A DNA stretch of 38,535 nt from Tahibacter harae. GTDB lineage: Bacteria; Pseudomonadota; Gammaproteobacteria; Xanthomonadales; Rhodanobacteraceae. Position numbers and translations under genes: made by a program. The stretch's first letter is position 1, and every line of letters begins with the position of its first letter. The notes under the pieces are model-generated. The model was not told where the DNA came from and ran no database searches. It saw nothing but the letters and a program-made list of their open reading frames with translations. Shown here in pieces: positions 1 to 38,535 of the stretch. The stretch lies in NCBI RefSeq assembly GCF_024437735.1, contig NZ_JANFQO010000032.1:1-38535 (forward strand), in the 5' to 3' direction.

Positions 1-1
1 G

Positions 2-157
2 GACGAACGCTGGGCGACGGATCTGTGTCGCGTCTGGGGTGGGCATGACGGTTGGCTGGTACTGGCGCTGGTGATCGATTGCTACACCCGCCAGTTATTG
101 GGTTGGCAGCTCTCGCGCAGCGGCAAGGCGACGACGGCCGCAGCGGCACTGGACGCT
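2..157 (+). pseudogene. IS3-family transposase OrfB fragment (integrase core)
   Basis: The frame from base 2 encodes an rve-type integrase core fragment: it opens DERWATDLCRVW and continues through LVLALVIDCYTRQLLGW, the stretch around the first catalytic Asp (WATD) of IS3-family OrfB. Homology stops near base 157 after the codons for AALDA. The frame then runs on meaninglessly to a stop at 248-250. The fragment lacks the second Asp and the Glu of the DDE triad, so it cannot be active. Its 5' part lies outside the window, so its original extent is unknown. It abuts, head-on, an OrfA fragment on the other strand. Confidence 0.8.
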
Positions 158-296
158 CCATCGTCTCTGCCGAGGTTACCGCCTCCTGAGACACCACTTC
201 CACTGCCGCACTTTCCGGCGGCAGCAACCTCGCTACCAGCCGATCTTTGAACGCTTGTCCGTATCGAACCACGTGATCAGGCCCTTCGTACCTCAT
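154..296 (-). pseudogene. IS3-family OrfA N-terminal fragment
   Basis: Read on the minus strand from an ATG at 296, the sequence encodes MRYEGPDHVVRYGQAFKDRL followed by VARLLPPESAAVEVVSQEAV and a SAETMER-like end. This is the N-terminal helix-turn-helix start of an IS3-family OrfA. It breaks off where the expected ERW should continue, at the CGCT (154-157) shared with the opposing OrfB piece. The piece is about 47 codons, so this is debris rather than a gene. Bases 297-345 on its upstream side may be the element's left end (the minus strand begins TGATAGCCC at 345), but no matching right end is visible. Confidence 0.7.
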
Positions 297-439
297 GGTG
301 AAAGTTCATCAGAGCGACAACTATTCTGACGTGCGTGGGCTATCAGACTGGCTGGTGGGGCCGAACGACGATCGGTAGCAGGTGGCGTTACCAACTGCCA
401 TGGCTGCGCATGGCCAAGCCCAACGTTTAGGCGCGCAGA
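297..439. other. gene-free stretch between IS debris and pentapeptide gene
   Basis: No coding frame with recognisable content. The part up to about 345 may be the terminal sequence of the IS3-type element; 346-439 shows nothing identifiable. No clear terminator follows the pentapeptide-repeat gene that ends at 440. Confidence 0.4.
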
Positions 440-949
440 TTAAGTGACAAAATGTACACCGGAGAATTCGGCAGTGTCGGTATCGCTGTCGGCGAACGTA
501 TCAGCGCCCTCAATCGTGCAGCCGACGAATCTGGCGCCGCTCATGAAAGCGCGAAGAAAAAAGCATCGTGATATCAAGCAATTGACAAAAACGGAGTCCG
601 ACAAATCAGCTTTGCTGAAATCAACTGCATCGAACCGGCAATTTTCGAAAACGCAGTTATTGATACTAGCCTTCCTAAAAATGGCGCCGGAAAATTCGCA
701 ATAATAGAATTTTCCCGACGCCATGAATGCTGCGTAAAAATCAGAACTAGCAAACAAACAGCGGTTGAAAGTGCACTCCGATAGAACAATGGAGTCAAAG
801 CTGATATCCGAACCAAATAACGCCCCATCGAATATAATGCCGACCAGCTCAAGCTTTGACCCCATTGCTTCCGATGAGGCGGCCCAATCTCCGTGAGAAC
901 GCAATCCATCCATCAGGGTTGAATCCCCTACATTTGTCAAGGATACCAT
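440..949 (-). CDS. Pentapeptide-repeat protein, putative immunity protein of the adjacent effector
   Basis: A 169-residue protein. From about residue 37 to the C-terminus it is built of imperfect pentapeptides of the A(D/N)Lxx type with Phe/Leu/Cys at the central position (for example FDGALF, FDAVDFSKADL, ARFVGC), which fold as a right-handed quadrilateral beta-helix. Cysteine is frequent at the inward position. There is no signal peptide, so it is cytosolic. Its ATG (949) lies inside the 3' end of the effector gene (13-base overlap) with GGGAA about 9 bases upstream, so the two are translationally coupled. The position directly after a toxin-tailed T6SS effector is where immunity genes sit; the immunity role is inference. 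Base composition is clearly more AT-rich than the rest of the window, which suggests horizontal acquisition. Confidence 0.75.
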   Translation of the reverse strand: MVSLTNVGDSTLMDGLRSHGDWAASSEAMGSKLELVGIIFDGALFGSDISFDSIVLSECTFNRCLFASSDFYAAFMASGKFYYCEFSGAIFRKASINNCVFENCRFDAVDFSKADLSDSVFVNCLISRCFFLRAFMSGARFVGCTIEGADTFADSDTDTAEFSGVHFVT

Positions 950-2571
950 TTAACATTTCCCGATAGTCCGGCTTTATCAATAGCGTGCCGAAGTTGGCTA
1001 ACGTGTTCGGCTGACATTCTGGCCGTGTCAATAATCACATTCTCACCTCGGCCAACTTCGCGTGAAATTGCTTCGACCGCTTTCTCCAGTTTGAATCCAG
1101 TCTTGAAGCTCGAATTAAACCCTTTAATGTCCCAAACCACACCATCACGATCGATGAACTCGCCACCATTAGGACGCGGATCTCTCCGAATTGGGAACTT
1201 GAGGTCGCCTCTTGCCTCCATTTCCATCCCAACCTCCGCTTCGCGCCAGGTCTTTGGCGAGATGGCGCCATTGTGTGCCGGGTCTCGTGCAAGCTCATCG
1301 AACCGCCTAATGTCGCGTTCGTGGGGCCTGATGAATATGCCCTGCGGCTTGATCGGCGGCCGGTGAGGCGGCCTGAAACCTCGCGGAGGGCCGATAGAGC
1401 GTTGACTCCCCGGATTTCCCATGCCCTTGCCAACGCCAGCCGTGTCGAGCGCCGTTGCATTGACCCAGTCTACAACCTGCGCAGTGGCTCCCATGGCTTC
1501 TACAGTATTCCCTGGCGCACCAATCACCGGACCTAGCAAGGCACGCTCCAATTGTCGTCGCGATTCGTGCGTGCGTAATTCGGTTTCACGCCGCTCATTC
1601 CATGACAGCGCCGCGCTCATGGTAGGCCCGGCAGCCGCCTCGGGATAGGCCATGGCAAAAGCGTGTGCAGCCTGGTCGCGGTAGTACAACGCATCGCTGC
1701 CGCGCACGCGCATCTGCGTCTCGAGCCGGGCGATACGCTCCTTGATCTGCCTACGCCGTGTCCAATCCAGGAGGAGCGTAGTTTCGCTCAATTCACGGCG
1801 AACCTCATCAAGCTCGCGCTGAGTTTCCGCTGCACGCTCATCCGCATTTCGACGTGCTTCGTCAAAATACTTCATTTCTATAGCAAGTTCTTCTTGCGTC
1901 TTCTGACGAAACATCGTCTTGATGTCGGTGCGGAGCAATCCAGCGGTTCCGCCAAGGCCATTCGCATCGCAATTGATCAGGCACTCGCTCTCATGCCGCG
2001 CAACAGGAAGTCCGTTGACCTTGACGTTGCTCTGGCCCTGGACGATCTTTACGAATCCAGTCGCTTGCGACGTCCTTGATACAACATGGGCACCGGCATC
2101 GGCTTTGATTCCTTGATGCATGTCGCCTTGCCGGTACACAGGAACACCCTGAGCTTTTACATTGGGTGACGCCAGCTTTTCCTGCTCGATTTCGGCGTAG
2201 CTGTCGAACGCAATCGGCGTTCCGTTCACGTCGCACCAGTCGGGATCGACACATTCGGCTCGCCAGGTGGTTGCGTTGGCGATGTGGCGAGAAGCTTGCG
2301 TAGCGGGCTTTTCGTCTGGTTTTTCTATGTGCGGCAGGTCTAAGCCGGGGTTATCCTTGCGATACTGTTCGTATTCGGCATACGTTGGGGACCAATCGCG
2401 CAGCGGAACCTCGTTTGAGCCGTCAATAGCCACCGCCGAATAGGCGGAGCGCTCGATAAGCAGGCGGTCGCTACCGGCAAAAGTTCGGATGTTCCATAAT
2501 GTTTGGTCAGGTGTGATGTGCACCACGCCGGTCATCGACGTGACCGTGGGAAGCGTGAGCACGTCGCTCAT
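937..2571 (-). CDS. T6SS effector: DUF4150 (PAAR-like) domain with C-terminal CdiA-type nuclease
   Basis: A 544-residue modular effector. Residues about 105-210 (CDVNGTPIAF, PVYRQGDMHQG, SNVKVNGLPVARHES) match the DUF4150/PAAR-like domain that caps the VgrG spike. Residues 225-300 form a charged, probably coiled-coil linker. A proline-rich stretch at 390-415 leads into the toxin. The C-terminal part (about 430-544) contains GGEFIDRDGVVWDIKG (469-484) and GENVIIDTARMS (509-520). It resembles the CdiA_C/tRNase-type C-terminal nuclease family found in contact-dependent toxins, where D481 and K483 would belong to the catalytic core. Target (tRNA or DNA) is not determinable by eye. The ATG overlaps the stop of the DUF2169 gene (ATGA), so it is in the vgrG operon. 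No signal peptide is present, as expected for T6SS cargo. Confidence 0.8.
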   Translation of the reverse strand: MSDVLTLPTVTSMTGVVHITPDQTLWNIRTFAGSDRLLIERSAYSAVAIDGSNEVPLRDWSPTYAEYEQYRKDNPGLDLPHIEKPDEKPATQASRHIANATTWRAECVDPDWCDVNGTPIAFDSYAEIEQEKLASPNVKAQGVPVYRQGDMHQGIKADAGAHVVSRTSQATGFVKIVQGQSNVKVNGLPVARHESECLINCDANGLGGTAGLLRTDIKTMFRQKTQEELAIEMKYFDEARRNADERAAETQRELDEVRRELSETTLLLDWTRRRQIKERIARLETQMRVRGSDALYYRDQAAHAFAMAYPEAAAGPTMSAALSWNERRETELRTHESRRQLERALLGPVIGAPGNTVEAMGATAQVVDWVNATALDTAGVGKGMGNPGSQRSIGPPRGFRPPHRPPIKPQGIFIRPHERDIRRFDELARDPAHNGAISPKTWREAEVGMEMEARGDLKFPIRRDPRPNGGEFIDRDGVVWDIKGFNSSFKTGFKLEKAVEAISREVGRGENVIIDTARMSAEHVSQLRHAIDKAGLSGNVKWYP

Positions 2572-3680
2572 GACCAGGCTCCAGCCAAGATACAGGGAGT
2601 CGGTGCAGTATGTTCGCCTTTTGTGCTGGCCACCAGCAGTTCGCGGACGGGATTGTCACGGGCGAAAACCGCACGCCAAGTCAGTGATACCCTTTGCTGA
2701 TCCAGGTCGATACATAGCGTGTCCAGCGCGGGAACTGCGATTTCGCGTGTGTTGTCGTTCCGCCGCGCCAGGATGCGCAGGGTTCGGCCGGGAAGGCGGA
2801 ACCGGACTCCTCCCATGGGCAGCATACCCATCAGCACGACGGGTTCGTCGCCGCTCAAATAGCCTGAATAGATGAGATCCGGATGCGCACTTTGGAAATA
2901 GCGCGGGCTGAAGTCGCCCGGATAGGCCGGATGCCGTGTGGCGCGCCATGCCGCATCGCGAGTGCCGAGATGACGCGAACGTGGCCAAGTCCAGCGGGCG
3001 AGCGGACCGAATCCTTGAACGGCGGAGCGTTGCCGGGGGTGTTTTATGGGTGAATCGACGGCATCTATCTGCGGCGCAGGAAAACGCACAAGCGCATTTA
3101 ACTGATTCTCGATGGATCGGCGCGCGTGCTTGTCCAGTCGAGCAAGCGCGCTTGCGTCGGGAATCCATCCGCAACCGGCGGGATTGTCCGGTTTGTAGAT
3201 GAATCGGGCGCCGCCATCGCTTGCTGCGGCCGCGAAGCAGCCACCGAAAGCGGCGCGATAGTTGAGTTCGACCACATTGGTAGGCTCTGCCTCCCCCAAT
3301 CTCCAATCCCAGATACCGAGTCGGAACTCGCGCGGGCCATGCAATTGCAGGACTTTGCGCAGATCGCCGACAGCAACGCCCGCAAACCACTTTCGTGCAG
3401 CTTTTGCCTGCCGCGCTGTACCGACGACATGGATATCTGTCGCAGGCTTGTAGATGACGAGGTCACCTTCGCGCCGAACAGTGGTTCGCAATGGCGAAGC
3501 GCCCTCGCCGTCGTATTCGTCGCCCGGCAAAATCGCGGAATCGTGCGAGACGCAGGAAACCGCCTCACTTTCGGCGCTAAACACATACGTGCCGCGAATG
3601 GCGAGCACATCGAAAAGCGCGCCGGATGGCCCAGCTTTGCGGAACCACGCAACAGGCATACCGCTACGATTGTCGATCAT
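2568..3680 (-). CDS. DUF2169-domain protein, T6SS effector adaptor
   Basis: A 370-residue cytosolic protein whose N-terminal two thirds match DUF2169: an opening with AWFRKAG, then LAIRGTYVF, the DIHVVGTARQ segment, WDWRLGEAEPTNVVELNYRAAFGG-type core (about residues 125-150), and the PGDFSPRYFQSAHPDL region. DUF2169 proteins are encoded between vgrG and DUF4150-type effectors and act as adaptors or chaperones loading the effector onto the spike. They are not secreted structural parts. It overlaps both neighbours by 4 bases (ATGA at 3677-3680 and 2568-2571), which fits a tightly coupled vgrG-adaptor-effector-immunity unit. The length is normal for the family. Confidence 0.85.
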   Translation of the reverse strand: MIDNRSGMPVAWFRKAGPSGALFDVLAIRGTYVFSAESEAVSCVSHDSAILPGDEYDGEGASPLRTTVRREGDLVIYKPATDIHVVGTARQAKAARKWFAGVAVGDLRKVLQLHGPREFRLGIWDWRLGEAEPTNVVELNYRAAFGGCFAAAASDGGARFIYKPDNPAGCGWIPDASALARLDKHARRSIENQLNALVRFPAPQIDAVDSPIKHPRQRSAVQGFGPLARWTWPRSRHLGTRDAAWRATRHPAYPGDFSPRYFQSAHPDLIYSGYLSGDEPVVLMGMLPMGGVRFRLPGRTLRILARRNDNTREIAVPALDTLCIDLDQQRVSLTWRAVFARDNPVRELLVASTKGEHTAPTPCILAGAWS

Positions 3681-6049
3681 TGCTCGCTTGCGTCGCTCTG
3701 AGATTCGAGCGCCGGGGCGGCCAAGGCTGTACCGCTGTTGAGATGAACATCATCGGGAGCATCGGCGTTGACCGTTTTCGCCGCTTTTAGGTGGATATCA
3801 GGCCCGTCGAGAAATATTCCATCCGGTGTAATGACGACCTTGGAAGGGCCTGCCTGCAGCACGATCGTATCTTTATCCATGCTGATACTTGAGCCGCTGG
3901 ATTCTTTTTTCGCAGCACCACCACTAGGCGCAACAATGCTCATGGCCTGCGCGCCCCGACCGTCCTGTGCGCTACCGGGCCCGACGAGCAGCTTGTAAAC
4001 GCTCCCAACCTTGGCGGTGTGATTGTTGCCAATGGTGTCTGTACGATCAGTGCCCACCTGGCTGGTCATCATCATGCCGACCGTACGCATATAGGCCATA
4101 CCGACAGTGGTCATCTTGCCCAGCCCGACATTCTGCATGGACGCCATGCCAATCGTTTCCGTCTTGAACTTGCCGACCTTGATCGACCAGCTCTTGCCGA
4201 TCTTGTCGCTCTCGTTCTTGCCGACTTTCTTGGTGCGGCTGCTGCCGATGGTCAGTGATTCGTTCTTGCCGACGCGGCGCGTGCGGTTGTCGCCGACGCT
4301 GTGGGTCTGGTTGTTGCCGATGCTGACGGTCTCGTTCTTGCCGACGTCCTCGCTGCGGTTGTCGCCGATGCTGATTTTCTCGTTATGGTCGACGCGCTCG
4401 CTGCGGTCGTTGTGCACCGTGATGGTTTCGTTGTGATCGACGGTTTCCGTGCGGTCGTGCTTCACATGCACGGTTTCATCGTGGTCGATGGTCTTGGTGC
4501 GGTCGTGGCCGACCCAGTGTGTCTCGTCGTTCTCGACTTCGATGTCCTGGTTCTTCTCGGCGTGCAGCCAGACCTGTTCCTCGCCCTTCTTGTCCTCGAA
4601 GCGCAGTGCGTTGGCGTTCTGCCAGGTCGCGCCCATGGAACTGCGCGTGAGGAAGCCCGACTGCGTGGCATTGGCCGGCAGGCCCCAGGGATGCGGGTTG
4701 TTCGTGTTGTAGACGCGGCCGACGATGATGGGCTGATCCGGGTCGCCGTTCAGGTGATCGACCAGCACTTCCTGGCCGATGCGCGGGATATGCACGCCGC
4801 CGAAGCCGGTGCCGGCCCAGGGATGCGATACGCGGATCCAGCACGAGGAATTTTCATCCTTCTTGCCGTAGCGGTCCCAGTGGAACTGCACCTTCACCTG
4901 GCCGTGTTCGTTGGTGTAGATCTCCTGGCCGGCGGGGCCGGTGACCACGGCGGATTCCGGACCCATCGTATGCGGCTTGGGTGTGCGCCGTTCCGGCCGG
5001 TACGGCTGGTCGGTCGGATGCACTTCCGCCGCAATCGTCAGGCGGTGCTCGCCGCTGTCCTCGGTCGCCTCGTAGTCGTTGTCGCTGAAATCGTATTCGG
5101 CGCCGACGACCAAATATTCCTTGTTGTAGTCACCGACGGCGTGCTTCTCCAGCGTGAACAGCCGGCCCGGCGCGACGCCGCGTGCGCGGCCCTGGGAGAA
5201 GCTGCGCAGATGGCTGGATTGCAGTTCTTCCAGGCGCACGCGGGCGTACGGGTCGCCTTCGCCGAGCGTCGGGTAGCTGCCGGGGTAATCAAAAATGTCG
5301 TAGCTCGCGTGCGGATGGCCGGCGGGCTGTGCGCGCTGAGTGGTCAGGTCCGCACTCGGCATCACGAAGTTGTAGTCGCGCGCGGCGTACTTGCCGCTCT
5401 GCACATTGCCGCCGGCGGCCCAGCCGTTGAAATGATCCTTGTCGGGGACCGACACATCCTGCGGATAGAAAGGGATCGTGGCATAGCCCGGATACGGCGT
5501 GGCCAGGCCGATGTCGTCCGTCATCACCAGTGTATGCTCGCCGGCCGAATGCTCGAACCAGTACCAGATGCCTTCGTGTTCCAGCAGGCGCTGCACGAAA
5601 TTCGCATCGGTCTCGCGGTACTGCACGCAGTAGTTCCACTTGCGGTAGCTGCGCGACAGCAGCCACTTGGTCTGGAACGGGTACATCGCCAGCACCTGCT
5701 TGACGATGTCGGGTGTCGTCATCTGCTGGAAGATGCGGTAGTCGCTGCGCCGCGTCGCATACCACAGCCAGGGTTTGAGCTGCGCCACGTACAGATGCCG
5801 CCGCCCGGCTCTGCCGGCCGAGCGGAAATGCACGCACTGGCCGTTGAGATAGCGCCGCGCGCCGCCTTCCAACTCGAAATCCACCGTGATCGGCTGGCCC
5901 AGCAGCGCGGGCGCCGCCAGGCCCTTTTCCTCGCTCGTCAGCGTGAGCTGGAAATCGAACAGCTGCGACAGCGATTCCCGTCCCTGCAGGCTGTCGAAGC
6001 GCAATACTTCGGGGCCCAGGGGCGTGGTGACGTTCAGGGTGCGGTTCAT
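3677..6049 (-). CDS. vgrG: VgrG spike protein of a type VI secretion system (orphan)
   Basis: 790 residues from the ATG at 6049, giving the typical start MNRTLNVTTPLGPEVLRFDS; an in-frame upstream start at 6178 would add 43 residues unlike the family. Residues 10-345 are the gp27-like base, with LFDFQLTLTSE and FVQRLLEHEGIWYWFEH. Residues 375-470 are the gp5 OB-fold, with GQVKVQFHWDRYGKKDENSS and CWIRVSHPWAGTGFGG. Residues about 503-690 are an unusually long run of 8-residue xxIGxxxx / xxVDHNET repeats forming the beta-helical needle. The rest (700-790) is a DUF2345-like tail. It trimerises as the puncturing tip and carries the downstream DUF4150 effector. No strong Shine-Dalgarno is visible. 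No tssA-M or hcp genes lie in the window, so it depends on a T6SS encoded elsewhere. Confidence 0.93.
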   Translation of the reverse strand: MNRTLNVTTPLGPEVLRFDSLQGRESLSQLFDFQLTLTSEEKGLAAPALLGQPITVDFELEGGARRYLNGQCVHFRSAGRAGRRHLYVAQLKPWLWYATRRSDYRIFQQMTTPDIVKQVLAMYPFQTKWLLSRSYRKWNYCVQYRETDANFVQRLLEHEGIWYWFEHSAGEHTLVMTDDIGLATPYPGYATIPFYPQDVSVPDKDHFNGWAAGGNVQSGKYAARDYNFVMPSADLTTQRAQPAGHPHASYDIFDYPGSYPTLGEGDPYARVRLEELQSSHLRSFSQGRARGVAPGRLFTLEKHAVGDYNKEYLVVGAEYDFSDNDYEATEDSGEHRLTIAAEVHPTDQPYRPERRTPKPHTMGPESAVVTGPAGQEIYTNEHGQVKVQFHWDRYGKKDENSSCWIRVSHPWAGTGFGGVHIPRIGQEVLVDHLNGDPDQPIIVGRVYNTNNPHPWGLPANATQSGFLTRSSMGATWQNANALRFEDKKGEEQVWLHAEKNQDIEVENDETHWVGHDRTKTIDHDETVHVKHDRTETVDHNETITVHNDRSERVDHNEKISIGDNRSEDVGKNETVSIGNNQTHSVGDNRTRRVGKNESLTIGSSRTKKVGKNESDKIGKSWSIKVGKFKTETIGMASMQNVGLGKMTTVGMAYMRTVGMMMTSQVGTDRTDTIGNNHTAKVGSVYKLLVGPGSAQDGRGAQAMSIVAPSGGAAKKESSGSSISMDKDTIVLQAGPSKVVITPDGIFLDGPDIHLKAAKTVNADAPDDVHLNSGTALAAPALESQSDASEQ

Positions 6050-6116
6050 GGCGAGTCCGTTCGTAAGCCGGCAAGTCAATTTGCAGCGGGTAAAAGATGG
6101 TGTTGGATAAAAGCGT

Positions 6117-6144
6117 AAATTACAGAATGGAACGAGCGTAGCAA
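6117..6144 (-). promoter_or_regulatory. possible sigma70 promoter of the vgrG operon
   Basis: On the minus strand TTGCTA (6139-6144) and TAATTT (6117-6122) are 16 bases apart and lie 68-95 bases upstream of the vgrG ATG. Both hexamers match the consensus only partly, so this is a weak call. Confidence 0.3.
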
Positions 6145-6233
6145 TCCGCTGCCGGCGGTGCCACCGGGGAATTGGCATATCGACGGGGTGCTGTTCCCCT
6201 GGTCCGCGCCAGGACGGGCTTTTTTACCGGGCC

Positions 6234-6269
6234 TCGGAAATTTCCGATGCTCATGGCAGAAATTTCCTG
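6234..6269. promoter_or_regulatory. tandem GAAATTTCC palindromes upstream of vgrG (candidate operator)
   Basis: TCGGAAATTTCCGA (6234-6247) is a perfect 14-bp palindrome. A second near-palindrome, CAGAAATTTCCTG (6257-6269), shares GAAATTTCC with it. The centres are 22 bp apart, two helical turns, as expected for two dimers bound on one DNA face. The sites are 185-220 bp upstream of vgrG and in the gap downstream of the AraC gene. The regulator is unknown. Confidence 0.45.
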
Positions 6270-6454
6270 CTGTCCAGGCGGACGTCATATCGGTGCGCGA
6301 TTCGCGCGGCGCGCCGATGCATCCTGCGGTAGAGGGCAATTCTCTGCGTTCGGCCGAAGGAGTCCCGCGTAACGCGGCGCTGTGTCGGCACGCGATCTGC
6401 CGGAACAATTGCCTGGCCGTCGTGCGCCACCGGTTGTCTGTCTAGCCTCGCAGA

Positions 6455-7462
6455 CTAGCCATCCGATCGTTGCCACTCTCCCGGCGTCTTGCCAAACCAC
6501 CGCCTGGCCGCCCGGCTGAGACTGCTCGCATCGTGATACCTCATGCGTCGTGCCGCTTCCTGCAGCGGCACGCCGTCGCGCAGCAGCTGCTGCAGTGCGT
6601 CGCGCCTTGCCGTGTCGACCAGCGCGGTCCAGCTCTGGTTTTCCTGGTGCAGCTGCCGCTGCAGGGCGCGCAGGCTCATGCCCAGGGCCTGGGCCAGGTC
6701 TTCGACGCGCATTGCGCCGCTGATCCGCGAGGCCAGCCATTGGCGGGCGTAGGCGCTGATCGAGCCGGCGCGGGGCAGGGCGCCGAGTTGCTGGTCCAGC
6801 AGCTGGCAATGCACCCGGTGCAGATCGGGATCCGAATGCGGCAGGCGGCGCGTGAGTTCGGCGCCGGGCAGGCGCAGCTGGTTGGCGCCGGCATTGAACT
6901 GCACTTCGCTGCCGAACAGGCGCCGGTAGGCCGGGAGCGGGCCTTGTGGTGCATGCCGCAGCGTCACCTGCACCGGTACCAGCGGACGTTCCGCCAGGCC
7001 GCGGGCCATGACCAGGATGCCGCCGACGATGGCTTCCACCTGTTGTGGAAAAAGCCGCAGGCGTTGCAATTGCTCGGTGTAGACGATGGCCGCGTCGCCG
7101 CCCGGCAGCGGCTGCGCTTCCAGCGTGCCGGATTCGCTGACCAGGCGGTAATAGCGCAGCATCAGTGCCAGTGCCGCCTGCAGCGTCGCGCTGGTCATGG
7201 CGGCCAGGCCCAGGGCGCGGAAAGTGGTCGGGCGGGCAGCTTCGGCCACGGCCAGGCCCAGCAGCGGGTCGCCGGTCAGGGCCAGGCCGTGTTGCCAGAG
7301 GCGGTGCACGGTCTCGGGTGCGCTGCGGCCGTTGGGATCGTCCAGCGTCGCGGCCTCCAGGCCCAGCTGTGCGAGCAGGCGGTCCGTGTCCACGCCTCTG
7401 GCCTGGAGTACGGCCAGCACGGTGCGGACATAGGTGTTGGAGACGGTGCGCGGATCGAGCAT
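6455..7462 (-). CDS. AraC-family transcriptional regulator (OruR/ArgR2-like)
   Basis: 335 residues. The N-terminal part (about 15-200) matches the arabinose-binding-type domain of the OruR/ornithine-utilisation subgroup (LLAQLGLEAATLDDP, LLGLAVAEAARPTTFRALG, ALALMLRYYRLVSE). The C-terminal 100 residues carry the two AraC helix-turn-helix motifs: RVEDLAQALGMSLRALQRQL and VPLQEAARRMRYHDASSLSR, ending RAARRWFGKTPGEWQR. It is the last gene of a same-strand run (hydrolase, Ohr, TlpA-like, this gene). It is separated by 302 bases from the previous one, so it probably has its own promoter. No Shine-Dalgarno precedes the ATG. The ligand is unknown. Confidence 0.88.
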   Translation of the reverse strand: MLDPRTVSNTYVRTVLAVLQARGVDTDRLLAQLGLEAATLDDPNGRSAPETVHRLWQHGLALTGDPLLGLAVAEAARPTTFRALGLAAMTSATLQAALALMLRYYRLVSESGTLEAQPLPGGDAAIVYTEQLQRLRLFPQQVEAIVGGILVMARGLAERPLVPVQVTLRHAPQGPLPAYRRLFGSEVQFNAGANQLRLPGAELTRRLPHSDPDLHRVHCQLLDQQLGALPRAGSISAYARQWLASRISGAMRVEDLAQALGMSLRALQRQLHQENQSWTALVDTARRDALQQLLRDGVPLQEAARRMRYHDASSLSRAARRWFGKTPGEWQRSDG

Positions 7463-7764
7463 GGCGCAGCTAAGTGTGCCGCGCGGGGAATGTCAATGCA
7501 TCGATCGGGCTGGCGCAGCACACCGGCTGAGGCTATTTCCCGCGTGCCGGTCGGCGGTGCTGCGCGGCGCCGTGGCTGAAGGGCCCGCCATTCCTTCGCG
7601 CCGCCGCCGCGGGTGCCGGCGCCTTGGCCGACAGTCCATCGCAGCGCGGCATTTGAGCCAGAAAGGCCGTGCCGCGGGCCTGCGCGGCTGTGCGTGTTTG
7701 TGCACAGTCGACGGCGCCAGCCCGCATCGCTGCGGCGCGGCGCTCCGCGCCAGCCGCCTGCGCC
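7463..7764. other. 302-base GC-rich gap between AraC and TlpA-like genes
   Basis: Apart from the candidate promoter next to the AraC start I see no gene, repeat or terminator. Short open frames here have no recognisable content. Confidence 0.5.
7468..7496 (-). promoter_or_regulatory. candidate promoter of the AraC gene, nearly leaderless
   Basis: The minus strand has a perfect -35 hexamer TTGACA (7491-7496), and 17 bases on a weak -10-like TTAGCT (7468-7473), ending only 5 bases before the ATG at 7462. Together with the missing Shine-Dalgarno this would give a leaderless or near-leaderless mRNA. The poor -10 keeps confidence low. Confidence 0.3.
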
Positions 7765-8325
7765 TCAGCCGTTTTTTGAAGCCGCCTCAAGCAGCGAACG
7801 AATCATAGCTTCCGTCTCCGCATAACGGCCTTCGCCGATATGGTGGTAGGCGATGCGTCCTTGCGCGTCGATCAGGTACAGCGCCGGCCAGTAGCGGTTG
7901 CCATAGGCATTCCAGGTCGCGTAGGCGTTGTCCTGGGCGACCGGATAAGTGATGCCGAAGCGTTCGATCGCGGCCTGCACCTTGTCCGTCGCCGTTTCCT
8001 CGGGGTATTCGGGCGTATGCACGCCGACGATGACGAGACCCTGGTCGCGATAGGCCGCATGCCATTGCTTGAGCTGGGGCATCACGTGGATGCAGTTGAT
8101 GCACGAGTAGGTCCAGAACTCGACCAGCACTACCTTGCCGCGCAGTGCGCTCAGGCGCAGCGGCGGGCTGTTGAGCCAGTGGGCTATGCCGGTGAATTCG
8201 GGGGCGGCCGTGAGTGTTGGCGCAGACTGGCCCGCGGGTGCGGCCGTTGCTTGCTGCGATGATGAGCAGGCGCTGGCGAGAAGGCAGGTTGCCAGCAGCG
8301 CGGTCAACGAAGTGATCGTTCTCAT
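7765..8325 (-). CDS. TlpA/redoxin-type thioredoxin-fold lipoprotein
   Basis: 186 residues. A lipoprotein signal peptide ends in LLASAC with Cys20 as the lipid anchor, then a Ser/Ala linker. The thioredoxin-like domain (about 43-180) has LRGKVVLVEFWTYSCINCIH with the CxxC pair Cys75/Cys78, followed by GVHTPEYPEE, a KVQAAIERFGITYPVAQD segment and the cis-Pro region WPALYLIDAQG. This pattern is typical of the redoxin/AhpC-TSA-like thioredoxin domains also fused to DipZ/CcdA. It should act in the periplasm, tethered to a membrane, as a thiol-disulfide reductant. AAGGAA lies about 9 bases before the ATG. It sits behind the Ohr gene (130-base gap), which suggests a joint role in thiol-based peroxide defence. 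Confidence 0.88.
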   Translation of the reverse strand: MRTITSLTALLATCLLASACSSSQQATAAPAGQSAPTLTAAPEFTGIAHWLNSPPLRLSALRGKVVLVEFWTYSCINCIHVMPQLKQWHAAYRDQGLVIVGVHTPEYPEETATDKVQAAIERFGITYPVAQDNAYATWNAYGNRYWPALYLIDAQGRIAYHHIGEGRYAETEAMIRSLLEAASKNG

Positions 8326-8455
8326 GACGATGGATTCCTTGCGAATGCCAGGGAAGTCGACCGGCGCAGCGGCCGGCCGATTGCATGGATGCCGCGGCAG
8401 GGCGGGCGGCGCAGCACAACGGTGGACGCGCTGTGCCAGATCGCGGCAGTGCTGT

Positions 8456-8872
8456 TCAGAGCAGACGGATCACGACGTCGATATTGCCGCGTGTGGCCCT
8501 GGAGTAGGGGCAGGTAAGGTGCGCCTCGTCGACGATGGCCTGCGCCTGCTGCGGATCCAGTCCCGGCAGCGAGACATTGAGCCGCGCCTGCAGCTGGTAG
8601 GCCTCGCCGGCTTTGCCGAGATCGACTTCCGCGTCGATTGCGGCCGCCGCCGGCAGGGTGATGCGCAGCTTGCGCGCCGCAATTCCCATCGCACCCTGGA
8701 AGCAGGCGGACCAGCCTGCGGCGAACAGCTGTTCCGGGTTGGTGCCGTTGCGGCCGCTGCCGGGCGTGGACAGCGCGATATCGAGCTGGCCGTCGTTGCT
8801 GCGGGCGTGGCCTTCGCGGCCGCCGGTGGTGTGGGTCTTGCCGGTGTAGAGGACGCTGTCGAGGGTGTTCAT
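8456..8872 (-). CDS. ohr: Organic hydroperoxide resistance protein (Ohr/OsmC family)
   Basis: 138 residues from the ATG at 8872 (GGAG 8 bases upstream). The frame stays open far upstream, but the family start MNTLDSVLYTGKTHTTGGRE fixes the beginning. Both catalytic cysteines are present, Cys57 in AAGWSACFQGA and Cys121 in HLTCPYSRAT, with the Ohr signature NPEQLFAAG. Ohr is a dimeric, cytosolic, lipoyl/thiol-dependent peroxidase that reduces organic and fatty-acid hydroperoxides. It is 77 bases downstream of the alpha/beta hydrolase and probably co-transcribed. No OhrR repressor is present in the window; the AraC protein or the divergent two-component system are the nearby regulators. Confidence 0.93.
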   Translation of the reverse strand: MNTLDSVLYTGKTHTTGGREGHARSNDGQLDIALSTPGSGRNGTNPEQLFAAGWSACFQGAMGIAARKLRITLPAAAAIDAEVDLGKAGEAYQLQARLNVSLPGLDPQQAQAIVDEAHLTCPYSRATRGNIDVVIRLL

Positions 8873-8949
8873 GGAAACGCTCCGGTTGCGGTGTGGGTGG
8901 TGTGATGCAGAGGAAGCCGCGCCGCTATGGCGCGTAGTGGGTGGATGGC

Positions 8950-10008
8950 TTACAGCTGGATGGCGTCGAGCACGGCCTGGACGAACTCGGCCGGTGCTTC
9001 CTGCGGCGGGTTGTGGCCGATGCCGCCGCGGAAGATGCGGTGCTGGTACTTGCCGGTGAACTTGTTCGCGTAGGCTTCGGGCCTGGGATGCGGCGCGCCG
9101 TTCGCATCGCCTTCGATGGTGATAGTCGGCACCGTGATCAGCGGCGCGGCGGCGAGGCGTTGCTCCAGCGCGGCATATTTGGGCTCGCCGTCGGCCAGGC
9201 CGAGACGCCAACGGTAGTTGTGGATCACGATGGCGACATGGTCCGGGTTGTCCAGCGCCGCGGCGCTGCGTTCGAAGCTGGCGTCGTCGAACTTCCATTG
9301 CGGCGAAGCCAGCTGCCAGATCGTGCGCGCGAAGTCGTGCGTGTACTGCGCATAGCCGGCCTGGCCGCGCTCCGTGGCGAAGTAGAACTGGTACCACCAC
9401 TGCAGCTCCGCCGCGGGCGGCAGCGGCTTGCGATTCGCTTCCTGGCTGCCGATCAGATAGCCGCTGACCGATACCAGCGCCTTGACGCGCTCGGGCCACA
9501 GCGCGGCGACAATGTCGGCCGAACGCGCGCCCCAGTCGTAGCCGGCCAAGGTGGCGCGGCGGATCTCCAGCGCATCCATCAGTGCCACGACATCGCTGGC
9601 GAGCGCGGCGGGCTGGCCGTTGCGCGGCGTTTGTGCAGAAAGGAACCGGGTGCTGCCGTAGCCGCGCAGATGCGGAACGATGACCCGGTAGCCGCGTGCG
9701 GCCAGTTGCGGCGCGACGGCGGCATAGCTGTTGATGTCGTAGGGCCAGCCGTGCAGCAGGATAATCGCCTCGCCATCGGCCGGGCCGAGTTCCGCGTAGC
9801 CGATGCGCAGGTCCCCGGCGTCGACCTGCCTGTCGGCCTGCAGCGCCGGCGGCAGTGACGCGGCGGTGGTAGCGGATGCCGCGGCGCAGGCGACACTGCT
9901 CAGCAGCAGGCCGCCCGCGGCGATCAAGCGCGCCAGCCGGCGCAGGGTCTGCGGGACCGGAAACGCAGAGGCAGCGCGAGCGGTCCTGCGGGTTTCTGCC
10001 GTAGTCAT
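8950..10008 (-). CDS. Alpha/beta hydrolase, epoxide-hydrolase-like, exported
   Basis: 352 residues. An N-terminal export signal (about 1-46, RR followed by a hydrophobic run and CAAASA) suggests secretion or periplasmic location; a twin-arginine-like TRRTAR precedes it but is not canonical. The hydrolase core has the oxyanion HGWP (86-89), the nucleophile elbow AGYDWGARSAD with Asp158, a probable acid Asp301 (EGDANG) and His332 (GGIGHNPP). An Asp nucleophile with HGWP is characteristic of epoxide hydrolases and haloalkane dehalogenases rather than serine esterases. The substrate is unknown. It is the first gene of the run with Ohr and the TlpA-like protein, and divergent from the two-component system at 10274. 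Confidence 0.87.
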   Translation of the reverse strand: MTTAETRRTARAASAFPVPQTLRRLARLIAAGGLLLSSVACAAASATTAASLPPALQADRQVDAGDLRIGYAELGPADGEAIILLHGWPYDINSYAAVAPQLAARGYRVIVPHLRGYGSTRFLSAQTPRNGQPAALASDVVALMDALEIRRATLAGYDWGARSADIVAALWPERVKALVSVSGYLIGSQEANRKPLPPAAELQWWYQFYFATERGQAGYAQYTHDFARTIWQLASPQWKFDDASFERSAAALDNPDHVAIVIHNYRWRLGLADGEPKYAALEQRLAAAPLITVPTITIEGDANGAPHPRPEAYANKFTGKYQHRIFRGGIGHNPPQEAPAEFVQAVLDAIQL

Positions 10009-10131
10009 GAGCGTGTCCTTCAGCGGGGCCGGCGGAGGTGCCGGGGTTGGCGCTATTGCGCGCCCGGCCGGTATCGGCGACGTGTCGCCCGCGCCGGGGA
10101 TTTGTCAGCCAATCGCGCAAACCGGCCCGCG

Positions 10132-10179
10132 GATACAGTGCGATACAAAGCCGCGCGCGGCCGACACCGGCCGGATACC
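10132..10179. promoter_or_regulatory. GATACA direct repeats between hydrolase and response regulator
   Basis: GATACA occurs at 10132-10137 and 10142-10147, 10 bp apart, with a related GATACC at 10174-10179 (32 bp further). Tandem hexamers one helical turn apart are the usual layout of OmpR/PhoB-family sites. They lie in the 265-bp divergent region that serves both the hydrolase operon and the two-component system, so they could be the response regulator's own site. Confidence 0.4.
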
Positions 10180-10273
10180 GCGCCGGCGTCCAATGGACCG
10201 GCGCCGGCGGCACAGGCGCTACCATCCGCCGCAGCGGGCCAGCCTCCGCCGCGATCCGACACCCGGAGCTTTC

Positions 10274-11017
10274 ATGACCAGCCAAGCCGATCACATCCTC
10301 GTCGTCGACGACGATCGCGAAATCCGCCAGATGGTCGGTGACTACCTGCGGCGCAACGGGCTGCGCACCAGCCTGGCCGCGGACGGGCGCGAGATGCGCG
10401 CGGCGCTGGATACCAGCGATATCGACCTGATCGTGCTCGATGTGATGATGCCCGGCGAGGATGGGCTGACGCTGTGCCGCAACCTGCGCGCCGGCCGGCA
10501 TCGCGCCGTGCCGGTCATACTGCTCACCGCGCGGGACGATGAAACCGACCGCATCGTCGGCCTGGAAATGGGCGCCGACGATTACGTCACCAAGCCGTTT
10601 TCGTCACGCGAGCTGCTGGCGCGGATCACCGCCGTGATCCGGCGCGCGCGCATGCTGCCGCCGAATCTGCAGGTTTCCGAGGCCAGCCGGCTGATCCGCT
10701 TCGGCGACTGGCGCCTGGACACCACGGCGCGCCATCTGCTCGATGCGGAAGGCACGGCCTATCCGCTGAGCGGCGCCGAATTCCGGCTGTTGCGCGTGTT
10801 CATCGATCACCCCCAGCGCGTGCTCAGCCGCGACCAGCTGCTGAACCTCACCCAGGGGCGCGATGCCGAGGCCTTCGACCGCTCCATCGACCTGCTGGTC
10901 AGCCGTCTGCGCCAGCGCCTGGGCGACGGCGCGCGCGAACAGAGCTATATCAAGACCGTGCGCAGCGAAGGCTACGTCTTCAGCCAGGCGGTAGTGCTGC
11001 TGGGCGACGACGCATGA
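10274..11017 (+). CDS. OmpR-family response regulator
   Basis: 247 residues from the ATG at 10274, preceded by GGAG 6 bases upstream; the frame is open further 5' but the family start is MTSQADHILVVDDDREIRQM. The receiver domain (1-120) has the acidic pair in VVDDD, phospho-acceptor Asp56 (LIVLDVMMPGEDG), the LLTARDD switch Thr and Lys107 (DDYVTKPF). The winged-helix DNA-binding domain (about 145-240) ends with DRSIDLLVSRLRQRLGD and YIKTVRSEGYVF. It overlaps the sensor kinase gene by 4 bases (ATGA). The divergent hydrolase/Ohr operon is its likeliest nearby target; that link is inference. Confidence 0.95.
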   Translation: MTSQADHILVVDDDREIRQMVGDYLRRNGLRTSLAADGREMRAALDTSDIDLIVLDVMMPGEDGLTLCRNLRAGRHRAVPVILLTARDDETDRIVGLEMGADDYVTKPFSSRELLARITAVIRRARMLPPNLQVSEASRLIRFGDWRLDTTARHLLDAEGTAYPLSGAEFRLLRVFIDHPQRVLSRDQLLNLTQGRDAEAFDRSIDLLVSRLRQRLGDGAREQSYIKTVRSEGYVFSQAVVLLGDDA

Positions 11018-12342
11018 ATACGGCGGCCAGATCACCGTTGCTCCAGCGCCTGCTGCCGCGCACGCTGCGCGCGCGTCTGCTGCTGATCCTCGGCGCCGGC
11101 TTGCTGCTGGCCTACGCACTGGCGTTCGCGCTGCTGTTCGCCGAACGCATGGATGCCACGCGCACGATGATGCTGCGCAACCTGTACGAGGATGTGCCCG
11201 TCAGCGTGGCCCTGCTGGAGAGCCTGCCGGCGCAGCAGCGCGCTGCGTGGATTCCGCGCCTGGAGCGGCGCACTTATCGCTACCTGCTGCGGGCGGGGCA
11301 GGAAGGCATGCCGCTGACGAGTACGCGCGCGCACCAGGTGACCATGCTGATCGATGAGGCGCTGGATCATCGCTACAGCCTGCGCGCGCGCGCCGTCTCG
11401 GCGCGGCCGGAGCGCTACGAGGTGGAACTCCGGTTGAAGGACGGTGCGCCGGTCACCATCGAAGTGACGCCGGCGCCGATGCCGCTGGCGACCTGGCTGC
11501 CGTGGGTGCTGGCGCTGCAGGGGCTGCTGCTGTCGGCGTGCGCCGGCATGGCGGTGCGCCTGGCAACGCGGCCGCTGGCGCGGCTGGCCACGGCGGCCGA
11601 GCAGATGGACCTGGCCGGCCAGGGCGCGCCGGTCGCGCAGGATGGTCCGGCCGAAGTCGTCATGGCCGCGCAGGCGCTGAACCGGCTGCAATCCCGCGTC
11701 GCCGCCCATGTCGCCGAACGCACGCAGATCCTGGCCGCCATCTCGCATGACCTGCAGACGCCGATCACCCGGCTGCGCCTGCGCGTGGAGGCGTGGGAGG
11801 CCTCGGCGGCGCAGGACAAGCTTCTGGCCGATATCGACCAGATCAGCCAGCTGGTGCGCGATGGGCTCAGCTATGCGCGCAGCGCGACTGTGGCCACCGG
11901 ACCGGCGCTGCGGCTCGACCTGCGCAGCTTCCTGGAGAGCCTCGTGGCGGACTACCAGGATGCCGGCAAGGCGGTGCAGCTGGCCGACGGCCCCAGCGCG
12001 CTGCACAGCACCCATCCGGAAGTGCTGCGCCGTGTGCTGCAGAACCTGATCGACAACGCCTTGAGCCATGCGGGCAGCGCCCAGGCGCGGCTGCGCGTGG
12101 ACGAAGCCGGCACTGCCTGCATCGATGTGCTGGATCGCGGTCCGGGCATTCCCGACGACCAGCTCGCCGCCGTACTGCAGCCGTTCCACCGGCTGGAACC
12201 GTCGCGTTCGCGCAGCACCGGCGGCACCGGCCTGGGGCTGGCCATCGCGCAGCAGCTTGCGCAGGCGCTGGGGGCGGGACTGAGCCTGAGCAACCGGGAG
12301 GGCGGTGGATTGCAGGCCACGGTAATGCTGGCAAGGCGCTAG
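11014..12342 (+). CDS. Membrane sensor histidine kinase (EnvZ/OmpR-type partner)
   Basis: 442 residues. Two transmembrane segments (about 21-43 and 160-182) flank a periplasmic sensor loop of roughly 115 residues without recognisable fold. A HAMP segment (LATRPLARLATAAEQMDL) follows. The dimerisation/phosphotransfer box is AAISHDLQTPITRLRLR with His245. The ATPase domain has LIDNALSHA (N box), DRGPGIPDD (G1) and STGGTGLGLAIAQQ (G2). The ATG overlaps the response-regulator stop. The H box with HDLQTP is the EnvZ-like subgroup. The stimulus is unknown; adjacency to Ohr and the redoxin makes an oxidative or membrane-lipid signal plausible. Confidence 0.95.
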   Translation: MNTAARSPLLQRLLPRTLRARLLLILGAGLLLAYALAFALLFAERMDATRTMMLRNLYEDVPVSVALLESLPAQQRAAWIPRLERRTYRYLLRAGQEGMPLTSTRAHQVTMLIDEALDHRYSLRARAVSARPERYEVELRLKDGAPVTIEVTPAPMPLATWLPWVLALQGLLLSACAGMAVRLATRPLARLATAAEQMDLAGQGAPVAQDGPAEVVMAAQALNRLQSRVAAHVAERTQILAAISHDLQTPITRLRLRVEAWEASAAQDKLLADIDQISQLVRDGLSYARSATVATGPALRLDLRSFLESLVADYQDAGKAVQLADGPSALHSTHPEVLRRVLQNLIDNALSHAGSAQARLRVDEAGTACIDVLDRGPGIPDDQLAAVLQPFHRLEPSRSRSTGGTGLGLAIAQQLAQALGAGLSLSNREGGGLQATVMLARR

Positions 12343-12649
12343 CGCGACGCGCGCGGAGGCTGCGGGAGCAGGGTGGGTGATGCAGCGGAACGTGGCCGGC
12401 GTGCCGGCCTGTCTCATGGTGCCGCTGTCACGAGCCTGTCTCGCCGGCCGGTTGGCGTGAAATGTCAATGTCGTGCCCCGCCGCTGTCAATGCGGCCCGG
12501 CGCAGCGCGGCGCATCATGCGATCCGCGATGGCAACGAGGAAGGACAGCTTTCCGCTGTGGCCGAAGCCGCCGTCGCACCGCGTTGCGCGGGCTGGTGTC
12601 GCGCGGTGCGCCGTCCGAAGTGGATTGCCGTCTGCAGGTCCTGCAACCG
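12343..12649. other. 307-base gap after the histidine kinase
   Basis: No gene, clear promoter or terminator recognised. The frame upstream of the hydroxylase-type gene is open back to about 12473, but the encoded Arg/Cys-rich residues look non-coding. Confidence 0.45.
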
Positions 12650-13315
12650 ATGAAGCACGATACCGAAGCTTTCCGCACGCGCTACCGCGCCACCATCCAC
12701 CGCTGGTACAGCGCCTGGCTGCACGGCGGTTTCGTGCTGGCAGCCGGCGTGGCCGCGCTGGCCTTTTTTGCAAGCCGGCTGCAGGCGGTGCAGGCCTGGG
12801 AATGGCTGGCGATTCCGCTGGGCCTGCTGGTGTTCAACTGGGGCGAGTACACGGTGCATCGCCGTTACGGCCATCACAAGCATCGTCTCGGCGCGCTGTT
12901 CTACAAGCGCCATACCGGCGATCACCACAGTTTCTTTGTCGATACGCGCATGCCCTACGAGCAGGCGTGCGACTGGCGCGTGATCTTTTTCCCGGCGTGG
13001 CTGATCCTGCTGTTCTGCGCCGGGCTGGCGCCGCTGTACTGGGTGCTGGCGCAGTTCAGCGTCAACGTTGCCGCGCTGCTGTGCGCGACTTTGCTTGGTG
13101 GTTATCTGAGCTACGAGATTTTCCACGCCTGCGAACACCTGCCGGCGACACATCCGCTGGCGCGGCTGCCGTGGATACGGCATATGCGCCGGCTGCACCA
13201 GCTGCACCACCGCCGCGACCTGATGCAGACGCGCAATTTCAACCTCGTATTCCCGCTGATGGACTGGCTGCACGGCACGCTGCACTGGGAGCCTGAAGAT
13301 CGCCGCCTGCCTTGA
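12650..13315 (+). CDS. Fatty acid hydroxylase/sterol desaturase-superfamily membrane protein
   Basis: 221 residues from the ATG at 12650. There are about four membrane segments (near 18-40, 46-62, 105-125 and 128-145). The His-rich di-iron motifs of the superfamily are visible: HRRYGHHKH, HTGDHHSFF, FHACEHL and HQLHHRRD. The enzyme should be an integral membrane di-iron oxygenase acting on a lipid or other hydrophobic substrate; the specific reaction cannot be read from sequence. No convincing Shine-Dalgarno is seen, so a start further upstream is possible but less likely. It is followed by an SRPBCC gene on the same strand. Confidence 0.85.
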   Translation: MKHDTEAFRTRYRATIHRWYSAWLHGGFVLAAGVAALAFFASRLQAVQAWEWLAIPLGLLVFNWGEYTVHRRYGHHKHRLGALFYKRHTGDHHSFFVDTRMPYEQACDWRVIFFPAWLILLFCAGLAPLYWVLAQFSVNVAALLCATLLGGYLSYEIFHACEHLPATHPLARLPWIRHMRRLHQLHHRRDLMQTRNFNLVFPLMDWLHGTLHWEPEDRRLP

Positions 13316-13455
13316 TGCGACACATCACTGTCGGTTCGCCCTGTCGTGCGCGTGTCGGCCCGTGCTGGCGCGGCTTTTCTTCCCGGGGCGCGTATTGCCA
13401 TCCCGCACAGCCCTGAAATCGCCGTGATTTCCATCGTCCGCTTCCGGAGCCCGCC

Positions 13456-13926
13456 ATGCCCTCGCACACCAGCCAGACCCTGCTCGCCGCCACGCCGCCG
13501 CAGGCCTATGACTACCTCACCGTACCGGCCTGCTGGCACGAATGGCATGCGGCTTCGCTGGGCACGGTGCCCGACAGCCGCATGTCCCAGCCGGCGGGAG
13601 CGACCTTCGAGGAAAACATACGCACCGCCGGTTTTCGCCGCCGCCTGCACTGGCGAGTGGCCGCAGCGGTACGGCCGCAGTATTGGGAAGGCGAGGCGCG
13701 CATGGCCGACGGCAGCCGCGTGCGCCTGCGCTACGACTTTGCCGCCAGCGGCGATGGCACCGTGTTCACCCGCACGCTGGAGTATTCGGTGAAGCCGCTG
13801 TGGCTGCGGCTGGTGGATGCGCTGTTCGGGCGCTTCCGCATCCGCCGCGAGACGGCGGTGGCACTGCGCAAGCTGCAGCAGCGGTTTGCGGCGGGCGAGG
13901 GACAGGTTTCTGTTGCTGCGGATTGA
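13456..13926 (+). CDS. SRPBCC (START/Bet v1-fold) family protein
   Basis: 156 residues. The layout fits the polyketide_cyc/SRPBCC fold: MPSHTSQTLLAATPPQAYDY opening strand, an early WHEWH motif, alternating strands (FEENI, RLHWRVAAAVRPQYWEGEA, RVRLRYDFAASGDGTVFTRTLEY) and a long C-terminal helix (FRIRRETAVALRKLQQRFAA). Such proteins bind hydrophobic ligands in a deep cavity or act as aromatase/cyclases. There is no signal peptide. GGAG lies about 10 bases before the ATG. Its position 140 bases behind the membrane hydroxylase suggests, without proof, a lipid-related partner. Confidence 0.75.
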   Translation: MPSHTSQTLLAATPPQAYDYLTVPACWHEWHAASLGTVPDSRMSQPAGATFEENIRTAGFRRRLHWRVAAAVRPQYWEGEARMADGSRVRLRYDFAASGDGTVFTRTLEYSVKPLWLRLVDALFGRFRIRRETAVALRKLQQRFAAGEGQVSVAAD

Positions 13927-14254
13927 ACAAGGCAGGCACTGGCTGTACGGGAGACGGCGCAGCGCTGTCGCAACGGGTGCGGATTGCCGGTGTTCCTGGT
14001 CCTGGCGGCATGCCGCGCGTGCGGCAACTGAAATCGCGACGCTGAGCGCGCCGCGGGTGCGGCATGCGACATGTCGTGTGCGCTGCGGCCCCCATCGTGA
14101 AGCTGGCCGCGCTTACATCATGCAATAGATTGTGTGCTGCGGCCGCAATCGTGGCGCCGACCGTGCTGCGCGTGGGGCAGGCGACATGCCCTGTGTGCTG
14201 CAGCCACGGGGCCTTGAACTCTTGTGGAAATTTTCCAGCGATGCGTTGCGTCAG
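13927..14254. other. 328-base gap with three diverged copies of a ~57-bp repeat
   Basis: Holds the repeat listed separately at 14064-14215; otherwise no gene or terminator recognised between the convergent SRPBCC and GTPase genes. Confidence 0.5.
14064..14215. repeat. three imperfect tandem repeats, ~57 bp period
   Basis: Copies begin at 14064, 14120 and 14179 (spacings 56 and 59). The shared core is (A)TGCRACATG..GTGTGCTGCGGCC.. with TCGTG following in the first two. Divergence between copies is substantial. It lies in the convergent gap past the end of the GTPase operon. Confidence 0.5.
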
Positions 14255-14803
14255 TCACTCCAGCATCAGCAGCAGCGCGCGCACCAGCTGTGTCGTCTGC
14301 TGCGGGTTGCGCGCGTCGAAGGTGAATACCGGTGGCGTGATGCCCTGCGCGCGCATGGCCTTGCGCACGGTGATCAGATCGAATTCCGGCACCTCTTCGG
14401 TGCGCGTGATGCCGATCACCATGGGCAAGGCCGCATCGAAGTCGGCGACGGTGCGCGCCCAGTAGCCGCAGTGCGTAACGACGTCGGGATCGGAGCCATC
14501 CAGCACGATGACCGCGCCCAGCGCGCCGCGGAGCAGGATGGGCCGCATAAACTCGAAATGGTCCTGGCCCGGGCAGCCATAGAGAAAGACGCTGTGGCCG
14601 CCCTCGATGCGCACGGTGGCGAAATCCAGCGCCACCGTAGTCGATGTCTTGTCGCCGCGGGTGGGGCCGCTGAGGGGCATGTCGGTGGAAACGGGCGGCG
14701 AGTCCGCGATCGAGGTGATGGCCGTGGTCTTGCCGGCGCCCACCGGGCCGACGAACACCAGTTTCGTTGACGACGCGGCGTCGATGCAGGTCTGGTCCAG
14801 CAT
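14255..14803 (-). CDS. Small Ras-like GTPase, CvnD/COG2229 type
   Basis: 182 residues from the ATG at 14803, with AGGAA 6 bases upstream; the frame extends 5' but the region before has no coding character. G1 is GPVGAGKT (19-26). The switch I/G2 region is TRGDKTSTTVALDF. G3 is GCPGQ (76-80), where the usual Walker-B Asp is Gly, as in CvnD-like GTPases (GTPGQ). G4 is degenerate, GITRTEE, lacking NKxD. G5-like is FDAR (162-165). CvnD of the streptomycete conservons and MglA of Myxococcus act with Roadblock proteins, and two Roadblock-like genes lie upstream in this operon. It is cytosolic and probably a signalling switch. Guanine specificity is uncertain because of the G4 change. Confidence 0.85.
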   Translation of the reverse strand: MLDQTCIDAASSTKLVFVGPVGAGKTTAITSIADSPPVSTDMPLSGPTRGDKTSTTVALDFATVRIEGGHSVFLYGCPGQDHFEFMRPILLRGALGAVIVLDGSDPDVVTHCGYWARTVADFDAALPMVIGITRTEEVPEFDLITVRKAMRAQGITPPVFTFDARNPQQTTQLVRALLLMLE

Positions 14804-14938
14804 GAATTTCCTGTGGAATCCTTGGCATGATGGCGACTGGCTGTGTTGCGGTCGATGCTGCTTGCGTTCATCAGCTGAGCGAACGGAGTGCCGTCTGCAT
14901 AGCATCGTCGCAGAGAGCGCTGTGGCCAGCAGCAGGCT

Positions 14939-15901
14939 TCACCAAGCCAGCCCGAAACGCGCTGCCAGCTTGCTCAGCAACGGTCTGGCAACACGCGCCG
15001 CCTGTGCGGCTGGCGGCGTCGCCGCGGCTGGCGGCTCATCGATGACGAGCAGATTGCTGGCACGGAACGCCCAAAGGCAGGCATTCACCTCGTCGGCGCT
15101 GATGCCGGCTTTTGCGGCGCGTTCCTTCACGCAGCCGGGCCGCTGCTGCAGCCAATTGGCGATGCGCAGCGGCGTAAGGGTTTCCCGCGTGCTGCCCAGA
15201 TCCGGAAAGTCACGCAGGGCGTAGGTGCTGCCGGCGAAGGCCGGCAGCTGATGTCTGCAGCGCAGGGCGCCGTCGACCAGGAAGGCATCGAGGCTCCAGG
15301 AGATTTCACCGATGCCCGGATGACGCTCGGCGACGGCGGTGAACGCATGGGTTTCCGCGCGCTCGCCCAGCGCGTCGCGTGCCGCCAGCATGTCGCTGAG
15401 CGTCGCCGCGGTCACGCGCCCGCGCGAGGCGCGGATGCTGATGCGGCGGCCGGCTATGTCGGCATCAATGTCGCGTCCGCGCCAGCTGTCGTGGGTCAGC
15501 TCCAGCAGGGCGGAAACATCGCTGGTGTGGCCGGGCAGGGGCGCGGGCGCGCTGGTGCCGGGGCGTGCCGGGGAATCCGGCTTCCTGGCGGCATCGATCA
15601 CGCCGCGCAGCGCGGATACCAGGGACGCCGCGGTGCCTTCCGCTACGTGGCGTTGCGTCGACAGCGCGAAATGGATGGGCTGCGCGGCGTAGGCGACGAG
15701 GCCGATGCCGCGCTTCTGCGCCAGCTCCATCACCCGCCTGCCGTAGGCGTCGTCGGCGTTGACGACGACGACATCGCAGCGCGTGCCGTCCCAGGGCGAC
15801 AGTTTCGCTTCGATGCGTACAGCGCCCAGCAGGTTCGCTGCCAGCCTCACCTTCTGGTCTTCCGGATCGGTCAGCGCCGCAGTTCGGAGGTCGATGCGCA
15901 T
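14939..15901 (-). CDS. Uncharacterised protein: receiver-like N-terminus, winged-helix-like C-terminus
   Basis: 320 residues, function not recognised. Residues 1-105 look like a Rossmann/receiver-type alpha/beta fold with a strand CDVVVVNADDAYG (42-54) and a second strand GIGLVAYA (65-72), but without a convincing phospho-acceptor set. A Pro/Ala linker (107-125) follows, then a mixed region (128-230). A compact helical segment TLTPLRIANWLQQRPGCVKE to SADEVNACLWAFRASNLLVI (241-287) resembles a winged helix. A basic/hydrophobic tail ends the protein. In conservon operons a DUF742 winged-helix protein (CvnC) sits between Roadblock and GTPase; this gene holds the same position and may be its functional counterpart. 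No Shine-Dalgarno is seen before the ATG at 15901. Confidence 0.7.
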   Translation of the reverse strand: MRIDLRTAALTDPEDQKVRLAANLLGAVRIEAKLSPWDGTRCDVVVVNADDAYGRRVMELAQKRGIGLVAYAAQPIHFALSTQRHVAEGTAASLVSALRGVIDAARKPDSPARPGTSAPAPLPGHTSDVSALLELTHDSWRGRDIDADIAGRRISIRASRGRVTAATLSDMLAARDALGERAETHAFTAVAERHPGIGEISWSLDAFLVDGALRCRHQLPAFAGSTYALRDFPDLGSTRETLTPLRIANWLQQRPGCVKERAAKAGISADEVNACLWAFRASNLLVIDEPPAAATPPAAQAARVARPLLSKLAARFGLAW

Positions 15902-15967
15902 GGGGACGTTTTGATGAGGGATGGCCGAAGTCGTCGCCGCGGGGAACCAGGCAGGAAGCCGTCGCCG

Positions 15968-16324
15968 TCAGGAGAAATCGATGGCTTTCTCGAACGAGCG
16001 CAGTTCATGCCGTGCCATGGCGAGATTAGCTTTTGCCCGATCCAGCACCACATAGAGGAACAGCTTCTGGTTGGATTCCAGCGGACGCAGCAGGTGGTAC
16101 TGCTTGGCCAGGCTGATCAGGACGTCTTCGATGGTGTCGTTCAATTTCAGGGAGCCGGCGACCTTGCGTTTGGCGCGGATGACTTCGGTGTTGCCGGCCG
16201 CGGCCAGTTCGAGATTGATGCCGCTGCCGTCGCCGGCCAGCAGCATGCCGCTTTCACTGTCGACCAACGCAGAGGCGACGTAGCCGTCGATGCTGCGCAG
16301 GGCTTCTAGACTGATTTTTGCCAT
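15968..16324 (-). CDS. Roadblock/LC7-domain protein
   Basis: 118 residues from the ATG at 16324. A single Roadblock/LC7 fold: MAKISLEALRSIDGYVASAL helix, then VDSESGMLLAGDG hairpin, a helix with NTEVIRAKRKVAGSLKL, LEDV-like TIEDVLISLAKQYHLLRPLE, and the C-terminal strand FLYVVLDRAKANLAMARHEL. Roadblock proteins dimerise and act as regulators (GAP- or scaffold-like) of small Ras-like GTPases, as MglB does for MglA. The partner here is presumably the GTPase two genes downstream. It has no signal or membrane segment. The gene is 66 bases upstream of the 320-residue protein, on the same strand. Confidence 0.85.
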   Translation of the reverse strand: MAKISLEALRSIDGYVASALVDSESGMLLAGDGSGINLELAAAGNTEVIRAKRKVAGSLKLNDTIEDVLISLAKQYHLLRPLESNQKLFLYVVLDRAKANLAMARHELRSFEKAIDFS

Positions 16325-16411
16325 GACGTGGGTTCCGGTTGTTGGATGACGAATCGACACAGCGGCGGGACGCCCGGTCACGTAGCTGCTCTGGAAAAAC
16401 AAACTGAGGGT

Positions 16412-16858
16412 TTACGCAAGGACGCTGGCCAGCGATTCCGCGCAGTCCAGGGTGCGGCGCAGCACCATCGCCAGGTTGTCGCTGCGGCTGGCCGCAGCGC
16501 ACAGGACGTATAGCGGCCTGGGCGATGGAACACGCACGGCCACGATCAGGCCATGGGCCGATGTGATAGTCGCGTAGGAACAGCGGCCGTGCGACGTCTC
16601 CTTGGAGAACGTCTCGCTGAGTGCCAGAAAGGAACTGGCCATCGCGGCAACCCGCTCGGCCTGATCCCGCGAAGCCTCGCCGATGGTCGCCAGCGGACGC
16701 CCGTCCACATAGCACAGGCTGACCAGCTCCATGGCGGGCGAGGTTGCGAAGAAGGCTTGCAGGTGTCCGGCATACGGCTGGGTTGCATCGTCGTGTACAG
16801 CCGCCACCGCGGGCGGTTCCGCCGCCGCGCCGTCACTGAGCGCTTCAATCCCGAGCAT
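16412..16858 (-). CDS. Second Roadblock-like protein, first gene of the GTPase operon
   Basis: 148 residues from the ATG at 16858, chosen for the strong GGGGAGGACAGG just upstream. After an Ala/Pro-rich N-terminus (1-35) the rest fits a Roadblock/LC7-like fold: a helix with HLQAFFATSPAMELVSLCYV, hairpin DGRPLATIGEASRDQAERVA, helix ASSFLALSETFSKET, strand CSYATITSAHGLIVAVRVPS and a final helix DNLAMVLRRTLDCAESLA. It is more diverged than the downstream Roadblock gene and could form a heterodimer with it. It opens the minus-strand operon and is divergent from the LuxR-type regulator. Confidence 0.7.
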   Translation of the reverse strand: MLGIEALSDGAAAEPPAVAAVHDDATQPYAGHLQAFFATSPAMELVSLCYVDGRPLATIGEASRDQAERVAAMASSFLALSETFSKETSHGRCSYATITSAHGLIVAVRVPSPRPLYVLCAAASRSDNLAMVLRRTLDCAESLASVLA

Positions 16859-17207
16859 CCTGTCCTCCCCCTGAAGAGGCTGCTGCAGCGGTTCCGGTGA
16901 GACTGCGCAGTAGATTGCGCAGTCCGTTCCAACGTGGTGGTGATGCAGTCGTGCGATGCTGTGCCGTCGCTCAAGTCCTGCATGACCGGTTCCAGGGCAA
17001 CTCAACGCTACGCTCCAGCAGCATGACCTCAGCATAGGCAGTAGGTGGTTGGCTTGCCATGGGGGATCCCCCGGTTCGCATGACAATAAACATCGGGTAT
17101 ACGGGGATTTATGCCAAGTCCGGATCGATGGTCACATTTGTTTTGGTTTTCCATGCGCTACGGCATGACAAAACGCCTCGGCGGGGCGGCGAAACAAGGT
17201 TGCGCGC
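16859..17207. promoter_or_regulatory. divergent control region of the GTPase operon and LuxR-type gene
   Basis: 349 bases without a gene. It contains a perfect 12-bp palindrome, GGGGGATCCCCC, at 17061-17072, about 200 bases upstream of the Roadblock-like start and 136 bases upstream of the LuxR-type start. A somewhat AT-richer stretch (17078-17115) follows. It presumably carries promoters for both directions; no clear -35/-10 pair could be fixed. Confidence 0.45.
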
Positions 17208-17852
17208 ATGTGCCATAAACGTCGCGAGGTCAGCATCCTCATCACCGTTCCTTCCGAACTGGCGGCGGTAGGCCTGGTCGTCGGGCTGTCGTCGCGTTCC
17301 GAACTGCACGTTCTGGCCACTACCCATTCGTTGAACCAGGGTTTGGCCATTCTGCAGAAGCTGGCGCCCGAAATCGTGATCAGTGCGCCGGAGTGGGTGC
17401 CGGCGTTCGAGCAGCTCTTGCACGAGGGTGAGATCCGGACACGCCTGGTCGCATTCGGCTCCAGGCAGCACCTGGGCATGATCGCGGAGGAGACGGCGCA
17501 GGTGGCTTGCGGTTATTTCAGCTATCTGTCGCCAGCCGGGACCTACCTGCCTCTGATCGACGCGGTTTCCCATTGCCGTCTGCCGGCGATGGACAGCAAG
17601 CACAAGCTGTGTCGCAGTTGTGCCACGCGGCTGTCGCTGCGGCCGCCGAAACCGAACCTGTCTGCGCGCGAGATGGAGGTCTTCGTCGCCGTGGGCAAGG
17701 GGTTCGGCACCTCGGAAATCGCCGCGCAGATGGGCATTAGCGTGAAGACTGTCGAGTCATTCCGCGAGAGCATCAAGAGCAAGCTGGCGCTGGGGTCGGC
17801 CCGGGAAATGAGCGCCGTCGCCGCGGAGTGGTGTCGCGGCGGGTTTTCCTGA
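17208..17852 (+). CDS. LuxR/NarL-type regulator with degenerate receiver domain
   Basis: 214 residues. The C-terminal GerE/LuxR helix-turn-helix is clear (150-205): LSAREMEVFVAVGKGFGTSE then IAAQMGISVKTVESFRESIK. The N-terminal 1-115 has receiver-like alternation (VSILITVPSELAAVGLVVGL, APEIVISAPEW, RTRLVAFGS). However, the expected phospho-acceptor Asp after the third strand is absent (ISAPEW) and the conserved Lys is not found, so it is unlikely to be controlled by ordinary phosphorylation. The linker holds a His/Cys cluster, H122 C123 H132 C135 C138 (including CRSC), that could bind metal or sense redox state. It is divergent from the GTPase/Roadblock operon and is the obvious candidate for its regulator or output. 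Confidence 0.85.
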   Translation: MCHKRREVSILITVPSELAAVGLVVGLSSRSELHVLATTHSLNQGLAILQKLAPEIVISAPEWVPAFEQLLHEGEIRTRLVAFGSRQHLGMIAEETAQVACGYFSYLSPAGTYLPLIDAVSHCRLPAMDSKHKLCRSCATRLSLRPPKPNLSAREMEVFVAVGKGFGTSEIAAQMGISVKTVESFRESIKSKLALGSAREMSAVAAEWCRGGFS

Positions 17853-17992
17853 AAGATGGAAGATTGGATTTTTCGGCTGTTGTGTCCGCGGGCCGTACAC
17901 AGCGGCTACGCCCATCGATTCTGCTGATTGCACGCACCTGGCGATGCCACCGCCGGGCTCCCTGCGCTGGCGACCGATCCGGATGTTCGCGG

Positions 17993-18024
17993 GAAAAACG
18001 GCGGCGCGAATACCGCGCCGCCGT
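17993..18024 (-). terminator. Rho-independent terminator of the chitinase gene
   Basis: A perfect 11-bp stem, ACGGCGGCGCG (17998-18008) with CGCGCCGCCGT (18014-18024), and a 5-base loop. On the minus strand it is followed by a T run (opposite the A run at 17993-17997). It lies just past the chitinase stop at 18057. Confidence 0.8.
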
Positions 18025-18056
18025 CCATCCGCTGTCAGCCGTGCGGATTCACGCCA

Positions 18057-20102
18057 TCACTGCAGACCGTCCTTGATCGCCTGGGCCATGGAGCCCTGCG
18101 CATCGTCGCCGCTGAATTCCCAGAAGAAGGCGCCGCCCAGTCCCTGGTTCTTCACGTACTGCATCTTCTCGAACACCAGGGCCGGATCGTCGTAGCTCCA
18201 GAACTGGTTGCCGCTGAGCAGCCAGTGGGCGCGCGCGGTGGCGTCGGTGAAGTGGCTGCCGGACTTGGTCTTGAGCACCTTGTAGTCCTCGTTGCCGGCT
18301 TCATACGTGCCCGGCGCCGCGCTGCCGCTCTGGTACAGGCCGTTGTTGGCCGAGGACACGTTGGTCCAGCCGCGGCCGTAGAAGCCGATGCCCAGGTTCA
18401 GCTTGGCCGCCGGCACGCCGCGGGTGCGGAAGGCCTGCAGCGCATCGTGGGTGTTGTACGAGCGTTGGTCGCCGGTGGAGGGATCGGCCGGCGAGCCGTA
18501 CAGCGGCGAGTGGTGATTGGTCTGCGGATCCCAGGTGCCGTGGAAGTCGTAGGTCATCACGTTGATGTAGTCGAGGTACTGGTGGTAGGTGCCCGGATCG
18601 GTGACGCGGATCTTGTCCACGCCGGCACCGGCGGCGATGGTCAGCAGCAGGCCCGGACGCACCAGATCGAGCTGGCGGCGGAACTCGGCCAGCAGCGCAG
18701 TGAAGTTGGCATTGTCTTCCGGCGCGCCGCAGGCGATGCCGCAAGCCACGGGGTATTCCCAGTCCAGGTCTATGCCGTCGAACACGCCCGCCGCCGCGCC
18801 AGGGCCGCCGGCGCCGTCGGTCTGCGGCAGGTTGCCGCGGATGTAGGCGTCGATGCACGAAGCCACGAAGGCCTGGCGGTTTTCCGGCCGCGCCGCGCTG
18901 GAGAAGCCGCGCGACCAGGTCCAGCCGCCGAGCGAGATCAGCACCTTGAGGTTGGGATACTTGGCCTTGAGCTTCTTGAGCTGGTTCCAGTTGCCGCGCA
19001 GCGGCTGGTCCCAGGTATCGCCGACGCCGTCCACGCTTTCGCCGGCCTGGAAGGACTTGGTGTAGTCGGCGAACGCATCGCCGCCCTCGCCGGTGGATTC
19101 GTTGGTCGGAATGGTCACGCCGACCTGGCAGCGGTTGTTGCGCACATTGCCGAAGGCGTAGTTGATGTGGGTGAGCTTGGCCGCGGTGTTGCTGGTATCG
19201 ATGTTCTTGACGCGGTAGTTGCGGCCGTAGATGCCCCACTGGGCGAAGTAGCCGATCACGTTCTTGCTGCCGCCGACGATGATCTGCTTGGTGCGCGCGG
19301 TGATCGGCGCGCTCTGCGCCGAGGCGCCGGCTTCGCTGACGGCGGCTACGGTGAAGCTGTAGGCGGTGTCGGGCGCGAGGCCGTTGTTGGTGAAGCTGTT
19401 GGTGGTGGACTCACCCTGCTGCACACCGCCGCGGAATACGCGGTATTTCACCGTGCAGTTCGGGCCGGCGGCGACGTTGCCCCAGCCCAGGCTGATGCTG
19501 GTGGTCGTCTGCGCCGGCGAGGCGAGGCCGGACGGCACCGATGGAATCGTGGTGCAGGTGCCATTGCCCGTGGTGCTGGCGCTGATCGCGGCCGACTGGG
19601 CCGAGGCGTTGGTGGCCACGTCGCGGGCGCGCACGGTGTAGCTGTAGCTGGTGCTGGCGCTGAGGCCGGTGTCGGTGAAGGTGGTCGCGGTGGGGCTGCC
19701 GACGATGCCGCCGTTGCGGTAGACGTCGTAGCCGGCCACGCCGCTGCCGCCGGTGTTGTCGGTGGAGGCCGACCAGGTCAGCGTGATCGAGCTGCTGGTG
19801 CTGGAGGGCGCGGCCAGGTTGGCCGGCACGCTGGGCGGCGTGATGTCGGTCTGGCCGGTGCCGCAGGCGCCGAGGTCCGCATACCAGCCGCAGCTGGGGC
19901 AATGCGTGGGCGGTGCATTCCAGATGGGTACGTTGGCCTGGTACAGACGGTTCTGGTAGACCATCTTGTCGCCGGGGCTGTAGATCGCCGACTGGCTCCA
20001 GGCGGCAACGCCGCTGCAATTGGCGGTCTGGGCCAGGGCCGACCAGCTGCTGCCGGCCAGGACGAGTGTGACGATGGAAGTTAAAGCCGATCGGAAGCGC
20101 AT
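18057..20102 (-). CDS. Secreted GH18 chitinase with CBM5/12 and two FnIII domains
   Basis: 681 residues. A signal peptide (1-24, cleavage near SALA-QT) precedes a CBM5/12-type chitin-binding domain (about 28-80: WSQSAIYSPGDKMVYQNRLY and YQANVPIW, with Cys pairs). Two fibronectin type III domains follow (about 88-177 and 187-272). The GH18 barrel (about 280-680) has the catalytic FDGIDLDWEYP with Glu449 as proton donor, plus SLGGWTWSRGFS (390-401) and the MTYDFHG motif (516-522). It hydrolyses chitin outside the cell, probably as an endo- or processive enzyme. GGAG and AAAGGAC lie just before the ATG. Regulation may involve operators in the long upstream region. A terminator follows the stop. 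Confidence 0.95.
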   Translation of the reverse strand: MRFRSALTSIVTLVLAGSSWSALAQTANCSGVAAWSQSAIYSPGDKMVYQNRLYQANVPIWNAPPTHCPSCGWYADLGACGTGQTDITPPSVPANLAAPSSTSSSITLTWSASTDNTGGSGVAGYDVYRNGGIVGSPTATTFTDTGLSASTSYSYTVRARDVATNASAQSAAISASTTGNGTCTTIPSVPSGLASPAQTTTSISLGWGNVAAGPNCTVKYRVFRGGVQQGESTTNSFTNNGLAPDTAYSFTVAAVSEAGASAQSAPITARTKQIIVGGSKNVIGYFAQWGIYGRNYRVKNIDTSNTAAKLTHINYAFGNVRNNRCQVGVTIPTNESTGEGGDAFADYTKSFQAGESVDGVGDTWDQPLRGNWNQLKKLKAKYPNLKVLISLGGWTWSRGFSSAARPENRQAFVASCIDAYIRGNLPQTDGAGGPGAAAGVFDGIDLDWEYPVACGIACGAPEDNANFTALLAEFRRQLDLVRPGLLLTIAAGAGVDKIRVTDPGTYHQYLDYINVMTYDFHGTWDPQTNHHSPLYGSPADPSTGDQRSYNTHDALQAFRTRGVPAAKLNLGIGFYGRGWTNVSSANNGLYQSGSAAPGTYEAGNEDYKVLKTKSGSHFTDATARAHWLLSGNQFWSYDDPALVFEKMQYVKNQGLGGAFFWEFSGDDAQGSMAQAIKDGLQ

Positions 20103-20329
20103 GTCCTTTACTCCGTTGCGAGAGGAAGTGCGGAGAGCGAAACCGGGGAGCGGCGCGGTCGCCTTGCATGGCGGTGCCTGCGTGCGGCGCAGTCGACGGC
20201 ACCGGCTTCAGGGACCGGCGCACATGGCTCGGCAGCCGCGCCAGGCGCGGAACCGGACTGCGAGGACGAAAGCCCCGCCCGGCCGGCGCGCTCCGCTAGG
20301 CGAAGCCGGGCCGGCTGCAACGGCAGTAC

Positions 20330-20354
20330 CGATACACCCTCCCCGAGTGTATCG
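20330..20354. promoter_or_regulatory. inverted repeat CGATACAC-N9-GTGTATCG upstream of chitinase
   Basis: Arms 20330-20337 and 20347-20354 are perfect. The pairing continues outward as GCAGT/ACTGC with a 2-base bulge. On the plus strand a T run (20369-20374, after GTAC) follows about 14 bases on. It could be an operator about 230 bp before the chitinase start or an RNA stem-loop in its leader. Confidence 0.4.
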
Positions 20355-20648
20355 ACTGCGGCAAAGTACTTTTTTCAGCATCCGTGTCCCGGCTGGCAAC
20401 GCCCCCGCATTGCCGCCGTGGGATCCGGACCCGGTCCGGTCCCTGCGTCCGCCGGTGCGCTGTGCGCCGGGGAGATTTCTTCCGTGAATGCGCGCGTTGT
20501 GGAAAACGCGACGCCGGATGCGCGGACTTCGCCGCAGCGTCGTGGCTTCATCCTGTCCGGCGATCCCCGCCGGCCAACTGCCGCTTGCGCGGCGCATCCC
20601 TGTCGGCGGCTACCGCCGCCAGCCCGACGCCGGGCGTACAGTGCGCGC

Positions 20649-20664
20649 CATTGACAACGTTGTC
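20649..20664. promoter_or_regulatory. perfect 16-bp palindrome TTGACAACGTTGTCAA, LacI-family-type operator
   Basis: TTGACAACGTTGTCAA reads the same on both strands. The central CG and TGACAACG half-sites are typical of LacI/GalR-family operators, including those I recall for N-acetylglucosamine/chitin regulators (NagR/NagQ type) in Xanthomonas relatives. TTGACA at its edge could double as a -35 box in either direction. It is 547 bp upstream of the chitinase start; a further half-site is at 20892-20899. No LacI-family gene is in the window. Confidence 0.6.
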
Positions 20665-20930
20665 AACAACATGTCGAAGTGGACTTGAGCAGGCGGTCAC
20701 AGTCCCGGATTCTTGTTGCGGTGCAGGAAAGAAACTCTGGCGCCAATTCAGCAGGATCGGCGCTGTCATGCAGGAATGCGTGCAAGTTGCCGCTCCAAGC
20801 CGGTGCAGGCAAACGGAATTTTGTCGCGGAGCTGCTGCCGTGCCCGCCGGCTGCGTGGCATGCCGCGTCCAGGGCACGCTGGCGTCAGGAATGACAACGA
20901 AGGGCAGGGCGTCTGGCGCGCGCCAGGTTC

Positions 20931-22196
20931 TCAGCCCGGCCCGGCGTCGGTGCCGTGTTGCAGCCAGCGCGCCGCGGCCAGGCCGGCGATGCGCCCGCTG
21001 GCCATGCTCGCGGTCAGCAGATAGCCGCCGGTGGGCGCTTCCCAGTCCAGCATCTCGCCGGCGCAGAACACACCGGGCAGGGCGCGCAGCATCAGGTTTT
21101 CGTCCAGCGCCTCCAGGCGTACGCCGCCGGCGCTGCTGATGGCCTCGGCGACGGGGCGCGGACGCAGCAGGCGCAGCGGCAGGGACTTGATCGCGGCGGC
21201 GAGATTTGCCGCATCTTCCATTTGTGATTTCTGCAGCACTTCGTAGAGCAGGCCAGCCTTGACGCCCTCGATGCCGGCCTGGCGGCGCAGGTGTTCGCTG
21301 AGCGAGCGGCGGCCGCGCGGCCGGGCCAGGGCCTGCTGCAACGCCGCGGCGGCGTGGCCGGGGGCGAGATCGAGCCGGATTTCCACGCCGCCATCGCGCG
21401 CGATTGCTTCGCGCAGATCGGCCGAGGCCGCATAGATCAGGCTGCCCTCGACGCCGCCGGCGGTGATGACGAATTCGCCCTGGCGGCTTTCGCGGCTGCC
21501 GTCTTGGCGCAGCCATTCCAGCGCGACGGGCTTGAGCGGCTGGCCGGCGTGGCGCGTGGCGAAATGCGCCGTCCAATCCACGTCGAAGCCGCAATTGGAC
21601 GGCTGCAGCGGTGCCATGTCGACACCATGCGCGGCCAGCGGCGCGACCCATTCGCCGTCGGAACCCAGCACCGGCCAGCTCGCGCCGCCCAGCGCCAGCA
21701 CGCAGGCGCGGGCCGCCAGTGCCTGCGTCGCACCGTCGCGGCCGCGCAGCAGCAGACGGCCCTGCGCATCCCAGCCGGTGAAGCGTTGCTGCACGTGGAA
21801 AGTCACGCCCTGTTCGCGCAGCCGGCGCACCCAGCCGCGCAGCAGCGGCGCGGCCTTGAGATCCGCCGGGAATACGCGGCCGGAGCTGCCGACAAAGGTT
21901 TCCACGCCCAGACCGCGCGCCCAGGCGCGCAGGGCGTCGGCGTCGAATGGCAGCAGCCAGTGCCGCACGGCGTCCGCACGCGCGCCGAAGCGTGCGACAA
22001 AATCCACAAAGGGTTCGGAGTGGGTGAGGTTGAGCCCGCCCTTGCCGGCGATCAGGAACTTGCGTCCGACCGAGCCCATCGCGTCGAACAGGTGCACCTT
22101 CGCGCCGGCGCTGCGCGCGGCCTCGGCGGCCATGAGTCCGGCCGGGCCGCCGCCGATCACGACGAGGTCCGCGCAGGCGGGGAGAGTGGCGGTCAT
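20931..22196 (-). CDS. NAD(P)/FAD-dependent oxidoreductase, BaiN/YhiN-TIGR03862 family
   Basis: 421 residues from the ATG at 22196; the frame is open upstream but the preceding residues are low-complexity. The dinucleotide-binding motif is LVVIGGGPAGLMAAEAARSA (11-30). The family signature GRKFLIAGKGGLNLTHSE follows (44-61), and the second FAD contact is near the C-terminus: GVFCAGEMLDWEAPTGGYLL. The glycine-rich AGKGGLNLTHSE replaces the GKCNxTN-type motif of YhiN, placing it in the TIGR03862 branch. The physiological substrate of this family is not established. It is cytosolic, and divergent from a lipoprotein gene with a 208-base shared upstream region. Confidence 0.88.
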   Translation of the reverse strand: MTATLPACADLVVIGGGPAGLMAAEAARSAGAKVHLFDAMGSVGRKFLIAGKGGLNLTHSEPFVDFVARFGARADAVRHWLLPFDADALRAWARGLGVETFVGSSGRVFPADLKAAPLLRGWVRRLREQGVTFHVQQRFTGWDAQGRLLLRGRDGATQALAARACVLALGGASWPVLGSDGEWVAPLAAHGVDMAPLQPSNCGFDVDWTAHFATRHAGQPLKPVALEWLRQDGSRESRQGEFVITAGGVEGSLIYAASADLREAIARDGGVEIRLDLAPGHAAAALQQALARPRGRRSLSEHLRRQAGIEGVKAGLLYEVLQKSQMEDAANLAAAIKSLPLRLLRPRPVAEAISSAGGVRLEALDENLMLRALPGVFCAGEMLDWEAPTGGYLLTASMASGRIAGLAAARWLQHGTDAGPG

Positions 22197-22404
22197 GGGC
22201 GCGGCGGGTAACAAGGACGGGCGGCGGATGATACTGGATCGGCTCCGGCCGGGCCGCGGGCCCGCGGCCGGCGGCCGTTGTGCCGCGGCACTCGCCGCGC
22301 CGGGGCCGGTTTCTGCAGCCGTTGCGTCAGGTTCTTCCGCGGATTCCGACCCTGCCGCGCCGGTTCCGACTAGCATCGCGTACCCACGAAACCAGGAGTT
22401 GCCG

Positions 22405-23244
22405 ATGCGCCCATGGATCTTGTTCGCCGCACTGGCGCTGACAGCCTGCGACCGTCCGCCCGAACCCGCGGCGCCGGCCAGCGGCGAGGCGGCCAAGCCC
22501 GCCAAGCCCAAGCGCCTGCCGGGCGACGGCGTGCGCGTGCGCGCCATGGCGCCGCCGGCGGAACTGGCGCAGGCGCAGCCGGCAGCGCCATCGACGCCGC
22601 CGGCGCAACCGGCGCCGCGGGCGCCGCAGCCGGATTCGCCCAAGCTGGAGAAGCTGCGCGCCGGACTGGAGCAGGCCGGCTTCGGCGATCTGCGCGAGAA
22701 GATCGACTGGAGTGAGGTCGAGGAGGAATACGCCGACGCCGCCGCGCTGTTGCAGGCGGCCGGTCTGTGCGTCTGGTTCGATGTGGAGACCGGCATGTTC
22801 CCGAACGAACACGACGGCCTGCTGCGCCAGCTGGCCGCGGCGGCGGGCGACGATCTGGCCGGCGTGCTGTTCCAGGAAATTCCGCCCACGGAAGACGGCG
22901 ACCAGGCTGAGGCGCCGTACCAGCTGCATGCCTATGCCGACGGCAAGCGCTGGAGCGTGACCGCGCGCAACTACGGCGACTGGTACGACGTCGACGCCGT
23001 GCTGCGCCTGGGCAATGCGCTGTTGCGCGACCGCGGCAGCGCCAAGCGCATGCTGTTGCTGTTCAGCGAGGACCAGACCGCGCAGGTCGTGGTGGCGCCG
23101 CAGGCGGTGCTGGGCGCAGCGCTGGAGCAGGGGCTGCTGCAGGCCGGCGACGAAGCTGCCGCGCGCGAGGCGGGCAAGGCGTTCGAGCAGGAGGTGCTGG
23201 AAAAGCTCAAGGCGGAGCGCGGCGCAGAGCGGGCCCCGCGCTAG
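22405..23244 (+). CDS. Putative lipoprotein of unknown function
   Basis: 279 residues with AGGAG 6 bases before the ATG. A lipoprotein signal ends in LTAC (Cys15). A long Pro/Ala-rich spacer (16-77) follows, then a mostly acidic folded part (78-279) including IDWSEVEEEYADAAALLQAA, GLCVWFDVETGMFPNEHDGL, a QLHAYADGKRWSVTARNYGD segment, and a Lys/Glu-rich C-terminal helix. I do not recognise the family. The Pro/Ala linker suggests a domain held away from the membrane in the periplasm. It is convergent with the collagenase gene, with a strong hairpin between them. Confidence 0.7.
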   Translation: MRPWILFAALALTACDRPPEPAAPASGEAAKPAKPKRLPGDGVRVRAMAPPAELAQAQPAAPSTPPAQPAPRAPQPDSPKLEKLRAGLEQAGFGDLREKIDWSEVEEEYADAAALLQAAGLCVWFDVETGMFPNEHDGLLRQLAAAAGDDLAGVLFQEIPPTEDGDQAEAPYQLHAYADGKRWSVTARNYGDWYDVDAVLRLGNALLRDRGSAKRMLLLFSEDQTAQVVVAPQAVLGAALEQGLLQAGDEAAAREAGKAFEQEVLEKLKAERGAERAPR

Positions 23245-23362
23245 GTCGCGCGGATGCTGCCGCCGTTGCAGCGGTATTCCGATCCGGCCGGCGCAGCCTG
23301 ATCCGGTTCCGAATCTTGAATCGAATCCCCGCCCAAACGGGCCATCCCTGGCCCAGAGGGAA

Positions 23363-23391
23363 CACTGCCGCCACGGGGGCTGGCGGCAGTG
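23363..23391. terminator. strong hairpin between convergent lipoprotein and collagenase genes
   Basis: A perfect 11-bp stem, CACTGCCGCCA (23363-23373) with TGGCGGCAGTG (23381-23391), and a 7-base loop. It lacks a proper T run on either side, so it may act as a bidirectional or Rho-assisted terminator. Confidence 0.5.
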
Positions 23392-23399
23392 CCTGGGAC

Positions 23400-26300
23400 T
23401 CAGTACTCAGTACTGATGGTGACGCCGCTGAACGCGCTGGCCGCATGCAGGCTGATGTAGAAATAGCCGGCGGGCGGGTTGTTGATGGTCAGGGTCTCGC
23501 CGTTGCCGCTGTTGACCGAGCGCTGCTGGTAGGCACTGGTGGTGGCCCAGGTCGCGCTGTTGGCATACAGGTTGGCATCGCCGGTGCCGCCGCTGGTCTT
23601 GATCCGCAGCTGGCTCACGCCGGCCGGCAGGTTCAGATAGAAGTAGGCGTAGTTGCCCTGGCTCGCGCTGATGTTGCTGCGCTTGCAGTTCTGCGCCAGC
23701 ACGCGGGCATCGCTGCCGCTGCATTCCGGCAGGGTGCTGCCGCCGCTGACGGTCACGGTCTTGCTGACGCTGCGGCTGGCGCCGCCGTTGTCGGTGACGG
23801 TCAGGGTAACGGTGTAGCTGCCGGCGCTGGCATAGGTCTTGGACGGGCTGGTCGCGGTGGAGCTGCTGCCATCGCCGAAGTTCCAGCTGCGCGAGACGAT
23901 GTTGCCGTCACTGTCGCTGGACGCGTCGCTGAAGCTGACGGCAAGACCGTTGGCGCTGAAGGTGAAGTTCGCCGTCGGCGGCTGGTTGGTCGACGGCGGC
24001 GTGTAGCTCGCGGTCAGGCTCACGCCGGAGAAGGCGGAGTAGCCGTTGAGCATGACGTGGTAGCGGCCGGCCTGCACGGTGCTGATGGTGCAGGTCTCGC
24101 TGTTGCCGCTGACGTACGGACGGCAGTCGTAGGTCGAGGTGGTCGGCGCGCTGCCGAAGCGCACGTACATGTCGGCATCGCCGCTGCCGCCGCTCATGAC
24201 GAAGCGCAGGTTGGTCGCGCCGGCCGGCACGTCGAAGGTGAAGCCGAGCGTGGCGTTGGCTGCAGCGCTCAGGTTGGTCTTGGCCACGCCGTTCTGCAGC
24301 TCGGTACTGCCGCCGCCGCCGCCCGTCACCGTCACATTGCGCGACACGCTGTGGCTGGCGCCGGCGTTGTCGGTCACGCTGAGGCTGACCGCGTAGGTGC
24401 CGGCCGTGCTGTAGGTCTTGCTCGGGTTGGTGGCGGTGGAACTGGTGCCGTCGCCGAAGTTCCAGCTGCGCGAGGCGATATTGCCGTCGCTGTCGCTGGA
24501 GCCGTCGCTGAAGTTCACGCTCAGGCCGTTGGCGACGAAGCTGAAGTTTGCCACCGGCGGCACGTTGCTGCCGCCGCCGCAGCCGCTGCTGGACGGATTG
24601 GCGACGCAGGTGAGGAAGCTGCGGAACTCGGTGTCATAGCGCGTGCCCAGGCCGTTCATGAAGCTGGCGTAGCCGCTGTAGTTGCCCGGACGGAAATAGC
24701 CCAGGATGGAACTCACGTCGGCGCGGTGCTTCTCGAACATGAAGCGCACCGCCAGGTAGCCCCAGTTGTATACCCGCGTGGTGCCGCTGTTGTAGTCGTT
24801 CTGGAAGATGGTGCTGATCGGGTAGGTTCCCGCAGCGGCCTGGTTCACCGCGCCGGTATAGGTTTGGTTGCGGTAGCTGTAGGACATGTATTCGGCGAAG
24901 CCTTCCACCCACCACACCGTCTTCTGCGCCATGGCGGCGGAGAAGTCGCCGTACATGTTGAAGCGGCCGTCGAGGTAGTGCACGTATTCGTGGGTGAGGT
25001 TCCAGATCTCGAAGCTGGGCAGCAGCCATTCCGCCTCGTAGGCGATGAAGCGTGCCTGGTTGCCGGCCGCGGCCGGGTTGCCTTCGAGGTACATGCCGCC
25101 GTTGTTGGTATCGATGCCGAACAGCGCGCCGGCGTAGGTGCCGTAGTCGCTGCTGCTGTTGAACACGACCATTTCCAGCGCGCTGTTGTTGTCGTTGGCC
25201 ACCGGCGTGTTGTTGCTGGCGACCTGCTGGTGGAAATAGGTTTCCTGGCCGGCGACGGTGGCGCAGGCAGTGTTGATCTCGGCCTGGGTCATGGACTGCA
25301 CGCGCAGGCGCAGGGTGCTGCTGCAGTTGTAGGTGATGGGCAGCACCGAGGCTTCCAGGCGGGTCTGGAAGTCGCACAGGTTGTAGTAGCTGCAGTTGGC
25401 CTTGTCGTAGTAATCGACCATCTCGCCGATGCCGACCCACAGCGAGGCGGTGTTGCCGGTGACCGAACTGCGGTCGAGCAGGGTCTTGGCGCGCGAGCGG
25501 GCCAGGGTCTGCAGGCTGCCGGTGTACTGCAGGAAGCGGCCGAGTTCGCGGCCGGCGTTGGAGACCAGGTAGCTCTCGTCGCCGCCGAGCAGGCTGAAGT
25601 TGCGGTTGGCGAAGTTGTACAGCGTGTCGACGATGGACGTGTCGGACTGCACCAGGCTGACGAAGGCGCTGTCGTAGTGGCCGCGGAACAGTACGGTGAA
25701 GGCATTGTTCACCGCCGACTTCATCCAGAAGTAGGGCGAGTAGCGCGCGTTGTCGTAGTTGTCGAGCAGGCGCTTGACCACGGGCAGATAGCGCGCGTTC
25801 TCGCTGGAGCTGTCGATCAGGGTGACGAACTCGGCCAGGATCTCGCCGTGGGCGTCATTGACCAGGCCGAAGTTGGCATTGGCGGCGAAAGCATCCAGCG
25901 CCGGGCGGATCGCGTTGCGCAGGCTGGTGCCGTACGCGCCGACCGTGGCCGAATCGTAATACTGCACGTAGTAGCCGGCGCGCAGGAACAGGATCAGCTG
26001 CAGGGCGCCGCTGCTGTTGGTGCCGTTGTAGCTGGCCGCGGTGCTCTGCAGCGCATTGGCCACGGTGACCATCTGCGCTTCGCGGAAAGTCGAATAGGCG
26101 CTGTTGCCGGAAAGATTGAACAGGCTGTTGACGCAGTCGGTATCGACGGCCTTCAGCGCGTTCACCAGCGCGGTGCCGCTGAGGCTGCCGAACTGATTGC
26201 TGTCGCAGGCGGCCTTGAGGCCGCCGAAGGCTTCGGAAGGACGTGCGAGCTTGAGCGCGCCGGCGTCCTGCAGGTCGTAGTCGGAACGGTGGATTTGCTT

Positions 26301-26519
26301 GAGCGAGGACTGCGGCGCGCGCTGCGCCGCGGTCACGTGCTGCGCCTGCAGGCGGTGTGGCAGGCGGGCCACGGATTCGACCGCGGCGGACTTGCCTGCG
26401 CCGCTGCTGCGGGCGCCGGCGCGCATGCCTTCATCGGCGCCGGCCGAGGCCGGCAGAAGCACTGCGCCGAGCAGGGCGGCGGTCAGCAGTCTGGAACGGT
26501 AACGCACTGGGTACGACAT
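23400..26519 (-). CDS. Secreted M9-family (microbial) collagenase with two PKD and two PPC domains
   Basis: 1039 residues from the ATG at 26519, chosen for GGAGGGGAG just upstream. The signal peptide is about 1-28 (LLPASAGA). The M9 N-terminal activator region (about 85-400) precedes the peptidase unit with the zinc motif HEYVH (510-514) and the downstream Glu in WVEGFAEY (537-544), as in gluzincin collagenases. Then come PKD domain 1 (about 654-733), a PPC domain, PKD domain 2, and a C-terminal PPC domain. The two PKD domains are nearly identical (SRSWNFGDG, SDGNI). The PPC domains are commonly removed on maturation. It cleaves collagen or gelatin outside the cell. An A/T-rich promoter region lies between this gene and the Lrp-type regulator. 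Confidence 0.95.
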   Translation of the reverse strand: MSYPVRYRSRLLTAALLGAVLLPASAGADEGMRAGARSSGAGKSAAVESVARLPHRLQAQHVTAAQRAPQSSLKQIHRSDYDLQDAGALKLARPSEAFGGLKAACDSNQFGSLSGTALVNALKAVDTDCVNSLFNLSGNSAYSTFREAQMVTVANALQSTAASYNGTNSSGALQLILFLRAGYYVQYYDSATVGAYGTSLRNAIRPALDAFAANANFGLVNDAHGEILAEFVTLIDSSSENARYLPVVKRLLDNYDNARYSPYFWMKSAVNNAFTVLFRGHYDSAFVSLVQSDTSIVDTLYNFANRNFSLLGGDESYLVSNAGRELGRFLQYTGSLQTLARSRAKTLLDRSSVTGNTASLWVGIGEMVDYYDKANCSYYNLCDFQTRLEASVLPITYNCSSTLRLRVQSMTQAEINTACATVAGQETYFHQQVASNNTPVANDNNSALEMVVFNSSSDYGTYAGALFGIDTNNGGMYLEGNPAAAGNQARFIAYEAEWLLPSFEIWNLTHEYVHYLDGRFNMYGDFSAAMAQKTVWWVEGFAEYMSYSYRNQTYTGAVNQAAAGTYPISTIFQNDYNSGTTRVYNWGYLAVRFMFEKHRADVSSILGYFRPGNYSGYASFMNGLGTRYDTEFRSFLTCVANPSSSGCGGGSNVPPVANFSFVANGLSVNFSDGSSDSDGNIASRSWNFGDGTSSTATNPSKTYSTAGTYAVSLSVTDNAGASHSVSRNVTVTGGGGGSTELQNGVAKTNLSAAANATLGFTFDVPAGATNLRFVMSGGSGDADMYVRFGSAPTTSTYDCRPYVSGNSETCTISTVQAGRYHVMLNGYSAFSGVSLTASYTPPSTNQPPTANFTFSANGLAVSFSDASSDSDGNIVSRSWNFGDGSSSTATSPSKTYASAGSYTVTLTVTDNGGASRSVSKTVTVSGGSTLPECSGSDARVLAQNCKRSNISASQGNYAYFYLNLPAGVSQLRIKTSGGTGDANLYANSATWATTSAYQQRSVNSGNGETLTINNPPAGYFYISLHAASAFSGVTISTEY

Positions 26520-26980
26520 GAACTCCCCTCCACGGAAATGATTGGATTCCCCCGATTCCGCGCCGCCGGCTCGAACGTCCGTTGCGGTGCGGCGGCGGAA
26601 ATCTAGGAGGCGCGGGGACCGCCGTATTGTCATATTTATGGTTTAAATCGGCGGTATGCGCAAAATGGGGAGATTTATTTCATTTTCCCGCAATGCAGCA
26701 AAAATCATACAAAACAATAGCTTCTGCGCTGTGGCGCGCAAGGCCGAAAAGGCGGCGGGAAAATCGGGCGGGCGCCGGCGGGAAAATCCGCGGACTCCTG
26801 TCACGAAGCCGAAATCTCATACCGAAATCGACGCCATTCGCGTCGCCGGCCGCATGACAGTCGGACCCGGGCGCGCGAAATTGGCGCCCGCGGAGCCGGC
26901 CCAGCCATTGGACGCGATCCGCACCGCCGCCGGGGCCGCCAAATCGGCCTCCGCCACCGCCACTTTTTGCGGGGACCGCC
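26520..26980. promoter_or_regulatory. 461-base divergent region between collagenase and Lrp-type gene
   Basis: No gene. It holds the most AT-rich stretch of this part (26625-26725). ACCGCCG (26618-26624) and CGGCGGT (26649-26655) form inverted arms around an AT-rich core of 24 bases that includes CATATTTATGG. Lrp-type proteins favour AT-rich, bendable sites, so autoregulation and control of the collagenase are both possible but unproven. Confidence 0.4.
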
Positions 26981-27424
26981 ATGAACGCTGTCGACGCCAT
27001 CGATGCCAAGGATCGTTTGCTGCTGGATCTGCTCTACCGCAACGCCCGCCTGCCGCTGAAAACCATTGCCGCCCGGGTCGGGCTGGCGCGCAGTTCGGTG
27101 CGCGAGCGTGTCGCGCGGCTGGAAAGCCGCGGCGTGATCCGCGGCTACCGCGCCGACGTGGAGTGGCCGGCGGCGCTGCCGGCCATCCAGGCCTATTTCA
27201 CCCTGCGCCTGAAACACACCCCGGCACCGGGCCTGGTGCGGCGCCTGCGCGAGCGGCCGGAGCTGGAGCGCTGCTGTTCCATAGGCGGAGAGATCGACCT
27301 GATCCTGAGTGCGCGGGCCGAATCCCTGCTCGCGCTGAACAGCCTGCGCGACTGGCTGGCCGAGCAGGCCGAAGTCGCCTCGGTGGTGACCTCGGTGGTG
27401 CTGAACGAGGAATTCCGCCGCTGA
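26981..27424 (+). CDS. Lrp/AsnC-family transcriptional regulator
   Basis: 147 residues, GGGGA 5 bases before the ATG. The AsnC-type helix-turn-helix is at the N-terminus (DAKDRLLLDLLYRNARLPLK, then AARVGLARSSVRERVARLES and RGVIRGYRADV). The RAM (AsnC_trans_reg) domain follows (about 70-145), with AYFTLRLKHTP and GGEIDLILSARAESLLALNS. Lrp family proteins form octamers that respond to amino acids. It is divergent from the collagenase and 154 bases upstream of the multicopper oxidase on the same strand; either could be a target. A regulator of amino-acid sensing beside a collagenase would make sense, as collagen breakdown yields amino acids (inference). Confidence 0.9.
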   Translation: MNAVDAIDAKDRLLLDLLYRNARLPLKTIAARVGLARSSVRERVARLESRGVIRGYRADVEWPAALPAIQAYFTLRLKHTPAPGLVRRLRERPELERCCSIGGEIDLILSARAESLLALNSLRDWLAEQAEVASVVTSVVLNEEFRR

Positions 27425-27578
27425 CGGCGGGCGCGGCGGAATTTTTTGCGCCGCGGCGATAGCTTTTGTTGCAATTTCCCGATTGGGTTAGCGTCGGCCG
27501 GCGACGGGGGCGGCGGCGCGGACTGGCCTGCGCACCCGGCTGCGGGCTTGGCTGGGCCATCAACAAGGGGAAAATCGG

Positions 27579-29609
27579 ATGAACCACGACGGTGCGTGCA
27601 AGGCGCGGCGCGATGGCGCGCGCGCGATGAAACCGATTCACCGGCGGCTGGCCGTGCTGGCCGCCGCCCTGGCTGCGGCGCTGCCGCTGCAGGCGGCCGA
27701 GCGCGTGGACGCGCAGCCGGTGCCGGCGCAGATCCTGCGCGCCGCGGACGCCGCGGCGGGCGCGCTCAAGGCCGCCGGGCCGCGCCGGCTGTCCGGCGTA
27801 GCCGCGCACGAGGCGCGGCTGGAGCTGGATATCGACTTCACCACCTCGACCATCTTCAACCCCGCCACCGGCGAGTTCGACACGGTGAAGCTGCGTTCCT
27901 ACCGCAGCCCCGGCACGGAGCCGCGCGTTCCCTTCGTCGCGCCGCTGATCGAGGTGCAGCCCGGCGAGACCGTGCGCATAGGCCTGAACAACAAGCTGCC
28001 GGCCGAGCCGGACTGCGCCAGGCAGGTCGACAGCATCAACGTGCCGCACTGCTTCAACCACACCAACCTGCATTCGCACGGGCTGTGGGTCAGCCCCAGC
28101 GGCAACAGCGACAATGTGCTGATAGCCCTGCTGCCCGGCGTGCGCTTCGAATACGAATACAACATCCCGGCGGATCATCCCGCGGGCACCTTCTGGTATC
28201 ACCCGCACATGCACGGCTCAACCGCGCTGCAGGTGTCCAGCGGCATGGCCGGCACCCTGATCGTGCGCGGCAACCGCCGCCCGACGGCGGAGCACAACGG
28301 CGACATAGACACCCTGCTGCAGCGCGACGGCGCGCCGGTGACCGAGCGCGTGGTGCAGGTGCAGCAGGTTCAGTACGCCTGCCGCGACGAGAACAACCAG
28401 ATCAAGACGCACAAGGTCGACGGCAAGGTGGTGGCCTGGGTCTGCGACAAGAAAACGAAAGATGTCGGCCAGATCACCGGCTACGACCAGTTCGGCCAGA
28501 CCAGCTGGAAGGAGTCCGGCCGCTATACCAGCATCAACGGGCAGATCCTGCCGACCTTCCGCGGCGCGCGCAGCGGCGCGCTGGAGCGCTGGCGCGTCGT
28601 CCATGCCGGCGTGCGCAACAGCGTGAATCTGCAATTCAGGAAGATGAAAAGCGGAGCCAAGTCCTTCGATCGCCTGCGCACTCAGGAGCTGGCCGGCTGG
28701 GTCGACAGGAACTGCACCGGCGAGCTGCTGCCGCAGTGGGAAATCGCCGCCGATGGCCTGACCCACGGACGCATCGTGCGCAAGACGCAGAACGTGCTGC
28801 AGCCGGGCTATCGTAGCGATGTGCTGGTGGTGTTCCCCGAGGCCGGCGACTACTGCGTGATCGACGGCGATGCCGCCGCGGACGAGAGCGTGACCTGGGC
28901 CGCCGAAAGCCGCCAGGTGCTGGGCAAGGTCACGGTGGAGCAGGGCGAGACCGTGCCCGCGGATCTGCAGGCCTATCTGACGGCGCAGCTCTCGGCCATG
29001 GCCGATGCGACCCAGGAGCCGGCCATCGCCGCGCGCATCAAGTCCGGCCTGGCCGATGGCCTGCGCACCGAGCTGTTCGCGCCGCATGCGGACATCGCCG
29101 ACAGCGAGCTGACCAAGCCCGGCCAGACCATGACCTTCGATATTCCCAAGGTGAAGGTGAAGAACCCGAAATACCCGCCGGAACTGCCGGAATTCATCGA
29201 ACAGTTCGAGTTCCGCGTCGGCGACGAGGCCTACAACCCGAAACATGCGCGCGAACTGGTGCTGGGCCGGGCCGAGGAATGGGAACTGTCCTCACTGGTC
29301 GGCAGCCATCCCTTCCATATCCATGTGAATCCGTTCCAGGTCGTGCGCATTGTCGATGACAAGAACCGCGAGCTGAGCGCGCAGGATCTGGAAAAGGATC
29401 CGGTCTATGCCGGCGTGCTGGGCACCTGGAAGGACACGCTGTGGATCAAGGGCGGCTACAAGCTCTACGTGCGCACGCGCTACCAGCGCTACATCGGCGA
29501 ATACGTGCTGCATTGCCATATCCTCGATCATGAGGACCAGGGCATGATGCAGAACGTGCGTGTGGTGCTGCCGGATGGCAAGGGTGGGGGCGTGTACGGG
29601 CATCATTGA
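27579..29609 (+). CDS. Multicopper oxidase (laccase-like), exported
   Basis: 676 residues from the ATG at 27579, preceded by AAGGGG at proper spacing; an in-frame Met at 27627 (MKPIHRRLAVLAAALAAALP) is an alternative start right at the signal peptide. All four copper-binding motifs are present: HSHG (165-168), WYHPHMHG (206-213), HPFHIH (577-582) and HCHILDHEDQGMM (645-657) with type-1 Cys646 and axial Met656. It oxidises a phenol, metal or similar donor and reduces O2 to water in the periplasm or outside. The specific substrate is not readable. The region between the second and third motifs is longer than in compact laccases. A bidirectional terminator follows 80 bases after the stop. Confidence 0.92.
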   Translation: MNHDGACKARRDGARAMKPIHRRLAVLAAALAAALPLQAAERVDAQPVPAQILRAADAAAGALKAAGPRRLSGVAAHEARLELDIDFTTSTIFNPATGEFDTVKLRSYRSPGTEPRVPFVAPLIEVQPGETVRIGLNNKLPAEPDCARQVDSINVPHCFNHTNLHSHGLWVSPSGNSDNVLIALLPGVRFEYEYNIPADHPAGTFWYHPHMHGSTALQVSSGMAGTLIVRGNRRPTAEHNGDIDTLLQRDGAPVTERVVQVQQVQYACRDENNQIKTHKVDGKVVAWVCDKKTKDVGQITGYDQFGQTSWKESGRYTSINGQILPTFRGARSGALERWRVVHAGVRNSVNLQFRKMKSGAKSFDRLRTQELAGWVDRNCTGELLPQWEIAADGLTHGRIVRKTQNVLQPGYRSDVLVVFPEAGDYCVIDGDAAADESVTWAAESRQVLGKVTVEQGETVPADLQAYLTAQLSAMADATQEPAIAARIKSGLADGLRTELFAPHADIADSELTKPGQTMTFDIPKVKVKNPKYPPELPEFIEQFEFRVGDEAYNPKHARELVLGRAEEWELSSLVGSHPFHIHVNPFQVVRIVDDKNRELSAQDLEKDPVYAGVLGTWKDTLWIKGGYKLYVRTRYQRYIGEYVLHCHILDHEDQGMMQNVRVVLPDGKGGGVYGHH

Positions 29610-29612
29610 GGC

Positions 29613-29626
29613 CGGGATTCGGGATT
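29613..29626. repeat. CGGGATTCGGGATT intergenic repeat, copy 1
   Basis: Directly after the multicopper oxidase stop. The same 14-mer occurs at 34209-34222 after the NUDIX stop. Tandem GGGATTC words are common between genes of Xanthomonadales, as far as I recall. Confidence 0.6.
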
Positions 29627-29689
29627 GGGGCCTCTTCCCACGCTGCAAGGGTGGCGATGCGCCTGTGATCGAAGCAGCTCGATACAAAG

Positions 29690-29719
29690 AAAAAACCGCG
29701 CCCTGGTGCGCGGTTTTTT
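29690..29719. terminator. bidirectional Rho-independent terminator
   Basis: AAAAAACCGCGC (29690-29701), a 6-base loop, GCGCGGTTTTTT (29708-29719): a perfect stem with T runs in both directions, between the convergent multicopper oxidase and OmpA-like genes. Confidence 0.92.
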
Positions 29720-29811
29720 CCTTTCCGTATTGGCAGCTGTGCGGCGCTGGCGTGTTCAGCCTGCCGTGGCAGCCGGTATTCCGCCTTCGCGCAATACGCA
29801 GCAGCCGCAGC

Positions 29812-30690
29812 TCAGCGCTGCGCGACCGTATTCTGCACGATCACTTCGACGCGGCGGTTCTGCAGGCGGCCGCCGGCGCTGCTGTTGTCGGCGACGGGGA
29901 AGTCCGGCCCCATGCCGCGCACAGTGATGCGCTGCGGGTTGACGCCGCGGCCGATCAGATAGGACTGCACCGACTGGGCGCGGCGCAGCGACAGGTCGAC
30001 GTTGTGTTCGCGCGAGCCGGTGGCGTCGGTATGGCCTTCGATTGCGACGCTGCCGCGGTCGTCGGTGCGCAGGGCTTCGGCGAGCTGGTCCAGGCCGCGG
30101 GTGGCGCCCGGCTTGAGTTCGGCGCGGTTGGTCTCGAACAGCACGTCGCCCAGGGTCACGACCATGCCGCGCTGGGTCTGCTTGGCTTGCAGTTCGGCCA
30201 GCTGGATGCGCGCCAGTTCGGCATCGTTGCGCGCCTCGGCGGCGGCGAAGCGCTCTTCCTGGGCGCGCAGTTCGGCGCGGCGCGCCGCATCGGCCGCGGC
30301 ATCGGCGTCGGCGCGGGCGATGGAAAGATCGCGGGCGCGCGCTTCGGCCAACAGCCGCTCGCGGTCCTGCGCCAGCTCCTGGGCGCGGCGTTCGGCGTGG
30401 CGGGCCAGGCCTTCGGCCTCGGCCGTGCGCACCAGGCGATCGGCGATATAGACGCCGTGGTCGAACAGCGGCCGTTCCAGGCGGCGGCCGTCGGCGGCCA
30501 GCACGGCGACGGCGTCGTCGGCCTTGGCCAGTTCGGCCTGAGCGTTGGGGCCTACGCGCGGATCATTGTGCAGGCGCTGCAGTTCGCCTTGCAGGCGCAC
30601 GATCTCGGGCGCCGGGCCGCGCGGCATGCCGGCGCAGGCGGAAAGCAGCACTGTGGAAATGGCGATGAATGTCATGCGTGCGGGCTTCAT
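29812..30690 (-). CDS. OmpA-family peptidoglycan-binding lipoprotein
   Basis: 292 residues. The lipoprotein signal is MKPARMTFIAISTVLLSAC (Cys19). A DUF4398-like helical segment (about 30-95) is followed by a long Ala/Glu/Arg-rich coiled coil (95-170). The OmpA-like C-terminal domain (about 175-290) has TLGDVLFETNRAELKPGATR, IEGHTDATGSREHNVDLSLR-type core and NRRVEVIV. It should be anchored in the outer membrane and bind peptidoglycan, with the coiled coil spanning the periplasm. The start follows the stop of the DUF4398 gene by 2 bases, so the two are tightly co-translated; both share the DUF4398-type helix. Confidence 0.92.
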   Translation of the reverse strand: MKPARMTFIAISTVLLSACAGMPRGPAPEIVRLQGELQRLHNDPRVGPNAQAELAKADDAVAVLAADGRRLERPLFDHGVYIADRLVRTAEAEGLARHAERRAQELAQDRERLLAEARARDLSIARADADAAADAARRAELRAQEERFAAAEARNDAELARIQLAELQAKQTQRGMVVTLGDVLFETNRAELKPGATRGLDQLAEALRTDDRGSVAIEGHTDATGSREHNVDLSLRRAQSVQSYLIGRGVNPQRITVRGMGPDFPVADNSSAGGRLQNRRVEVIVQNTVAQR

Positions 30691-30692
30691 GG

Positions 30693-31058
30693 TCAGCCTC
30701 CTGCGCTGTCGACTTCGACGCGCAGGGCGCGCAGCGCGTCTTCGATTTCCTGGGTGGCCGCCTCGGCGCGTGCCTGGCGGCTGCGCGCCTCGGCGAGGTT
30801 GGCATCGGCGCGGGTCTTTTCCGCGGCGAGCATGCTGTCGGTCCAGTCGCGCGCGTTGGCCAGGCCCTCGGCCTGGGCCATGCCGTTGCGCGCGTTGCCC
30901 AGGTCGGATGCGGCCAGCTCGGCAGCGCCGGCGCGTTCGGCGGCCTGCAGTGCGGCGGCGGCGGCGGTCATGGCCAGCTCGGCGTCGTGCCGGCTGGCGG
31001 CGCCGGCCAGGCCGGGCAGGGCCAGCGCCGCCGCGAGAATCAGGGCAGTTGCTTTCAT
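30693..31058 (-). CDS. DUF4398-type exported protein
   Basis: 121 residues from the ATG at 31058 (GGAGGACC upstream). A cleavable signal peptide (1-20, ALPGLAGA-AS) precedes an all-helical Ala/Glu-rich body that fits DUF4398 (AMTAAAAALQAAERAGAAEL, ARDWTDSMLAAEKTRADANL). These proteins occur as partners of OmpA-like lipoproteins, and here the OmpA gene starts 2 bases after its stop. A periplasmic, coiled-coil helper role in the envelope is likely; the molecular function of the family is unknown. Confidence 0.8.
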   Translation of the reverse strand: MKATALILAAALALPGLAGAASRHDAELAMTAAAAALQAAERAGAAELAASDLGNARNGMAQAEGLANARDWTDSMLAAEKTRADANLAEARSRQARAEAATQEIEDALRALRVEVDSAGG

Positions 31059-31081
31059 GGCGGTCCTCCTTGCGTAGGTGT

Positions 31082-31390
31082 TTACCAGCGCTGGAATTCG
31101 CGGGCGGAAATGCGCCGGTCGTTGTTGCTGTCGGCGTAGTCGAAGTCGTTGGCCAGGGTCAGGTAGGCGCGCGCCTCGATCTCGTCGATCGCACCGTCGC
31201 CGTTGCGGTCCAGCGCGGCGAAGGCGGGGCGCGCTTCCGCCGGCCGCGGCGGCGGCTGGCCATAGCGCACGATGAGATCGCCGCGCGGATCGGCGAAGCG
31301 GATCTCGCGCAGGTTGTCGCCGGAGCGGTCCGCCTGCGCCGCGGCGGCGCCGGCGAGGGTGCAGAGGATCAGCACAGACAGGGCTTTCAT
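31082..31390 (-). CDS. EF-hand calcium-binding exported protein
   Basis: 102 residues. The signal peptide is about 1-20 (ending GAAAAQA). Two complete EF-hand loops are visible: DRNGDGAIDEIE (61-72) and DSNNDRRISARE (87-98), each with D/N/D at positions 1, 3 and 5, Ile at 8 and Glu at 12. It should bind calcium in the periplasm. It lies 23 bases upstream of the DUF4398 gene and 9 bases downstream of the H1-like gene, so it belongs to the same four-gene operon. This suggests calcium-dependent envelope stabilisation (inference). Confidence 0.82.
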   Translation of the reverse strand: MKALSVLILCTLAGAAAAQADRSGDNLREIRFADPRGDLIVRYGQPPPRPAEARPAFAALDRNGDGAIDEIEARAYLTLANDFDYADSNNDRRISAREFQRW

Positions 31391-31399
31391 GACGCCACC

Positions 31400-31765
31400 T
31401 CAGCGCATCTTGGCGCGCAGCTCCCGGCCCAGTTCGGCCAGTGCGTGCACGGCTTCTGAAAAACGCGGCGAAATTTCTTTGGCCAGGCGCGGCAGCGGGC
31501 CGGACTTGCGGCTGCCGTTGTGCAGCAGCCGGGTCACCGCGGCGACGCCCACGCCGACGGCGACAGTCAGCGGCACCAGCACCTTGGGCGATTTGAGGCG
31601 CTGCGCGGTGGCGGCGAGGGCGCGGCGCGGCTTGATCTCGGCGGATTTCTTCACCGCGACAGTACCGGCGCTGCTGCGCGCCGGACGCTTGGCAGCGCGC
31701 GTGGCGCCATTGGCGGCGCCGTTGCCGCTGGAAGCCGTCTTGCGGGAGGTGGTCTTGCTTGGCAT
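31400..31765 (-). CDS. Basic Ala/Lys-rich membrane protein with histone-H1-like N-terminus
   Basis: 121 residues, AGGAGT before the ATG. The N-terminal 60 residues are Lys/Arg/Ala/Ser-rich and low in complexity (MPSKTTSRKTASSGNGAANG, KRPARSSAGTVAVKKSAEIK), like bacterial H1-type tails. One transmembrane segment (about 62-80, VLVPLTVAVGVGVAAVTRLL) follows, then a basic C-terminal tail (PRLAKEISPRFSEAVHALAE). I do not recognise a family. It opens the envelope operon. The inverted repeat over its leader (31775-31808) overlaps the Shine-Dalgarno. Confidence 0.65.
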   Translation of the reverse strand: MPSKTTSRKTASSGNGAANGATRAAKRPARSSAGTVAVKKSAEIKPRRALAATAQRLKSPKVLVPLTVAVGVGVAAVTRLLHNGSRKSGPLPRLAKEISPRFSEAVHALAELGRELRAKMR

Positions 31766-31774
31766 GGCCCGACT

Positions 31775-31808
31775 CCTGTGGGTGGGAATGGCCCCTCACT
31801 CCCACAGG
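31775..31808. repeat. inverted repeat CCTGTGGG-N18-CCCACAGG over the operon leader
   Basis: Perfect 8-bp arms (31775-31782 and 31801-31808). Read on the minus strand it begins CCTGTGGGAGTGAGG, reminiscent of the CCTGTGGGAGCG intergenic repeat seen in pseudomonads and xanthomonads. In mRNA the downstream arm includes the AGG of the Shine-Dalgarno (AGGAGT), so the hairpin could hinder translation of the H1-like gene. Confidence 0.5.
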
Positions 31809-31935
31809 TTTCATGCCATGCTGTGTCCGCCGCTAACTCACTGTGATTGCTGGTGATCCGGAACTACGGCCGGCCTTGCCATCCAGGCAGAAAGCCCATT
31901 CGCCCGGCGTGGTCGTGCAGCCTGCCCGGAGCGGA

Positions 31936-32622
31936 CTAGTCGCTGCCGAAGCTGCGTCCCAGCTGCACCTTGCGCTGCAGCGCTTCGCCATTGCGCGTGA
32001 TGCTGAGCGTGACGATCTTGCCCATGCGCTGCTTGAGCACGGCCTGGAAAGCAGTGCGGCCTTCGACCGGCTGGCCGTCGATGGCGCGGATTACGTCGTT
32101 GCTGCGCAGATTGGCGCGCGAGGCCGGGCTGTCGCCGACGATCTCGCCCAGGCGCACGCCGGCGCCGAACTGCTTTTTCTCCGCCGCGCTAAGATCGCGG
32201 AAGCTGGCGCCGAACACCAGGCGCAGGCGCACGAAATAGGCGGCGCTCAGCGGATCGGCCGCGGCCGGGTCGGCGTAGAGGCGGATCTTGTCCGCGCCGA
32301 CGGCGCGGCCCTGGGCGGCGATCCATTCGCGCGCCGCGGCATCGTCGCTGCGATGGCGGCTGTTGCCGATCAGCACATAGCCCTGCGGCGTGAGCAGCTC
32401 CTGGTCGGCCGCCGGCGTCTTGCCGGCGAGGATCTCGGCGGCGGCGGCCGGTGCGGCGGCGCGCAGCGGGTCGATCACGGCAGCTTCGCGTCCGGCCACG
32501 GCTTCGTAGCGGTCGGCCGCGTCCCGGGCCGCTTCGGCCGGTGTTTCGTAGACCACGCTGCGCGTGGCGGCGCAGCCGGAAAGCAGGGCGATGCAGCACA
32601 GCAGGGTCAGGCGCAACTTCAT
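31936..32622 (-). CDS. PDZ-domain lipoprotein
   Basis: 228 residues from the ATG at 32622 (MKLRLTLLCCIALLSGCAAT), where the lipobox LLSGC gives Cys17; the frame is open further upstream but without coding character. Residues about 18-140 are an unassigned domain, with YVLIGNSRHRSDDAAAREWI and VGADKIRLYADP. A PDZ domain closes the protein (about 150-225): GAGVRLGEIVGDSPASRANL, RSNDVIRAIDGQPVEGRTAF. No protease triad is visible, so it is a PDZ scaffold in the periplasm rather than a DegP-type protease. It is divergent from the EamA transporter gene. Confidence 0.82.
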   Translation of the reverse strand: MKLRLTLLCCIALLSGCAATRSVVYETPAEAARDAADRYEAVAGREAAVIDPLRAAAPAAAAEILAGKTPAADQELLTPQGYVLIGNSRHRSDDAAAREWIAAQGRAVGADKIRLYADPAAADPLSAAYFVRLRLVFGASFRDLSAAEKKQFGAGVRLGEIVGDSPASRANLRSNDVIRAIDGQPVEGRTAFQAVLKQRMGKIVTLSITRNGEALQRKVQLGRSFGSD

Positions 32623-32806
32623 GCAGGTTTCTCGCGTACGGCCGGTGCGCCAGCATGCCGCCGCGCGCTTGACTGTGCTTTGAATGCGGTCGCAAAGCGC
32701 CGGATTGGGTTGCATGCTGCAAGCCGGTGGCGCGTGCGCGATTGGCTCTTGTCCGGCGGCCTGCGCTGTGGTCTTTATCCGGCTTCGACCTTGCGGTATT
32801 CCCGTC

Positions 32807-33664
32807 ATGATTTCGTACAGGCGCGGCGCGCTCTTCATGCTGGCCGCGGTGGGCACGTTCTCGTTCATGGACATGGGCATGAAGCTGCTCAGTCCGCACT
32901 ATCCGGCCATGCAGGTGGCCGCGCTGCGCGGCCTGGCTTCGTGGCCCTTCGTGATGCTGTGGGTGCTGCTCGCCGGCGGACCTGGACAGCTGCTGCGGGT
33001 GCGCTGGTCGCTGCACCTGCTGCGCGGTGCGCTGGCCGTCGGCATGCTGGTGACCTTTGCCTACGCCCTGCGCAGCCTGCCGCTGGCCGAGGCGTATGCG
33101 CTGTTCTTCGTCGCGCCGCTGATGATTACGGCCCTGGCCGTGCCGCTGCTGGGCGAGCGCGTGGGCTGGCGCCGCTGGTGCGCGATCGCGGTCGGCCTGG
33201 CCGGCGTGGTGGTGGTGCTGCGGCCCAGCGGCGCGGGCATGCTGTCGCTGAGCGGCCTGGCCATGCTGGCCGCAGCGCTGTGCTACGCAGCCAGTGCGAT
33301 CAGTGTGCGCCTGCTCGGCCGCACCGACACCACCCAGGCCATGGTGTTCTGGATGCTGACCCTGCTGTCGATCTTCGCCGTCGCGCTGGCCTGGCCTGAA
33401 TGGCGTGCGGTGCGCAGCGAGCATTTCCTGCTGCTGGCCGGCATCGGCGTCAGTGGCGCCATAGGCCAGTACTGCGTGACTGAAGCCTTCCGCGATACGC
33501 CGGCCTCGGTGGTGGCGCCGCTGGAATACACCGCGCTGGTCTGGGCGCTGGCCCTGGACTGGCTGCTGCTGCACACTTTCCCGGCGCCGCTGACCCTGCT
33601 CGGCGCCGGCATCATCGTCGCCAGCGGCCTTTACCTGATCCGCAGCGAAGGCCGCGCCGGTTGA
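32807..33664 (+). CDS. EamA-family (DMT superfamily) transporter
   Basis: 285 residues from the ATG at 32807; the frame is open upstream but the family start is MISYRRGALFMLAAVGTFSF. About ten transmembrane segments in two EamA repeats are visible: the first has SFMDMGMKLLS and LRSLPLAEAYALFFVAPLMI, the second LSGLAMLAAALCYAASAISV and APLEYTALVWALALDWLLL. The family exports metabolites or amino acids; the substrate cannot be stated. No clear Shine-Dalgarno is seen. It lies 41 bases upstream of the NUDIX gene, probably in one transcript. Confidence 0.92.
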   Translation: MISYRRGALFMLAAVGTFSFMDMGMKLLSPHYPAMQVAALRGLASWPFVMLWVLLAGGPGQLLRVRWSLHLLRGALAVGMLVTFAYALRSLPLAEAYALFFVAPLMITALAVPLLGERVGWRRWCAIAVGLAGVVVVLRPSGAGMLSLSGLAMLAAALCYAASAISVRLLGRTDTTQAMVFWMLTLLSIFAVALAWPEWRAVRSEHFLLLAGIGVSGAIGQYCVTEAFRDTPASVVAPLEYTALVWALALDWLLLHTFPAPLTLLGAGIIVASGLYLIRSEGRAG

Positions 33665-33705
33665 TTTTTCCGCCCATTTTTCATTGCTGACGGTTGCCGC
33701 GATCC

Positions 33706-34191
33706 ATGCCCTATACCCCGATAGTCGCCACCCTGGGCTATGTGCTCTCGCCCGACCGCCGCCGCGTGCTGATGATCCACCGCAACGCGCGCGCCCAGGA
33801 TCACCACCTGGGCAAGTACAACGGCCTGGGCGGCAAGCTGGAGCCCGACGAGGACGTGCTGGCCGGCATGCGCCGGGAAATCCTTGAGGAAGCCGGCATC
33901 CACTGCACCGAATTGAGCCTGCGCGGCACCATCAGCTGGCCCGGCTTCGGCAAGCACGGCGAGGACTGGCTGGGCTTCCTGTTCCTGATTACCGCCTACG
34001 AAGGCACGCCGCTGGAGCGCAATCCCGAAGGCGCACTGGAATGGGTGGAGCGCGAGCGCCTGTCCGAGCTGCCCATGTGGGAAGGCGACCGCCAGTTCCT
34101 GCCGCTGGTCTTCGACGACGACCCGCGTCCGTTCCATGGCGTGATGCCGTACCGGGACGGACGCATGCTTTCCTGGCGCTATTCGCGGTAG
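33706..34191 (+). CDS. NUDIX hydrolase, 8-oxo-dGTP diphosphatase type (MutT/NUDT1-like)
   Basis: 161 residues from the ATG at 33706; an in-frame TTG at 33694 is a less likely start. The Nudix box is complete, GKLEPDEDVLAGMRREILEE plus AGI (G-x5-E-x7-RE-x2-EE-x-G). The segment DHHLGKYNGLGGKLE and the C-terminal WEGDRQFLPLVFDDDPRPFH match the oxidised-purine-nucleoside-triphosphatase subgroup. It would remove oxidised nucleotides in the cytosol. It follows the EamA gene by 41 bases. A CGGGATTC repeat and hairpin lie just after the stop. Confidence 0.92.
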   Translation: MPYTPIVATLGYVLSPDRRRVLMIHRNARAQDHHLGKYNGLGGKLEPDEDVLAGMRREILEEAGIHCTELSLRGTISWPGFGKHGEDWLGFLFLITAYEGTPLERNPEGALEWVERERLSELPMWEGDRQFLPLVFDDDPRPFHGVMPYRDGRMLSWRYSR

Positions 34192-34208
34192 CGCCGGGAT
34201 TGGTGATC

Positions 34209-34269
34209 CGGGATTCGGGATTTGCAAAAGCGGTTGCGGGATTCGGCTGTTGCGAATCCGGAATCCCGC
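34209..34269. repeat. CGGGATTC repeats and hairpin between convergent NUDIX and protease genes
   Basis: CGGGATTCGGGATT (34209-34222) repeats the 14-mer of 29613-29626. GCGGGATTC (34236-34244) pairs perfectly with GAATCCCGC (34261-34269) around a 16-base loop. There is no T run, so this is a repeat/hairpin rather than a classical terminator. Confidence 0.55.
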
Positions 34270-34288
34270 CATCCCAAATCCTGGCTCC

Positions 34289-36718
34289 TCAGATCGGCGC
34301 CCCCGGCGGCACCGCCGGCAGCGGGCGCAGCTTCACCGACTTGGGATCGGCCAGGTATCTGCCGATCAGCGCTGCAGCTTCGCGCCGGTTGGCGACCAGA
34401 TTGTCGCCGCCGCCGCCAGTGTGCTGCAGCCACTGCTGCCAGTTGCCGAGGCGCGCACGCACTTCGGCGTCGACCTGGGCGTGCAGCTGGCCGCCGTCCA
34501 GCGCGGCGAGCAGGGCGTCCAGCGTGGTCCAGTTCGCGGCCAGCTGTACGGCGCCGGCGGCGGGCTGCTTGTCGCCGCCGCCGGCGCGCTGCCAGGTGGC
34601 GGCGAAGGCGGCGTCCAGCACCTCGGCCACGCCGGGCTGCTGTGCGTCGCGCGCGTGCTGCCAGGCCAGGCGGTTGAGGCGGGCGGGATCGAACAGGAAT
34701 TGCAGGGTCTGCGCGCTGGCCGAGGCGGCGGCGGAGAGCGGGTCGAACAGCGGGCCGTTGCGCGTCGCGAAGTATTCGCGCGTGCGTTCGTAGTCGTTGC
34801 CGGGCGGCGTGGCGCTGTCGAGCACATTCGGCGGCAGCGCGAGTTCGGCCGCGCTCAGGGTGCGCAGCAGGCGCTGCAGCGCGGCGCGCTGCTCGGCCGC
34901 GGCCACGACCTGGGTGCCGGGCGCGGTATCGCCGGCCAGGCCGTAGCGGTAGCTGGCGCCGCCGAGCAGGCGCGCCACGGCTTCGGTCTGGTAGCGGTGC
35001 AGCAGATACACCGGCACCAGACGCGCTTCGATCTCGCCGAGCTGGCGCTGCGGCGGCAGCACGCCGCGGCCGAATTCGTCCAGCGCGCGGCGGCGCACGC
35101 TCATCAGTTCGTCGAAGGTCTTGAGCGAATCCGGGCCGTAGTCCCACAGCAGGCCATCGGGATGAGCCGCGCCCGGGCTGCGCGCATCGTTGTCGCTGAC
35201 GTATTCCAGGCCGGCGGCAGCGGCCTGTCTGCGCAGCTCGGCCAGCGCGCTTTCCTCGCTGCCCGGCGCGAACTCGCCGTAGGCGTGCTTGACCACGAAT
35301 TCATCCCAGGGGCCGACGCCGCTGCCGTAGGCCGGCTGCAGCGCGGGCAGTCCCTGGGCATCGCTCAGGCCCAGCAGCGGGTGCGGATAATCCAGCACCG
35401 AGCCGTTGCCGTGGCGGCTGGCGGCAAAGTTGTGGGCGAAGCCCAGCGCATGGCCGACTTCGTGCGCGGCCAGCTGGCGCAGCCGCGCCAGCGCCATCTC
35501 CTGCGCGCGCTGCTTGAGCGCATCGCCGTTGTCGCGGGCGTACGGCGCCAGCAGCGCCTCGGCGATGAGGATGTCCTGGCGCACGCGCTGCGAGCCCAGC
35601 GTCACCGAGCCCTTGATGATCTCGCCGTTGCGCGGATCGGTCAGCGCCGCGCCGTAGGACCAGCCGCGCGTGGCGCGGTGCACCCAGCTGATGACGTTGT
35701 AGCGGATGTCCATGGGATCGGCGCCGGGCGGCAGCAGCTCGGCGCGGAAGGCGTCCTTGAAGCCGGCTTTCTCGAACGCGCCGCGCCACCAGTTGGCACC
35801 TTCGAGCAAGGCCGAACGCACCGGCTCGGGCGTGCCGGGATCGAGATAGAACACGATGGGCTTCTTCACCGGGCTCAGCGCCGCGGCCGGATCGGTCTTT
35901 TCCAGGCGGAAACGCGGCTGCACGCGCACTTCCAGGCTGTCGGCCAGCGGCTGGGAGAAATCGTAGACGCCCTGGCTGAAGGCGCCCGAGGCCGGATGGT
36001 AGCGGCGCGCGCGGAAGCCGTCGGCGGGGAAGCGCACCAGGCTCAGATGCTGGCGCAGGCTGAGCGCGGTCGGGTCCATGCTCACCTGGCGCACGAATTC
36101 GCCCTTGCCGTCGCCTTCAAAGGTGAGCAGCGCTTCCAGCTCGGTGTTGTCGGGGAAGCTGCGCGCCTCGTCCAGCAGCACGGCGCTGCGCTCCTTGTCC
36201 ACCGAATACTTGCCCTGCTCGGCGCCTTCCAGGCGCTGCGCCACGCCGTGGCGGTCCGACAGCAGGAAGGAGGAGAAATCCGCCAGCACGCGCGTGCTGC
36301 GCGCCGAGTGCAGGATCTCGCCGGACCACAGCACCGATTCGGCGAACGCCTCGCGCGCGCTGGCGCGTTCGGCCGGATTGGCCGCGCTGGCGAGGAAGCG
36401 CGTATTGCGCTCCACCAGCAGCAGGCGCGGCCCGGCGCGGCGGAATTCCACCTCGCGCACATTGCCGGGCTGGCCGCGGTCCAGGCCCACGTCGTTGGAA
36501 CCCAGGCCGTGGGGCAGGGAAGTGACCAGCAGCAGCGGCGTGTCCAGGCGTTCCACGCCCAGCAGCAGGCGGCCCTTGGCCGGATCGGTCCAGACTTCGA
36601 GGAAGCCTTCCTTGCGCTGCAGGCCGTCCAGTACGTCCGCCGCGGCGGCGTGGGCGGCAGGGACGAGGCCGGCGGCAAGCAGGGCGAGGACGGCGTAGCG
36701 GCGCAATGCGGCGTGCAT
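34289..36718 (-). CDS. Zinc-dependent metalloprotease, DUF5117/DUF4953 type
   Basis: 809 residues. Signal peptide about 1-25 (LLAAGLVPAAHA-AA). The DUF5117-like part (about 30-270) has the GSNDVGLDRGQPGNVREVEF segment (starting about 72) and LLVERNTRF. The metzincin-like catalytic motif HEVGHALGFAHN is at 419-430 (HExxHxxGxxH, three His zinc ligands and Glu420). Conserved family segments around it are MDIRYNVISWVHRATRGWSY and GEIIKGSVTLGSQRVRQDIL upstream, and HPDGLLWDYGPDSLKTFDEL downstream. It is an exported peptidase, probably outer-membrane-associated or periplasmic; substrates are unknown. GGAAC lies 5 bases before the ATG. It is convergent with the NUDIX gene and divergent from the ABC-F gene. 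Confidence 0.9.
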   Translation of the reverse strand: MHAALRRYAVLALLAAGLVPAAHAAAADVLDGLQRKEGFLEVWTDPAKGRLLLGVERLDTPLLLVTSLPHGLGSNDVGLDRGQPGNVREVEFRRAGPRLLLVERNTRFLASAANPAERASAREAFAESVLWSGEILHSARSTRVLADFSSFLLSDRHGVAQRLEGAEQGKYSVDKERSAVLLDEARSFPDNTELEALLTFEGDGKGEFVRQVSMDPTALSLRQHLSLVRFPADGFRARRYHPASGAFSQGVYDFSQPLADSLEVRVQPRFRLEKTDPAAALSPVKKPIVFYLDPGTPEPVRSALLEGANWWRGAFEKAGFKDAFRAELLPPGADPMDIRYNVISWVHRATRGWSYGAALTDPRNGEIIKGSVTLGSQRVRQDILIAEALLAPYARDNGDALKQRAQEMALARLRQLAAHEVGHALGFAHNFAASRHGNGSVLDYPHPLLGLSDAQGLPALQPAYGSGVGPWDEFVVKHAYGEFAPGSEESALAELRRQAAAAGLEYVSDNDARSPGAAHPDGLLWDYGPDSLKTFDELMSVRRRALDEFGRGVLPPQRQLGEIEARLVPVYLLHRYQTEAVARLLGGASYRYGLAGDTAPGTQVVAAAEQRAALQRLLRTLSAAELALPPNVLDSATPPGNDYERTREYFATRNGPLFDPLSAAASASAQTLQFLFDPARLNRLAWQHARDAQQPGVAEVLDAAFAATWQRAGGGDKQPAAGAVQLAANWTTLDALLAALDGGQLHAQVDAEVRARLGNWQQWLQHTGGGGDNLVANRREAAALIGRYLADPKSVKLRPLPAVPPGAPI

Positions 36719-36886
36719 GGGACGTTCCAGACAGGCGGAAGCCCGACCTTAGCCGGCCGCAACCGGCGCGGTAAATGACGAAAGTCCTGCGCGCGGCGCA
36801 GGATCCTGCCAGACACGGCCGCGCCGAACTGGCGCCGGCCGCGGCGGCTGCTATCCTGCGCGGTCTTTACTCACCGTGTGCCTGCC

Positions 36887-38535
<1,649 letters not shown>

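Follow-up and report, generated by a model that had tools for sequence, protein, structure and literature searches.

What does a bacterium control with a Ras-like GTPase that is encoded beside two Roadblock proteins and a third protein carrying a winged helix, and what might supply that switch with its signal and set its expression? The question is raised by a locus of Tahibacter harae within the window, the whole stretch of 38,535 nucleotides that was analysed. An earlier note on this DNA had placed five open reading frames here, four on the minus strand and a divergent LuxR gene, and all five are present:

14255-14803, minus strand: Ras-like GTPase of the Group 3 MglA type, 182 aa
14939-15901, minus strand: P320, the third component, 320 aa
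15968-16324, minus strand: RbB, a Roadblock protein, 118 aa
16412-16858, minus strand: RbA, a Roadblock/LC7 protein, 148 aa
17208-17852, plus strand: divergent LuxR/GerE regulator, 214 aa

The genes had been taken for a new arrangement, which had however already been catalogued in 2014 as Group 3 MglA (PMC4316618). As described in the part of that paper available to us, Group 3 joins MglA to one or two MglB proteins and to a conserved receiver-like/winged-HTH protein, and is nearly confined to the beta- and gamma-Proteobacteria, with Neisseria, Stenotrophomonas and Xanthomonas named. In the window, an MglA-family GTPase is coupled to MglB homologs, its family has a G4 motif that deviates from [NT]KxD together with a DAR G5 motif, and a neighbouring protein has receiver-like N-terminal and winged-HTH C-terminal regions, as judged from an AF2 model, weak Foldseek matches and wHTH matches. 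By sequence and predicted structure the operon is a Group 3 MglA system, with the Ras-like GTPase as its switch.

The kinase-free Roadblock-GTPase operon with two Roadblock proteins that the earlier note described is kept in relatives. Conservation of the neighbourhood extends to the four minus-strand proteins, which occur together in 56 of 80 RbB-bearing loci (iterated profiles, some contigs incomplete), but not to the LuxR gene with its four cysteines (Cys4), found in only 11 of the 80. Judged from these sequences, the joint occurrence of the four proteins is more than chance. Across the order the GTPase was found in 54 of 151 genomes and RbB in 40 of 151, and among 98 GTPase regions surveyed 51 had a match to RbB and 86 to RbA; the 100 regions taken for comparison were a non-random set, hand-picked from match lists and from places in the organism's own genome.

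Alternatively, Proteobacteria could have acquired the operon by transfer, as a conservon (CvnA-D) of the actinobacterial type. The profile of RbA does match CvnB5 (3leq, 3.8e-7), and the DAR G5 motif is common to Groups 2 and 3 according to the part of the classification available to us. Yet the conserved unit contains no CvnA kinase, the kinase encoded in the window (11014-12342) has no tblastn match at E <= 1e-10 in 185 loci, and P320 gives nothing above cut-off in Pfam, a match to DUF742 included. Such a transfer is highly improbable, and membership among the conservons was rejected on the ground that the kinase is not conserved with the unit.

The GTPase and its Roadblock partners

The GTPase matches Pfam PF03029 (E 9.8e-9), and a profile search of the PDB with it returned Rab and MglA chains. 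Residues K25, Q80, D163 and R165 are invariant in all 30 aligned sequences; the DAR motif is complete in 23 of them, and the G4 lysine column holds a lysine in only four.

The Roadblock/LC7 profile PF03259, which the earlier note had proposed for checking the proteins, recovered RbA above the curated cut-off (E 3.3e-7) but left RbB below it (E 0.054, 13.7 bits under a gathering cut-off of 23); it matched 7 of 23 RbB members at E <= 0.1, the best at 2.2e-4. The AF2 model of RbB (pLDDT 90), with elements in the order a-b-b-a-b-b-b-a, has Myxococcus MglB (6hjm, E 1.8e-6) as its best PDB match in Foldseek and also matches MP1/p14. By its predicted fold, RbB is a Roadblock protein. Any relation between RbA and RbB rests on fold, since hhalign, with a shallow RbB alignment, found no significant relation between their profiles (probability 2.9%).

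RbB is conserved to an unusual degree among its neighbours. In 21 hand-picked loci, where tblastn finds all four genes in the same order, its median identity is 81%, against 55, 41 and 33% for its operon neighbours, and it is the most identical of the four proteins in 210 of 210 locus pairs. At four-fold sites RbB shows little excess similarity (0.56, with 0.50 for the GTPase, 0.45 for P320 and 0.43 for RbA), so recent exchange was rejected as the explanation and purifying selection is the preferred one. RbB occurs both coupled to the operon and as an orphan, its homologs extend to other phyla, and copies lie within prophage-like regions of Acinetobacter; no match was found among 50,697 GenBank phage records.

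The third component

The earlier note had seen a receiver-like/winged-helix protein at the CvnC position, and this description holds, with a weak receiver match. The AF2 model of P320 (pLDDT 85) and its relatives divide the gene as follows:

14939-15901, minus strand: P320 domains, namely a receiver-like N-terminus (about residues 1-106), a middle region, a winged helix, a low-confidence linker and a C-terminal helix
14939-15238, minus strand: recurrent C-terminal module (residues 222-320), with a W-P motif, the winged helix and a basic tail

Foldseek returned zero matches to the N-terminus at E <= 1e-3, and its top-ranked matches include atypical receivers but also arginine decarboxylase, NAD kinase and flavodoxins; on the predicted model the N-terminus is weakly receiver-like. 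The P320 profile matches an ArsR-type wHTH at E 0.011. A profile of the C-terminal module, whose scan excluded loci L084-L122, was found in 81 of the 98 GTPase regions; of the 17 regions with no match, nine come from other classes of the phylum. P320 of the window itself has F at residue 232, where the module has the W of its W-P motif.

In three of 86 third-component proteins (87 less L173, a merged frame) the N-terminus is a BLUF blue-light domain (PF04940), with a match of 8.1e-23 in L131, and hhalign places the C-terminus of the Agarilytica BLUF protein on the P320 profile (E 4.9e-4, probability 32%). On these alignments P320 is a modular protein, with a variable N-terminal domain joined to a recurrent winged-helix module. 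The BLUF swap is itself compatible with either an input adaptor or a transcription factor.

The second of these roles would make P320 the output of the system: as proposed in 2014, the GTPase/Roadblock pair would modulate DNA binding by the receiver-wHTH protein and so act as a gene-expression switch. The receiver-like and winged-helix architecture fits this proposal, the available text of PMC4316618 suggests that the winged helix may bind DNA, and some members of the family have wHTH-type Pfam matches (best MarR_2, 1.7e-6). No such family, however, is matched by more than 3 of 86 members at E <= 0.01, and the proposal leaves the basic C-terminal helix beyond the low-confidence linker unexplained. 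The last 26 residues are net positive in 115 of 119 P320-family proteins, with a mean charge of +3.7 against -1.4 in the GTPase, +1.1 in RbB and +0.6 in RbA. The winged-helix region has a mean net charge of +0.5 in the P320 family versus +1.4 in 12 GerE regions, a difference that favours neither role. Only 23 of 119 P320 proteins have a tail more amphipathic than shuffled sequences at p < 0.05; for the termini of RbA the count is 41 of 172. A transcription factor is a possible reading of P320, if not a likely one; we favour a role on the input side of the GTPase.

The divergent regulator and its putative operator

The LuxR protein matches GerE (PF00196, E 1.8e-12), and four cysteines (C101, C123, C135 and C138) are invariant in its family (12 of 12 aligned). 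Its receiver is degenerate. The earlier note had called it phosphorylation-independent, which suits the window protein, with Ala at the phospho-Asp column, but not the family, since that column is Asp in 7 of 12 linked homologs. Two features precede the operon:

17059-17073, minus strand: core of the putative LuxR operator, CGGGGGATCCCCCAT, aligned in relatives and enriched at LuxR-linked loci
17031-17037, minus strand: CTATGCT, possible -10 element of the operon, lying 19 nt past the operator 17-mer

The exact operator pattern occurs at five sites in the 6 Mb genome, two of them beside LuxR-RbB genes. A matrix derived from six loci was scored on 14 other LuxR-linked loci, of which 10 exceeded the 99% level of the null and 12 the 95% level; in the other two (L085 and L007) no operator was found upstream of LuxR. 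An operator-related sequence lies on the other side of LuxR in L007 and L009. At 9 of 19 sites the pattern CTAnnnT follows the operator by 17-21 nt, against a null rate of 0.011; six of these nine are sites from which the motif was derived. A scan for the sigma-70 consensus found nothing, so CTATGCT is put forward from this spacing only as a candidate -10 element.

The regulator might nevertheless be an unrelated neighbour, and the palindrome might belong to something else. Its rarity among RbB loci would fit this, as would its count in the order, at least 10 of 151 sampled genomes among the 30 loci listed, the two loci where the stretch upstream of LuxR has no site, and genome G012, which has three exact sites and none at its own LuxR locus. 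An ordinary LuxR without the four cysteines also adjoins one Group 3 cluster (L220). Against it, the Cys4 LuxR adjoins Group 3 genes in all 11 carriers found by an order-wide search, eight of which were not in the search profile, and of the 15 mgl loci where no LuxR is linked, none has a site above the 95% level. Moreover, L017 and C11, a place in the organism's own genome, retain LuxR and operator with RbB alone, with no GTPase within the stretch examined; L010 has the same set, on a contig that ends 1 kb past RbB. The palindrome is thus shown to be statistically associated with LuxR across the loci compared, and an unrelated neighbour is improbable.

Control of the surrounding exported hydrolases, which the earlier note had considered, is unsupported by linkage in homologous loci or by operator sites. 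It was rejected because the GH18 chitinase-like protein of the window has no tblastn match at E <= 1e-10 in the 185 loci with flanks of up to 8 kb, and the window contains no further exact operator site beyond the one between LuxR and the operon.

Proposed mechanism and known systems

We consider the following Group 3 MglA mechanism probable. The Ras-like GTPase would act as the switch, and RbA and RbB would regulate it in the manner of MglB/MglC, as GAP or co-GAP, most likely joined in a dimer or mixed complex. P320 would be the signal-input and scaffolding subunit that feeds a signal into the Roadblock-regulated GTPase, through an N-terminal domain that appears to be an atypical receiver here and BLUF in some relatives; its winged-helix module with basic tail would probably dock it on the GTPase/Roadblock complex, and perhaps on the membrane as well. 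The LuxR regulator would bind the palindrome between the genes and set operon expression, possibly in response to metal or redox state sensed through its four cysteines. By analogy with MglA biology and one genetic study of a Group 3 system, the switch may in the end act on motility or a surface organelle, for which type IV pili are the best candidate: in Snodgrassella, mutation of the orphan mglB-3 gave motile flares, according to the available part of PMC11112851. Co-occurrence is uninformative on a pilus role, since 150 of the order's 151 genomes carry a PilT-family match, which in 148 exceeds the curated cut-off, and this line of argument was dropped.

A bolder version is speculative and, taken as a whole, rather unlikely. 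The third component would be a membrane-tethered plug-in adaptor controlling nucleotide exchange, its BLUF form would give a blue-light-controlled Ras-like GTPase, and RbB would barely change because it is a hub shared by several GTPase modules per cell. The Acinetobacter prophage copies would rewire host GTPase signalling, and the Cys4 site of LuxR would read metal or redox state into the dose of RbB.

No signal is known for Group 3 MglA systems and genetic work on them is scarce, as far as the matches listed and their available text go. The BLUF-bearing relatives point to an input role for the third protein, with blue light as a signal that can be turned on and off; word-pair searches for BLUF with MglA and BLUF with roadblock gave no title evidently on such a system among the matches listed. 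The operator and Cys4 LuxR provide a concrete candidate regulator, and RbB, highly conserved and also orphan and prophage-like, raises the question of its binding partner.

Among known systems, eukaryotic Ragulator-Rag likewise combines Roadblock proteins with small GTPases and, as far as the source available to us describes, has a membrane-anchored scaffold; RbB matches MP1/p14 in fold, and the likeness is taken as an analogy only, not as descent or as equivalence between P320 and the scaffold. Actinobacterial conservons share the Roadblock and GTPase genes in one operon and the DAR motif, but have the kinase CvnA and the CvnC/DUF742 protein, both absent here. Myxococcus and Thermus MglA-MglB resemble the Roadblock fold of RbB and the Ras-like GTPase, but in the portions of the literature available they are Group 1, with canonical G4, no P320, and RomR as receiver-domain partner instead. 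Aspartate-less receivers, as covered in the available text of PMC4395418, include degenerate receivers on DNA-binding regulators, as in the LuxR here, but in its Cys-ALRs the phospho-Asp position is itself occupied by Cys, whereas the four cysteines here lie elsewhere. Closest is Group 3 itself (Wuichet & Sogaard-Andersen 2014), which shares MglA, one or two MglBs, the receiver-like/winged-HTH protein, degenerate G4, DAR G5 and the beta/gamma-proteobacterial hosts; new here are the Cys4 LuxR with its probable DNA site, the BLUF-bearing relatives of P320, and the conservation and prophage-like copies of RbB, none mentioned in the available part of PMC4316618. The Snodgrassella mgl locus, compared by description from the available part of PMC11112851, where no LuxR is mentioned, is likewise group 3, and its two coupled mglB genes, with an orphan mglB near one of the two, resemble RbB, which is both coupled and orphan.

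Gene content and distribution of the operon

The earlier note gave the correct positions for all five genes, four on the minus strand and one divergent LuxR-type gene. The features considered here are:

14255-14803 (-), GTPase
14939-15901 (-), third component, P320
15968-16324 (-), Roadblock protein RbB
16412-16858 (-), Roadblock protein RbA
17059-17073 (-), core of the putative LuxR operator palindrome
17208-17852 (+), LuxR-type regulator

Among the window proteins, Pfam assigned the GTPase to PF03029, RbA to PF03259 and LuxR to GerE; RbB fell below the Pfam cut-off and P320 received no Pfam name. Roadblock topology is predicted for RbB by AlphaFold2 (pLDDT 90), and the top PDB matches of the model in Foldseek were the MglB proteins of Myxococcus and Thermus. 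In the P320 model (pLDDT 85) the N-terminal part is predicted to be receiver-like; a middle part and then a winged helix follow, and a linker of low confidence leads to a helix at the end. The model's structural matches to atypical receivers were weak and interspersed with flavodoxins and other alpha/beta folds.

With RbB as query, the best 80 of 393 genome loci were fetched, and in 56 of these loci iterated profiles detected the complete set of four proteins. The GTPase profile matched 54 of 151 sampled genomes of the order (E <= 1e-15), 64 of 369 of the class and 57 of 398 of the phylum (both E <= 1e-20). RbB matched 40 of the 151 genomes of the order (E <= 1e-8) so that not all systems of this kind include RbB. 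Four RbB places occur in the genome of the window: three are within operons, and at the fourth (C11) LuxR stands beside RbB with no further member of the set within the 13 kb read. Three loci (L134, L147, L170) each hold two adjacent GTPase genes of the same family, and a conjugative Acinetobacter wuhouensis plasmid (L130:47-1924) carries Roadblock, third-component and RbB genes.

Near the operon are genes for a GH18/fibronectin-III chitinase-like protein (18057-20102, -) and for an M9 collagenase-like protein (23400-26633, -) that contains PKD domains. A link to these surrounding hydrolases had been proposed, and it found no support, as the GH18 gene shows no linkage to loci of MglA/MglB-type genes (mgl loci) in relatives. 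About 2 kb from the operon lie genes (9803-12342, +) for a response regulator, extended by an additional region at its N-terminus, and for a histidine kinase; this kinase was not found in the mgl loci of relatives.

The third component and RbB

A P320 C-terminal profile, iterated on the fetched loci, was applied to 100 regions, 98 of them with a GTPase; 81 of these 98 had a matching protein and 17 had none, nine of the 17 coming from genomes outside the class. Third-component proteins numbered 87, three from plasmid records, and a BLUF domain was present in three of the 86 scanned with Pfam (L131, L187, L188). L187 and L188, from two genomes of one family, are BLUF carriers judging by their N-terminal sequences. 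The third is on an Agarilytica plasmid (L131:4983-7054), in an operon ordered RbB, BLUF protein, GTPase, RbA, and hhalign aligns its C-terminus with the profile of P320 at E 4.9e-4 and 32% probability. Since some relatives carry BLUF in the third component, its N-terminal domain is exchangeable, as would be expected of an input subunit. Of 119 proteins, 115 have a basic tail, which could serve in membrane docking.

RbB is the most conserved member of the set. Across 21 loci with all four genes its identity was higher than that of each other protein in 210 of 210 locus pairs, with medians of 0.81 for RbB, 0.55 for GTPase, 0.41 for RbA and 0.33 for P320. By tblastn, RbB was found in 28 plasmid records, including those of Streptomyces, Deinococcus, Hymenobacter and Comamonas; 27 of these matches were below 60% identity and annotated as hypothetical or unannotated at the match. 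None of 50,697 GenBank phages gave a match; four IMG/VR contigs did. Orphan RbB genes stand near terminases in three loci, and a fourth locus shares the layout of one of these:

L123:7953-8357, IMG/VR contig, orphan RbB slightly upstream of a phage terminase
L124:7950-8357, IMG/VR contig, orphan RbB slightly upstream of a phage terminase
L063:7093-7970, Acinetobacter, two tandem orphan RbB genes slightly upstream of a phage terminase
L045 near 8000, Acinetobacter, orphan RbB in an ORF layout shared with L124

The terminases of the first three belong to three different PHROG families, and these orphan RbB genes are possibly prophage cargo. On a Streptomyces plasmid (L128:3001-5333) an RbB-like gene adjoins a Roadblock gene and a gene whose protein matches DUF4388 weakly (0.0012, below cut-off); no GTPase is annotated in that stretch.

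LuxR and its putative operator

Twelve operon-linked LuxR homologs share four invariant cysteines. An order-wide LuxR search matched 71 of 151 genomes (E <= 1e-20), and among the 30 loci listed from it 10 had all four cysteines and 20 did not. Including C11, all 11 carriers of the four cysteines adjoin Group 3 MglA genes (RbB only at C11); three of the 11 either belonged to the search profile or coincide with loci that did.

A palindrome is visible in the aligned intergenic sequences. With a putative operator matrix built from six sites, 14 further LuxR-linked loci were scored: 12 exceeded the 95% level of the null and 10 the 99% level. Among 15 mgl loci that lack a linked LuxR, none exceeded the 95% level. 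CTAnnnT follows 17-21 nt after the putative operator in 9 of 19 sites (null rate 0.011), six of the nine being sites from which the matrix was derived; this spacing would suit an activator site adjoining a -10 element. The 6 Mb window genome holds five exact sites versus one for the reversed control; a congener genome (G012) has three, none at its LuxR locus. Because LuxR and the site adjoin RbB with no GTPase in view at L017, C11 and L010 (contig stretch incomplete), RbB may be the regulator's first target.

Proposed mechanism and relation to Group 3 MglA systems

The best reading of these sequences is a system in which P320 would act as input adaptor, RbA and RbB as a Roadblock pair working with a Ras-like GTPase switch, and LuxR would set operon expression. 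Since 150 of the 151 genomes of the order have a PilT-family match, co-occurrence is no test of a pilus role.

Among 30 aligned GTPases, the G5 motif has D and R in all 30 and full DAR in 23, and the G4 lysine is present in only four; the window GTPase thereby bears the Group 3 sequence marks at G4 and G5. In Snodgrassella, PMC11112851 places the mgl locus in group 3, with two coupled mglB genes and one orphan; a mutation in this orphan is there associated with motile flares and with the ability to colonise a non-native host. The arrangement is not novel: in PMC4316618, Group 3 MglA systems, almost exclusive to beta- and gamma-Proteobacteria, are already defined with the gene content of the window operon, one or two MglBs and the receiver-like/winged-HTH protein among it.
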